From the NCBI GenBank assembly GCA_001692895.1, contig KV748208.1, forward strand, positions 744,001 to 808,000: a DNA stretch of 64,000 nucleotides. The letters are read 5' to 3'. The translations under genes were made by a program, and so were the position numbers. Origin of the DNA: Cenococcum geophilum 1.58. Lineage: Eukaryota > Ascomycota > Dothideomycetes > Gloniales > Gloniaceae. The notes under the pieces were generated by a model. It was not told the DNA's origin. It did not search any database and saw nothing but the letters and a program-made list of their open reading frames with translations. This document shows positions 1 through 64,000 of this stretch, piece after piece (position 1 is the stretch's first letter; each line of letters starts with the position of its first letter).

Positions 1-3000
1 TAGAGGGCTAGGCCAGCCATCCCAAGCCTTAACGGGCTAGAAGCGACCCCGTGCGATATTACTAGACCGATTAGGGATATAAGGGTCACAGGGGATATAA
101 GGGAGAGGACACTCCGTAGGAAGACCCCTATAGATAGTAATAGTAGGCTTAAGACTAGGATAATTAAGAATTAGACTTAATATAGTAAATATAATATTCG
201 TAGCCGACCTATAAAGGGCATATAGCCAACTAGTAAGAATAGGGGAGAACTAGTAATAATAATAGATTTAGATATAAAAGCGCTAATAGGAATATAAGAT
301 ACGGGAATAGAAAGCTTTATATAAAATAAGTAGTAATTAGGGTGTAGATATAAGAGATAGAAGCTCCAAATATTCTAGAGAAAGTGGAAATAGAGAAGTA
401 AGGAATAAAGGAAAGTCAAAAGACCCTTGCCAGGGGTCCGCTACCTATCTATTATATAGTATAACTGCGGTAATATAAACCACCGCCTCGTAAGGCCTTA
501 CTAGACAGTTTAGACCTAGAGAAATACTATATCCTTACTATATAAGAACCGTATTATAATACCTTTATACAATTAATATACTGCCCTTAAGGATTCTAGC
601 TCCTATATAAACCAAAAGTAGCTACACGCGTGTGCTTTATAATTAGTAAGGCTATTAGCCTATCCTTATAGTTATAGTAGGCAGTTAACCTAGATATTAT
701 AGTTATAATAATTTAAATATATAGGGGACCGGTATAAATTATTAATGTATATAACCCTAGGGTTAAAGGGGTCCTATAAATAGAGAATATTATATTAGTA
801 ATAAGCTTACTAAAAACCNAAGGTATAGAGTTTATCCTACTAGGAGATATAAACCTCTACTACCCGTAGTAGGGGGGTATCTATATTGCTGCAGATTAAC
901 AGTTAAAGTGCCTACTAAGAGCTATAAATATCTAGGGCCTTAAGCTAGCTACCCCCCTAGGAGCAATTATATGGCAATAAGGCACCGCTAGAAGTATAAT
1001 TGACCTTATATTTATAGATAAAGGCCTATACTAGAGACTTAAAAGGTGCAACCCTAAAGAAGAATGGGCACTTACCCTAGACTATATCCCTATCTAGATA
1101 TAGCTAGACCTAGATACTAAAGTATAACTAAATAGAAAAAGATACGCAATAAGGAAGCTTAAGATAGATAGTTTCCTTAATGTAGTTAAATAATAACTCT
1201 AAAACCTAGAAGAAATCCACCCAATACTAAACGAGTGAGGCTTATTGGCCACCCCTAAGGAAATTAACCGAAGACTAAAAAGGATCTAGGCAGCAATTAA
1301 AAATAGGCTAGAAGAGCACTGCCCGATCTTAAAACTAGGCCCCTATACGCGATACGCATAGTCTATATAATGCGTAGTTCTAGTTACTAGCTAATAACGA
1401 GTAAGAAGGAAATATATAAGTAGCTATAACCTTAAAGATAAGAGACAATATAAAGATATAAGAAACTAGCTAAAGAATACCCTAAAAAAAGAAGTAAGGA
1501 ATAACTAGAGACGGTTTATAAACGAGTATATTTTTAACCTAAGCCTCCCCCATAATAAGGGCCTTTAGGCTATAGCAAAATAGGTAAAAAAAAAGGTAGA
1601 GTGCCTAGCAGAAGACCTATACTTACTACCCCTACGAAGAGCAGGAGAATTATAGGCTATAAATAATAATAATAAGAAGGTAAAGATCCTTATAGAAAGG
1701 TTCTTCCCCTAACTAGCTCTAGTAGACCTTAGTAATATTATGGGCGAAATACTGGTAACTCGCCTGCGGGTCGACAGCGATATAACAATAGAGGAAATGG
1801 CTAGAACTATTAGCCGCCTTTTAAACAATATAGTACTAGGACTAGATGGGATTCTAAATAAGGCCCTAAAAACCTATAGGCTATTTATAGCACTTTAGCT
1901 TACAGATATAGCTAGAGCATGCTTTGCTATAGGCTACTACCCGCGACTTAGAAGATCTATAATAACGGTTATCTTATAAAAAGAAGGTAAAGCAGATTAC
2001 TTAATCCTAGGAAGCTACCGCCCTATTGCCTTAGAAAACACCCTTAGTAAGATCTTAGAAAGGGTAATAGCGAAATATATAGTAGATACGGTAGAGGAAT
2101 ACGCCCTACTACCATAAAGCTAAATAGGGGTAAAAAAGAACTGCTTAACACTATTAGCACTTACGCTACTCGCTACCACCATTAAATCTATATAGGCGAT
2201 GTGAAAGGACTTTATAGTATTAATGCTTAGCCTAGATATTAGTGGTGCCTATAACAATATACCCTACGAGCGTCTTCTATATATCCTTAGGGCAAAGGGC
2301 TTTTTAAAATAGATTATATAATTTATCTAAGGGTTTATAGGCCAGAAAGAAATATTACTAGTCTTTAGCGGATACTAGAGCCCCCCTATTATAGTAGCAA
2401 TAGGAATACTATAAGGATTACCCCTCTCGCCTATACTCTTCCTTTTCTTTATAAACAACCTGCTTAACTCCTTTAAGAAAGGGGCGACCTAGGGAATAGG
2501 CTTTATTAATAACACAAACCTAATTATATACGGGTCAATAGCCGTAAAGAATTGTAGAATACTAGAGAAAGCCTATAATACTTATATAGAATAGGCAAAA
2601 CGTTATAGAGTCTAATTCTTACTAGAGAAATATTAGCTAATCTATTTTATAAGAAAACGCAACTAATCTACAGATCTTTAGCATATAATTCGCATTTAAG
2701 GCTGTTCGGGTCACGGTGGGGGGGGGTTTTGGTTTCAATCGATTTCTTCTCTCTTTTTCTCTCCTACTTCTACAGGTGGAATTTGATGGATCTCCTGAGC
2801 TCGCTTAGCTTACGTGGTTAACCTAATTGGTTACAAGCAACCGTGTCTACTATATTACAGAACCTTATTTAGACAAAGGCTTTAGGGGTTAACTAGTTTA
2901 GGGCCTAAGGGTATTAGGAGTATAGGTAGATAGTAAGCTCTAGTAGAGCGTATATATAACGCAAACGGCCCATAAAGGCCAAGCATAGTTTATTGCTTTA

Positions 3001-4310
3001 TTTAGGATTGTTAACTCTATATAGGGTCTATACTTCTAGAGGTTACACCTACTATATATAGCAGTTGTCTGGCTAACTATAATATATAAATCTAGTATTT
3101 GGGCCATTAGAGAAACTAAAAAGGGCCCCCCTAAATTACTTCTTAAACTACTTTAAAAGGTCTAGACAGCCTACCTTTAGAGTATTATAGGCGGGNATAA
3201 GCAAACGGCCACAGTACTGCTTAAGAAGGAATCTAATATTCCCCCCCTATAGTTATATATTAAAGCCGCTGTAATATAAAGGACGTAAAATAAATATAAC
3301 TCTAATATTATAAAGTANATTAAGANACGCCTAAGTAAACTATAGAGGGACNNTAGGGTNCNCNNTAGGAGAANAAACNAANAACCCTAAAGTAGGNAAG
3401 AGATATTAGAGAAACAGGTAAAGAAAGTAGAAGAAAAATAGTGCCGCTTTAGGGCCTAGGCCTATATAGAGGAGAAAAGGAGACGCGTAAGAGGTTAGTA
3501 AAGACAATAGTAAGATAGAGAAAGGAGCTAAAGTAGAATATATAAGAACGCCGGGAAACTATCTACCGTAATGCAATACTGGTTAGACTAACGCTAGAGA
3601 GGTAAATAGGAGTTAAAGGTATAGAGGCTAACTTAGGCAAGACGAACCTAAGCTATAGTATAGTTAATACTATAGGGGGTAAATACCTAAGGGCTCTAAG
3701 AAGGCCTAATAAAGGTAGAAAATATAATAGTAACACTCTTAAGAATAGGAATAATAGGACTAAAAGATTGGCTTTACTAGGTAGGTGTCTTAGTAGGTAG
3801 CCTAAGATGCGAATATAGCTAGCTAAGACAGATACTAAAACACGTAATACTGCTATGCCCCCTACGCACTAATTAAGAAATAATGCTCTTAGTAGCTAGC
3901 ACAGAGAACTATAATATACTACTCTTAATATAAAAAGGCCTTAAGGCGGTTACCTAGTGGCTTATTAGTTAAAATATGCTAAATTAGTTACGGGTTATAA
4001 GGGAAATAGTAATAAAAGGCAAGGGGGTAAGCAGTAGGTGCCCCCTAGTAACTCTATAGTAGTAAAGTAATAGTTTATAATACTAGCGCGTCCGTAGGCT
4101 TATTACGGCAGCAGTGGTTCCTAAGGAGGTTAAATAGTAAGGTAGTAGAGCACTATAGGCGACTCGTAGGCGCTAAGTAGGCGAGTCTCAAAAGGCGGGG
4201 AGATGGATCACGGGGTTTTCTTATTTTTCTTAAATAGAGTTTTCTCCCTATATGTAAATAAGGAGTAGTCCGCGTGGGCCCAATAGGGATCTAAATCGGA
4301 CATTAAGCAA
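1..4310 (+). mobile_element. Tad1-like LINE (non-LTR retrotransposon), RIP-degraded
   Basis: A long degraded ORF2 is readable in pieces on the plus strand. An apurinic-type endonuclease domain runs from about 440 to 1100, with LLGDINLYYP near 837 matching the GD(F/I)N core. A reverse transcriptase runs from about 1750 to 2650, with LGLDGILNKALKTY near 1835, SYRPIALENTLSKILERVIA near 2010, LSLDISGAYNNIPYERL near 2228 and GLPLSPILFLFFINNLL near 2416. A C-terminal piece HVILLCPLRT near 3840 resembles the cysteine/histidine tail of Tad elements. Many Gln and Trp codons appear as stops (CA to TA changes), as RIP produces, so the copy cannot code. The left end lies outside the window and the 3' end is approximate. 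Ambiguous bases at 819 and at about 3196-3400 mark poorly resolved sequence. A GC-richer segment at 2701-2870 interrupts it. Confidence 0.8.
2701..2870. other. GC-richer insert inside the LINE
   Basis: This roughly 170-bp stretch lacks the TA-saturation of the LINE on both sides. It begins near TGTTCGGGTCACGGTG, has a run of nine or more G, then a long pyrimidine tract ending CTACAG. The LINE resumes near 2880. The ends suggest a small nested insertion, possibly a solo terminal repeat, but I could not define boundaries or a target duplication. Confidence 0.3.
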
Positions 4311-4830
4311 TGAATTATTATTAATAATATATATCCTAATTTTATTCTATAAAGCCAATCTAGTCTTTACTAAATTTCCCCGTAGTTTTAGGTATTAAAA
4401 TAGTAAGTGGTCTTTGAGCATCGAATTAGAAATGGCTGCCTCGTAGAGGATCTTATGCAATTTTTAACTAGCATCGTCTATGGCATAGGGGGCGCCCGCG
4501 CGATATAATAATATATAAACAATCATCTCTAGCGCAGTTTAGGGGTTTAGCTTAGATACATCACCGCCAAACGAAACGTAGACTAACTTTGGCTTATTTT
4601 AAGTGTAGATAATTAAATCATGAGATTAACCGAGGATTTAAAATAAGAATCAGAGCGGGGAAACAAATTTTTCTATTGTCTACCTCCCAGCCACTACTGC
4701 ATTAATTTTTGTATTATTAAAACTTGTTGCACCTAGTTGAGACGCTACCTGTAAATAGTTTAAAAAATTGGAACTGTATATAATCATTAATTTTTTCAGG
4801 CTTCTAAAATCTGTCGATTTTGACAACGAC
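4311..4830. other. AT-rich spacer without recognisable gene
   Basis: This AT-rich sequence lies between the LINE tail and the tRNA-like gene. A short minus-strand open frame runs through it into the tRNA-like gene, but it has no family features. I see nothing else here. Confidence 0.5.
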
Positions 4831-5008
4831 GGGGGATTGGCGCAATGTAAGTTAAACGTAAGTCGCCACAAAAATAATTCTAACCCTACACAGGGTAGCG
4901 CGTTGGTTTTCGGTTCTAGCTGTCCACCAAAGGTTGTGGGGTAAGAACACCCTTAACCCGCTTTAGTTTATAACTAATGAAGGTCCAGTTCGAGCCCCAT
5001 GTCCCTCG
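4831..5008 (+). tRNA. tRNA-like gene (apparent Arg, anticodon TCG) with three intervening sequences
   Basis: With three inserts removed, this folds as a complete cloverleaf. Acceptor GGGGGAT (4831-4837) pairs with GTCCCTC (5001-5007), including two G-U pairs; the discriminator is G5008. D-stem GCGC (4840-4843) pairs with GCGC, and the D-loop reads AAT+GGTA. Anticodon stem TTGGT pairs with ACCAA. T-stem GTGGG pairs with CCCAT around the T-loop TTCGAGC. Insert 1 (4847-4893, 47 bp, D-loop) starts GTAAGT, has CTAAC and ends CACAG. Insert 2 (11 nt, TTCTAGCTGTC) sits at the usual 37/38 intron position. Insert 3 (4941-4988, 48 bp, T-stem/T-loop border) starts GTAAGA, has CTAATGA and ends CAG. The two long inserts therefore look spliceosomal, which is abnormal for a nuclear Pol III gene. 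The Arg identity rests on the loop reading TTTCGG before the 11-nt insert. A decayed or retro-inserted tRNA is the main alternative. Confidence 0.7.
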
Positions 5009-5016
5009 AAATAATA

Positions 5017-5021
5017 TTTTT
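5017..5021 (+). terminator. Pol III-type T5 terminator
   Basis: A run of five T starts 9 nt after the discriminator base of the tRNA-like gene, where a Pol III terminator would lie. In AT-rich DNA such a run can also occur by chance. Confidence 0.45.
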
Positions 5022-5165
5022 GGTCAATAATAATTACACACCCCCTAAGACAACCCCTAATTGAGATATATACCTCCCTAAAATAGGCTAAGATGTTTTT
5101 ACTCTAAGTTTAAAGATTATATAAATCTAGCCTTATAGCTAGCTTTATAAATATATATTATATTA

Positions 5166-5305
5166 GGTCGCCACTAATCGCACACCCCCTAAATGATATT
5201 CGTACACCCCCCAATTGATATTCGTACACCCCCTCCTCATTAAGTTTAGCTCCTTCCTCGTCAGGTTAGCACATCACGTGCATTCGCATCTGCATCGCGA
5301 AAATC
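5166..5305 (+). repeat. left terminal inverted repeat (140 bp)
   Basis: This is the left arm of the element at 5166-5921, inverted relative to 5782-5921. Its last bases read CGCGAAAATC, after which the two arms stop matching. Confidence 0.85.
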
Positions 5306-5781
5306 TCGTGCGCGCCCATACCCAAATCAACACCTCGCATTTGCCTTGCATTTGAACGAAATTCTGGCTACACCACCCCTAGGCGTGGGCGTGGACGTAG
5401 GCGTGGGCACGGGCGTGCCCGTGGAGGCAGTTCGCAGACGTCAAGTGGAGGTAGCAGCACCCAAATTAGTTCGCGCGGCGCCTCACAAGTCACCGCTCAA
5501 TCTAATCAATCGACTCAAGAGCAGATGGGTAATGCTATAGGTGGTAAAAGTAGTGGTGGAAGTTAAGATACTGTTAATACTACTGCGGGTGCCTTATTAA
5601 GTGTCGGAGGCAATATTTAACAGGCTTTTAGAGGCCTAGGAGCTTTACCCTTTCACAAGGACTTTACTAACGGGTCCTTTGGTGCATTCCAAATTTGATT
5701 TGAACTCTACTAGTTGTACTATAGTTGAAATTAAGACTTGATTAAGGTGTTGCAGTCATAAGAGTTGCATTTTGATAATTT

Positions 5782-5921
5782 GATTTTCGCGATGCAGATG
5801 CGAATGCACGTGATGTGCTAACCTGACGAGGAAGGAGCTAAACTCAATGAGGAGGGGGTGTACGAATATCAATTGGGGGGTGTACGAATATCATTTAGGG
5901 GGTGTGCGATTAGTGGCGACC
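5782..5921 (-). repeat. right terminal inverted repeat (140 bp)
   Basis: This is the right arm of the element at 5166-5921. It ends AGTGGCGACC, followed directly by the flanking TTATATTA. Confidence 0.85.
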
Positions 5922-5929
5922 TTATATTA

Positions 5930-6639
5930 ATACTTTAACTTATTATAACTTACTAGCTACTACATAACTGTTAGGTAACGTGTTACCGAGCTTATATATT
6001 GTTCTACGAGTGTATCCAGCAGATACTCGTTTATCTTTTAAGTTTGTTCAGTTGGCTGTGGCGTAGAGCGTCACCTTGCAATAACTTAATTAATTAATTT
6101 AGAAGTAGGTAAGTAATATTATAGATACTAAAAATAGTAACAAAAGTAGTATTAAGAAGTTACAATACTATTATAGACGTAATGTTCCAACCTAAACAGG
6201 AATAATCTAAGCCTGTTTTGGCAGAGTGTGTATCGTATCATTTAGGGGGATTATCATCGACCTTTTTTTGGGCGGTGTCCAGATCGGGAATTGGCGGCTT
6301 GGCCGTCCCGCAGAAACCCCTTGATACCGTAATCCTCGGATGATGGAATGGAACGATTCCGCACCTCTTACAAAGATGCCCGTGTACGCTCTCGAATATA
6401 AAGCAGTTACACCAAGTCCTTATGAAAGTAATATATATCTCGTAGCATGGATTTATGTAGCAGAGCCTGCTTTCATGTATCATGATCTAAAACGACCCAC
6501 TTTCCTTCTAACTCAGATACTGTCTCGCACGTCTTCTTTTGCGTTTGCTAACACTGTTTCCTCGTTGAACAATATCTCCACACCACTTCTCCAGAACAAT
6601 TTCCAACAGTTACCATTTACTTCTTTTGCATCTTCTAAC
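5930..6639. other. spacer and 5' region of the dioxygenase gene
   Basis: AT-rich sequence lies up to about 6240 and balanced sequence after it. The dioxygenase frame stays open upstream to an ATG at 6340, so an N-terminal extension is possible, but nothing upstream of 6640 resembles the family. No other gene is visible. Confidence 0.4.
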
Positions 6640-7531
6640 ATGACCCGCGCTCCAGTAATCTGTATTTCCCATGGTGGTGGACCACTGCCTGTGCTCGGCG
6701 ATCCGATGCATAAGGACATCATCAAGTCCCTCCAAACCAGAGTACCCGAACTTCTGGAACTGGGCACTCCAGAGGCACCTCGGGCAATTGTGCTAGTAAC
6801 AGCACACTGGTCGGAGCGCAACCCCACCATCTCCAGCGGCTCTAAGCACTCGCTGTTCTACGACTACTACGGCTTCCCGCCCGAGAGCTACAAGCTGAAG
6901 TACGATGCGCCAGGCTCGCCCGAGGTCGCAAAGGAAGTCGCGGCAGCGCTGAAGGAAGTGGGGTTGAAGCCCGAGCTGGACGAGACCAGAGGTGCGGAGC
7001 CCGCTCGAGCGAATCCCCCCAGCTTTCCGGAGTAGCAGCGCTGACATTGGGAAAACAGGCTGGGACCACGGCGTGTTCATCCCCATGCTGCTCATCAACC
7101 CCGCAGCCGACATCCCCGTCGTGCAGCTCTCGGTCCTCGAGTCCGAGTCTCCGGCCGACCACTTCGGGATGGGCCGGGCTCTTGCCTCGCTCCGCGACTC
7201 CAACGTCGCTATCGTCGGGTCCGGCTTCGCGTCTTTCCACAACCTGCGGCTCATGTTCAGCGGTATCATGGGCGACCCGGCCTTCAAGCAGCGCAGCGAT
7301 GCGTGGAGTAAGGCGGTAGGTGAGGCGGTGCTGGAGAAGACGGTCGAGGAACGGGAGGAGAAGGTCAAGGAGTGGAGGAAGTGGCCCGGAGCATATGAGA
7401 TGCACCCGCGGGGTGGGGCGGAGCATTTCCTGCCGCTGGTTGTGTGTGCGGGTGCGGGAGGAGAGGGACAGGGAGGGAGTTATAAGGATTCGTTTAACGG
7501 GCTGGACATGTATTCGTACTTTTGGGCATGA
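6640..7531 (+). CDS. LigB/DODA-type extradiol ring-cleavage dioxygenase
   Basis: There are two exons, 6640-6991 and 7059-7531, giving 274 aa. The 67-bp intron starts GTGCGG, has CTGAC and ends ACAG; the splice restores ETRGWDHG in frame. The family (class III extradiol dioxygenases, YgiD / 4,5-DOPA dioxygenase type) opens catechol-like rings using a metal held by histidines. Visible conserved residues are His11 in ISHGGGP, His56 in TAHWSE, His121 in WDHG and His178 in SFHNL. The length matches the usual 260-290 aa. I chose the start at 6640 because MTRAPVICISHGGGP begins the conserved domain and has an A at -3; an upstream ATG at 6340 in the same frame would add 100 unconserved residues. The substrate cannot be told from sequence. 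It is probably cytosolic, as I see no signal peptide or membrane segment. Confidence 0.88.
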
Positions 7532-7805
7532 AGGGATGTGAAAAGAAGATTTTCTTATTGTGCATGAGAGGCCCGCCGACTTAGCTGACAGCATTAGAAC
7601 TTAGAGCTTAGAAATGGACGTGAATCCAAACTCCAAAGTGCTCTGTAAAGTAAGGAAGAGCCGTCCAAACTCCTAATGTCTAATTGTTCCAACAACCCAT
7701 TTTACCCACCCGGGGGACGCCATCCTAGACCAACATACCGGAATCTTAAGAGTGATAAACTTACCTCTAATCTTCATAGGCAGTTATCGTCCAGCACTGG
7801 GTCCT
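7532..7805. other. convergent intergenic region
   Basis: This is the 3' flank shared by the dioxygenase gene (plus) and the small basic protein gene (minus). I see no gene or structured element in it. Confidence 0.5.
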
Positions 7806-8458
7806 CTAGGCGAACTCATCTTCCTCGCTGACCAGGTCAGCTCCATCAAAGACCTCATAACCCTGTAGAAAATGTCAGCGTGTTTTCAAGAAATGTAGAC
7901 AGTCTATATCCATACCTGGGAAGCTTCGCTTCCATAAGTTGTGCCGTATTCCCTATCCACCACCTCCTGCTTGATCTCTTGCTTGACCTTCTTTCCTCTG
8001 CGCTTTTTCGGCGACTGCTCTAACTCCTCTCCTCCCTCGTCTACATCAACCTTGCGTTTGCGTGCTGCACTCTTGTAGCTAGCGGGGGTTGGGGTGGTTT
8101 CGTCGTTACCGTTGCCGTTCCAATTGTCTGCAACAATCTTCGCCTTGCTAGGGGTCCGCTTCCTAGGCGTGGATGCAAGAGCACCGGCCGTGCCTAAGGC
8201 AAAGATCTTCTTTTTCAACGGGCCCATGACGTTAGCGACGGATCCTTTGCTCATGCCGAGGATGACCGCCATCTTCGCGTAGTCAATCTATGGGGGTTTA
8301 TGTCAGCTGGTGTTGACTTCGACGCGTGGCAGGAGTTTAAGAGCGATGGTGGAGATTGACGGTTGCTGGGTAGAATGGTTACGTACATTTGGGAGACTCT
8401 CCAGCGATAGGAATGCTGCTGCCATGTATTTCGCCTCACGTTCGTTGAAGCTAGCCAT
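7806..8458 (-). CDS. small basic HTH-like nuclear protein, function unknown
   Basis: There are three exons on the minus strand: 8458-8387, 8287-7916 and 7862-7806, giving 166 aa. Introns are 100 bp (GTACGT...CATAG) and 53 bp (GTATGG...CTGAC...CTACAG), both phase 0. The N-terminus MASFNEREAKYMAAAFLSLE continues through LPNIDYAKMAVILGM to SKGSVANVMGPLKKK. This resembles the short helix-turn-helix-like domain found at the N-terminus of many small ascomycete proteins of unknown role. The middle is Lys/Arg rich, with KKRRGKKVKQ as a likely nuclear signal, and the tail is acidic (LVSEEDEFA). DNA or chromatin binding is an inference from the fold-like pattern and the charge. It is transcribed away from the OMP decarboxylase gene, with a 2.2-kb gap between the two start codons. 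Confidence 0.75.
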
Positions 8459-10696
8459 CTTGTCAAGGAGTAGACGCTGAATTGCGAACTAGGGGTGTAG
8501 TATTCCCAAGGTGTATTTGCGACACGAAAGGTAGATGGAGATTGATGAGAGGTGCAGGAGGACTTGTAAAAGACAAGTTTTGGATGTGAAGATATGTTAA
8601 GCCGAGTCCATGTTTAGATGAGTGGAAGATTGACTGGCGTGAATGGTTTAATGGTGAAATGAATCTATTTTTTTTAAATTCACTTAGAAAGTCATCCGTC
8701 ACCATCGTGAGGATGCAATAGGACATATTTAATTTAAAGTAAAAGAAGGAAATATGAGGATACATAAAGCTGGAGCTTTATAAAGAACAGCAGGCATGTT
8801 TAAAAGAGATGGAGTGGTTCTGTTTAGCACATTCGGTCGGATGTTGCAAGGGGTGCTTTCCAGCAGTTAATTCAGGCATGGGAGCTGTCTTAACAGAGCG
8901 CCTCTATGCACTAACATTACTCCACAGTCTCAGAATGATTAATTAAAGTAGTTTTTTGCACTCTGGCACCATCATAATTCTCCAATAACTATCTTCACAA
9001 CAGCACTATGATCCTCGTGATCTGGATAGTATACGGATCACTGAGCAGGTCAGATTTTCGACATGCACAAAAGCAAAGACGTATCGGTTCTCCCAACCTC
9101 CCCCCGGCCGCGCTTTTTAGAAAAATACCCAAAGTCTTTTCAAGCTCCAGCCTGTGCTTGAACGCTCTCATATGCATTGTGACTGCTCAAGCGCTTCGTA
9201 GCCACACTATGGCGAATCCGTACACTTATGCAGATCAGCGGCAGTGGTCTGAGATCCGGCACAGAAGGCGTGGCGATAGGCGGGACGGAGAATTCTGTTT
9301 TAAGTAGAAGTGAATACCACCGTAAAAGAAGGCGGTATATCCAGTGTGAAATAACATGTTACAATTCCCCTAGGACTACACTTGGGCGGGACTTCTTTCC
9401 AAAAGTATGGAATTCGTGTATGACCGTATCTTCGGCAGGACTCTCATGGTGATGATCCTCAACGTTCCCAATCTATCACCACACGGCGGCAATGTATGGG
9501 AACTGCTGTCCATAACTTCGCGGCCGAATCGGAAGAGATGGATTGAATTGAAACAGATGAGCCAAGTTACGGGTTACGGTTTGTGGAAGCGCCATAATAC
9601 GCACGGCAAGAATCAAGACCTGGTAGCAGGATTCCTTCTTGCGAAGCTACCGCACACTTGGACTGGATAATCAAAGCCATTTGCCCGGGTGTCTCAAAAG
9701 CTAACGCTCTCAGAATTGGATCGAAGAGCTGCTGAGCCGAGCTGAGCCGAGAAGTGTGATGTGACGATCTCTCTGTCGTCCACGACATCAGCTGCATCAT
9801 GTTAAACTTGCTGCTCCCCGCATCAAGCAAGAAAGTGTCTGCTTCAAGCGTCCTGGGCTGCATCTCGCACCTGGGCAGTTCTGACAGCACGGCCGCGGTC
9901 CCGGTAGTAAGGGCATTGGGGCACAGGTGGTCGACTAGGGCTGGACGGTTAGTGTTGGGGAAAGCGTTCCGGTCACACTCGAAGCCAGTCTGGCGGGTCG
10001 TGGCTTGTGTGCTATTTGAGGGTCAACGTTGGGTTGACTAAAGCTGATGATCGGGGGAAGTGGTCAGCATAAGTGGCAGAAAGGTCGGTGGATTCAGTCA
10101 CGCAGTGAGGCGGTGGACTGACTCTCGGGGGAAGGGGAGGTCGCAGGAGGGAGAGGCGTCCTGGGCATTTACGGCGTCCAAGGGAGGGTTTGGGAGGAAT
10201 TTGGTGCCCTCACATGATGATGAACAGGAGAGTTTTCCAAATTGGAGTGGTAGAAGGGCCGACACCTTGCTCTTGGGCGTGGACGCCAGTAACGCGCGTT
10301 GATCCTAGAACGGAGAGTTTTCCCCCTTTGGTTTTGACCCTGCCCAGCAAATCGATATCACGTTGCTTGGCCGCGGCGGACGGCCCCCATAGAGGCCCCC
10401 GTAGAGGACGCAGTCTGGAATGGGCTTTTGGGAGCGTTTGGCGGGTCTCGGAGGATGGCGACGCGGACTATGGGCAGGACAGATCAGCACATGGCCCTAG
10501 TGTTAGCGGCCCGTGGAAGAGCTCCCGCGCGAAGAAGCAATCTTGTATCTCAACGGCCTCGACCTCCCCACGCTACCGCTCTCTTACGCGCCTGTACAGC
10601 AGTACTTGAGTCCTTTGCTCCTCCCAAGCCATTCTCACACCGCCACTGCTCTCTCCCTCTCTTGTTCAACCCCCACCCGCCTCCCGAGCTCCCACT
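8459..10696. other. 2.2-kb divergent intergenic region
   Basis: This lies between the start of the HTH-like gene (minus) and that of the OMP decarboxylase gene (plus). Several open frames of 60-140 codons exist on both strands, but none shows a domain, a splice pattern or a composition that supports a gene. A pyrimidine-rich stretch at about 10600-10696 just before the OMP decarboxylase start is typical of fungal promoters. A small GAGCCGAGCT-type repeat lies near 9729. Confidence 0.45.
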
Positions 10697-11905
10697 ATGT
10701 CTTCCGCCCGCCATCCGTCCTGGAGGCGCTCCTACAGAGAACGCGCCGCCCTCCCTACCGTCTCTCCGCTCGCTGCCTACCTCCTCCGCCTCATCTCCAT
10801 CAAGAAGACGAACCTCTGTTTCTCCGCGGATGTAACAACCACAGCAGAACTCCTCGCGCTCGCCGAGGAAGTGGGGGACTCGATATGCATACTCAAGACG
10901 CACGCTGACATTGTGACCGACTTCAACGACCGAACAATGAAAGGACTGCAGGATATAGCACGGAAGAAGCGCTTCTTGGTCTTTGAGGACCGCAAGTTTG
11001 CCGACATTGGGAGTGGGTGAAACCTCTGCCTTTCACCGCTTCAAAACTCCCCTCTCACACACACACAAACACCGTCTGACTGGGACTTGCGTGTTTCCAT
11101 AGGCACCGTTCAGAAGCAATATGCTGGCGGCCCACAACGCATTGTCCGCTGGGCAGAGATCACCAATGCCCACATCCTGCCAGGCCCGGGTATCGTCACA
11201 GCCCTGAAGGAAGCCGCCGCGGGCGCAATAGCAGCCTACAACACCGCCGTGCACACCGAAATCAGCGCATCGCCGACGCCCTCGGTCGACTCGGACGAAG
11301 CCGACAGCCCGGTGCTATCGGACACGTCCGCGGACATGGACCGGCTGAGCGTAGCGCGGGTAGCGGACCGCAAGCAGAGCGTGGTGTCCATCTCGACGAC
11401 CATCTCGACGCGGACGGAGAACATCTCGCCGCACCCGACGCCGGACATCGAGCACGAGGACGGCGCCGACACGGCCGCGCTGCTGGACCGCCTCGGCGAC
11501 GCGCCCTTCCAGCGCTCGCTGCTGCTGCTGGCCGAGATGAGCTCCGAGGGCCACCTGCTGACCGGCGCCTACACCGCCCAGTGCGTCGCCATCGCCCGCC
11601 AGCACCGCGACTTCGTCATCGGCTTCATCGCTCAGCGCTCCCTCAATGCTGACGACGCTGACAACTTCATCACCATGACCCCCGGCGTGCAGCTGCCGCC
11701 GCCGGGCAAGGAGGCCAAGAAGATGGGCGATGCCCTGGGCCAGCAGTATAACACGCCGCGGAAGATCGTGCTGGAGCAGGGCTGCGACGTCATAATTGTA
11801 GGGCGGGGGATTCTATACGCGGCGGACAGGAAGGCCGAGGCGGAGAGGTACCGAAGAGAGGCGTGGCAGGCATACGAGGAGAGAGTTGGGTTATTGAGAT
11901 CCTAG
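10697..11905 (+). CDS. pyrG: orotidine-5'-phosphate decarboxylase
   Basis: This enzyme converts OMP to UMP in the last step of de novo pyrimidine synthesis. Exons 10697-11012 and 11103-11905 give 372 aa; the 90-bp intron starts GTGGGT, contains CTGAC and ends CATAG, restoring FADIGSTVQKQY. Catalytic residues are visible: Lys67 in ILKTHADI and the Asp98-Lys100-Asp103 set in FEDRKFADIG. The C-terminal phosphate-binding part appears as DVIIVGRGI. Residues about 158-235 are a Ser/Thr/Asp/Glu-rich insert between the AAYNTAVH strand and RSLLLLAEMSS. Such an insert is known in pyr4-type enzymes of Sordariomycetes and relatives and is absent from the short Eurotiales enzyme. The start is supported by the match of YRERAALP...PLAAYLLRL to family N-termini. 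The gene looks intact. The symbol follows Aspergillus usage; ura3 and pyr4 are equivalents. Confidence 0.95.
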
Positions 11906-12408
11906 ACCGCTTGCTCCTACCGGTTCGAAAAGAGGAGGGGGTGGGAATGACTGCATTTGAGTGGCGTTTTCGTGTGGTACGATTGGGTTATCGTGTTCAC
12001 GGTTATCATGAAAAGATCACGAAATATGAGAAAGCGGCCCATTGGAAGAAAAGTTCGGATATGCTGGAGGGGAATCTTGTTGCATAGCTTAGGTATCACC
12101 TGGTCTCTCTATTTATAATCGCTCACAATGTTCGTCGGAATTGGAAGTACACTTTTATACGTGATGCAACAACTGGGGTGTTGTTCTCGCTGCATGGAAA
12201 GAATAATCTACCAGAAACGTATGCATATTTTATGCTCGTTTCTTCAATTGACGTTGCATAAGAAAACCTCGCTCGCTCAGGCAAGCAAGCGAACGTGGTC
12301 CCGGCCTCCTATTAGAAGCACGTGAAAGTGTAAAAAACCCTGGTATCAGATCCGCAATCAATGGCCCTTCCTCCCAGTCCCGCGCCGCACCCGCGCATGT
12401 CAGCAAAT
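11906..12408. other. convergent intergenic region
   Basis: This is the 3' flank between the OMP decarboxylase gene (plus) and the ferroxidase gene (minus). I see no gene or repeat in it. Confidence 0.5.
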
Positions 12409-14542
12409 CTAACGAATGCCAGCTGTCTCTGTCTCTATTTTCTGCCTGGTAGCTTCCAGCTCTGCGGCGCTCAGCGGAGCAGCACCGTACCAGGCAATAG
12501 CCGCGAGACCCAGGAAAGCACTGATCACGCTGAACACGAGTGCGACTATGCCCCGGGCGGTGAAGCCGGCCGGAAGCGGTGAGGGACTCGTGGGGGCGCC
12601 GCTCAGATCGAGCACGTTGACGGTGTTGCCAGCTGCATTGCCCTGTGTCGGTATGTTCGAGTCCCTACAAGCTTGCCAGTGGTTCTCAGGTATCGAGATG
12701 ATTTTCTGGAGGTCGAGCGGTGCTTCGACCATCGTGGCCATGAGACCGCTGGCGACGTGCCTACGCCGGCGGTTAGCAGGCCTTTAAGAGGCGCGAAGGA
12801 CCGGATAAACCTACCATTCGATGTGACAATGGAAGAGCCAGATACCTGGGTTGTCTGCTCGGAACATGATCACAAGATTGCCATTCGGCCGCACCATGAC
12901 AGTATCTCTTCGCATCGGTACTGAGGGCATAGCGACATCAGTGACGTAATCGCCTTCCTCATCCTCCGACCGCACAACCGTCTGGAAGGTATGTCCGTGG
13001 AGATGGAAAGGGTGCTTCCCCGGATCCTGGTTGTTGAGTATTATCTGCACCACGTCCCCTTTCTGGAGGACAAATGAGTTCGTATTCTCGCCATATACCA
13101 CGGGATTAGTGGCGTTGCCGCCAGTAGAGAGAGCAGTATACAGTGTTGGGACCTTGGGAGCTACATAGGTCACATCATTAAAGAACGCGCTAAATAATTT
13201 CCTGTTAGTCTGACATGAGATTAATGTAGATGGGTGTTTAACGTACTAATTCGCACCGTCTCCAAGGTTGTCCATTGTGAGATTTAAAGTAATTGAATGA
13301 TCGACGCTACTGTACAACGCCTCACCGTCCTCGGGTATCAGGAAGAAATCATCGTAGGGATCATAGTTCTCTATCATAGAAGCTGGACGGAGTTCCTTGG
13401 ACTCATTATAAACAAGCCAACCAGTGGCGTTGGGATTGAGATCCTGAGGAACTGTGTCGAAAAGATCCTGTTTAGTTGTGAGTTGTTATTCAATCAGGTA
13501 TGTTAAGCCACGCACCTCATCCATATGGGTTACAAACGGAAAATTGGAATTAGTATCGTTTCTCATAGTAATGAGCACGCTGTATCTCTGTGCTGCGGTG
13601 ATGTACAGCATGTCCGCGTCGGCAGGACTGGTATAGACACCATCCACTTCAACAATACGCATGGTATGGCCTTCGAACCAAACATATTGTCCGGCAAATG
13701 CGCCCACATTGATCATTCGAATGACATGGTATGGCCTTCGAACCAAACATATTGTCCGGCAAATGCGCCCACATTGATCATTCGAATGACATGGTATGGC
13801 CTTCGAACCAAACATATTGTCCGGCAAATGCGCCCACATTGATCATTCGAATGAGGTACGTTTTACCGGCCTGAACTGGGACTTTGATGTTCTGGGTATC
13901 ATTGATGAGAGACGACTTCGGTACTGGCTCAGCGCCTGTTGGATTTGCGACACTTATGAATTTGGCCAACAACGTATGCATTGAGTCATGGTACCAGTCA
14001 GAGAATGTAAGAACGACCTCATCGTCGTAGTGACCTTTGAACGGCGAATCAGGATCATAGACGATCAGAGGGCCACGAAAGCCGTCTGGGTATTGGGATC
14101 TCGTGTGAGAGTGATACCAGTAAGTACCCGGTTGATCAATCTATCTGATGGTTAACAGATGGTCGATGATTGCTAGTAGGGCATCTACCGTGAAATTGTA
14201 AGTGAAGGAGCTGCCAGGTGCAATCTCACACTGCGTGACTCCGGTAGGGCCATCCATTTCATTGGTGCCGTTCATGAAGATGCCATGGAAATGCACACTA
14301 GTAGACTCGTTTCCTAGCGAATTCTGGACGTTGACAATGACACGATCACCCTTCATAGCAATAATGGTAGGGAGAGGCCATTGCCCGTTAATCCCAATCA
14401 CTGGACGCACATGTGCGCCATCAGGGTTCGCATAAACCCAGGACACATTGAAGTTGTAGGTGACTGTTGCAGCGCGGCTTTGCAGTGCGTAAAAGCAGAA
14501 CAGAGCTATTGGAGTAAGGAATTTGGAGAGTGAAAGGGCCAT
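12409..14542 (-). pseudogene. Fet3-type multicopper ferroxidase, frame broken by a 65-bp triplication
   Basis: Five minus-strand exons are visible: 14542-14189, 14140-13516, 13467-13247, 13189-12815 and 12760-12409, with introns of 48, 48, 57 and 54 bp. The product oxidises Fe(II) to Fe(III) at the cell surface for uptake by an Ftr1 permease. Visible features are a signal peptide (about residues 1-24), copper motifs HFHG (His84, His86) and WYHSH (His128, His130), HPFHLHGH, and HCHIEW spliced to HVASGL. Near the C-terminus is a membrane anchor ([20 protein letters not shown]), which separates it from secreted laccases. Exon 2 contains three tandem copies of a 65-bp unit (13661-13854). The two extra copies add 130 bp and shift the frame. 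With one copy the exons join in frame to 598 aa, a normal Fet3 length. Either the allele is recently broken or the repeat is an assembly or sequencing error. It is divergent from the iron permease gene. Confidence 0.85.
13661..13854. repeat. perfect 65-bp tandem triplication inside the ferroxidase gene
   Basis: Copies lie at 13661-13725, 13726-13790 and 13791-13854 (the last is one base short). I see no difference among them. The unit codes for the segment around [19 protein letters not shown]. Because 130 is not a multiple of three, the extra copies shift the reading frame. Identity of the copies points to a very recent event or an artefact. Confidence 0.95.
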
Positions 14543-14724
14543 GATCCTCAGATTGAGAGGTTAGACCCTCATTTACAAGGAGATATGGAGTGGGGAAGAG
14601 TGAAACTTGCCCTCAGATATGAGAGCAGGTAATCGTGACAGGCGTGCTCGGCGAAGGGTTGGGAGACCAGACTGATCAAAATGATTAGATTGATAAGGAA
14701 GAGGGGATGAGCTGAATACGGGAG

Positions 14725-14733
14725 ATCTGATAA
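14725..14733 (+). promoter_or_regulatory. iron GATA-repressor site (ATCTGATAA)
   Basis: Exact match to ATCWGATAA, 183 bp upstream of the ferroxidase start codon. Confidence 0.65.
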
Positions 14734-14782
14734 CCGGGACTTAAAATTGCGCTATGCAGCGCAAGGCCGAATCTCGGCGAGT

Positions 14783-14791
14783 TTATCTGAT
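14783..14791 (-). promoter_or_regulatory. iron GATA-repressor site (TTATCTGAT)
   Basis: Exact match to ATCWGATAA on the minus strand, 58 bp from the previous site. Confidence 0.65.
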
Positions 14792-15127
14792 CACAAGCCC
14801 TTTTGCCAAGCAGGTTTGTTATGCCGCAAGCCTGGTAGAGAGTGGGGCGTTCCCAGGGGGGCAGACCTACGAGAACACGCCGGCGAGCGCTAGGACTTGG
14901 CAAAGAAAGCAACTGGAGCACGAATAATTAATTGATAGTGGTTGGCTGTAAGGCGAAGGGTCCAATGCACTGGATTGAGTGTTTCTTTCCAAGGAAGCTG
15001 TTCCGGTGGAGGAGGAGGGGGTAATGGCGGTTGTTGTTTGGAGGAGTGGCCGGATAGGGCAGTTTGCCTTGGATACATGGGACCAGAGTGCGTGATTTTC
15101 GGCTGACAGAAGAAACGATAGCAGCCC

Positions 15128-15136
15128 ATCAGATAA
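15128..15136 (+). promoter_or_regulatory. iron GATA-repressor site (ATCAGATAA)
   Basis: Exact match to ATCWGATAA in the middle of the divergent promoter. Confidence 0.55.
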
Positions 15137-15615
15137 GCGGACTGTGGTATTCTCCGGCGCAAAGCCTGGTTGAATGTGGGTGGGCTAATGAAGGTGGCGG
15201 GGCCTGGCAGGAAACGGGACGAACGTGCGGAACGTGCAATCTTATTAGCAGCCGAGAATAATACCAAAATAACAGCGCAGCATCCCACAAAAGGGCGGGC
15301 AGGTATCAATGGGAACGTGGAGAGAGCGTCAGGTAGAGTGCCAAGCAGGGCGACGTGCGTCAAAGGCAGGAAAAAGAGAGATATTGACGCTGCGAAAGAG
15401 TCGGGTGTTTGGAGTTTTGCGGAGATGAAAAGAAAAGGAAAACAGGGCCGGGACGGCGATCCCCTGCATCTCCGGTGGTGTGTCAGTCCTTGAGCTAGTG
15501 CGGCTGGTCCCGACATCGGCCGAATGTCTTTCGGGAATTGCGGCCTGTCAGATACACCATGCCGCCCTCTGACTGGCCCGTCGTCAGTTCCCGCGTGAAA
15601 GAAGTCCTCTTAAAG

Positions 15616-15624
15616 TTATCTGAT
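15616..15624 (-). promoter_or_regulatory. iron GATA-repressor site (TTATCTGAT)
   Basis: Exact match to ATCWGATAA on the minus strand, about 110 bp upstream of the permease start codon. Confidence 0.65.
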
Positions 15625-15638
15625 CGCCCGGCTGACAT

Positions 15639-15647
15639 TTATCAGAT
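15639..15647 (-). promoter_or_regulatory. iron GATA-repressor site (TTATCAGAT)
   Basis: Exact match to ATCWGATAA on the minus strand, spaced 23 bp from the site at 15616, about two helical turns. Confidence 0.65.
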
Positions 15648-15735
15648 CCTGCTCCCAACTTTCACTCTGCCGCTCACCATATATCCCTTTCAGTCGCCTA
15701 GCACCTCGTCTGGTCTGCCCTGACTTTTCGTAAAT

Positions 15736-17127
15736 ATGGTCGCTGTCTTCGCTGTTCCAGGTGAGTACGCTCCAATTGACTCGCCAGCCCATCCCCTTCC
15801 ACCCCCTTCATCTAACATGGCCAGTTTTTTTCATCTGCTTTCGCGAATGCTTGGAGACGAGCATAATCGTCTCGGTTCTGCTAGCATTCCTGAAGCGAAC
15901 ACTGGGGCCAGACCAAGATCCCGTTGTGTACAAGAAACTCGTAAAGCAGGTATCTTTTCACCAATGCTCTCGCTCTCCAACCGTATGTGCTAACTCCACC
16001 AATGTAAGATCTGGTGGGGTGTCGCTCTCGGCCTTTTTATATGCATCGCCATTGGCGCCGGCATGATTGGTGCTTTCTATGGCGCCGGCAAGAATGCCTT
16101 TGCCGGTACTGAAAACATCTGGGAAGGTGTCTTTAGCATCATTGCAACTCTCATCATCTCATTAATGGGTGCCGCCCTCTTGCGGGTTTCCAAGCTGCAA
16201 GATAAGTGGCGCGTCAAACTTGCTAGAGCCATCGAACTGAAGGATGCGACTGGAGGGCTTTCGCGTGGGCGCTTCAAGAGATGGGCCGAGAAATACGTCA
16301 TGTTCCTTCTGCCTTTCATCACGGTTCTCAGAGAAGGCCTTGAGGCTGTGATCTTCATCGGAGGCGTTGGTCTCGGCATGCCCGCGACGGCCTTTCCGCT
16401 TGCCGTGGTTTGTGGCCTTGCTGCGGGATGTCTTGTGGGGTATCTGATCTATAGGTAACGCACGCAACCTCGCTAATCCGTCGCTGTTATCTGATTGTTT
16501 GCAGAGGTGGAAATTACGCCTCTCTCCAGATCTTTCTCATCATCTCGACATGTTTCCTTTATCTGGTCGCCGCTGGCTTGTTCTCGAGGGGTGTATGGCT
16601 CCTCGAAAGCGACACGGTAGGCTTACCTAATTCTATCACAATTCTTAACCAAGGCAACTCTAACTTCCTCAGTGGAACCATATCGTTGGCGGTGATGCTT
16701 CTGAAGTTGGCTCCGGGCCTGGCTCATACGATATCCGCAAAAGCGTTTGGCACGTCAATGTAGGACTACATCGTGACTTCCCTCGACGAAATCGAATGTT
16801 GACAATTGTTAGTGCTGCAACCCTATGATCAGCGGTGGTGGTGGATGGGGTGTCTTCAACTCACTATTCGGCTGGACAAACTCTGCTACTTACGGTTCTG
16901 TCCTTTCCTACAACCTTTACTGGCTATCTGTCATTATCGCCTTTGTGGCTATGGCCTACAAAGAAAAGAAGGGTCATTGGCCTTTCCGCAAAAGTAACAA
17001 GACCGCCGAGGAGCCAAACAACCAGGCAAGTGATCAGCCCGGAGGTGTTGTCCTGAACGACAGCCTTGCCGTAAAACAGAAGGAGGCGGAGGGTGTCCAG
17101 ATGAACATTCGTGAGACTCCCGAGTGA
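15736..17127 (+). CDS. Ftr1-type high-affinity iron permease
   Basis: This plasma-membrane permease imports Fe(III) passed on by a Fet3-type ferroxidase. Six exons, 15736-15760, 15825-15949, 16009-16454, 16505-16616, 16673-16759 and 16813-17127, give 369 aa. Introns are 64, 59, 50, 56 and 53 bp, most with a clear branch point such as CTAAC or TTGAC. The two iron-binding REXXE motifs are present: Arg15-Glu19 (RECLE) in the first membrane segment and Arg158-Glu162 (REGLE) before [11 protein letters not shown]. Several hydrophobic segments follow, e.g. [18 protein letters not shown], then a hydrophilic tail after KEKKGHWPF. Near the C-terminus [20 protein letters not shown] is typical of Ftr1. 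The gene looks intact, unlike its ferroxidase partner. Family names are ftrA in Aspergillus and FTR1 in yeast. Confidence 0.93.
16487..16495 (-). promoter_or_regulatory. iron GATA-repressor-like site inside a permease intron
   Basis: TTATCTGAT, an exact ATCWGATAA match on the minus strand, lies in intron 3 of the permease gene (16455-16504), overlapping the expected branch-point area. It may be chance. Confidence 0.35.
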
Positions 17128-18060
17128 GCAATTAAAATAAAAATTTCGTCCTGTCACTTGAGTGTAACTCCACCCTAATTGGCTTGGAGGCTAGGAAGAG
17201 CAAGCTTGAAGTTTCTGATAACTGAGAATATCGAGATCCTGGCGTTTTTGGTAGCGGTCTGTTTATACCTGCTTCTAGTTAGGCGTCCGAGGTTGCTCTA
17301 GCTGTCCGGGTAGTGATGGTTTTGGTGAGAGTTTGGTAGGAGGTGCAATATCTTGCTGCACTTTGTCAATGGAAAAGTATAAAGGGTTTTAATGAATGGC
17401 GATCTAGGGAAGTCCAAGTATGAAGGAGTGATAGTCCAATGAAGAGGGAAAATCACCTCGATTTGCAGTTACAATATCATATGTAATAACTTAAGGGAAA
17501 TTCAAAGCGTTTCAAGAATCGAATGATAGTTCCGCTGTCCGGGGTTCTGGTTGAAAAAGGAGACAAGATAGTACCGAGGACATTGATACGAGACTGAAAA
17601 ATAGCTGCTCGTATTAGTCAACGGGCTGAGTGGGTGCTTTACCTCAGAAGCTCAGACTAAGAAATCGATTGCGGATATAGGAATATCCGAGCCGTCCGCT
17701 AAGCTGATTTAGGATGTCAATCGTTTTCTTGGTCTGAGAGACTTTGGTGAGATTTGTAGAAAACCTAAATATCGTTTATATGAGAAGACCTCATTAACTT
17801 TAACGAAATTAATCTACCCTCCCATAATACCTATTGACATAAAAATTACACCAAATTATAGAGAAAAGCCTACTCTATAAGTTATGAGATCTTTAGCTCC
17901 TTATACACGCGCAATATTAAAAGGAATTCGTTGCTGTAGAGGCCCTAATTCTACTACTAAGCCGCTTAGTAAACACTAACGCTAAACGCTTACGCCTACG
18001 CCGCTAGCCCTCTGCGTAGAGCTGTAAAGCTTTACGAGAGCTCTGCGGAATGAAGCTTAA
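17128..18060. other. 3' flank of the permease gene passing into AT-rich DNA
   Basis: I see no gene. From about 17760 the composition becomes TA-rich and repeat-like, marking a small AT-rich island inside the gene-bearing region. Confidence 0.45.
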
Positions 18061-18205
18061 GGGGAGACCTGTATAGAGCTCTGCACGGAGCTTTGCTCGG
18101 AGCTCCGCTTAAAGCTCTATATAAAGCTCTGCTCAAAGCTCTACTTAAAGCTCTACACGAAGCTCTGCTTAAAGCTCTACTTAAAGCTCTACTCAAAGCC
18201 TTATT
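18060..18205. repeat. 12-bp minisatellite, array 1
   Basis: Degenerate 12-bp units of the form AAAGCTCTRYWT (for example AAAGCTCTACTT) are repeated about a dozen times. The resulting short minus-strand frame reads Arg-Ala-Leu-Ser over and over and is not a gene. Confidence 0.75.
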
Positions 18206-18539
18206 GTTGATTCCCATTACTAAATACTAACTAAGTAGCGTTGTCGACAGTAGTAATTACAAATTATAGTCGTTACCTCTATTGTTAGTATTGTTATTAG
18301 CGTTTTACTACCTACCTTATATATATATAGTCTCTTTTCTTTACCTATATAGAGCTCTAAAGCTCTACTAATATGCAGCACTAATATACTAGGAAGGTTC
18401 TATAATTGCCTGTATAAACGCCCGTATAAACGCCTATATAATTAATTAATCAATTGCCTATATAATCGTCTTTATAAACGTCTGCAATTAATCGCCCGTA
18501 TAAATGTCTGCGCGTTTACACAGCTACGCGCCTATACGT

Positions 18540-18722
18540 AGCTCTGCACGAAGCTCTATATAAAGCTCTATATAAAGCTCTATATAAGGCTTTACTAGGC
18601 TCTGCATAAAGCTCTACTAAGGCTCTATATAGGGCTCTACTAAGGCTCTATATAAAGCTTTATATAAAGCTCTATATTAAGCTCTGCATAAAGCTCTACT
18701 AAGGCTCTATACAAGGCTCTGC
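18540..18722. repeat. 12-bp minisatellite, array 2
   Basis: The same AAGCTCTRYATA-type unit as the array at 18060-18205, in the same orientation, is interspersed with AAGGCTCTAC variants. The spacer between the arrays (18206-18539) contains short repeats of the form CGCCYRTATAAA. Confidence 0.75.
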
Positions 18723-19382
18723 CCCCTAGTAGTAGTAGAGGCATTCTAGGCTAAGGAAGGATATTTTTAAGGAAGGACCTAAGTATAGCACCTACTAGGT
18801 GTTATAATAGCTTTAAGTAATAGATATCTACGTATTTATATAATTTTATCTATATTAGCAGACTATTTAATAAGATATAATATATGCTTAGGCTTTTAAT
18901 AACGCGTTTTTTAACTTTAATAAAATTAATATTAGGACTAAGCAATAGCTATATTATAAAATTTATACCATTTAGAAGCCCTAAGTCTTAAAAATAATAT
19001 ATAAACTTTTAGTAATATTAACGCGTTGTGTAAATAAATGAATTAGATATCCGCAATCTCTATTTAGCGGATTTTGCTTAGGTTTTTAATAAAACTCGCC
19101 AAACGCCCTCAGACGTGATTTTGTAATTTGGAAGACGGCGTAGGTTATTCCGACGCTAGCTAAAAAATTATGTCTGAGCTTGCTGAGGTAAGGTCATGCT
19201 TGAGCTTGGCATCACTTCTGTGCTAAGAACGCCTTGGCTTCGCGCTCTGTCCGCCTTTGAAAGAGCCCCCACAAAACATCCTCCCAAAAAGTCTCCTTGT
19301 ACGGCATGGCCTGGCCTTACCCATGAAAGAAGGTGCTGGTAGCGTTTTCCAAAACACCTGAGGCGCTCCTGACGCCCCCAAA
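18723..19382. other. AT-rich spacer before the BTB gene
   Basis: TA-rich sequence continues to about 19080 and balanced sequence follows. No gene or defined repeat is seen. Confidence 0.4.
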
Positions 19383-20716
19383 ATGCGCGAGACGGATCTA
19401 ACGGTCATAGCACCAGCCGGGGACCTTCTTGTCGAAGTCCGTTGCGATGACGGAAATGATGGTTTCTCGTATCGAGTGGACGCCGAATTACTTCGGCAGT
19501 CTTCACCATACTTCAGGGCTCTTTTGGGTAGCGGGTTCAGCGAAGGTGCGAGAGTGATTGCAGAGCATGGAAAACTTAATAAGAAGTACGGTGACGATTT
19601 CATCACAGAGGCAACTGCAGACGAGCTACCTCGAGTCTGTATTTCCAATATTGGAAAGATCTCCAAAGTCAATACAATCAAGAATATCACGGCAGACTTC
19701 TTGCGCGCAGTCCATGGATTGGACCTGGCGGTTCCAAGTCCTCCAATCCAGAATATAGCCAACCTTGCAATCGTCGCTGATCGATTCGATGCCCTGCCTT
19801 CCTTCTCCAAATTTGTCCGCCGGAAGAAGTACCTCCAGACGCTCGATGCGAAAACAAAGCCCAAGCCCTCATCAAATATGTCAGAGGAGAGGGTGCGTCA
19901 GAGGCTTCTGATCGGCATACTACTCGACCATCCACCTTGGGTTACCAAATACTCCAAGCAACTTATAATGAACGATTCAGTGCAATGGAAACCTCAGGCC
20001 AAGGATGAAGAAAGTTCAGCATTATGGTGGGATATCCCTCGTGGTGTAGAAGGTTTGGATCTTGGGCAACGTGGTTGTAATTGAAACATTAACATTTTTT
20101 AGATGAGATGATTTACCGTCGTGAATGTGTCCTTGAGACGATTAGTTCGTTACAGTCTCACTTTCTTAAGTTATATACTTCAGGCGAACGGCAGTGCAAA
20201 CTAGGCTACGACACCTCGGTGCAATGTGATTCGTTCCAGCTTGGCGAGATGGTTCGATTCTTCATCCGACTGGGTACTCTCCGACTACAAGGCACTATAT
20301 ACGATGTGGAACAGCCGCCTCACTACTCCGGTGATATTGACCGGTTGCTGGAGAGCCTGCGGCAGTGTCCCTCATATCAACTTGATAAGAATCATTCGCA
20401 CTGCGGACTTCGAGCGAGACTCATCCCTTTGCTAGACCTTATACAGAATCAACTTGGTCTAGATTCTAGGAATGTAGATGTTGGTCTTTGTGCTGAGTGT
20501 TGGAGTAATCACAGAGCGCAATATGCGTGGTCTGAAGCCAAGCGGCCGCTATTGTGGACTCGCACAAGGCTATTATCTAGAACAATACCCTCCATTGCGC
20601 CTAGGGAAAAGACGGGGAGGAGGCCATCGCAAAGTAGCTGTCTTGCTGGACATGTCGTAGTGCGAGACATGTTCACAGCTGTTGAGAGGGATTGGACGGC
20701 AAAAGACGCGTATTGA
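19383..20716 (+). CDS. BTB/POZ-domain protein, function unknown
   Basis: Exons 19383-20043 and 20103-20716 give 424 aa; the 59-bp intron starts GTGTAG, contains ATTAAC and ends TTTTAG, restoring PRDEMIYRRECV. The N-terminal 100 residues follow the BTB pattern: DLLVEVRCDD, then FSYRVDAELLRQSSPYFRAL and a GFSEG segment. The rest resembles the long C-terminal region of fungal BTB proteins, ending with paired cysteines (LCAECW). BTB domains mediate protein-protein contacts, often with cullin-3, but no partner domain is visible. The last 50 residues (after KRPLLW) are less convincing, and a further intron there cannot be excluded. The gene sits alone next to an AT-rich island. Confidence 0.75.
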
Positions 20717-21525
20717 CGGAGCTCGAAGTCCTCCATGAGCAAATTTGAGGGGTAAAAGACGCCTATCGATGAAATATTGAATGACTTCAAGGATGAGCGC
20801 ATGTCAAAGCCAAGGCAGGATAGAAGGCTTGCAACGGCCTGATGGTCATGCTGTAATGGATCGAGATGGTCTCTCCCATAGAACTACTTAGAGTATTAGA
20901 ACAGCGGAGGCTGAAGAAGAATTATGCCTTGCATGCCTTAATTGACGGTTACAGCCTGTTTAGGGCTTGTTGATCAGCAGTTCGCATAACGTATGGGAGG
21001 GTTGGTGGCGGTAGAGGGGCGGCAATGGCGAAAGTTCAGTCAAATTCGGAGAATGGCTCAGCCTTCCTGGGTCGCACTTACCGCGCGCGCGGCTGAGCCG
21101 CTTGGGTGGCTGTCTCGAGAAAGCTTCAGTGGCTGAGCTCTTCAGAGGAAGCACTGCCTCACAACACCCCAACTCAAGACACATGTCCCAGGCCGAAACA
21201 TGGTTATCCTCATCTTATAGGGGAAGGCTCATACACGGGCTTTCTCAAGGCGCTTTTACAGACCATGAGGCCAGGTTCGCCTGGCCACCTGAGATTCAGT
21301 ATAAAGGCTCATGAACCATGGAAGAATCTTCACTCATTGCCACATTTAAGACCTAAGTGAAAGACTAAAGTCTCCTGACTACATTCAACCCCGTGACGAC
21401 ATAAACCACAAAGCAGTTTGCCTTAAGTCAGCAAAATGTTGATAACAGTTCTTTCTCCGTTCCACTCAGGGCCAACCTGCAACGACGATCCCTCTACATC
21501 ACTTCTTCGGCGAGACTCGGGCAAA
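20717..21525. other. intergenic region
   Basis: Short open frames occur at about 21100-21360 without any recognisable feature. The frame of the next gene is open upstream to an ATG at 21436. Confidence 0.45.
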
Positions 21526-22604
21526 ATGCTCGGCAACATCAAGAAGAAGTTTGCGCGCAAGAACTCCAACCCCACCTCCTCGACAAGCACAACGACACAT
21601 TCGATCATCATGAACCGCAAGTCAACCCCCGGGCGTGGTGTTCCACCATTGTCAAACAACCCCTTCGGCTCGTCATCGCCCGCCACCCGTCGACCAGGTA
21701 AATCATATATCAGAATACTCTCCTTCATCCTGCTCCAGACTCACATTTCTTTGCAGATCGTCCTGGCATGAACGCGTTCACTACGCCTTCAAATGAGCCA
21801 CCTCCAGCATACACGCCCGCACCGGAGGCGGCACCGACGCAATCTCTCGCCACCGCTGCGCAACTCCCCACTGACGACCGCTATGCATTTCTGAGTTCCT
21901 TCGACACTATCTTCCTGATCGATGACAGCGGTAGCATGGCAGGCCGCTCGTGGCGAGAAACCGGGAAAGCGCTGGAAACCATCACACCGATTTGCACAGC
22001 CCACGATGCCGACGGTATTGATATCTACTTTCTGAATAACCCCGATAGTACCCGTTATCGTAATGTTACTACTCCCGCCACCGTTACTGAGATTTTTACT
22101 TCCGTACGCCCGATGGGTGGCACACCCACCGGGCAGCGGTTGAGCCAAATTCTCAGACCGTATCTCCAGGAATATCAGGCAGCTCCAGAAAGCGCAAAGC
22201 CCAAGCCGATAAACATCATCGTCATCACTGACGGAGAACCAAGTGATGACGTGGAGAGCCCAATTATCGCCGCTGCCAAGAAGCTCGACAAATACGATGC
22301 CCCAGCGTGGCAAGTAGGCATCCAGTTTTTCCAAGTCGGCAAGGAGCCTGGCGCCAAGGAGCATTTGAAGCAGCTTGATGACGAGCTTGCGGATATTTCT
22401 GGAGAAGAAGACCTCCGCGATATTGTCGACACCGTGCCTTTCACTGGAGCCGAGGGCACCGAGCTCACCGCTGACGGTATTTTGAAGGTAAGCTATCTAT
22501 AAAACACTTTGAAATATTACATATCGCTAATTCGGGCTCAGGTCGTTCTTGGTGCAGTAAATCGACGATTAGATCGCAAGCGGTCAAAGGAATTGCACCG
22601 CTAA
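21526..22604 (+). CDS. von Willebrand factor A-domain protein
   Basis: Exons 21526-21697, 21757-22487 and 22542-22604 give 321 aa; introns are 59 and 54 bp with standard ends. A basic Ser/Thr-rich N-terminus (MLGNIKKKFARKNSN) leads to a Pro-rich linker containing PPAY, a PPxY motif of the kind bound by WW domains of Rsp5-type ubiquitin ligases. A VWA domain follows from about residue 105 to 300. Its metal-binding site is visible as DDSGS (Asp113, Ser115, Ser117), with GGTPTGQ and VITDGEPSDD completing the MIDAS pattern. The protein ends RRLDRKRSKELHR. I chose the start at 21526 because MLGNIKKKF resembles homologue N-termini; an ATG at 21436 would add 30 residues. It is probably a cytosolic adaptor; its role is not known to me. 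Confidence 0.85.
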
Positions 22605-24519
22605 GAATCTACTACACTAAAGAATTGCCATTCTTTCAATCTTTAGTCTTGAGTTCCGCCAACACTCTTCTCCAACACCAACCGGATTTAAACCCGGTGC
22701 ATACAGCTACGTGGCTCCTTAGGCTCAACCAATCAGTGAATTCAGATTATGGTCTCTGTTAGACCTTGTGGGCCTTTACATGAAACTTGCCGGATAAACT
22801 TCTCTTCTTTACTTTGTGTTTTTATTAGGGTTTCTAAGCTGTAACTATCATATCTAGGGTTACACGGGGCGGTTCCCTTGCTTCATTTTCTGCAAGGATT
22901 GAAATGTGCAGCTTTTAGAGAGTCCTAGCTGCATGAGCTTTAAATTAGACTATAGAGGTCACTGAACCTAGTGATACTAATATTATACCGTTATTGCAAA
23001 TAATTCGAAGCTGTTGGTCCGTGAGTTGTAGACCTTCCATTGACGCTCGCCAAAGTCTCAACCCAACCAACTTGAAGGCGGAAGAAAGTGATCGAGAATA
23101 TCCTATTATTATCAGTTTGAACACAATAGGGTAAAGCATTTGAAGTTATTCACGTGCCCTCTGCGCACCCGAGTTTCATAGAGCCACTCCGCAAAAGACT
23201 CCGCCGACATTTCATACCCTTGATGCTCGCTCTTACAACGGCCGCCTCCACCACATGCACAAAATTCCTTACACTAGTTAGAGCTAATTTAGGAGGCTTG
23301 CAGGGAGTTTGAATACGGCCTAGAGGATGCTGATTTGGGCGAGAGACTCCGCAAGGGAGCCATGGTTAGCTTCCTGCATGAGCTGGCGCCGGGCTTTATT
23401 TTTTGAGATTTCAAAATCGTATAATACGCCTACCTTACTTCGAGCTTCTTATGGTAACAAAACGACGATCGTGACGTCGTGAGGAAAATGAGGGCAGTAA
23501 GAAGGAACTACTAAGACGTCAAGTCTCCACAACTACATCATGGCTCGATCGATCGCGACGATCACTATGTACTTTACCTGATATAGGTGTGTAAGCGAGG
23601 AAACGCCTTATTTTACGAAGTATTTTAAGCTTTCCGTTATACATGTGTAGGGGTCCCCTGTAGAGAGGCTTTTTATGGCTGATTTTATGCGGATCTACAA
23701 GCCAGGGTATATGCGACGGCGTTAAGCCACTTGGTGTTGATCAAGGCTCAATCGACGCAACTTCTAGATTGAGCGACTTTACGAAGTTTCAAGGATTGCG
23801 AAATCCATGTACCAACGCAAGAGCTACCGAAACAGGAGACCAATGCCAATACAACAGCATCGTCTGTTAGTAAGTCGGCAAGAGTGGTGCTGTGTAACAG
23901 ATTTGGCAATTCGGCTGTTTCGAAACATTTGGCGCCTACAAGATCCCTGTAGTTGATCACCGATTGGACGAGAAGTGAAGAAACGGCCGGAAAACGGCCA
24001 CCCTCTCAACGCGTGGAAGTCGAATTGTGAATGCCTTAAATACTATGCTACGCCGCTATAGCCACGAGAGTCATCTCTGATGCTTAAAGGTAAAGGGACG
24101 AGCAGGCCTCTCAACCTCCTTATCTCAATCTCTTTGCACTTCATTCACTCATTTGAACGCCAGTTATTCCCATCATCGTTGATCGACTTTTGATCCGCCG
24201 CATAGAAAATTATCCGACGGTCCTCCATTCCTTCATTTCTTTACCAAACACCCTTCTCTTGGCTGGCCCAGATTAAGCACCGTCTCAAGGCTTCGTTGAG
24301 AAGACTTCACTTGATCGCAATCTTTCGTTACACACATATATCTTTAAGACATACAGCCGTTCCTTCGTCAAATATTCCACTCACTTATTCGAGGCTCTAT
24401 TGTACAAAGACAGCGCTTTCTTCTCTCAAACGTCGGGGATACTTCACCCATTCCTCGTCTTACTACTGGGAGCTCTTCTACTCCCTTCCTGAACCCTACA
24501 TTCTCACCAGATACACACC
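22605..24519. other. 1.9-kb intergenic region
   Basis: No coding region is convincing on either strand. The last 200 bp are pyrimidine-rich and probably form the promoter and 5' leader of the LPMO-like gene. A tRNA B-box-like hairpin near 22680-22705 was considered and rejected. Confidence 0.45.
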
Positions 24520-25482
24520 ATGATTCTCTCCCTGCTCTTGTTTACGGCTACTGCGGTGCGGGCTCACATGCACCTCAACTACCCGCCTACCTTTAATGCA
24601 TCGAATAATCCACACACCACCGGTACCGGAGATCCATACCTTGATTTCCCATACGGATGCTGTGGTCGCACCACCCCGATGCCTTGTCGTGGGTATCTAG
24701 ACCTCTTAGAACTCCCGGAAGGTGCTCCAGTTGCGACCTGGGCCGCCGGCAGCGTGCAGAATTTCAACCTGACTGGCATCGGCAACCACTACGGCGGAAG
24801 CTGTCAGGTGGGCTTCAGCGTTGACAAGGGGGCCACGTTTCAAGTGGCCACGAGCTACGAAGGCAATTGTCCACACCGAAACAATGGAGACGGCCCGAAC
24901 GGCCAAAATTTCAACTTCACCGTCCCGGCAGACATTCCCACCGGTAACGTCGTCTTTGCTTGGACGTGGATCAACCGTGAACAGGAGTTCAACATGAACT
25001 GCGCAGCCGTTACTATCACGGAGGGCGGCGCTCCAGAACAGCAACCAGCTGCGTCCGCCATCGCCGCAAACTCCACCGTAGCTGCAGCATCTTCCACAGC
25101 ATCAGCGGCCCAACCCACTTCGTCCTCGACGTACGCACTGCATGGCTGTTCTTGCAATTGCACTGCTGACAACTGCGCCTGCAAGTGCCCAGGGCCCAAC
25201 GCCGCCCGCAGTCTTGTCCAGCGTAAGGCTCATCTGCAGCACCTTCAGTATCTTAAGCGGATCGACAACGACTCGGTCAGCGCATCGCAGCTCAGGCGGG
25301 CGGCAGCGTCGGTGGCCTACGCGTCCCGTCCCCAGATGCTCTTTGCAGATATCGACAACGGCTGCGAGTCTGTAAAAACGACGGCCGAGGTTAAATATCC
25401 GAATCCAGGTCCGGACGTTGTGCAAGGCGATGGGGAATATCCTCTTGTACTTCCTACCCCAGCTAATAAATGCGGTTATTAG
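24520..25482 (+). CDS. AA11-like lytic polysaccharide monooxygenase, secreted
   Basis: This is a single exon of 320 aa. A 15-residue signal peptide (MILSLLLFTATAVRA) precedes His16, so the mature chain would begin HMHLNYPP, the N-terminal histidine needed for an LPMO copper brace. A second candidate ligand is His90 in GNHYGGSCQVGFSVD, a position matching AA11 enzymes, and FAWTWINREQEFNMNC matches the conserved C-terminal strand of the domain. The two residues inserted before NMNC make the axial copper position (normally Tyr) uncertain. After an Ala/Ser/Thr-rich linker there is a cysteine cluster (HGCSCNCTADNCACKCPG) and a tail of about 100 residues with no domain I recognise. AA11 enzymes attack chitin by oxidation, but here activity and substrate are inferred. 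ACC before ATG supports the start. Confidence 0.82.
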   Translation: MILSLLLFTATAVRAHMHLNYPPTFNASNNPHTTGTGDPYLDFPYGCCGRTTPMPCRGYLDLLELPEGAPVATWAAGSVQNFNLTGIGNHYGGSCQVGFSVDKGATFQVATSYEGNCPHRNNGDGPNGQNFNFTVPADIPTGNVVFAWTWINREQEFNMNCAAVTITEGGAPEQQPAASAIAANSTVAAASSTASAAQPTSSSTYALHGCSCNCTADNCACKCPGPNAARSLVQRKAHLQHLQYLKRIDNDSVSASQLRRAAASVAYASRPQMLFADIDNGCESVKTTAEVKYPNPGPDVVQGDGEYPLVLPTPANKCGY

Positions 25483-26463
25483 GGCGGAGGCTCCTACTGG
25501 TGTGCATGGAAGAGGTTTCTTTACGCTCTTTTCCTATCGTACCCTAGCTTTAAGGAAGTCATGTTGTCTATTCTCCCTTTCTTTCTTTCTTTCTTTCTCT
25601 TAGTGTCCATGAATTCTTGCATCTTTCGCATATGCATGGTTAGGACATTGTGTCGAGACAACGGCGTTAAATTGCTTGAGATCAGTAACACGACCCTGCT
25701 TTCTTATTCCACCAATGCAAAAATGAGGAATGTAGAAGTAGTGCGGTATTGAAGGTTTATCATGCCACATATCAAGGTATCAAAGTATATATTAAAAAAG
25801 AATACTGCCAATTTTTCTGCTTAAAAAAAGCCGGAGTGGTATGCAGAAATAGAATATTTTACTACTATCGAATCAACAATTCACGCGGTCTCTGGCTTAA
25901 CTTTAGTATAATTTCCTGTGTGGGCTTAGCTATGTGCAGAGCTCTTATAGAGCTGTAGAGCCGCATGTTTAAGTAGTGACGTCTTCGATATCGTAGCAAT
26001 AATGCTTTCCACGCGAGAAAAGACATGAAGATCGAATCGAGATGAATTAGGCCTCAAAGGATTCCTATCGATTGATATGCATCATCTTGCTAATACGTAA
26101 GGGCGCCAAACGCCATGCGGGTTATTACCACAGGACGCGCTCTCTTCAGGGGTCAGATCCGGTGTTGTGAGGGTGGCGGCCATAGGGCTGAAATGACGCA
26201 AGCGGGGAAATCGCTTCCAACCAGTGAGAGACATCGGAGGACGGACGCTGCAGATTCCAACAACTAGCCTGGCGACTTGAAACCACATTTGAAATTAGTT
26301 GTTGATGAAGTCTCTGGGACATTTTACTTAGGATGAGAAGGCTTAGGAAGCCTTATTTAGCCCTTGATATCATTAGACGTATCTCTACATCTATCCAGAA
26401 GGGCCGCCTAAAAGTCCAGGGTCTAGATAGAAAATCTAAGATCTTCTCAAAAAACCCTACTCC
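25483..26463. other. convergent intergenic region with a short CTTT run
   Basis: This lies between the LPMO-like gene (plus) and the amylase gene (minus). A short CTTT microsatellite lies at about 25577-25598. No gene is visible. Confidence 0.45.
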
Positions 26464-28285
26464 CTACTCCTTGTAGATATTTGAGTCAAATTTAGTCGGA
26501 AACCTATCTCTACCTTCCGCATCTTTGTTGACCCAAATGCTCACGCTGATACCAGGGCACGGGAACAGGCCATATCCTTCATCATCAATTGTGACCTTGG
26601 CCTCTTCCCACAATAATAGATCTGTCCAGACTTCGCCCTTGTGCATATCTCCAACTGCCATCCGTATTTCTCCAGGGTCAGCGTTGCTCATCACGCAGGC
26701 CAGGCCGTTCGGCTTATCCCAGGTTCCACGACGGACCCAACCAATGCAATTGGGATCGTCCCAGTAGTCTTCTTGGCTGCCATATGCATAAAGCTTCCTT
26801 GCCAGGATCATATCGGCGAGCTTATTGCCACAGGAAGGAAGCTCTGGATGCTTCCCCTTCATCCCATAGAGGTCTCCATAGAAGGGACAGGGGTACCCAT
26901 CTTGACGCAGGAGAGTGAGACAGTATGCCAGAGGCTTGAAGAAACCTGCGACTGGAGTCGCGACAGTTTGGCCAGGTCTAAGAAATAGTTAGTACGAGTT
27001 CATGGAAGTTGCAGCAGGGAACATACTGCGTATCGTGGTTCATGACGACGGTCTGAATGATTACTCGTTAGCTGCGAAATCCATGTGTAGATTCCTTACT
27101 TACCACCGCGTTCACAGGCTCTTCCTGAACGAGGGAATTGTCGAAAACTTTCCTCAAGTCTGCCTTCTCAGAAGTCGAAATTCTCGAGAAATTGTATAGC
27201 AAGGGCGCATCGTATAGCGAGAACTTGTGGTCCATTTTCGAGAGCCATTCTGCCATCACCTTGGTATCGCCGACCCAAAATTCACCCACGATGAAGATAT
27301 CTTGCCCACACTGCTCTTGGAGGTTCTCAATCCACTCGTTCGTGAATCTCTCCGAGAAGTGTTGCACAGCGTCCAATCTAAAGCCTTTCAATCCAAGCTC
27401 CTTTGTGATCCATACCCCCCAATTCTTGACATCTTCCTGGACTTCCGGATGTGAATAATCCAGATCAGCAAACATCATATAGTCTGCATTTCCTTGCTCA
27501 TTGTCCACAGAGCTGGACCAGCCTTTGTTGTCTCCAAGAATTTTATAGATAGCCTGCTTGTTGTTCTCGGCATTGAAGTCGGTGCTGCAAATTGAACGGG
27601 GTTAGAATAGTAAGAGTTTTGCTGTAAACGATAGGACTAACCCGCTGAAGTGGTACCAGTGGTATTTCTGAGAGCTGTATTTATCGTCTCGTCCTGGGAA
27701 GTCGAAGCCAAGCCATCCCTCGATCTCGTACGGCTCAGAAGTCTCTTTGGTGCGGTCTAAAATATTCCGGGTCAGTTTGTAGATCCATATTAAAAACCAC
27801 CCATAAAGGCAACGTGGAGTGAACATCTACTAGCGTACCATTTGGGTCAACCTCGACAACTTTGCACTTCTCTGTATTATCGGCAGCGGCTTTATGGTTG
27901 AGCACGGCATCCCAGTATAATCCTACGCCCGATTCTTTCGCCAACTTGGCCAGTTCCATCAATTCCTCTTTTGTGCCCCACTTTGTTGCTCTAGAGCCTT
28001 TCTGATTAAATTCTCCAAGGTCGTAGAGGTCGTAGACATCGTAGCCATTGCCGTTGGAGCTACTAGCTTTGCAGCCAGGAGGAAGCCAGATGTTGTCAAT
28101 GCCAATGGCCTTGAGCTTCGGGAGAGCCTCGAGCAGACGCTTCCAATGCTTCCCGTCGGCAGGCACATTCCATTCAAACCCTTGGAAGAGAGTCGTATTC
28201 TCTCCAGTAGGCTTGCGGCCTTCTCCATATTAGCATGCCACTCGCCACAACATGACCATCGGACATTCTTACCTTGGTCTCCCAT
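26464..28285 (-). CDS. intracellular GH13 alpha-amylase
   Basis: Six minus-strand exons, 28285-28273, 28201-27839, 27756-27642, 27584-27104, 27052-27027 and 26977-26464, give 503 aa. Introns are 71, 82, 57, 51 and 49 bp. The enzyme hydrolyses internal alpha-1,4 glucan bonds. All GH13 signatures are visible: region I DAVLNH (Asp102-His107), region II GFRLDAVQHF with nucleophile Asp235, region III IVGEFW with acid/base Glu265, and region IV NHD with Asp331. The start MGDQ then NTTLFQGFEWNVPADG lacks a signal peptide, so the protein should stay in the cell. Sequence style and length suit the GH13_5-like intracellular amylases of Pezizomycotina, which in some species affect cell-wall alpha-glucan. 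The first exon is only 13 nt; it is supported by the clean GTAAGA donor and the in-frame join to the conserved QGFEW. Confidence 0.9.
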
Positions 28286-29645
28286 CTTGGAGATATTTGT
28301 GTTATATTAGGCAAGTGAAAAGGATTGAGTAAGTAAAAAGTAGAAGAGAAGATTGCGATGAAGAAATAAAATTGGGGACACTAGGGAAGTCATATTATGT
28401 AGCTTGTGAATTCCTGTTCAAACACGTCGTCATTGAGACCTCACTGGCCTGGCCCTGATAATGCCCTTGTCTCCTCTAGGGTTGTGTGCCATATCCATGA
28501 CCCCTGGAAGACGGTAGGGTGGAAAATGATAAGCCGCATATGAGCCAAGTGCGCCGCTGACGCTTTCGTGCTTTGCAGGGCAGGTAGAAGCGAGAACATA
28601 TTTCCAAGTTTTGCAAAAACTCTCCTCAATCCTAAACACACCACCTTAAAGCCATACAAAAATACAGCCCTAAGTTAGGCTTCCTTGCAGTACAGCGCCG
28701 ATCAAATGCCGATCCATGCATGGCAGTTTTCAGCCACATTATTTGCAGAAGCGAACGAATAATCGAGCTCTGTGATGTGTGGCGTGCAAGGTTCTCGCTA
28801 AGATTTATTGCATTATCATAGATACAGATCTAGAGGTCTTGTTTAATATTCATAAGCAGAGATAGCTCTGCTATGCCTCCTTCAGCTCCATAATACACCA
28901 GACACATGTGTGACGATTATGATAGACCACAACTAGTGTGGGATTAAACAGCAGAATATGTGCCTCAAAATGGGTCGTACGGTTATCGATAAGGGCTAGC
29001 CAATCAAGTTAGCAGAATCAAGACCCGTGCTCAGAAATATAAAGCTGATGATATTACTTAATTGTCATATAAAAGTAATATGTAAACCTATTCTTCAGAG
29101 TTAGATCGCTTAATATAAGGTAGCCAGCTCGTCCTTCCTATAGAATAGTATTTAGCACACACCGCAGCCAAATAGAGTGCTTGGTAAGCCATAGTGGTTC
29201 CATGTTAATATAGAGAGGTTCAAAATAGGGCAGTGGCCAGGGCTTCGGGGGTAGTATTTTAGCTATCTTATTTAGTGGAACGTTATTTTGAGACTTCTGA
29301 ACAATATCTACATCAATCCTAGCATAATTGCCAGGCATAGGGGTGGTTAGATTTACAATTGAATTCTACACTGGTAACTCTCGCTGTTTTGACTTAGGTT
29401 TATCTCATAAATCAGACCCCCAGGGAGAAATACTGCCACGGCATGACGCCAAGGATCTAGTGCCACGCTTGTGGACGCCTCAAGTCCTGAACCAATCATA
29501 TTACACCGAGAGGCATTTCTCCCCGAGAGTCTGAGAGCTTATGGGCCAGCTTTGGTGGTAACGGAGCGTCAAAATACCCTTTTTCACTGCCGTATCTCAA
29601 CCCCTTTATAACGTCCAGTTATTACAGAAATATTATAAGGTAAGA
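28286..29645. other. intergenic region upstream of the amylase gene
   Basis: I see only short open frames and no family features. The last 500 bp become AT-rich and lead into the repeat at about 29646. Confidence 0.45.
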
Positions 29646-30239
29646 ACTTTTTAGCTTCTCTGTCTATTATATTTAAAAATAATATTATAGCTATATTATA
29701 CAAAATATTAAATATAGGCAGTCGGTCACATTTTGGTTAGTATTTTATCGCAAATTTGTCGCAATTTTATTTATTGCTATACCTTATATACTTCTCTACG
29801 TATAATTATTACCAAATTACTATAAGCTATAAGCTCTTTATCTTCTCTATTGCCTCTATATTACGGCGATATTATAGCTCTATTTTACAAGAAGTTGGAT
29901 ATAGGCAATTAGTCAGTATATTATCGCAATTTTGTCGCAATCTTGCCTCACTACTATACCTTACGTACTTCTCTACGTCTAATTATTACCAAAATACTAC
30001 GAGCTAAAATGTCAGGTGACGAAGTCACCTCGCCTATACATGTTGTTCCGCACAGCCGTGCCTGGCATCTTGCCAGTCACTCGCTTACCTTTTGTGGGTT
30101 TGTGCTGTGGCTGGGTGGTGCGGAGCCTGTCACCTCACATAAAAGCTCTTTATTTTCTCTATCGCCTCTATATTACGGTAATATTATAGCTTTATTTAAT
30201 AAGAAGTTGGATATAGGTAGTCGGTCGGTTTTGGTTTAA
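29646..30239. repeat. about 180-bp tandem repeat, three copies, last one partial
   Basis: Copies start near 29646, 29829 and, after an inserted 130-bp element, about 30140. Shared blocks include TTCTCTATYGCCTCTATATT, AAGAAGTTGGATATAGG and the segment around TACTTCTCTACGT. The copies are diverged, mostly at C/T positions. The third copy stops near 30239. Confidence 0.65.
30010..30139. mobile_element. 130-bp MITE-like element nested in the tandem repeat
   Basis: The ends are TGTCAGGTGAC and, inverted, TGTGAGGTGAC (10 of 11 match). TAAAA flanks both sides (30005-30009 and 30140-30144). Removing the element and one TAAAA rejoins the repeat as GAGCTAAAAGCTCTTTAT, matching the join in the neighbouring copy. 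The interior is GC-rich against an AT-rich host, so insertion came late. The superfamily is unclear from these ends. Confidence 0.65.
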
Positions 30240-32700
30240 AATCTAACTTACGTTTTATTAGGTGAAACCTGAGTAGATAGTTATATAGCCGCAAGGTACG
30301 GGCGGTCCTGGGGCAACCCAGGGGTGACTCGCCCGTGAGGCACGTGCTCTGTACGTGCCTAGGGAAAACCCTTCCTACCTCGCACACAGACTCCTCCTTT
30401 TCCCTTAAGGATTCGTCTCTGTCTATACAATATACCTATTGTTCTATCATTGGACTCCCTATCCACATCCTTACCTCACACGTTTTACAACGATGTATCT
30501 CGCCCCCCAGTATTCTTAGTAGGGGGTTATAATCTATAAATATATAGATATGATTAACTAAAGGATCTAATTAATAAAATATATAATAACTTTTGTAGTT
30601 AGGACGTAGCACGTAGAAATATACAAAATTTGATTTTTAAAACATTCGGTTTGTACTAAAACGAGGCCTATAAGCTCTCAGATGCTTTGCAGAAGATTTG
30701 CTGTGACAGGGGTGCGCAGGGGTCTGGTTGGTCCAGAAGTTAGCAAGACTTGGCAGGAGTTAGTGTGCAGCCCGTGCGGTGCCCCGAGTCACCTGATGGG
30801 TTTCACAAGCAATTGGAGCGATACGAGGCAGAGTAGTAAGAATGGATTTGTACCTTGCCTAGCTACGGTACATGCGCACGGCATCGTCGTGACCGATGGG
30901 AAGCCCGCCTAGAGCCTTCGCGCCTGAACCCCCAGCAGCCCAACGATCCAATGTGTCGAACGGACAAGTTACTAATGAGAACTCTATCTTATTGCAAGAG
31001 GCTCTAGAGCCTCACTATATACACAGGTAGGTGGAAAAGGCTAACGACGACGGTTTGGTAACTGTTACTCAGTTGTCACCCCGTCGATATTGCCTCTCAG
31101 TCGGTAATAGGTAATGAATAGGTAATGGAAACCGGTAGTAAGACATACAATGACAAGAAACAGGGTGGTGAGTCATAAGGTGGTGTACCTGACAGTAACC
31201 TCAACGGCGATACAATGCCCGGCCTGCCACCCGCGTATCCATGGCTTGGTTGACAGCCAAGTACATGAATGAGCGCTGGTGAAGACTAGGTCCAACCGCA
31301 ACGAAGCCGAAAAGGTACGAGATCGCGAAAACGGAAAGATGGCGTGGAAAGGACACGTTGAAACTGACGCGGAAGCAGGAGCTGCGGACGATGAACTTGA
31401 ACCGTGGGAGAGCAACGAAGAAAGGGAAACGCTTGACGAAACAAGAATTGCGAACCGTGGAACGAACCTGGCCCATTCCTTTGGGTCAGCCTGCGCGAAA
31501 GTTGCACTTGACTGAGTTGGGTGGGGGAGGAAGTGCTGTGCAATACAAAAACCCCGGCCCCCCTCTCCCTGCAACCCCTCCAGTTGTTCTTTTCTTGTTA
31601 GTCATCAACGAGGTAAGGGGGTTACCTAAGTCCGAACCCACCAAACCTCTCAGCCGTGTACAACCTCAGCGTCGGAGTCTGGGATCACTGGGAGGCCATC
31701 CCTACCTTTCAAAGTACCCTCATTACATCCTTCCAGAACCCCGATACCCCGTGTATGCATCGACGATAGAGTCGACGTAGTGTGGTGGGTGCTGTGGGAC
31801 GCTGGGCAAGACTGCGGGCCTTTGAAGGCGTGAGGCGTGGATTCCGCGGTTTCCTTTGACCTGGTCGAACTGTTGGACTGGTGATGATATCGAGCTTGCG
31901 GCTGTGACGCCAGACTCTCCTTGTCTGGAAGAAAGTCTGTGACAGGAGGGTGTAGCCGCAGTCGAAAGTCGTTCTGAAGTCCAAGCTGCAGTCAGGATGT
32001 AGATGACTGTGGAAAGAGCACGCGGGACGAACTGGCAAAGGCAGGACGGACAAGGAAGAGACAGACGGTGGCCGTAATGAGAAGACAAGAGAGGAAAATT
32101 CCTTTGGAGACTGACGAGCTCTCTTGCACAAAGGGAGATCCATGAGGAAGAGATGGATGAAGAAGAGTTGGATGAAGGAGAGGTTGGATGAGAGAGAGGT
32201 TGGATGAAGGAGAGGTTGGATGAAGAAGAAGTGGGATGAAGAAGAGATGGGTGGGGATGAGGGAAGACGGGCTATCTGGCCACTGAAAATCCAAACAAAC
32301 ATACGGCACACGTGGGTGTCAACAGAAATGCTACGAGGCGGCAAGTAAGGCAAATGGAAAGAACTTCCGGTTCGGCTTTCCCGCGCGCTTTTACACTTTT
32401 AATGGTTTTGGTAATGTATTTGAACGTTGCACACGTCTAATAGCTTAGGTGCTCGATGCTTTGATGGCTGATTTATTGAGTGAAGGTTACCTAATATCAT
32501 AGACATACTAGACTTGCAGGCAAGTCTTGGTTGGCACGGCGCGAGGAAAGGGTCAGTGTGAGGAAAGCGGAAGGACCTTCGGGAGACTTCAGTGCCTGCT
32601 CCCCTACGCGCCTTCGCGCATCTAGGATGTTCACATTCAATATCGGATTAGAGGCAAGAGGACCCTAATAAGCTTAGGTTAAGAGTAAGAGAAGCATGAT
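30240..32700. other. gene-free stretch at the right edge of the gene island
   Basis: AT-rich sequence continues to about 30660, then balanced composition with many overlapping short open frames but no domain or splice pattern. A perfect 16-bp palindrome (GAGGCTCTAGAGCCTC) lies at 30998-31013. TE-like AT-rich DNA starts at about 32700. Confidence 0.4.
32136..32262. repeat. purine-rich minisatellite
   Basis: Imperfect units of about 15-18 bp of the form GGTTGGATGAAGGAGA or GAAGAGATGGATGAA are repeated about seven times. The strand is purine-only over long runs. No protein-coding role is apparent. Confidence 0.7.
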
Positions 32701-32769
32701 GGAAGCAGGAGACTTTGGAATTATTTGAGAGGGGATCGCATAAATAGTAATATTAACAGAACTAATATA

Positions 32770-33360
32770 TAAATAATAACGAGGAGAAAATTAAAATATT
32801 AGTAGAGAGGTTCTTTTTAGGCGCGGGCTAAGCGGACCTATAAGATATTAGTAGCTAACCCTACCCCTTATTAATTAAAATAAGCTATATAATATTAGTA
32901 AAAGAAATAGAGAACACTATATAAAAACTCCCTACTAGTAAAGCGCTAGGGCTAAATAAGATTTTAAATAAGGTAATTAAAGCTGTAATAGAAGCGATAG
33001 CCAGTATATTTAAAAGTTAGCGTCACTGCTAGCGTCGCTGCTAAGAGGCTAATAATATAAGCAGTTAGCGAGCTTATAGAGTTATAATAGTTAGTTAGCT
33101 ATAAGACTGCAGCTAGCTAGTAGCTCGCTGCCTTAGTAGTAAGATTTAGTGGTAAGTTAAAGCTTTTAGTAGAAGTTAAGGATATTTAAATCTTTAACTA
33201 AGATTATACGCTAAGTAATAAGAAACCTATAGGAATCTCTTACTTAGCTATAGTAAATAAAGCAATTTCCCTAATATCTCTATACGCGCTATAAACCCGT
33301 TTTCCTATACTAAAATATACTACTTTACTACCTATATAAAATATAACATATATTACATTT
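32770..33360 (+). mobile_element. LINE fragment, RIP-degraded
   Basis: The frame from 32937 reads SKALGLNKILNKVIKAVIEA, which matches the start of the reverse transcriptase domain of Tad-like LINEs and parallels LGLDGILNKALKTY in the LINE at 1-4310. Only this part of the domain is recognisable; the ends are approximate. Confidence 0.45.
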
Positions 33361-33369
33361 TACGCGTTA

Positions 33370-34427
33370 GCTAGGTAGTAAAGTTTCTTCCTTTACTTCT
33401 TCCTCTGCTTCTTTCTTATTAAATTTATAATCTACAAGTTACTTAACTTTTTTAACACCGCGTAGGGTTTATAGATTAACTACTTCCTCCCCTTTTCTAA
33501 TTAATAATAATACCAAATTGGGTAATTAAGATAATTTTATATTATAAAAGCTTCCTTTAGCTAATTAGAACTACGGCTATATCTTTTTTATTAATTAGGA
33601 TAATCTCTACCTAATAATATATAGTAAGCTTATTAGTAAATATAGATACCAAGTTACTAATAAGCGGTTACTATTAAGTAAAGCTTCTATATTACTAATA
33701 TAAAAGTATAAAGTAGAACCTTTTTAGAACGGTCCTTTAGGTAAAAAGAGTCTTTAGCTATATAAGCTCTGCTATTTAGCTTAAAGACTAGATACTTTAC
33801 TTATAATTAATAATAATAATTATATTAACGGCTATTTAAAATTAAAGTATAACCTTATTATTAACCCTAAAAGTTATAATAGTAGAATATAACGACTAGC
33901 TGTAGAAGCTTTTACTTCCGCTAGTAGTTATAAATGCCAGCCGTTCTAGGCAGCTGGCTATATTTAAGCCTATATTAATTAGACAATTCTATAAAATATT
34001 ACCTTTTATTAAGCTATAAGTCCTTCTATATACGCTCTGTTAATATTTAACCGTTCTTAGATTTAAGACTGTCTTATAAAGGCGCCTATATTATTAAGCA
34101 ATTAGATTAAAACTATATTTAAATAGTAACGCGTTAATATTAAAGACCTTCTCCTTACTACACTTAGTAAAATTAATCTTATCTATAATATCTAGACATC
34201 TATAAACGGAATATTACTATTTAGTATAGTGGCTTATTTTATTAATAAAGGTAAAAAGCTTTAATTAGTACTTTTAGGCCTTCTATAACTATAAGGATTA
34301 CACTCTACTAAAAATATAGTAATAGCCCTAGTATTAATAATTTAAAAGTATTAATTTAATTATAAGCTTAGCTCCTTAATAATTAATAACACTAGTAATA
34401 ATAATAAGCTTTATAACTGTTGGTTAT
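33370..34427 (+). mobile_element. hAT DNA transposon fragment, RIP-degraded
   Basis: The plus-strand frame from about 34229 shows, between stops made from Gln and Trp codons, VAYFINKGKKL, LVLLGLL, GLHSTKNIVIALVLII and NYKLSSLIINNTSNNNKL. This matches the hAT transposase catalytic segment (VVAHFIDENGKL ... LLGL ... GEHSGENIA ... DNASNND). It ends abruptly where an inverted Copia terminal repeat begins at 34428. The left boundary is a guess, and I did not find the rest of the transposase. Confidence 0.6.
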
Positions 34428-35783
34428 ATAAGGTAATATTATATAGCTATGGTTTGTAGATAGTATAATAATTGTTGTTCTGTATATATAGGAGGGCGAG
34501 GAGCTTAAGGCTCCTCACTACGCTACTACCGCGGCAACACGTGACGGCAACTTGCTATATATAATGGCAATTTGCCTTATATAGTAACTACTTACCTTTA
34601 TCCCCAATACTAGTAACTCTTCTTTTATGGTTGCTATCTATATATATATATACCGCTTAACTAGCATAATAAATATTAATTCTTCTTACTTACTATTACT
34701 ATTGTAATATAAGTCTCGCTATCCTAAAATTTGCCTCTTAGCACGTAGTGCTTTCTTACTTAGAAGTTATAGGTAGATATCTTATTTAGAGGGCCGCTAA
34801 GGCACTAGTAGTAAGCGAGCTAATAGCAATTTTCTATCCTGGGGATGGAAAATCCTAATTAGCTAGGTTAAGTTAGAGTCTATAGAATGTTATACTCCCC
34901 CTCTAAAAAAAGTCTTAGTAAGAGAATCTAACTAATTAAATAACTTTAACCGCTAGTTAAAGTTTTTAGATATCTTAAGACCTTATATAACTAAGAAATT
35001 TCTAAGGACTCCCTTTTAACCTAACCTTTAACTTATATATATAGAGTATTTATATTAACAAACGTCTCTAGTGCCTTATTTAGGTTTACCTTTGTCATTA
35101 TATCTACTAGGTTATTTTAGCTATTAATCTATTAAAATTTAAAGAGTTTTTAACGCTTATAGGATTACTAAAGTACTATAATATTAATTATAAGGCGCTT
35201 CTTCTTTATAGTACTAAGCTTAACTAAACACTTATAGAGGGAATATAAGTCGGTATATATAATTATAGGGATAATAGGAAGTTCGAGTTAATCTATAATT
35301 ATCTTTAGGGTAGTTCTAATTGTAATTACTATATTAACTCCGCTAACTATTCTATATATCTCTAACGCTAGAACGCTTTAAGTAACGCGCTTACTCTTAG
35401 TTAAGCTCTAGTAGATAAAATTGCTATAGATTATAAAGTTATTCTCTCTAGTAGATTTATTTATAATAATAATTTTATATCCTAACTAAGAGCTAAAATC
35501 TTTATTATTTATAAACAATCTATTAATAAATATAAAGAGCTTAGTAGTAGGAAGATTAATAGGTATATAGAGTAGTCCCTAATCGAGATGGTTTATTTAC
35601 TAGAAAAAACGTTTATTTAGGGTAAGAACGTCATCCTTAATTAGTTTTTAGTATTAGGCGGCAATAAAGAGATTAAATAAAGCCTTAGGTTAATAGATAA
35701 AAGTAATATAAGCTTTATAAGCGTGTTACTCTATATATCCTTACTTTAGAGAATTAGCGTTAATAATATTAATCTTCTTACCT
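34428..35783 (-). mobile_element. Ty1/Copia LTR element, 3' part, inverted and degraded
   Basis: An LTR of about 192 bp (34428-34619) is followed by sequence matching, in inverse orientation, the last 1.2 kb of the Copia element at 39941-46061, including the RNase H end of pol. It stops near 35783, so only the 3' portion remains. It is an old, broken fossil with many breaks and interrupts the hAT fragment to its left. Confidence 0.75.
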
Positions 35784-38700
35784 TAACCATCAGGATTTTT
35801 TTTTGGGCTGGTTGTTGCGGTTTGCGGCAAATTGCCGCAAACTGTACGGTTGCGGCAGGTAGATATGGTCGTTAGCGAATTGTGCAAACCGTGCGTTTTG
35901 TAACAAGTTTGCAGCATCTAATAGCAAACCGCGCGTTTTATAATAAGTTTGCAGTATCTAATAGCAAATTATGGCAAAACGCTTAACTACCAAACTAATG
36001 CTAGCTTTTTGCTACCCTATAAATAAATAGCGTGTAAACTGTACAAACTGTACAAACTATACGAACTATACAAACTGTACAAACTATACGAACTATACAA
36101 ACTGTACGAACTGTACGAACTGTATAAACTATACTAACTGTATAAATTATACAAACTGTATAAACTGTACAAACTATATAAATTATAATATACTGCTATA
36201 GATTGCCATAGATTACTATAGATTGCCATAGATTACTATAATATGCCTTTAAAAATATATTTATATTATAACTACTATATAAAATAGCTACTCCTCTAAA
36301 CTTATTATAGACTATAAAGCATTTGCCTTGCCTAGCCCCTCCTTTACCCTCGTTTTAAAGATATCTAAATCCTTATTATTAAATAGTACAGACTTAACCC
36401 CTTTTCTAATAGTATACTAAAGACTTGTATTAGGTTTAGCCCTAAGCGTCTTTTTAAATAGCTTAACTACAGCTATCAACTATTTGTAATTCCAGCGATA
36501 TAGTATATTAATGGTACGTTTCCAATTCCGCGATTTTATACCTTTAAAGATAAGCTTATAGGTACTATTTCCGAAATTATTGCCGGCGCCACTATCCTTA
36601 TCTATATCTTCTCTACTATTTACGCTAGTATTATTGCCTATATCCACTCTATTATATTTATTGCCCCCCTTTCTTACACTATTCTAATTATCTATATTTT
36701 CACCTAAAGCTATATCCGTTCTATTATCCGCATTACCATCTTTATCTATATTAACTCTACTATATCCGTCACAATACTTATTTATATTAGTCCCGCTATC
36801 TATACCGCTATTAGGGTCGCTAATATTATTAGGCCTACCGCCTTAGTAATTGGTACTATAGTTGGTCTAATTAGGCGATATATTATAGGGTATATTAGGC
36901 TAAGTAACAGTGCCAGAAGGGCGGGAGGTGTTTAGGTTTAAGAAAAGGGACGCGTTAAGTACTTAGATATAAGTATTAGTTTAGAACTATTATTATAAGT
37001 AGTTATATACCGGTAGAAGTATATTAAAGCGCTACTTATTAAATCCTACGTTATAGTCGGAATCCAGGTTAGAAAGATTATTAAGACTATATTTAAATGG
37101 ATTTAGAATTACTCGTATAGTAGGGTCGTTGCTATATATAGTTACTTAATATCTTTTTAAGACGCCTTATTATAGAAGCCCTAAAATCTGGTTCTAGCGC
37201 TCTGTTAACTAATCCGCCTATATAGCCTTTATCTGTTCCTATATAGCTAATATTAGAGTTAGTTACGGCGTAGCCTAGGTAGTTAGAATAAGGGTAGAGA
37301 AAGAATAAATTACTATTAAGATTGGCACCTACTTTAAGCTTTTATTAGGTAAAACTACCACTTTTCTATTTATTAATAACGTGGCGGATTATTATATAAA
37401 TTAGTATAACAGCCCCAGGGCTAATTGGGCGCAGAAAGTACTATATATCTATACCGAACCTAAATTACTACCTTCCTTTAAAAAATGACTTAGAGAGATT
37501 AACTATAATAACTGGTGCTATAAAGCGGGATTGCTCGCCCTGTAAATAGTTAGGAGAGTGCTAAGGTAGTGTAGCTATACGTACTGTCTTAGAGTATTAA
37601 AAGCCATTTATATAAAGTAGCTCTTCTAACTTAGTAATTATTTCCTGCTTAGAGAGCTTTCTAAATAAGTACTTAGCCTTTACGTAATCTTATATACGTC
37701 TTAATAGGTAAGACTAGAACTAGCTAATGCTATTATATATCTATTTTATGTTAGTATATATAGAAGTAATAAGAGGTAGCTTACCATGCGATATATTAAT
37801 AGCAATAGTTTTTGCATAGCCTCGCTAGAACTGTCGCCTTTAAAAACCCTATTATACTCTACTACTTTATCCTATGCTAAGTCTATTATCTTTTCTAAAG
37901 TCTTTACGTTTCCTTCTAGCTATAGTATAAGAGAAAGACCTTTAGGAGCCTTATCTAATATTATAAACATTAAAAAGAAGCGTATAGCAGCTTTTAATAT
38001 TAGTTCATCCGTAAGTTTTAATTTAGGTTTACTGCTACGTTTTATTCCTTACTATCTTCTAACTATATATATACCGTATTAAGACTTCTGCGGTTTATTA
38101 CTACGTATAGGCGCCGTATAAAACGACTTGGCTGTAGAGTTATCTTCGGCACTAGAGATAAACTCTTTAGTAGAGGGACGGTAGTATTAAAGCCGCTTAT
38201 TAGGGCGATTTAGGACTTATAACCGCTATTAAAGCGTAAGCGGGTGTAAAGGAATAGAGTCTATATAATAGATACTATGGTTAAATTCTATATATATAGA
38301 TCTAGAGATTCTTTATTTAAACTCTACTGGAGTTATTAATAATACGCTCTTCCCTAAGGCATTAAGCCTCTATCTTTTTTAAAATCGCTATTTATATCTA
38401 ACTAACGTTTTAGGATGCTATCCCTAGATACTCTATCGCTATATATAGCCGTCTACTAAAGTTAGCTGCATGCTACCGTGTATATACTATTTATAGTACT
38501 TTAGCCTAACTGCCGTTCGCGTATACGTTTCTAGATTCTTCTTACACTAGTAGTGCTATTTCTTTTACCTTTACCTTAGTGGTAGGTATATATTAGTATT
38601 TCAAGTAGTTATATAGAGGGTAGTTTATACCTTATTCTTTTTAAAAGCTATAGTTATATTCTTTTAGGATAGTAAAGGTTAGTAAACCTTTAGTATAACT

Positions 38701-39935
38701 AATATAGAAGAAGTTAAAGAAGTTAATAAAGATATAAAGATAAAGTATAATACTTTTAAATTATATATTTACTAGTATAGATGCAGTTAATAAAATAGAG
38801 GAGTAAAGGGGGAGATTTTAATGTTCTGCTAGGGAGCTTAAACCTATTACCAGCCCACTTAGGGTAAATTATGGTAGATTGCCGCATATCTTGCCGTTAG
38901 CTGCGTAATATTAAGAATTTCTACTAATAAGTAAGCACTAGAGCTAATCTTTATGGGCAAAAGCGTTATAACCGCCTGTAAAAATGTAAGAATTTAACTA
39001 ATTTATATAGATATGGCTAACCTTTTCTAGCGGTTTAGTAGGTTAACACTACTTAAGCAGCAAGTACTTAACGGTTATTCTTATTCTCCTCCCTTATTAA
39101 GACGTACTCTAGAGCTCCCCTTTATACCTAGTTAGCCTATAGATACACCTAAGACGTAGAGTTAGTTTAATCGCGCTATTTCCGCCTTTTTTTTTAACCT
39201 AGAATCTCCCTTAAAGCGTATTAGCTTAGGCGATAAGCTAATAAAGTCATTTTATATTTAAAACTTAAGGAGAGCCTTTATAGAGGAGTAATATAAGGCT
39301 ATTCTATATATTAAGAAGCGGCGGTTATAAAGATTAGCTATTAATTTAGCCCTAAGTGTTAATAGAGTTAATATACTTAATTACAAATAGTTAGAAGAAG
39401 CTTAGACTATAAAGGTAGAGATTATTATAAAAATAAAGCCTATTAAAGAAAAACGTACAGTAAATTAAAAGAGAAAGGCAGAAGAGGGGGGGTTATTATA
39501 CTACTTTGCTAATATAAAATCCGCAAAAATATATATAGCTAGCCAGCCTCTTACTCTAACGAGCCCCTCTACTACTTAATTTACCTATATATTGGATACG
39601 CCGCCTTTACCTTTAAGCCAACTAATGGCTTTCTTAACTTCTTTCTATCTTGCCTTATCTTATAGTTAGTTTGCCTAAATTTCTAGGGATTAAATATACC
39701 GGATTCCCTATTATATTAGCCGTTTTCGTTTTTATTTTAAAGCCTCCTATAATTTAATTAGAAGCTTAGTTTTAAATTTTTATTTTTTTATAAACTTATT
39801 TACGCGTATACTGTTAATTTAAAGAAAATCGTTATTATAGAATTAATTGTATATGTCCTAATCTATATATAAGTTTATTTAAAACGTTCTTCTTTTATCT
39901 AGCGAAGTTGGTATTAGTTATATGGGTCTCTTAAT
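35784..39935. mobile_element. unassigned degraded repeat DNA, probably DNA transposons
   Basis: The block begins near CAGGATTTTTTTTTGGG, followed by the near-perfect palindrome GTTTGCGGCAA / TTGCCGCAAAC (35820-35842), which resembles transposon termini. A 9-bp tandem array follows. Minus-strand pieces around 37000-37500 faintly resemble hAT C-termini, and plus-strand pieces at about 39040-39500 faintly resemble the C-terminal tail of Fot1/pogo transposases. Neither is secure. The open frame at 37786-38082 has no family features. Confidence 0.35.
36035..36187. repeat. 9-bp tandem array
   Basis: About 17 near-perfect units of AAACTGTAC / AAACTATAC. Unit differences are almost all C/T, as expected if CpA sites mutated after the array formed. 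Confidence 0.85.
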
Positions 39936-39940
39936 ATAGG

Positions 39941-40156
39941 TGTTAGGAATAAAGGCAAATGGTTACCATATAAGGTATATTGCCGTTACGTATAGTAAGT
40001 TGCCGTTATGTGCGGCAAGTTGCCATCACGTGCCGCCGCGGCACTAGCGTGGTGAGGAACCTTAAGTTCCTTACCCCTTTCTTTAAGAAGAAAATAGAAT
40101 AATTATTATACTATCTACGAACCGTAGCTACGTAATATCCCCTTATATAACCAATA
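39941..40156 (+). repeat. 5' LTR of the Copia element
   Basis: Begins TGTTAGGAATAAAGG and ends near AACCAATA. It contains repeated TTGCCG-type blocks and CACGTGCCG. Confidence 0.85.
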
Positions 40157-43100
40157 CTAATTAGTGGTTAACTTTATAGTTATACTATAGAACAGCTAGG
40201 TATTACTAAGAAAAGATAAGCCACTATACCAGTGCTGCTCGTGCTAGAGGAAGCTATTTTTTAAGGTTAGAACTGGTCCTAAACCTTAAATAGAACTCTT
40301 ATATAAATCTAAGGATCTAAAGGCTAGAACTGGTCCTGAGCCTTTCTAAGATTACAAATTCTTGCGTCTATTACGTAGAATAATACGCTTTATAAGTCTT
40401 CGCGATTTAAGGCTAGAACTAGTCCTAAGCCCTATAATCGCAAATACACGTCTAAACGCGTACTAAACGACAAACGCATATTAAATAATAAATACACATC
40501 ACGAACGCGTACTAAATGACAATCCCTACACTAATAACACTTCCCTCCCTCTAAAAATATGGCTACGCCTACTTTAAATAACTAGAAAGACTCCTTACTA
40601 TTAGGGGTAGCTAAGCACGCGAAACTTATTAATAAAGATTAGGATAAATTCGCCTTTAATATAACAACTTATACCGCAAAATAAGTTAACGGCTTTCTTC
40701 TACACTATATTATATTTTACTAAAATAGATGCTACGCCAATTTATAACTATAGGAGTATTTTAGGGAGGATTTTGTGGGATGGACTGCCGATACCTAGGC
40801 ACTTAGCAACGTTAATATTATTTAGAATTTTTAAGACTTCCTTTATAGGAATGGGGTATATATTACTAAGAATAGTAACCTAATTGCTAGCAATATTTAG
40901 GCCGTTATTACTAGTATAGAAGAACTAATATAGACGGAAGCTAAGATTATACGTTAACTATGGAAACCTAAAAACAACCTATATTCTTTAGAAGGCAACT
41001 TTAATTCGTATTAAAACCCCTAGAACGCTAACCCCCTACCTAAAGCTACTCTCCTACCTAGAGGTGCTCTCCTACTTAGAGTTACTCTATCTTTACCTCC
41101 TCTACTCCAGCTAACCGGTAAGCCTTTACTATAAGAAGTTATAAATCTAATAAAGGTATATTCGGACAAAGAGAAAAAGTTTAAAGGAGAACTATATAAT
41201 ATGCTCGGAGCAAAACTATAGGTCTTTTATAACTGTTGTAATAAAGTTAAAATTTAACGCCACTAGTACTATTACGCTTTCTATATTATATTAAAGGGAC
41301 GGGTAGTAATATTCTATTATAACCAGATTACGGGTAAAAACTATAACTTTAATGTAATGCTTTAGCTTATTAGAGCCTACTTTAAAACTAATAAGAATTA
41401 CTAACTTTATATATCCAAATGGCGGGAGACTATATTTTAGAGAGTTATTACTTCTAACCTAATAAAGACTTATTTAGAGTACCTTTAACTACTCTTTAAT
41501 AAACTCTAGAAAATCCAACGTGGCTTTACTAAAACTTACTAAAATAAGAATAGTCTAAGGGACTAAGTTATTTTAGCCTGCCATGGCGTTCCTAAGTGTA
41601 ACTTAGCGCTATATAAACCTATAGATACGTTTAAAGGAGTATATGCTAAGCTACGCTTTGCTATAGGTACTATAATATAAATATAAGAATCTTAATAGTT
41701 CTATACCAAAAACCCTACCTAACTAAGTATTCCCGACTAACATAATTATAACTAGACTAATTAAATATATAGTGGCCGTAGTAGGGAATATAGAAAAGGG
41801 TACGATTAATGTTAACTATAAGGTAATTATAGAGGTCCTCGTAGAGGTTTATTTTAAAGTAATCGCTAAAAGAAATGCTACGTTTATAAAAAGCTAAATT
41901 GCTAGTTAACTAGACACTCCCTTAATAAATAAAAGGAGGTATATAATAAGTTCTGTCAGAGTATAAGAAACGTTAGAAATTGTAAGGTTACTATAGCCTA
42001 CTTTTAAAGCTTTCTAGTTCAATATAAAGGTATAAAAGATCTTAAGGGTAAGGTTAATGAGACTAAACAGCTCCTTATGGATATAGAAATTAAGGACTAC
42101 TTACCTAACTAATACTTTACTAAGTATAGTGAGGTAAATAGTATATAAACCATTGCTGTTCTTAATAACTAATTTACGCTCTATTTTATTACAAAGTTAG
42201 ATATCTTTAATAAGCCAAAGGAGAGCTCCGCGTTTTCCTTCGATAATAGATACTTAGCGAATGTCTTCTATAGTATTATACCGGATACTAGAGCCATAGG
42301 AGTATCTATAGTAGGAGAACCTTAAGTTTAAGCCCTTTAGCAGCTTAATAGCTCTATTTAGATTAACTATTTAATGGCAGGCTAACACACAATTCGTTTT
42401 AGCAAGGGTACTACGATCTCTCTTGGTATAATTAGGGTTTAAACCCCCCTAGGGTATATTACTTTTCACGTTATTCCCATAAATACCCCATTTCTATTTT
42501 GCATTAGAGATATAGATAAACTAGGTATTAAGCTTAATAACCTTAAGAATATACTCGTGTAGGGAGATAATTAGGTGCCTATTGTATATAAGTAGGGTTA
42601 CTCTTAGCTACTCCTTTAATAACTAGAAAAGAGTGTTGCTTAAAGCTATTTAACTAAGTTAGAGTTACGCCAACTATACCGTCGTTTTAGTTACCTATTA
42701 GTTTACTAATTGCTTAGGGTTCTTTAGCGAGTAGGCTATAAAGTTAAGGTTAAGGCAATTAAGTATCTTATAAAATACTGCCACCACTACTAAATAAACT
42801 AGAGGTCCCCTAGCCGATTTAAGTTCACCCTTAAAGATAACTACGACTTTAACTTCTATATTATTGTCGACGTTATATATCTTAGCGGCAAGCTAGTACT
42901 CTAAGTTATTAACTTCTTAACCTTCTTCTAAGCCGTATAATTCTTAAAGGATATATTAGCTAGGAACGTATGGGATACCCTATAATTATACTAGATTAAT
43001 ATCTACCTAGGACCCCCTAATTAAATTGTCTATAACGTAGAAAAGAACTTCTTATCTATAGAGTTTTAATAATAGATAAAGGTAATAGCAATTAAGGTTA

Positions 43101-45845
43101 AGGAAGTCCCCGTTAAGGCATATAATAGTATTAAAAAAGTGGAACGATATTACGCGCCATTACGCCACGTATATAAGATTATCTCTTTAAAACTAAAGGA
43201 TGCTAGCGAAGAACTTACCTTATAAATAGCTATTAAAGCTATTAATAATTCCGCTGGCCTAGATGGACTTATACCTACGTTACTAGTCTTTAGCGCCTAC
43301 CCTTAAATAACTAATAATTCTTTACCGTCTCCCTCCGTTATATAACGAGCTAAGGCTATTTATAAGGCAATAAAGGAGGTGCGATATCTCTATGCTATAC
43401 GCTAGGTCAATAATATACTAGAAATAAGAAATGGCCTAAACACCTTAACTACGCTTGATCTGCCACTCTAGTCTAAAGTACGCGTATAGCGTAAAAGGGG
43501 AGGATAGTTAGGCCTATATTAACTTATTATAATTAATAGTTAAACTTATACTATTTAGATGCCTTATAGACCCACCTAATTTCGTTTAACTGTTATTAAG
43601 CCTTATTATAAAGATAATAATTCCGAGCCTTTATAGGATGCCCTAGAAAATGCCCTAAAAGAGAACCACGATTAATATGCTCTAGAAGGCGACTATAATC
43701 CCAATACAATTGTAGTAGATACGCTATAACTATGACGCGGTAGAGGTCGCCTAAAGGGATTATAAAATCACCAACACCTTATTAATTTTAAAGAATAATT
43801 TGTTGCCGCTATTAAGAATAAAGTTAAGTTATTAATGGCCTTTATGACAGCCAAAGAGAAGGCTGACTTTAAGCTCGTAAAATAGCTCTAAAAGGAAGGT
43901 CGTATTATAACCCCAGGAGCTCCTTTCTAAGCATCCGACAAGTAGGAGATCGACGGTCTTATTATAAGAGGAGTCTTTAAATTTAAGAAGTATAACCCTA
44001 CTAAGTTTAATAAAGTTTGCATCTTTAAGTTAAGGATAGTTAATAAGATTAAGGGTAAGGCTACTGACGCCCCATTTAAGAAATTAAGGCTTATTATTTA
44101 AGGTTATAATAATAATAGTAAAGAGATAATTTTTATATAATCTCCTATAATTTAATAAGCTAGTCAGCGAGTTATTATTATATTAGCTCCCTCCTTAATA
44201 AAGAATGGAATGGCGGTTTATTTATAAGATATTACTTAAGCCTATACCTAATTAGAGACGCACCTTTAGCGCTTAATATTAGCATACCTTTTAGAGCAAA
44301 TTCGCTACTAGTATTCTAAAGATACGATTATAGTTATGCTTAAGCTATTATATGGAATTGCAGAGGTAGGGACTTACTAGTGGGCTACCTACAGTAAGCA
44401 CCATAAAGAGAAGCTTTTAATAACTACCTCTATATTTAATCCCTGCTTCCTTATTATAACTACAGAAACCCCATTTAGAATTGTTGGTATATAAACTAAT
44501 AATATAATTATCTTAGGAGACGACCAATTCTTAGCTCTTAAAGAGGATAAGCTAGTAAAGGCAAATCTTATAGTAAAGCTAAAGGAAAAGCTTAACTTAA
44601 TAACACCATTACTTTTTAATAGATGTATCCTCTCCCTAAACAAGGATTCTATTGCTTTACGCCAGAAGGGTTAAGGTAAAAAGATTAACGTTATTAACGT
44701 TAATTCTCTAAAGTAAGGATATGTGGAGCAACGTGCTTGCGGAGCTTATATTACTTCTATCTATTAACCTAAGGCTTTATTTAATCTCTCTATTACGGCT
44801 TAACACTAAGAACTAACTAAGGACGATATCCTTACCCTAAATAAGCGTCTTTTTTAGCAGATAAACCATCTTAATTAGGGACTACTCTATATACCTATTA
44901 ACCTTTCTACCACTAAGCTCTTTATATTTGTTAATAGATCGTTTATAAATAATAAAGATTTTAGCTTTTAGCTAGGATATAAGATTATTATTATAAACGA
45001 ATCTACTAGAGAGAATAACTTTATAATTTATAGTAATCTTATTTATTAGAGCTTAACTAAGAGCAAGTGCATTACCTAAAGTATTTTAGCGTTAGAGATA
45101 TATAGAATAGTTAGCGGAGTTAATATAGCAATTACAATTAGAACTACCCTAAAGATAATTATAGATCGGCTCGAACTTTCCGTTATTTCTATAATTATAT
45201 ACACCGACTTATATTCCCTTTATAAGTGTTTAGTTAAGCTTAGTACCATAAAGGAGAAGCGCCTTATAATTAATATTATAGCACTTTAACAGTCCTATAA
45301 GCGTTAAGAACTCTTTAAGATTTAATAGATTAATAGCTAAGATAACCTAGTAGATGTAATAACGAAGGCGAACCCAAATAAGGCACTAGAGACATTTATT
45401 AATATAAATACTCTACGTATACGAGTTAAAGGTTAGGTTAAAAGGGAGTCCCTAGAAATTTCTTAGTTACGTAAGGTCTTAAGATATCTAGGAACTTTAA
45501 CCGGCGGTTAAAGTTGTCTAATTAGTTAGATTCTCTTACTAAGACTTTTTAGAAGGGGGGGGTATAATATTCTATAGACCCTAACTTAAACAAGCTAATT
45601 AGGATTTTCCATCCCCAGGATAGAAAATCGCTATTAGCTCGCCTACCGCTAGCGCCTTAGCGGCCCTACTAACAAAATACCTACCTATAACTTATAAGTA
45701 AGAAAGCACTACGTGCTAAGAGGCAAATTTTGGGACAGCGAGACTTATATTATAATAGTAATAGTAAGTAAGGGGGATTAATTTTTGTTCCGCTAGTTAA
45801 GCGGTATATATATATAGATAGCAACTATAAAAAAAGAGTTGCCAG

Positions 45846-46061
45846 TGTTAGGAATAAAGGCAAATGGTCACCATATAAGGTATATTGCCGTCACGTATAG
45901 CAAGTTGCCGTCACGTGCGGCAAGTTGCCATTACGTACCGCCGCGGCACTAGCGCGGTGAGGAACCTTAAGTTCCTCACCCCTTTCTTTAAGAAGAAAAC
46001 AGAACAATTATTATACTATCTACGAACCGTAGCTATGTAATATCCCCTTATGTAACCAATA
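45846..46061 (+). repeat. 3' LTR of the Copia element
   Basis: Same length and ends as the 5' LTR at 39941-40156, followed by the ATAGG target duplication. Confidence 0.85.
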
Positions 46062-46079
46062 ATAGGAAATGTTATATAT

Positions 46080-49000
46080 TCGGTGGCCGTCTAGGTTTCG
46101 TCTATTTTGCGCTATATTTATAGGAAATCGTTCCACTTTAATTATCCTATTAAAAGGATCTACCTTACCTCTATTGCATAGACGGAATAGCTTAAGAAGT
46201 ACTCTATAGTACACTTAGTATCTACTATTCTTACCTATATAATTTAAGTCCTATACTAATACCAGTAATTCTAAACAGGCAGCCCGTGTTCCCTTTATTC
46301 CATCTATTACGTTCTTATATTCTTATATAAGAACTTAGTTCCTTTATAGGGTAGTAGTCCGTATCTAAACTGGATTATAGCGTGCCCGTACTTTATATAG
46401 TTAATTAAGATTACGGGAGTCTTTACCGCGTTAAATGTAGTATATTATAAAGTAATAAATATTAATAGGTAAATCTTGTGCCTAGGCTACATCCCTTTTA
46501 AGGCGCTTAATATCTAAATCCGTTGCTTATATACTATTAACTCGCTTATAATATTCCCGTATAAATAAAGCTAGTTTTATAATAAATTAATTAATACCTA
46601 GCCTAGTCTAAATTTCGCAGGCTCTACGCTATAAATTTAGGTTTATTCCGTATATCGAAAACATTTAGTTAGTTAACTAGTAGTAATTCCATCTATACGG
46701 CTTATCTATTAGGTTAACTATGCCTAATAATAATATAATGTATAAATCTTTCATAGTATTAGCTGCTAGTATTAGCCTTATGTTTTCCTATAGCTCCATC
46801 TCTTATATTACTATAGTATTTATTAATTCTGTATTAAGATAAATTATTTACTCTTTATACCCTTTACGCTTATTTAATCTTTAATAGAAATTCTTCTAAG
46901 GAATGTGTACCCTTTTGCCATGCTCTATTATAGTTCCTATTAGGGCGCCAAATATATAAATTATCTCCAGATAGTGGGAAATTGCATAAAGTTTAGGTAT
47001 GTTAAAATTGGGTGGGTTTTTGTTATTAGGTTAGTACGGTAAGAACGCCTCTTTAGTCTTATCTATTTAATATAATGCAGCTTTAAGATATTTAATTGTA
47101 TCTTTATCGTGTAATTTATATTCGGCTAATAATATAAAGTCAACTATAGCATAAATAAACAGTATTGCCCCCTCGTGCCTATATAGTAATAGTGCCACAA
47201 CTGGTATAATTTAACGAAGAAGGGACTTGTATATCTTTCTAGTCTATTAGCTTAACTCTGCAAAGTTATCCTATCTAATTATACCCTAAAAGGGTTTAAC
47301 CTTAGCGAATTATATGGTTAGAAGACGTTCTACCCTATCCTTAGTAGATAATAGGGTTTTTACACTACTCTAATTAGTTATTAGAACCTTCCCTTTCCCT
47401 TTCTTAATATTAAGTAGTAGTGCCCAAAGCTAGCTTATTAAATACTCCGTAACGCCTTTATATAGCTAGTATAGTAAATTAGGGGCCATTATAGCGTATA
47501 TATCCGCTATATAATAGGACTAGGCAAAATTTTAAATTGGCCTAATATACTTAGGGTCGCTGCGATTTAGCTATAAGTTTTACTATTATTTAAGTTGCGT
47601 AATGGTTGATTTATATATCTATTACGGCTATTTACCGGATATAGTGCTTAGTAGGTTACTTTATTTATAAGGCGGTATATAATATATTATATAGTATTAC
47701 CCTAATTTTACTCCTATTAATATAACCTACTCCTTATAGTCTATTATAAACCCAGTAAGTATAGGGTAGTATTACCGGATAAACCTATCCGCGCATTATA
47801 TTGGCATACCGCGCCTAGTAGCGCATTTAAGGGCTAGTTTTTATATTAACTTAAGTACCTATATACTGCTAAGGTAAATACTTACGTTTAAATATAATAC
47901 TTATTACTTAATAGTATATATCAAGCTTGTTTATCCGGTTACTTAGTAAGTCTATAGGTATATAATCTAGAAGAAGTATTACTAGCCTACTAGCCGTATA
48001 TTAAGTCTTTAATAGGATATTAAGTATCGTAATATAAACCGGATGCGCCTTTTTGTCTCCGGATAGTGTAGTTAGCCTAGTTTAATTGCTACTAGGTATT
48101 ACTATAATAGCCGTCGCACTATTAGGTAATTAATCTTAGATCTTCTACTAACGGTCGGCTATATATGCCTTATTATATACTCTATTACCTTTTATATTAA
48201 ACTAATAAATAGGAGAATAAACTATATTATCTTTAAATGGGAAATAACCGATTAGGAAGGCTACTACGCTAAGTATATTATAGTGGTATATCTTTAGGTT
48301 TTTGCCGTATATATTAAGTTCTATAATTCGCCAGCTTTTATTGCTTATACCTTTAGAAATAGAATATAGTTTTGTCTTAACTTCTTTTATATTTCGGTAT
48401 AATATATATCCGTCCCTTATATTTTTAATATAGGGGTTTTATAGCCACGCGTCTATTTCTTTTACTAACGTGCTATTGCGTACCTACTAGGCAACTTACG
48501 CCTATTTTGTAGAGCTTATAAAAGGGTAGAATATATTATTACCTTTATTTATTTTATCTACTGGCTGGCTAGGCCTTAGCGGGTGGTCGCGATCCGTAGT
48601 AGACTGCTAATTAGAGTTCCCCTTTAGGTAGCTAAGTAGGGTTCCTATATAGCGGCCAGTCACTTTATAATAAGTTTAGGTATAATAAATATTTAAGGTA
48701 GAGAGGCTTATTGCCGCGTAACTGTGCATTTTAGTACTAGTTAGTTATTCTATTGGTGCTATATTACTTAGCTCCTCTGCTAATATTAAGCCGGTATTTT
48801 CTATAATAGTTAGTAAAGTATTATTAATAGCGGTATTAGTTGCTATAAGGTTGTATACCTATTATTCTATAGTAAATTTGTTATCTTTATATATATCCGC
48901 TTAAGCCTAAATTATAGGATAGACATTATCCTATTGGTTAAGATAGTCTATACCCACAGCTTTATAGTATAGTTTATATCGCGTTAATCCACCTACGGTA

Positions 49001-50525
49001 GAAATCGTGCGCTTATATTTAGGGTACTAGCGATTTATTAAGCTTATTATAATAGCGATAAATACGGCTCCTTATGTTGTTATTAAGATTTAACAGGTGG
49101 GTTTATACCTAAAAAGGGCAGTATATTACATAACTAATCTAATAGCCGTAATCTGCGGTAATCTGCTAGCTATTTTAATAACTATAATAGCTTGCTCCTT
49201 TTAAATTATAAGTTAAATATACTAAGTAGCATATTATCCTAAGCGCTAATAATATATAAAGCAGTATTATATCCTATAGTACCTATTATAATTAATTTAT
49301 AACCGCTAAACATTTATAAACCTTTAATCCCGCGTCCCTTACTAATACTATACGTACCTAGTATAGCAACAATACAATTAAATAGTGTATATACTATAGA
49401 GGAGGTATAGTATAAGTCTACCGGTAAAACTCCTAGGAAGGATAAGTAGATTATATCCGGGTTTAGTATTAGCAGCGCTCGTTTATATAAGATTAAAGGG
49501 GTAGTTAAGGATATTATAAATAAGAGCAATATAATATCTATACACTTTTAAGACTGAATAAATTATGCTATTTAAAGTAAGATTATAGCTAAAATCGTTA
49601 ATTAAATCCTAGAGTCTAGTAATGCTCCGGTTAAGTAGACTAAGGAAGTAGCCTAATATCTCCTTACTTGTACGCAGTTAAATATATATAAGAAAGCTAG
49701 CTAGGCTAGTACTAAATTAAAACTTTGGTATAGAGCTATAAATTCTATTATAGGGTACTCTTATACAGAGCCTTAGGATGTATATTAATCTCTTTTACCT
49801 AAATATGTTAATAAATATAACGTTTAGGGTCTTGTAATTTGTATATACCGAAATTTAAAGAATATACTATGGTCTATAATTTATATAGACTTAGGTGCTA
49901 GTCTACTTTAAACTAACTTAGTAAAAGGGTAAATAAGTCTTTTAGATTTTCCTAAATTTCTTAATATTACCTAGGACGCTAGAGTTAACCTAAAGACGGA
50001 GGAGTTATAGGCAGATATATTAATAATTATACTAGTTCGGAATATAGGACTTTTAAAGTATATAATATAATAAACGCTTAAAGCCTCTAAGGATATAATT
50101 ATTTTTATAGTTGCGAATATACACGGTATATAGTATTAGTCCTTATAGCTTTAAATCTAATACTATTTAGAGTCTTAATTATTTACTAGGAGCCCTACTT
50201 AAAAGGGTATATTAAAGCGGTTTTAATTAAACCAAAATATTAATCTTAGATAGGCAAAAACGTCCTAGGCGTATTAACCCTTATTCTTAGATTACATATT
50301 CTAATATACTTCTAGCTTCGCCCATTATACTAGTTTTATAAAGAATATTTTCTATAACTAGAGGAAGCGTATTTAGCGGTAATCTGCTATAGCAAATTGC
50401 CCTTTAACTCGCGCGCATTACATTCTGTTAGTGAAAGCATTTGCCTTAAGCTTATCCACTTTACTTTACTCTTTACCTCTACTACTTTAACTAACTCTTG
50501 CACGGCGCCTCTACGCGACATTAAT
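46080..50525 (-). mobile_element. probable Plavaka/KDZ-like DNA transposon, RIP-degraded
   Basis: The minus-strand translation around 47010-46860 reads HYLEIIYIFGALIGTIIEHG, then KRVH and NKR. This resembles the segment of Plavaka/KDZ-type transposases with pattern H-x-x-x-x-I-x-x-x-G, EHxHK and NKR. A minus-strand frame starting MSRRGAVQELVKVVEV near 50521 could be the N-terminal end. Terminal repeats were not found, and the Copia element's right flank directly adjoins it, so the left limit is uncertain. Confidence 0.35.
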
Positions 50526-51364
50526 TAGTTAATTAATTAGTTTAACCGCTAATTACTGCTTTAAGCTATAACTTACTCCCTAAAACTATGGCAATCTACC
50601 TAGCAGATTAACTTTTATAATTAGTTTATCTTACCTACCTACTTTAGACTCGCACCTTTACTAATTACTAATTAAATTCTTCTACTTTTATATAGTAACG
50701 CTCCACTCCTTCTTTATTCCGTTTTAGTATCTTTACGCATTATAATAAAGGACTTAGATATTACGAAGGAATAAGATATTAATGCTCGTCGCCTTAAGGA
50801 AATTAAGAGATATAATTTTAGATAATATATAAGAGGCCAGGCTTAAAAAACCTATATTTTGTACTGCTAAAGATAAAGTGCTATATAATTAGTTTATTTA
50901 GAAGATTCTTAGCAACTTAACTAAGAAGGAACGTGCTTTAAACAGCTAGTCTAAATAGGCTATTATTCCTTTTATATTATCCTAGAGGACTAATACTACT
51001 AAACGGCAAAATAATATAAAGTTGGAAGTTAAACCTAATTTAAACCTATAATAACGCTAGTATATATATTTACTTCCAAGCCAATCTCTAAATTATACGG
51101 TTTTACATTATTAAATAAGCTATTCTTACTTAAAAATATAACCTTTTAGTTTTAAAGAATAAACCTAATTACCTAAAGCACTGTAGAGCTTTATATAGTC
51201 TATAAAATTTAAAAAGCAATATAGAAACTCCAATAGTTAAAGAAATTAGTTTCTTGCTATTTTAAGAGGTCTTAGTATTAGTAGGTTTTATTTTAGATAA
51301 GAATAAAATTACTTAGCTTAACGTGGTTACTAATAAGGAGGTTTATATCACCTAGCAAGGGCTA
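50526..51364. other. AT-rich repeat DNA left of the Gypsy element
   Basis: TA-saturated sequence with no recognisable domain. It may be the left part of an element split by the Gypsy insertion, continuing at 57832. Confidence 0.3.
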
Positions 51365-51557
51365 TATTACGGAACCCTACCGTAGGGGCCTCTATAGGAG
51401 AGCCCCGTGCTCTTATATATACCTTACGTATAGCTTATATTAGCTACACATAGGTATATCACCTCCTTACGCCTTTAACCCTTACAATCAATCGCGTAAC
51501 GTCTTATAGACTCCTTAAATACATACGCTTTATAGCCACTGCCCCCGTCCTATAACA
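51365..51557 (+). repeat. 5' LTR of the Gypsy element
   Basis: Contains the shared block GGGGCCTCTATAGGAGAGCC and ends near CTATAACA. Confidence 0.85.
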
Positions 51558-54500
51558 TTACGTTACGCCTTTTTTACCACTAACGCTTAGCCTATAACTA
51601 ATTCTACGTCTTTATAATACTACAGGCGCTACTAAAAACAGTATATCTACAAATTACCTCACTTTATACTTCTAAGGAACCCATAATAGTAAGACGATAT
51701 CCCTTACTAGCTACTATATTAAACCCAAAGAATAATCCAATACCTATACCTAACCTATAACGCCAATCAATCCCAGGAGAATTCAATTTATTAGCCCTAG
51801 CCTTAACCCCTAAGGAGACGGACACTAATAATATCTTATCTTTTATTAACTATATAACTATAGATAAGCAAATAGAAGAGCTACTACCTATTAAAATCAA
51901 AATATAAGACGCTAAAACGTTTACAAAAATGGTAGCATAAGACCCTAATAAATACTACCACCTTCTACAGAACTATTACCTAAAGCTTATATAAGCCGAG
52001 ATACGTACTACCTAAGATCGCGATATTATCTAAGACCTATAAGCTTATAAGGCGCTTACTAATAACATATATTAAGAAACTAAAGACAACCTCCGTATAT
52101 CTAAACGCAACGTCTAATAGTTAAAGAAGGCTAAGATTATACTAATTACTACAGTTACTAAAAGAGAAGGCACAATTAAATACCTATAATCTTAGCTTAA
52201 CGAGTACATTTATAATAACGCTAGATACCTCTCTACTATATATAACGCTACCCAAGTCTCTACGCCCCCGGCAACTTCACCTACTTAATACTTAATAAAG
52301 GGCCAGCACCAAGCAGCTTTACCTAATAGAAACCCCTACTAAAGTAATAATAACAAAAGCTATAATAATCGGACCTAAACTGCCACCATAAAGTCTAATA
52401 TACGCTACCCTAATCCCCTAGTCTTTTAGGGAGACCGCAAGAAATACAGCCACTAGAAGATATAAATCCGCGAGAAACTAACTTAAAGCACCTACCTTTT
52501 TCCTATAGAAGACACTAAGATCGGCTATATCATTAGGCGAATAAAGGGTATACTATTTAATAGACTCTTCGCCTAATAGGAGACTAGTAGCCCCTANAAG
52601 TAGNAGTNCNANTAANAAGTCCTTAANAATCTTAANNTAATATACCGNNACTATAANCTACTNGCNACNAACTNAGCTAAACTACGTGCCCTAAAGATAA
52701 GCCCTACTAAATTATTTAATAAATTCTATATTAAATTCTAGGAATACACCGGAGCCCTCGCCTAAGATAATACTAAAGACTAAAAAAACCTCTTTAAAAA
52801 AGTTACTTATTACCTTAATTACGCAGCCGCTAGCCATAACTATAACAATATTTATAATATAGTAGCAGCTCTACGGAAGATCAAACAATAACTAAATTAG
52901 ATTACTACTACTAACCCTTACCTAAAGACCTCCCTATAGAAGCCCCCTAGGCCTACTAAACCCATATATACTAAGCCACTAACGCCTACTACCTTAAGTA
53001 CTACCGGAACTAATATTAATTTCTCTATACTAACCTTCCTATAAAAACTCCTAGATGGAGAGCGCAAGCTACTCTAAAAACTAAGACGCTGCTATAAATA
53101 CCGTTAAGAAGGCTGTTATCGCGATAACCTAAACTACCTAATAGCTAGGTTTAGTAGCCGCCGCCTAATACCTAACCTAATACCCCAAACACTAAATATA
53201 TCGCTATATACCACTACTATATAAGATAAAGACGTAGTAATAGCGGTAGAGTTAGATACGGAAACGGAAAACGCTAAGTCCTAGCCTTAAGTTATAGGTT
53301 AGGACGCCCTAATAATAGAGGGATTTATATATCGGCTTACTTAATAAATAACTCTATAAAGATAAATAAATAAAAATAGATAATTTTACCTATAATAGGA
53401 ACTACTACTAAAAAACAATATAAAAGCCGTTCTATAATTAATTGCAGAGCTACTAATAAATTTATAGATACCTAATTTATATATACTTATAACCTACCTA
53501 CCTTACCCCTTACCAAAGCCCGCGCCCTATAACTCACTAATAGTAATTATACCGTATAGAAGATTACCTATATAGCACAACTCCACCTAGATATAAATAG
53601 GTACTAGAAAAAACTCTAGGCCTATATAATACTACTTACTAACTACCCTATTATCCTTAGAATAAACTAGCTTAAATAATATAACCCCACTATTAACTAG
53701 AAGAAGAGAGAAGTAACCTTTAACTCTAAATACTACAGAGAGACTTGCCTAGGGCATAGCCTAGCCGCCTCTATTTACTCCCTAGGATATTAACCTAAGG
53801 AACCCCTTATTACCCCACCTATAACTAACTACTACTATATAAGTGCCCTAGCCTTCTACCGTATAGTATATAAGAAAGGCTAGACTATTACTATAGCTTT
53901 CTAATTATAACTATATAAGCTTAATAAAGAACAGGACTATATCCTCTATAGTAATAGAATAGATATAGTTAACCTTCTAGAAGATAACGCCCCTACGGAA
54001 CTCTATAGACTTTTACCTTTAGACTTTAAGAAGTTTATAAAGCTTAAAAAAAGACTTACTAACAAAGAACTCCGCAAGCTCCTCCCTAAGAGGTACTATA
54101 ACTTTACCAATATATACTTACAAAAGAGCGTAAATATACTCCCCCTACATTAACCTAATAACTATACCATTAATATTAAATAAGGAAAAATACCACCTTA
54201 TAAGAGACCCTACCTAATATTAAAAGACAAGCTTCTAGTTATAAAAAAGTATATTAATAAGCACCTTAATAAAGAATTTATTTATCCCAGTATATTACCA
54301 GCAGTTACCCCTATCCATCTTACTAAGAAGCTAAAAGGAGGTATCTAATTCTACGTTAACTATAAAGGACTTAATACTATTATAATTAAAAACTAATACC
54401 TAGTACCGCTTATACGTAAGACCCTTAAGCGGCTTAGTTAAGCTAAAATCTATACTAAGCTTAACATTATCACCGCTTTTAACCATCTCTAAATACAGAA

Positions 54501-57500
54501 AGGTAATAAATAGAAAACTATATTTATATTACGCTTTAGCCAATTTAAATATACTGTTATACCCTTTAGCGTATATAACGGCCTAAGTACCTTTTAAAGC
54601 TATATTAATAACGCCTTATAGGACTACCTTAATAACTTCTACTCTATATGCCTAGACAATATACTTATTTATAGCAATAACCCCTTTAAGCATACTAAAT
54701 ACGTTTAAAAGGTCCTATAGCGCCTTAGGGACGCAGAACTTTATATTAATTTAAAGAAATATAAATTCTTAGTCACAGAAGTAAAATACCTTAGACTAAT
54801 TATTACTACTAAGGGTATCTGTATAAACCCTAAGAAGGTACACATAATTACTAAATAGTAAGCCCCTAACTATATTAAGGACGTACAAGCCTTCCTTAGT
54901 TTTATTAACTTCTATTAGAAATTTATATACAACTTCTTAAGCATAGTAGCACCACTTACAGTAATAATATAAATAAAGGGCCTTTCTATAAAAGGAAGAA
55001 AAACGCACCTATGCTTTACCTAAACACCTAAATATAAGAAGGCGTTCCAAGACCTTAAAAATACCTTTACTATGGTATAATAAATTTTAAGCCGTAACGT
55101 TTATATTATTACTTTTTTTTAATTTTATATTTTTACTTTAATTGTATCAATATATTTTAAAATCTATTATTTAAATAAAGCACCTATCCTAGCTTACTTT
55201 ACACCAGGACGATAACTCTACCTCAAAACCAACTCCTTAAACTACGTTAACGCAGGCGTCCTTTTTTAGATAGGTAATAACAGTCTCCTTTACCTAGTTA
55301 TATTCTACTTATCTAAACTTATACTATAAGAGTATAACTATAAGATCTATAATAAAGAACTCCTTATAATTATATAAGCATTTAAAGAATTCTAACTAGA
55401 ACTCTCCTTAGTAGAGCCTAACTAGCTAACTAAAGTCCTTACGGACCATTACAATCTTAAGTACTTTATAACCACAAAGCAGCTAAACTAACACTAAGCA
55501 CGTTAGAACGAGTTCCTCTCTAGTTTTAACTTCAAAATTATATATAGACTAGAAGTATAAAGTACTAAACCTAATAGCCTAATACGCCGCTATAAGACCT
55601 TCCTTAGTCTAAAGATAACCCCTATAATTAGTTCCAATAATAGATAATCCTAAAAGTACAAAATTTGGCCCTAGGTATACTACCTATAATAAAGCCAACT
55701 ATATCCCAGCTTTATACTATAAAACTAGAATTACCTCCCAAAATTAATAAGCTTATCACTATAGTATATAACGCCTCTATTAACCCATTACTATATTAAC
55801 TTATTACTACAAAGACCGCTAGCGCCTATATACTGCCTACTAACCTCTAAAGCTTAGGCCAGATTAATATAGCAGCCTTAGAAGTAAAAGAGAATAGGCT
55901 CTATTATAAAGGTTACCTATTTATCCCTAACTTAGAAAATCTATAACGGCAACTAATCCAAATAGCCTATAACCTCTGATTAAGCGGCCACCTAGGTAAA
56001 AAAGAAACCTATAAGCTTCTTAGCTAATACTACTTCTAGCTAAAAATAATAAACTTAGTTAAATACTTTATAGGTGCCTATTATAGTTATAAGCGCGCTA
56101 AGGCCTTTAATACAAAGTACTAAGGACTATTATACCCTCTACTAGTACCTATATAACAATAGGCAGATATCACTATAGATTTCGTTATTAACCTACCACC
56201 CTATAAATAACACAGCCGTACCTATAAAAACATCCTTATAATAATATGCCGACTTATAAAAGAGCGCTACTACGTCCTAACTAAAGGCGTAGCTATTAGT
56301 AACATTACTAACACCTTCCTCTATAAAGTTTATTAACTATATAGGCTACCTAACTTAATTACATCTAACTAAGGCATATAATTTAACTCTAATATATAAA
56401 GACAAATCTGCTAACGCCTTAGCATCTCCATTAAAATATCTATATTCTTCTACTATAAAACTACTAAGTAATTAGAAAACGCTAATACTAGCATAAAAGC
56501 GTACCTATAATAGGTAGTCGCCTATAGTTAAAATAACTAGGTAGATTACCTCCTACTAGGTAAATTCGCAGTAAATAACTATATCTTAACTACTATAGGA
56601 CTTACCCCGTTCTTCGCAAACAAGGGTTATTACCCCTAATCTAGCATAAAGCCACCAGAACCTATTAATAAGAAACTACTATATAAAAAACGCCTTAAGA
56701 TGCTACTTACTAACTAGTATACAGACTATATAAAAAATCTACTTAACTACTATAAGGGAGAAATGGCCTAGGCTTAAGCAAAATAGGCCTACTTCGCCAA
56801 CTGTTATAAAACGCCACCACCGGAGATGCGTATTAGCGACTAGGTATAACTAGATATACGTAATATCTCTATATAGAGGCCTATAAAGTCACTTAATTAT
56901 AAGAACCTCAGCCCCTATTTAATTAAATAAGTTATTAATAGGGGAGCCGTATATAAGCTAGAACTCCTACCTACCCTAGCTACCCACGGGATATAGCCTG
57001 TATTTCACCTATAGCTACTACACCTCTATTAGCCCAACCCCTTACTAGGGTAAATATAGCCTAAACCCCTACTAGTACTAATCCGAAATAAGAATAAAGA
57101 CAAGAACTACAAAGAGTAGACCGTTAAACAAATTATTAACTCTAAATACTTTGGTAAAGGTAGAGGACAACGGCTCTACTACAGAGCTATATATATAGGA
57201 TTTAATATAGAATAGCCAGAATAGCAACTATAAAAAGACTTCGAAAATGCAAAGGATCTAATTAGCGACTTTTACTATACAAACCTATAGAAACCGGGCC
57301 TAAGCAGAAACTTTATACCTAATCCTCTATAGGAGCCCTTATAGAGTTAAACCGTTATACATTACCACGTAAGGGCAAATTGCCGTTAAATTGCCGTTAG
57401 ATTGCGGTAAAGTGCGATTACATAACTGGAATATTATTAAGATATCCAGGAACTTTAACCAGCAGTTAAAGTTATTTAATTAGTCGGATTCTTAGATGCT

Positions 57501-57638
57501 AAGCCCTATTATATAACGTTGTTTTAAGCCTTTAATAATACCCCCCTTTTCTTCTTTTTTATACCTTAAGTGTCTCTTCTATATATATATAGTAACTACA
57601 GCGTCGCCAGAGCTCCGCCTCTATAAGAGGGGGGATAG

Positions 57639-57831
57639 TATCACGAAACCCTACCGCAGGGGCCTCTATAGGAGAGCCCCGTGCTCTCGCGTATACCTTG
57701 CGTATAGCTTATATTAGCTACGCGTAGGTATATTACCTCCTTACGCCCTCAACCCTTACAATTAATTGCGTAACGTCTTATAGACTCCTTAAATATATAC
57801 GCTTTATAGCCACTACCCCCGTCTTATAACA
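57639..57831 (+). repeat. 3' LTR of the Gypsy element
   Basis: Same length and block order as the 5' LTR. It keeps more CpG and CpA sites than the 5' copy, so the two have been mutated unevenly. Confidence 0.85.
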
Positions 57832-60715
57832 GGCCATTATAAGCCTTATTTTAGTAGTATATGCTATATAATAGGAGTAAAGTAAAATTTCTACTTAAGA
57901 GTATAGATTATAAGTCCCTTTAATAATATCTAGCTATCTATATGCTAATAATTACAGCTAAGCATTTAATTATAAAAGTACCGTACTAATTACTAAATAA
58001 GTAGGGCATAAACCCTTTTAGAATTGCCGATACTCTAACCTATAGTATTCGCGCACTAAGGCCGCACTTAAGAAATAGCAGAAGATCACGCCTAAGCCGA
58101 TCCGTAAGCACTTAGATATTAAGTTTATTAATAAAGATAGCGAGAATAAGAGCGATGCTTTATCTATCTTATTAATACGCAGCGGCATTCTAAGTCTATT
58201 AAGTCCGAAGAAACATAATTATAAAAGGGAGTAACCTACTAAAGGCATCCACGGGCAAACTGCGGTAAACTACGGTAAGCTGCTAGGAATAGCCGTAATT
58301 ATCTAGTTATCTAGCCTATAGATAATCCCGATAATATAGAGCATAGTAAGGATAATTATAATACTCCCTAGAGTAAAACTGCTTTATATCCCTAATCAGC
58401 TTAGACTCTATATAATAATTTAATACTATACCCGTAAAAGCTTTCCTTAGTAAAATTATAAAAACTAATACAATCTAAGATACCTTAGGTAAAAATGCGC
58501 TTAAGAATAATATAACCTAAGCTAAGGAGACATAGGCTATAATGCCTATTGCGTAAAGGTATAAGTATATAGTTATATAGAGTACATCTTAAATTAGACT
58601 AATATTAGCTCTTTTTAGATTTTAAGAGGCCGCTATAGCTAAAGTAAAAGGTAAGGTTTAATAAATGGAGTAGTAAATATATAAACGTTTAGCTAAGCTA
58701 TACAAAGTTTCTAAAAAGGCCGTCTTAGCGAAGAACCTGGTCCCCGTTTCTAGTAAATAGGGTTTAAATCTAAAGTTTAAATTATTTCTATACTAGCTAT
58801 ATAGCGTATCTAAGATGTTCTACTAAGAGCGCACGCAACTAAACGGTAGGGTTTTTGCTAATAGTATAGGAACTGGAAAAATTGTAACCGCGTACTTAAC
58901 TATTATCCTTAGTTACTACTATGCTATAAACTTAAACAAAGCGGCTGCTAATTAAGCGGCTAGGAATGCAAATTAGTATCTATAAAAAGATAACTAGGCT
59001 AAAGATGCCGAGTGTCCTAGCTAGGACAAGATGCCTTTTCTATACTTATATATAAATTAAAACGCTATATCTATAATATAAAGACAGCATAGTGCAAATC
59101 TAGTCATTGTAATTCTAAGTGTGATTACTAGCTAGAGAGACAATTATATCTTATTATTTAAGGACTTTACGCTTATAATAAAAGAGTAAACGCTACTATA
59201 GTTTGCAATATACTATAAGATAGAAGGTATATCTAAAGAAATAGCGCGACTAAACCCTTAGGAATGGCTTTAAATGGGGACTTTAAGGAACTAGTTAGAT
59301 TACAATGCGATAAATAATAGTCGGACTCTTATAGGTAAAAAGAAAACGCCCTATTTATAGTTCTTTAACGGTCCTCTATAGAAGTATATAGACCGTTATA
59401 ACTACGCTCTTTAGTAGAATCTTATAGGATAAGTTTTATAATAAAAAAAATTAAGAAACTTATATTAACCAATTCCTTCATTCTTAAAAAAAAAATGTAG
59501 TACCGCTATACCTAAGATTCTTTGCCTAGGCCATTTCTAGTATAGTAATAGAGAATAGTGTTATGGATATATACTGGTTTATTATAAGCGCCCTTAAAGA
59601 TATAGATTAGGTAACTACTTAAGCTAACCTAGTATTCTTAGAAAATATACGTCCGCGGAAGTTAATAAAATAGCTAAACTATAGACCCAATTTTTAAAGC
59701 AGGGAAGGAGCAACCCTAAAAGTGCCTTGTAGTCTGCGATATATAAAGAATTAGTTAAAGTTAGTGGCCTAATTCTTATAAATTTTCTTATTCGCCGTAA
59801 CCGGGATACTATTAACTTTAGTAACCGAAAACTGAAAGCTGTCCTAGGCTAGCTCTAAATTTAATATATAAAGTGTAATTATAAAACTAAAGAACTTAAA
59901 TTCCTATATAGTATAGAAGGTGCAATAGTATTAGAAATAGAAGAGGCATTCTAGTAGAAAATGGTCGAATAGAGAGAAGATAGTTCTCTTACTAGGAAAA
60001 AACTAGTATAAATGGCCAGTAGCTCCTTAAGCAGCTACTTTACGTGCTGTAATATAGTAATAACGCCCAGGTTACTTTTATAGAAGGATAGATTTAATAA
60101 GGATCTTCCGGATAACAAAAAAAATAAACGTCTAGTCTAATACTATACCAACGCAGTTAAAAATCCTATTAAAAGTATCTTAGATTAGAATAAGGAGGAA
60201 ATTCTTTATAACAACGCGAAGTTTAAGACGCTTTTAGCTATCTATAAAGAAATTACAGCAGCACTATATATTAAAGGCTATCGTAGTAAATTTTTTATTA
60301 GTACTAATTTTTTATTTATTAGGGCGGTATATATACTAGTAAGTGGCAAAACACTCTATTTTTTACCTCTTAATAGCAGTACGCTTAACTGGAACTCTAA
60401 GCTAACACTTATTTTAGGCCTTAGTTGCTAAATATAGTAAGGATACCATTATATACCTCCCTAGAGGAACACTATTAAAGTAAAAAGACTATATAATCTA
60501 TAACTTATAAAAGTAGCTAAACGGATTATAAATTCTCTTATTATTTCTAAAGGCTATTATAGAGGGTATTACTATTAACGGCTTCCTATATTAAAAGTGG
60601 AATTCTAAATAAGCTTAAATTTAAGAAGAATATAGATATAAATAAGCCCGGAAATTTAAAGAAGTAGCTAATATAAATGTTATAAATTATAGTAGCAATA
60701 TGTTTTTAATCCTTT
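57832..60715. other. AT-rich repeat DNA right of the Gypsy element
   Basis: Long plus-strand pieces read like protein between RIP-type stops, notably about 59260-60650, but I could not tie them to a transposon family. No host gene is visible. Confidence 0.35.
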
Positions 60716-61760
60716 TAAGGCAGAATTAGGCAATATACTAGGTAGTTTGCCGTAAATTCTTCTTTAGTGGAAGAAGTATAATAGACTATTATTTTTAGAA
60801 TTAGGTAATATAGTAGGTAGTATTCCGCAGTTTTACGGTTAGTAAAAGGTAAATGCTAAATTGTTTTTTTATAGAATTAAGCAATGTACTTAGTAATATA
60901 CAGCAGTCTTACAGCTAATAGAAGGCATATACTAAGTTATTTTTTGTGGAACTAGGCAATATATTAGCAATATACCACAATTCTTTTATTAATAAGAGAA
61001 GGTACTATCTTGCTATTTAAGGAACCGGGCAATACGCGGGTAATATATCGCAGTGCTCCATTAATAAAAGAAGCCGCTAGCTTACGATATGGGAACTAGG
61101 CAATATACAAGCCAATATTTGGAATACTCTGCTTATAAGAGGAACTTACTAGCTTATGATATAGGAACTAGGTAACGCACGATTAAGTATATCGCAGTAC
61201 TCTATTAATAAGTAACGCCTACTAGTTTGCTATTTAAGGACCTAAATAATACGCTAGGCTATATGTTGTAGTACTCTATTAATATAGCAAGTCTACTAGC
61301 TTACGGCGTAGGAGCTAGGCAATATATAAGCTAATATATTAGAATACTCTGCTAATAGGCGACACCTGCTAGCTTATAATTTAAAGAATTAGGCAATATA
61401 CCTAGCAATATACGGTAACTTCGTGCTTAGTAATAGAAGTCTACTGGCTTACCGCTTAAGGAACGAGGCGGTGTGCTAGGCAATATATAGCAATTTCGCG
61501 CTTAGTAATAGAAGTTTACTAGCTTACCGCTTAAGGAACTAGGCGGTGTGCTAGGTAATATACAGCAATTTTGCGCTTAGTAATAAAAGTTTACTAGCTT
61601 ACCGCTTAAGGAACTGGGCAATATGCTAGGCAATATACAATAATTTCTTACTTAGTAATGGAAGTCTGCTGGCTTGCCGCTTAAGAAACTAGGCGTATGC
61701 TAGGTAATATGCGGCAATTTCGCGCTTAGTAATTAAAGTCTGCTAGTTTGCTCTTTAAGG
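60716..61760. repeat. satellite-like array of about 75-bp units
   Basis: About 13-14 head-to-tail units share the blocks AACTAGGCAATATRCTAGGC, CGCTTAGTAATAGAAG and CTAGCTTACCGCTTAAGG. The units at the right end (61380-61757) are most alike, and those at the left are more diverged. Confidence 0.85.
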
Positions 61761-64000
61761 CAGTAATCTTATTAGATTAGAGCTCCTGGCTAGAGTTATA
61801 ATTAATATAAACTTTAGATCTAACTATTTAATTAGTAAAGCGGAGTAAATATAAAGTTAATATAGCTCTTAGAGCTTTAAATCTATACCTAATTTAAAAT
61901 ATAGTTAAAGAAGAATAGATTACTAGTAACTCTATATTTAATATAAGGCTAATTAATAACTCCTAGAGCTCTGCTACTGACTTGGTATCTATTAAGGGGC
62001 GTATTAGCTATAGAATCTAGAACACCCGCTTATTCTACTGCTGTTCTCTTTATACTAGTATACGGCTCGTTCTAGATATATGCCCTAATCGCGATACTAT
62101 AGTCGCGTTTGTATGCCTTATATAATATTATTATCTTAACATTTTTAATTGCGATAAGCTTGTTTCTAGGGGGTTTATATAGAAGGTAGGTAAAGATATA
62201 GGAAACGCCAATTGTAGAGAGGACGTTAATTAAGGAGGAGGCTCTATTACTATATTAAAGTAGGGAGTCGCGATAGAGGCTTAGTAGTAGAAAGGGGCTC
62301 TTTTAAATTATTTACTAACGTTAATTATATATTAATATGCGAAGTTAAATCTAGAGCCTTATTTTAGAGCCTTATTAAATAATTAACTTAATTACAGATT
62401 TAAATAAGCTATAGTAATAGCCGCCACTAATTATAAAACGGGTAATACTAAAAGGTATATAGATTAAACAGTTATAATATAGAGGCGATTTACAACTAAA
62501 TAGTAAGGAGCTTCGAGCTCCATATCCCTTTGTTTAGTAAAAGAGACTTTTTATATTAGGCGCTTTAGGCGCTCCTACTTAGGTTAGTATACTACAGGCA
62601 CCCTAGCTAGCGTGATTTTATTAGTAAGCCTTACTAAAACGCGTTAACTTGCGATGCCGATAAAATGCTATAGAAGGCTACCACCTATATATATATTTGA
62701 GGAAGTTAGGCAAAATGTCGTAATATATAATATTATAACTATAGGTTTCTGCCCTTCCTTTATTAACTAGCTGCCGATTATATAGGATAATCCTCTATTA
62801 AAGTCTTCCCCTAAATTACTACTACCTATCCGCTTTATACGCATTCTTAATATTAATAAGAATAAGCTTCCCTCTTAGATCTTACTACTAAATACTATCT
62901 ATCTATCTATTACCTACTCTCTACATTAGAACTAATTTCCCCTTAACTTAACTATATACTAGCCCTTAACCTATTTTTAAAGTAAATATTATAATAGTAT
63001 ATATGCTAATAAGGAGTTATAGATATCTTACGCTAATCGGCTATTATAGATAAATAAAAACCCTAGGTATGCAACTACCCTAGCTAAGCGCACTAAGCGT
63101 CCCTATATTAAAAAGGCGTTACTAAAGAATAGAGATGGGACCACTAAGCTAGCTCTAAAGCCGCAAAAGAAGAAAAGCGGCGGATAGTTACTAAAAGGAG
63201 ATTAAAGGGTTTCTAATTAAGTAGGAGAAGAATAGTAAAGTAGCTGAAGCTATAAAGACAGCTTAGCTACCTGTTAAAAAGCCTCCGCCAACCCATTCTA
63301 TCCTACTAGCCGCTGGAAATGCCGCTATACGTAGTTTAGGGAGAACTAAGTTAAATAAAAACAGCGCCGTGGAGATGGCTGTTATAGAAACTAGAAAACT
63401 ATAAAGAGGGACCTCTTTAATATTATAAGTTAGACAATTAGTTGTATAAAGGAGGAATAAAATGCTTTATAAACTGCGTTACCCGCTAATCACCAGAATA
63501 GAGAGTTTAAAGATAGAAATTAAGGAACTTTAAAAAGCTAAGAAGGCTTAAAATATATCTATTATTAATCTAATCTAGGACGCCTAAGTAATAAAGTAGG
63601 ATTATCTCTAAGGTTATAAAACTATATTCGTAACTAACTAAAGCGCATAATATAAATTAAAGAAAGGTAATGTTTTAAGAGCTTTTGGTAAAGGACTAGC
63701 TTAAGGTTATAAGGGAGGACGTACTATATACGCCAAATGAGGTGTATTAAGTGCTATAAGTAGTTAAACGGTTTAACCAGCGGCTGTTTAATATAGAGGA
63801 TCGATTGAGGGTGGTATAGGAGGGCTTAAAGGAGGCTATAGTAAAGGCTTAATTAGCTTTACCTAGTCTCCTATTAAAAAATAATCAAAAATAATATGTA
63901 AATTCTATACTTAGCTAAGTTATTACCTTTTTATATTAGTAGTTAAGGTAGGATTTATAAGTTTTAGTAAACTAATAAGTTAGTTTAGTTTTTAAATCCT
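61761..64000. other. AT-rich repeat DNA to the window edge
   Basis: TA-saturated sequence without a recognisable gene. Pieces at about 62900-63700 on the plus strand read as protein-like, Lys-rich stretches between stops, probably another degraded element running off the window. Confidence 0.35.

Follow-up and report, generated by a model that had tools for sequence, protein, structure and literature searches.

A tRNA-Arg(TCG) gene of Cenococcum geophilum with two putative spliceosomal introns, and similarly interrupted tRNA genes in the same genome

The splicing of tRNA and the splicing of mRNA are taught as separate pathways, and a 2026 review, in the part of it that was available, describes tRNA splicing as independent of the spliceosome and gives no exception there (PMC13149111). 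The closest described systems, each taken from the available part of its source, include the U6 RNA of S. pombe, a Pol III RNA that contains an mRNA-type intron (PMC10484740), the nuclear rRNA genes of fungi, which also contain mRNA-type introns (PMC11782384), and the tRNA genes of Cyanidioschyzon merolae and of archaea, which are interrupted at many places and sometimes repeatedly (PMC3978253). No earlier report of tRNA genes with spliceosomal introns was found in the open-licence PMC papers searched, and by a word search "tRNA" is absent from the C. geophilum genome paper (PMC5023957).

The present work concerns a window, by which is meant the whole stretch of 64,000 nt that was analyzed, and in particular the locus at positions 4831-5008 within it. 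This locus is very probably a working nuclear tRNA-Arg(TCG) gene, whose Pol III transcript would lose two U2-type introns to the spliceosome and an 11-nt intron to the tRNA endonuclease. For the organization of the gene as a whole no precedent was found in that search, although each of its parts is of a known kind. The window gene is not unique, and there are by our reading at least eleven such tRNA genes in the genome.

The interrupted tRNA-Arg(TCG) gene

The first-pass annotation had described a tRNA gene interrupted by two spliceosomal-type inserts and one canonical tRNA intron, and this is the reading favoured here: the insert coordinates given there are exact (Table 1), and once both inserts are removed ARAGORN identifies the joined exons as tRNA-Arg(tcg), placing an 11-nt intron at 37/38. 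The complete cloverleaf that had been proposed for the joined gene is recovered in a hand layout with G-U pairs counted, in which all four stems pair (acceptor 7/7, D 4/4, anticodon 5/5, T 5/5). The donors, branch-site-like motifs, acceptors and lengths described for the two inserts are likewise all present, and the inserts do lie in the D-loop and at the T-stem/T-loop border rather than at 37/38.

Table 1. Features of the window gene, in window coordinates, and inserts of the other interrupted tRNA genes (junctions in tRNA numbering, by our own reading)
Feature	Coordinates	Strand	Location and signals	Found by
Exon 1 of tRNA-Arg(TCG)	4831..4846	+	acceptor 5' strand, positions 8-9, D-stem 5' strand, D-loop start	
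Insert 1, spliceosomal-type, 47 nt	4847..4893	+	D-loop, between positions 16 and 18; donor GTAAGT, acceptor CAG	
Insert 1, branch-site-like CTAAC	4880..4884	+	branch A 10 nt from 3' splice site	
Exon 2a	4894..4913	+	remaining D-arm, anticodon stem 5' strand, TCG at 4910-4912, G37	
Canonical tRNA intron, 11 nt	4914..4924	+	position 37/38; endonuclease cleavage expected	ARAGORN
Exon 2b	4925..4940	+	position 38, anticodon stem 3' strand, variable loop, T-stem 5' strand	
Insert 2, spliceosomal-type, 48 nt	4941..4988	+	T-stem/T-loop border, 53/54; donor GTAAGA, acceptor CAG	
Insert 2, branch-site-like CTAAT	4974..4978	+	branch A 11 nt from 3' splice site	
Exon 3	4989..5008	+	T-loop, T-stem 3' strand, acceptor 3' strand, discriminator G73	
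TTTTT run, Pol III terminator-like	5017..5021	+	starts 9 nt past the tRNA	
Arg-TCT (L015), one insert, 48 nt			D-loop, 15/16; GTAAGA...ATAG	weak RF00005 match
Trp-CCA (L057), one insert			about 22/23	pattern search
Glu-CTC (L060 and L086), one insert each			26/27	B-box search
Glu-TTC (L087), two inserts			16/18 and 26/27	B-box search
Arg-CCG (L094), one insert			25/26	B-box search
Gly-GCC (L098), one insert			20/21	B-box search
Probable Leu-CAA (L069), two inserts			anticodon stem and variable arm	B-box search
Val-CAC (L099), one insert			about 23/24	B-box + TTTT search
Arg-ACG (L109), two inserts			19/20 and 46/47	B-box + TTTT search
Asp-GTC (L124), one insert, 51 nt			variable loop	

No tRNA is recognized in the unspliced gene, or in the window as it stands, by ARAGORN or by Rfam at its gathering cut-offs. 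Removal of insert 1 alone leads ARAGORN to fit a Glu(ttc) whose intron, at 36-37, is 39 nt long, and removal of insert 2 alone yields no tRNA by the same program. A custom covariance model (R1) gives the unspliced window gene 35.4 bits and the Arg-TCT locus 68.1, scores which carry no weight because both sequences were in its training set. The locus 4831-5008 has one match in the genome.

The first-pass annotation had named beforehand, as an observation that would count against its reading, the existence of uninterrupted Arg(TCG) genes elsewhere, and at the sensitivity reached none came to light. No second Arg(TCG) was recognized among the 14 matches of a whole-genome RF00005 search that scored 63 of 10103 candidates. 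Comparing the joined sequence with the genome at the DNA level likewise brought up no uninterrupted copy of the window gene. A similar copy should have shown in the DNA search, because places of about 60 nt at 79-80% identity were found there for another tRNA; the same search missed the short exons of both the window gene and Arg-ACG, but an uninterrupted copy would present a longer match.

The second half of the window (32001-64000) is a long AT-rich tract of 29-36% GC, which lies beside a gene-bearing part of 41-61% GC. Such a contrast between AT-rich and gene-rich parts is seen in RIP-affected fungal genomes. Among named organisms, the closest relative found for one of the window proteins is Lepidopterella palustris (83%).

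Interrupted tRNA genes across the genome

The genome searched comprises 177.2 Mb in 162 contigs, and the genes in Table 1 were gathered by several routes of unequal reach. The RF00005 search was not exhaustive, as is evident from its having missed one tRNA gene (L074). The B-box sequence GGTTCGANTCC occurs at 47 places, of which 4 were known tRNAs and 43 were fetched, and 12 tRNA genes were read among the 47, seven of them interrupted (one probable). The sequence GGTTCGANCCC followed by TTTT gave 21 rows representing 12 distinct places, with 6 tRNA genes, three of them interrupted. When intron-like stretches were removed by script, 7 of 40 B-box loci yielded a tRNA, including L074, which did so without any removal, and among 11 later loci, from the GGTTCGANCCC-TTTT search and the one that gave L124, a tRNA was obtained at L099, L109 and L124. 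In total 23 nuclear tRNA genes were read, a number which is not a full inventory: 12 with inserts (that of Leu-CAA being probable) and 11 without, namely iMet, Gly-TCC, Gly-CCC, Gln-TTG, Gln-CTG, Lys-TTT, Ile-TAT, Leu-CAG, Leu-TAG, Leu-TAA and one Asp-GTC. Two mitochondrial-like or doubtful loci (L004 and L013), the partial copy L014, the loci L120 and L121, and the repeat made up of L068, L083, L088 and L122 were left out of this count. The sample of interrupted genes is biased towards a readable B box, and the frequency with which the T-arm is interrupted cannot be judged from it, because most of the genes were found through an intact B box.

Pattern searches added less. The pattern GTAAGN{30,60}AGN{0,1}GGTAGMGC matched at 105 places, compared to 17 for the reversed pattern, but the matches were mostly repeats and only the window gene and Arg-TCT were recognizable as tRNAs by their letters; the removal test applied to 41 loci from this and one further search (82 segments, 933 variants) produced a tRNA only at L035, which is the Arg-TCT locus again. 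The pattern TGGCGCA...AGCGC matched 27 times, compared to 12 reversed, and three tRNAs were recognized by their letters (the window gene, Arg-TCT and Trp). None of the 22 matches to the interrupted form of TAGCTCA...AGAGC (17 reversed) was readable as a tRNA by its letters, the single match to its uninterrupted form is no tRNA either, and GTTCGANCCC, with 356 matches compared to 645 when read backwards, was set aside as too loose a pattern. A 1032-nt query composed of 14 yeast tRNAs found no match in the genome, in a search that was uninformative by its own tool's warning. Read backwards, GGTTCGANTCC occurs 191 times. By these counts and those for GTTCGANCCC the TTCGA-containing motif looks depleted, perhaps through CpG loss or RIP.

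Several names in this list are our own and differ from those given by ARAGORN, which calls Lys-TTT (L007) Ile(tat) and returns Leu-TAA (L011) as undetermined; Leu-CAA (L069) is also our own name. The program names Arg-TCT (L015) Lys(ttt) owing to an intron in the anticodon loop, and when this intron is placed at 37/38 the anticodon becomes TCT, in line with which the loop of the partial copy L014 is exactly CTTCTAA.

The genome thus contains, besides the window gene, ten further tRNA genes with GT...AG inserts outside 37/38 and one probable gene of the kind (Leu-CAA). No GT...AG insert lies at 37/38; the junctions are spread over the D-loop and D-stem, 25/26, 26/27, the variable loop, 53/54 and perhaps, in Leu-CAA, the anticodon stem and variable arm. 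After removal of the inserts the interrupted genes give a cloverleaf with conserved loops, weakly so in Leu-CAA, and the stems drawn by hand are complete in 10 of the 12, the exceptions being Trp and Leu-CAA, which have a single mismatch each. In Glu-TTC the middle exon measures 10 nt. The reading of Leu-CAA is weak, in that the two preferred cuts lead ARAGORN to Lys(ctt) and other cuts, some of them scoring higher, lead to Thr or Leu. The insert of Trp has a weak donor (GTTTTA) and an ambiguous boundary with two possible ends. Set to accept introns as long as 50 nt, ARAGORN reads unspliced Arg-CCG as Pro(agg) and unspliced Glu-CTC (L086) as Glu(ctc), each with an intron at 32-33, and Arg-ACG with its first insert alone removed is read as Arg(acg) with a 27-nt intron.

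The strongest evidence comes from two pairs of paralogs in which inserts and exons can be compared directly. The Asp-GTC genes L012 and L124 show no difference in their exons once the ordinary 37/38 introns are set aside, and a 51-nt insert, bounded as GT...AG with a slide of up to two bases, is present only in L124; by sequence comparison they form a natural case of one tRNA with and without the insert, in which gain and loss are not distinguishable. The exons of the two Glu-CTC genes (L060 and L086) are also identical, and 28 of 48 aligned positions are the same in their inserts and 32 of 54 in their upstream flanks, a pattern that would be expected if selection acts on the joined exons.

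There are 16 inserts in all, 47-51 nt in length apart from one of 60. In the 15 that were analyzed as a set (47 nt in four, 48 in five, 49 in two, 50 in two, 51 and 60 in one each) the donor consensus is GTAAGT, with A at position 3 in 12/15, A at position 4 in 11/15, G at position 5 in 12/15 and T at position 6 in 9/15, and a pyrimidine (T or C) occupies position -3 of the acceptor in 13. Near the 3' end 14 of them have a YTRAY motif, whose A lies 10-12 nt from the end in 10 of those, and a standard branch motif is absent from the insert of L060. The sixteenth insert, that of L124, is 51 nt long and reads GTAAGC...AACTAAC...CAAG. The GT...AG ends, and in the scripted removal tests a branch-like motif as well, were used to choose the cuts and are not independent evidence; it is therefore the remainder of the donor, the spacing, the narrow range of lengths and the Asp pair that carry weight. 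A comparable donor/branch/acceptor rule is satisfied by 9 of 127,898 48-mers in the window.

The likeness in length to mRNA introns claimed for the window gene also holds, on a yardstick that is small, being one protein-coding gene of the window: an amylase-like gene (26500-28300, minus strand) with at least four short introns, of which four measure 49, 51, 53 and 57 nt, keep the reading frame across each, and have CTAAC or CTAAT 10-17 nt from the 3' end. Stops occur in the joined translation of this gene, presumably owing to an additional intron that was not taken out. Judged by these sequence features, the inserts carry the signs of U2-type introns that were tested, namely donor and acceptor, branch spacing, host-like length and absence from an identical paralog, the last in one pair that does not include the window gene.

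The precision of the boundaries was also evaluated blindly, by deleting every stretch of 30-70 nt anywhere in a gene and scoring the remainder with ARAGORN. In the window gene none of the 3896 and 3937 variants scored above the GT...AG cut, which was equalled by 21 other cuts for insert 1 and by one for insert 2. No better arbitrary deletion exists for Arg-TCT or Gly-GCC either, while for 12 of the 16 inserts some arbitrary deletion outscores the GT...AG cut (1 to 244 better among about 3500-5400 tried).

A shared sequence family among the inserts is not supported, the pairwise scores having a mean z of 0.63 and a highest value of 3.8 in 105 pairs with 30 shuffles each; scores so close to those of shuffled sequences give no support to a young introner family. 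With their different positions and no clear sequence family, the inserts look mostly independently gained.

Some other tRNA-like sequences were seen in the course of the searches. L008 (C25:339282-339387, minus strand) is read by ARAGORN as Ile(tat) and has 106 nt, some 33 more than a plain tRNA, the excess lying in the anticodon region, where no GT...AG insert was seen. L120 (C39:1343539) and L121 (C16:444020) have a Gly-like D-arm, an anticodon that appears to be GCA (Cys), accompanied by a short insert, and, in both copies, a T-loop reduced to about 5 nt (CCGGGTTATTCCCGG); neither is recognized as a tRNA by ARAGORN. The near-identical sequences L068, L083, L088 and L122 (GGCGCAGTGGTAGAGATRTGCTATCGGGAAGTC...GGTTCGAATCC...TTTT) occur at unrelated sites and are perhaps a tRNA-derived SINE, L122 being read by ARAGORN as Pro(cgg). 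A dispersed repeat, whose copies have similar upstream sequence and the B-box-like GGTTCGATTCC close to the end, accounts for L062, L066, L076, L081, L089, L090, L093, L095 and L123.

Proposed processing and its alternatives

The window gene would be transcribed by Pol III, as the T-run downstream and the largely preserved internal boxes suggest. Insert 1 cuts the A box, although the first base of the intron keeps TGGCGCAATG of it, and the final AG of insert 2 together with TTCGAGCCC of the next exon forms the B-box-like AGTTCGAGCCC, which agrees with 10 of the 11 bases of what we take to be the B-box consensus (the A-box consensus is assumed in the same way). In the other eleven genes no insert interrupts the B box, which in the window gene departs from the consensus by one base, and a run of four or more T lies within about 20 nt downstream of all 12 interrupted genes, having been a condition of the search for Val-CAC and Arg-ACG. 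The donor, branch site, acceptor, length and boundaries of the two U2-type introns point to their removal by the spliceosome, and the position of the 11-nt intron at 37/38 points to the tRNA endonuclease. Spliceosomal removal would probably come first, before endonuclease cleavage and the maturation of the ends, because the D-arm and T-arm cannot form normally with the GT-AG introns in place.

The same arrangement appears to hold in at least eleven tRNA genes of the genome, and the decoding of several codons is for that reason probably dependent on the spliceosome. More broadly, it seems likely from the sequences read that about half of the readable nuclear tRNA genes (12 of 23, counting one probable case) require the spliceosome and many of these the endonuclease too, that the decoding of several codons is thereby coupled to pre-mRNA splicing, and that introns have repeatedly been gained in Pol III tRNA genes.

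The first-pass annotation had named three possible implications of such a gene: Pol II or readthrough transcription, the action of the spliceosome on a Pol III transcript, or a new class of inserted intron. The first is not needed, and the second, by analogy with U6 of S. pombe, is a simpler reading. Production of the genes within mRNA-like Pol II transcripts would give the spliceosome access to them and is compatible with spliceosomal removal; spliceosomal introns are normally features of Pol II transcripts, and the A box is indeed split by the inserts at 15/16 and 16/18, while the B box is adjoined by the insert at 53/54. It is nevertheless unlikely, given that T-runs lie near the 3' end of 12/12 genes (two of them selected for it), that the B boxes are kept, in a count biased by the B-box search through which most genes were found, and that a Pol III RNA can be spliced, as the available part of the U6 source indicates (PMC10484740).

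A different enzyme rather than a different polymerase would be involved if the inserts were ectopic BHB-type introns, excised by the tRNA splicing endonuclease in its usual or a relaxed form, with GT...AG ends that are incidental. The available part of one source describes ectopic and multiple introns in nuclear tRNAs of Cyanidioschyzon merolae and ectopic introns in the Guillardia nucleomorph, many without a defined BHB (PMC3978253), and ordinary 37/38 introns often occur in the very genes considered here. At the exact junctions, however, the 16 inserts offer 0-3 of the 4 pairs that make up a BHB central helix and never all 4, and within 3 nt to either side 4 pairs are reached for only 3 of the 16; nothing resembling a common fold is obvious in single-sequence folds of 15 inserts; and GTAAGT-like donors, branch-like motifs and a narrow range of lengths are unexpected of endonuclease introns. 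The eukaryotic tRNA endonuclease is positioned on the mature domain near 37/38. Because the junctions lack a full BHB helix, the inserts share no obvious fold and the enzyme is so positioned, the endonuclease is an improbable agent for the GT...AG inserts, and BHB introns were rejected as the main reading on the absence of the full 4-bp helix at all 16 exact junctions; removal by the spliceosome is preferred.

It is equally improbable that the interrupted copies are decayed genes, pseudogenes or relics whose work is done by intact genes that are not in the list. The genome is large and has AT-rich tracts, the family search scored 63 of 10103 candidates and missed L074, an uninterrupted Asp-GTC copy exists (L012), and L014 (G000:C67:902817-902870, minus strand) is an Arg-TCT-like copy that is uninterrupted but broken, with 54 nt at 96%, neither the D-loop insert nor the anticodon intron, and an unmatched 5' part. 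A DNA search of the genome with ten joined tRNAs, on the other hand, found no uninterrupted full-length copy of any of them: its 20 places comprise exons belonging to 8 of the 10 loci and to the paralog L086, together with L014 and with L120 and L121, which are weaker and Gly-like. Decay also fits poorly with paralogs that keep identical exons while their inserts or flanks diverge, and with stems that are complete in 10 of 12 genes. L014 is possibly a retrocopy of a spliced tRNA, and if so it would itself be evidence of splicing.

That the cloverleaf is a chance product of the free choice of two removals has a negligible probability even though the cuts were first picked by eye, since 909 other 280-nt segments of the window, on both strands, gave no tRNA in 5139 variants with 0, 1 or 2 removals of 38-75 nt and a branch-like motif, 147 intron-like removals across the window (123 single, 24 double) gave one tRNA, which was the double removal in the window gene, and the arrangement recurs elsewhere in the genome and is present and absent in the Asp-GTC pair; with the controls empty apart from the window gene, chance cuts were rejected.

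Comparison with known systems

If the proposed processing is correct, genes of this kind would need both of the pathways that are taught as separate, and the spliceosome would act on very short structured transcripts with exons of as little as 10 nt. The genes would also be clean material for the study of intron gain, offering a 72-nt target of known structure and a pair that differs in the presence of an intron, and they could explain why an ordinary tRNA search of this genome returns few tRNAs. A further question would be what advantage the fungus draws from linking its decoding capacity to the spliceosome.

Canonical nuclear tRNA introns are represented in the window gene itself, which has one at 37/38 (4914-4924), whereas the GT...AG inserts lie elsewhere and bear spliceosomal signals. 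The genes resemble the tRNAs of C. merolae and archaea in being interrupted at many places, sometimes repeatedly, but those introns, in the available part of the source, belong to the endonuclease/BHB type (PMC3978253), while here no full BHB helix exists at the exact junctions and GT-AG and branch signals are clear. Introner-like elements, as described in the available part of PMC4457414, are a case of intron gain in the same class of fungi, the Dothideomycetes, from which the present inserts differ in having no clear sequence family. The nuclear rRNA genes of fungi share with these genes the presence of mRNA-type introns in a structural RNA gene that is not transcribed by Pol II (PMC11782384, available part), but their introns lie in Pol I rRNA and not in tRNA. 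The likeness to U6 of S. pombe is that of a small non-coding Pol III RNA with an mRNA-type intron, which in U6 is removed by splicing; on the available part of the source, however, U6 is a single snRNA, itself part of the spliceosome, for whose intron an origin by reverse splicing has been proposed (PMC10484740), whereas the inserts described here are distributed over many tRNA genes, with up to two introns in each and about a dozen different positions.
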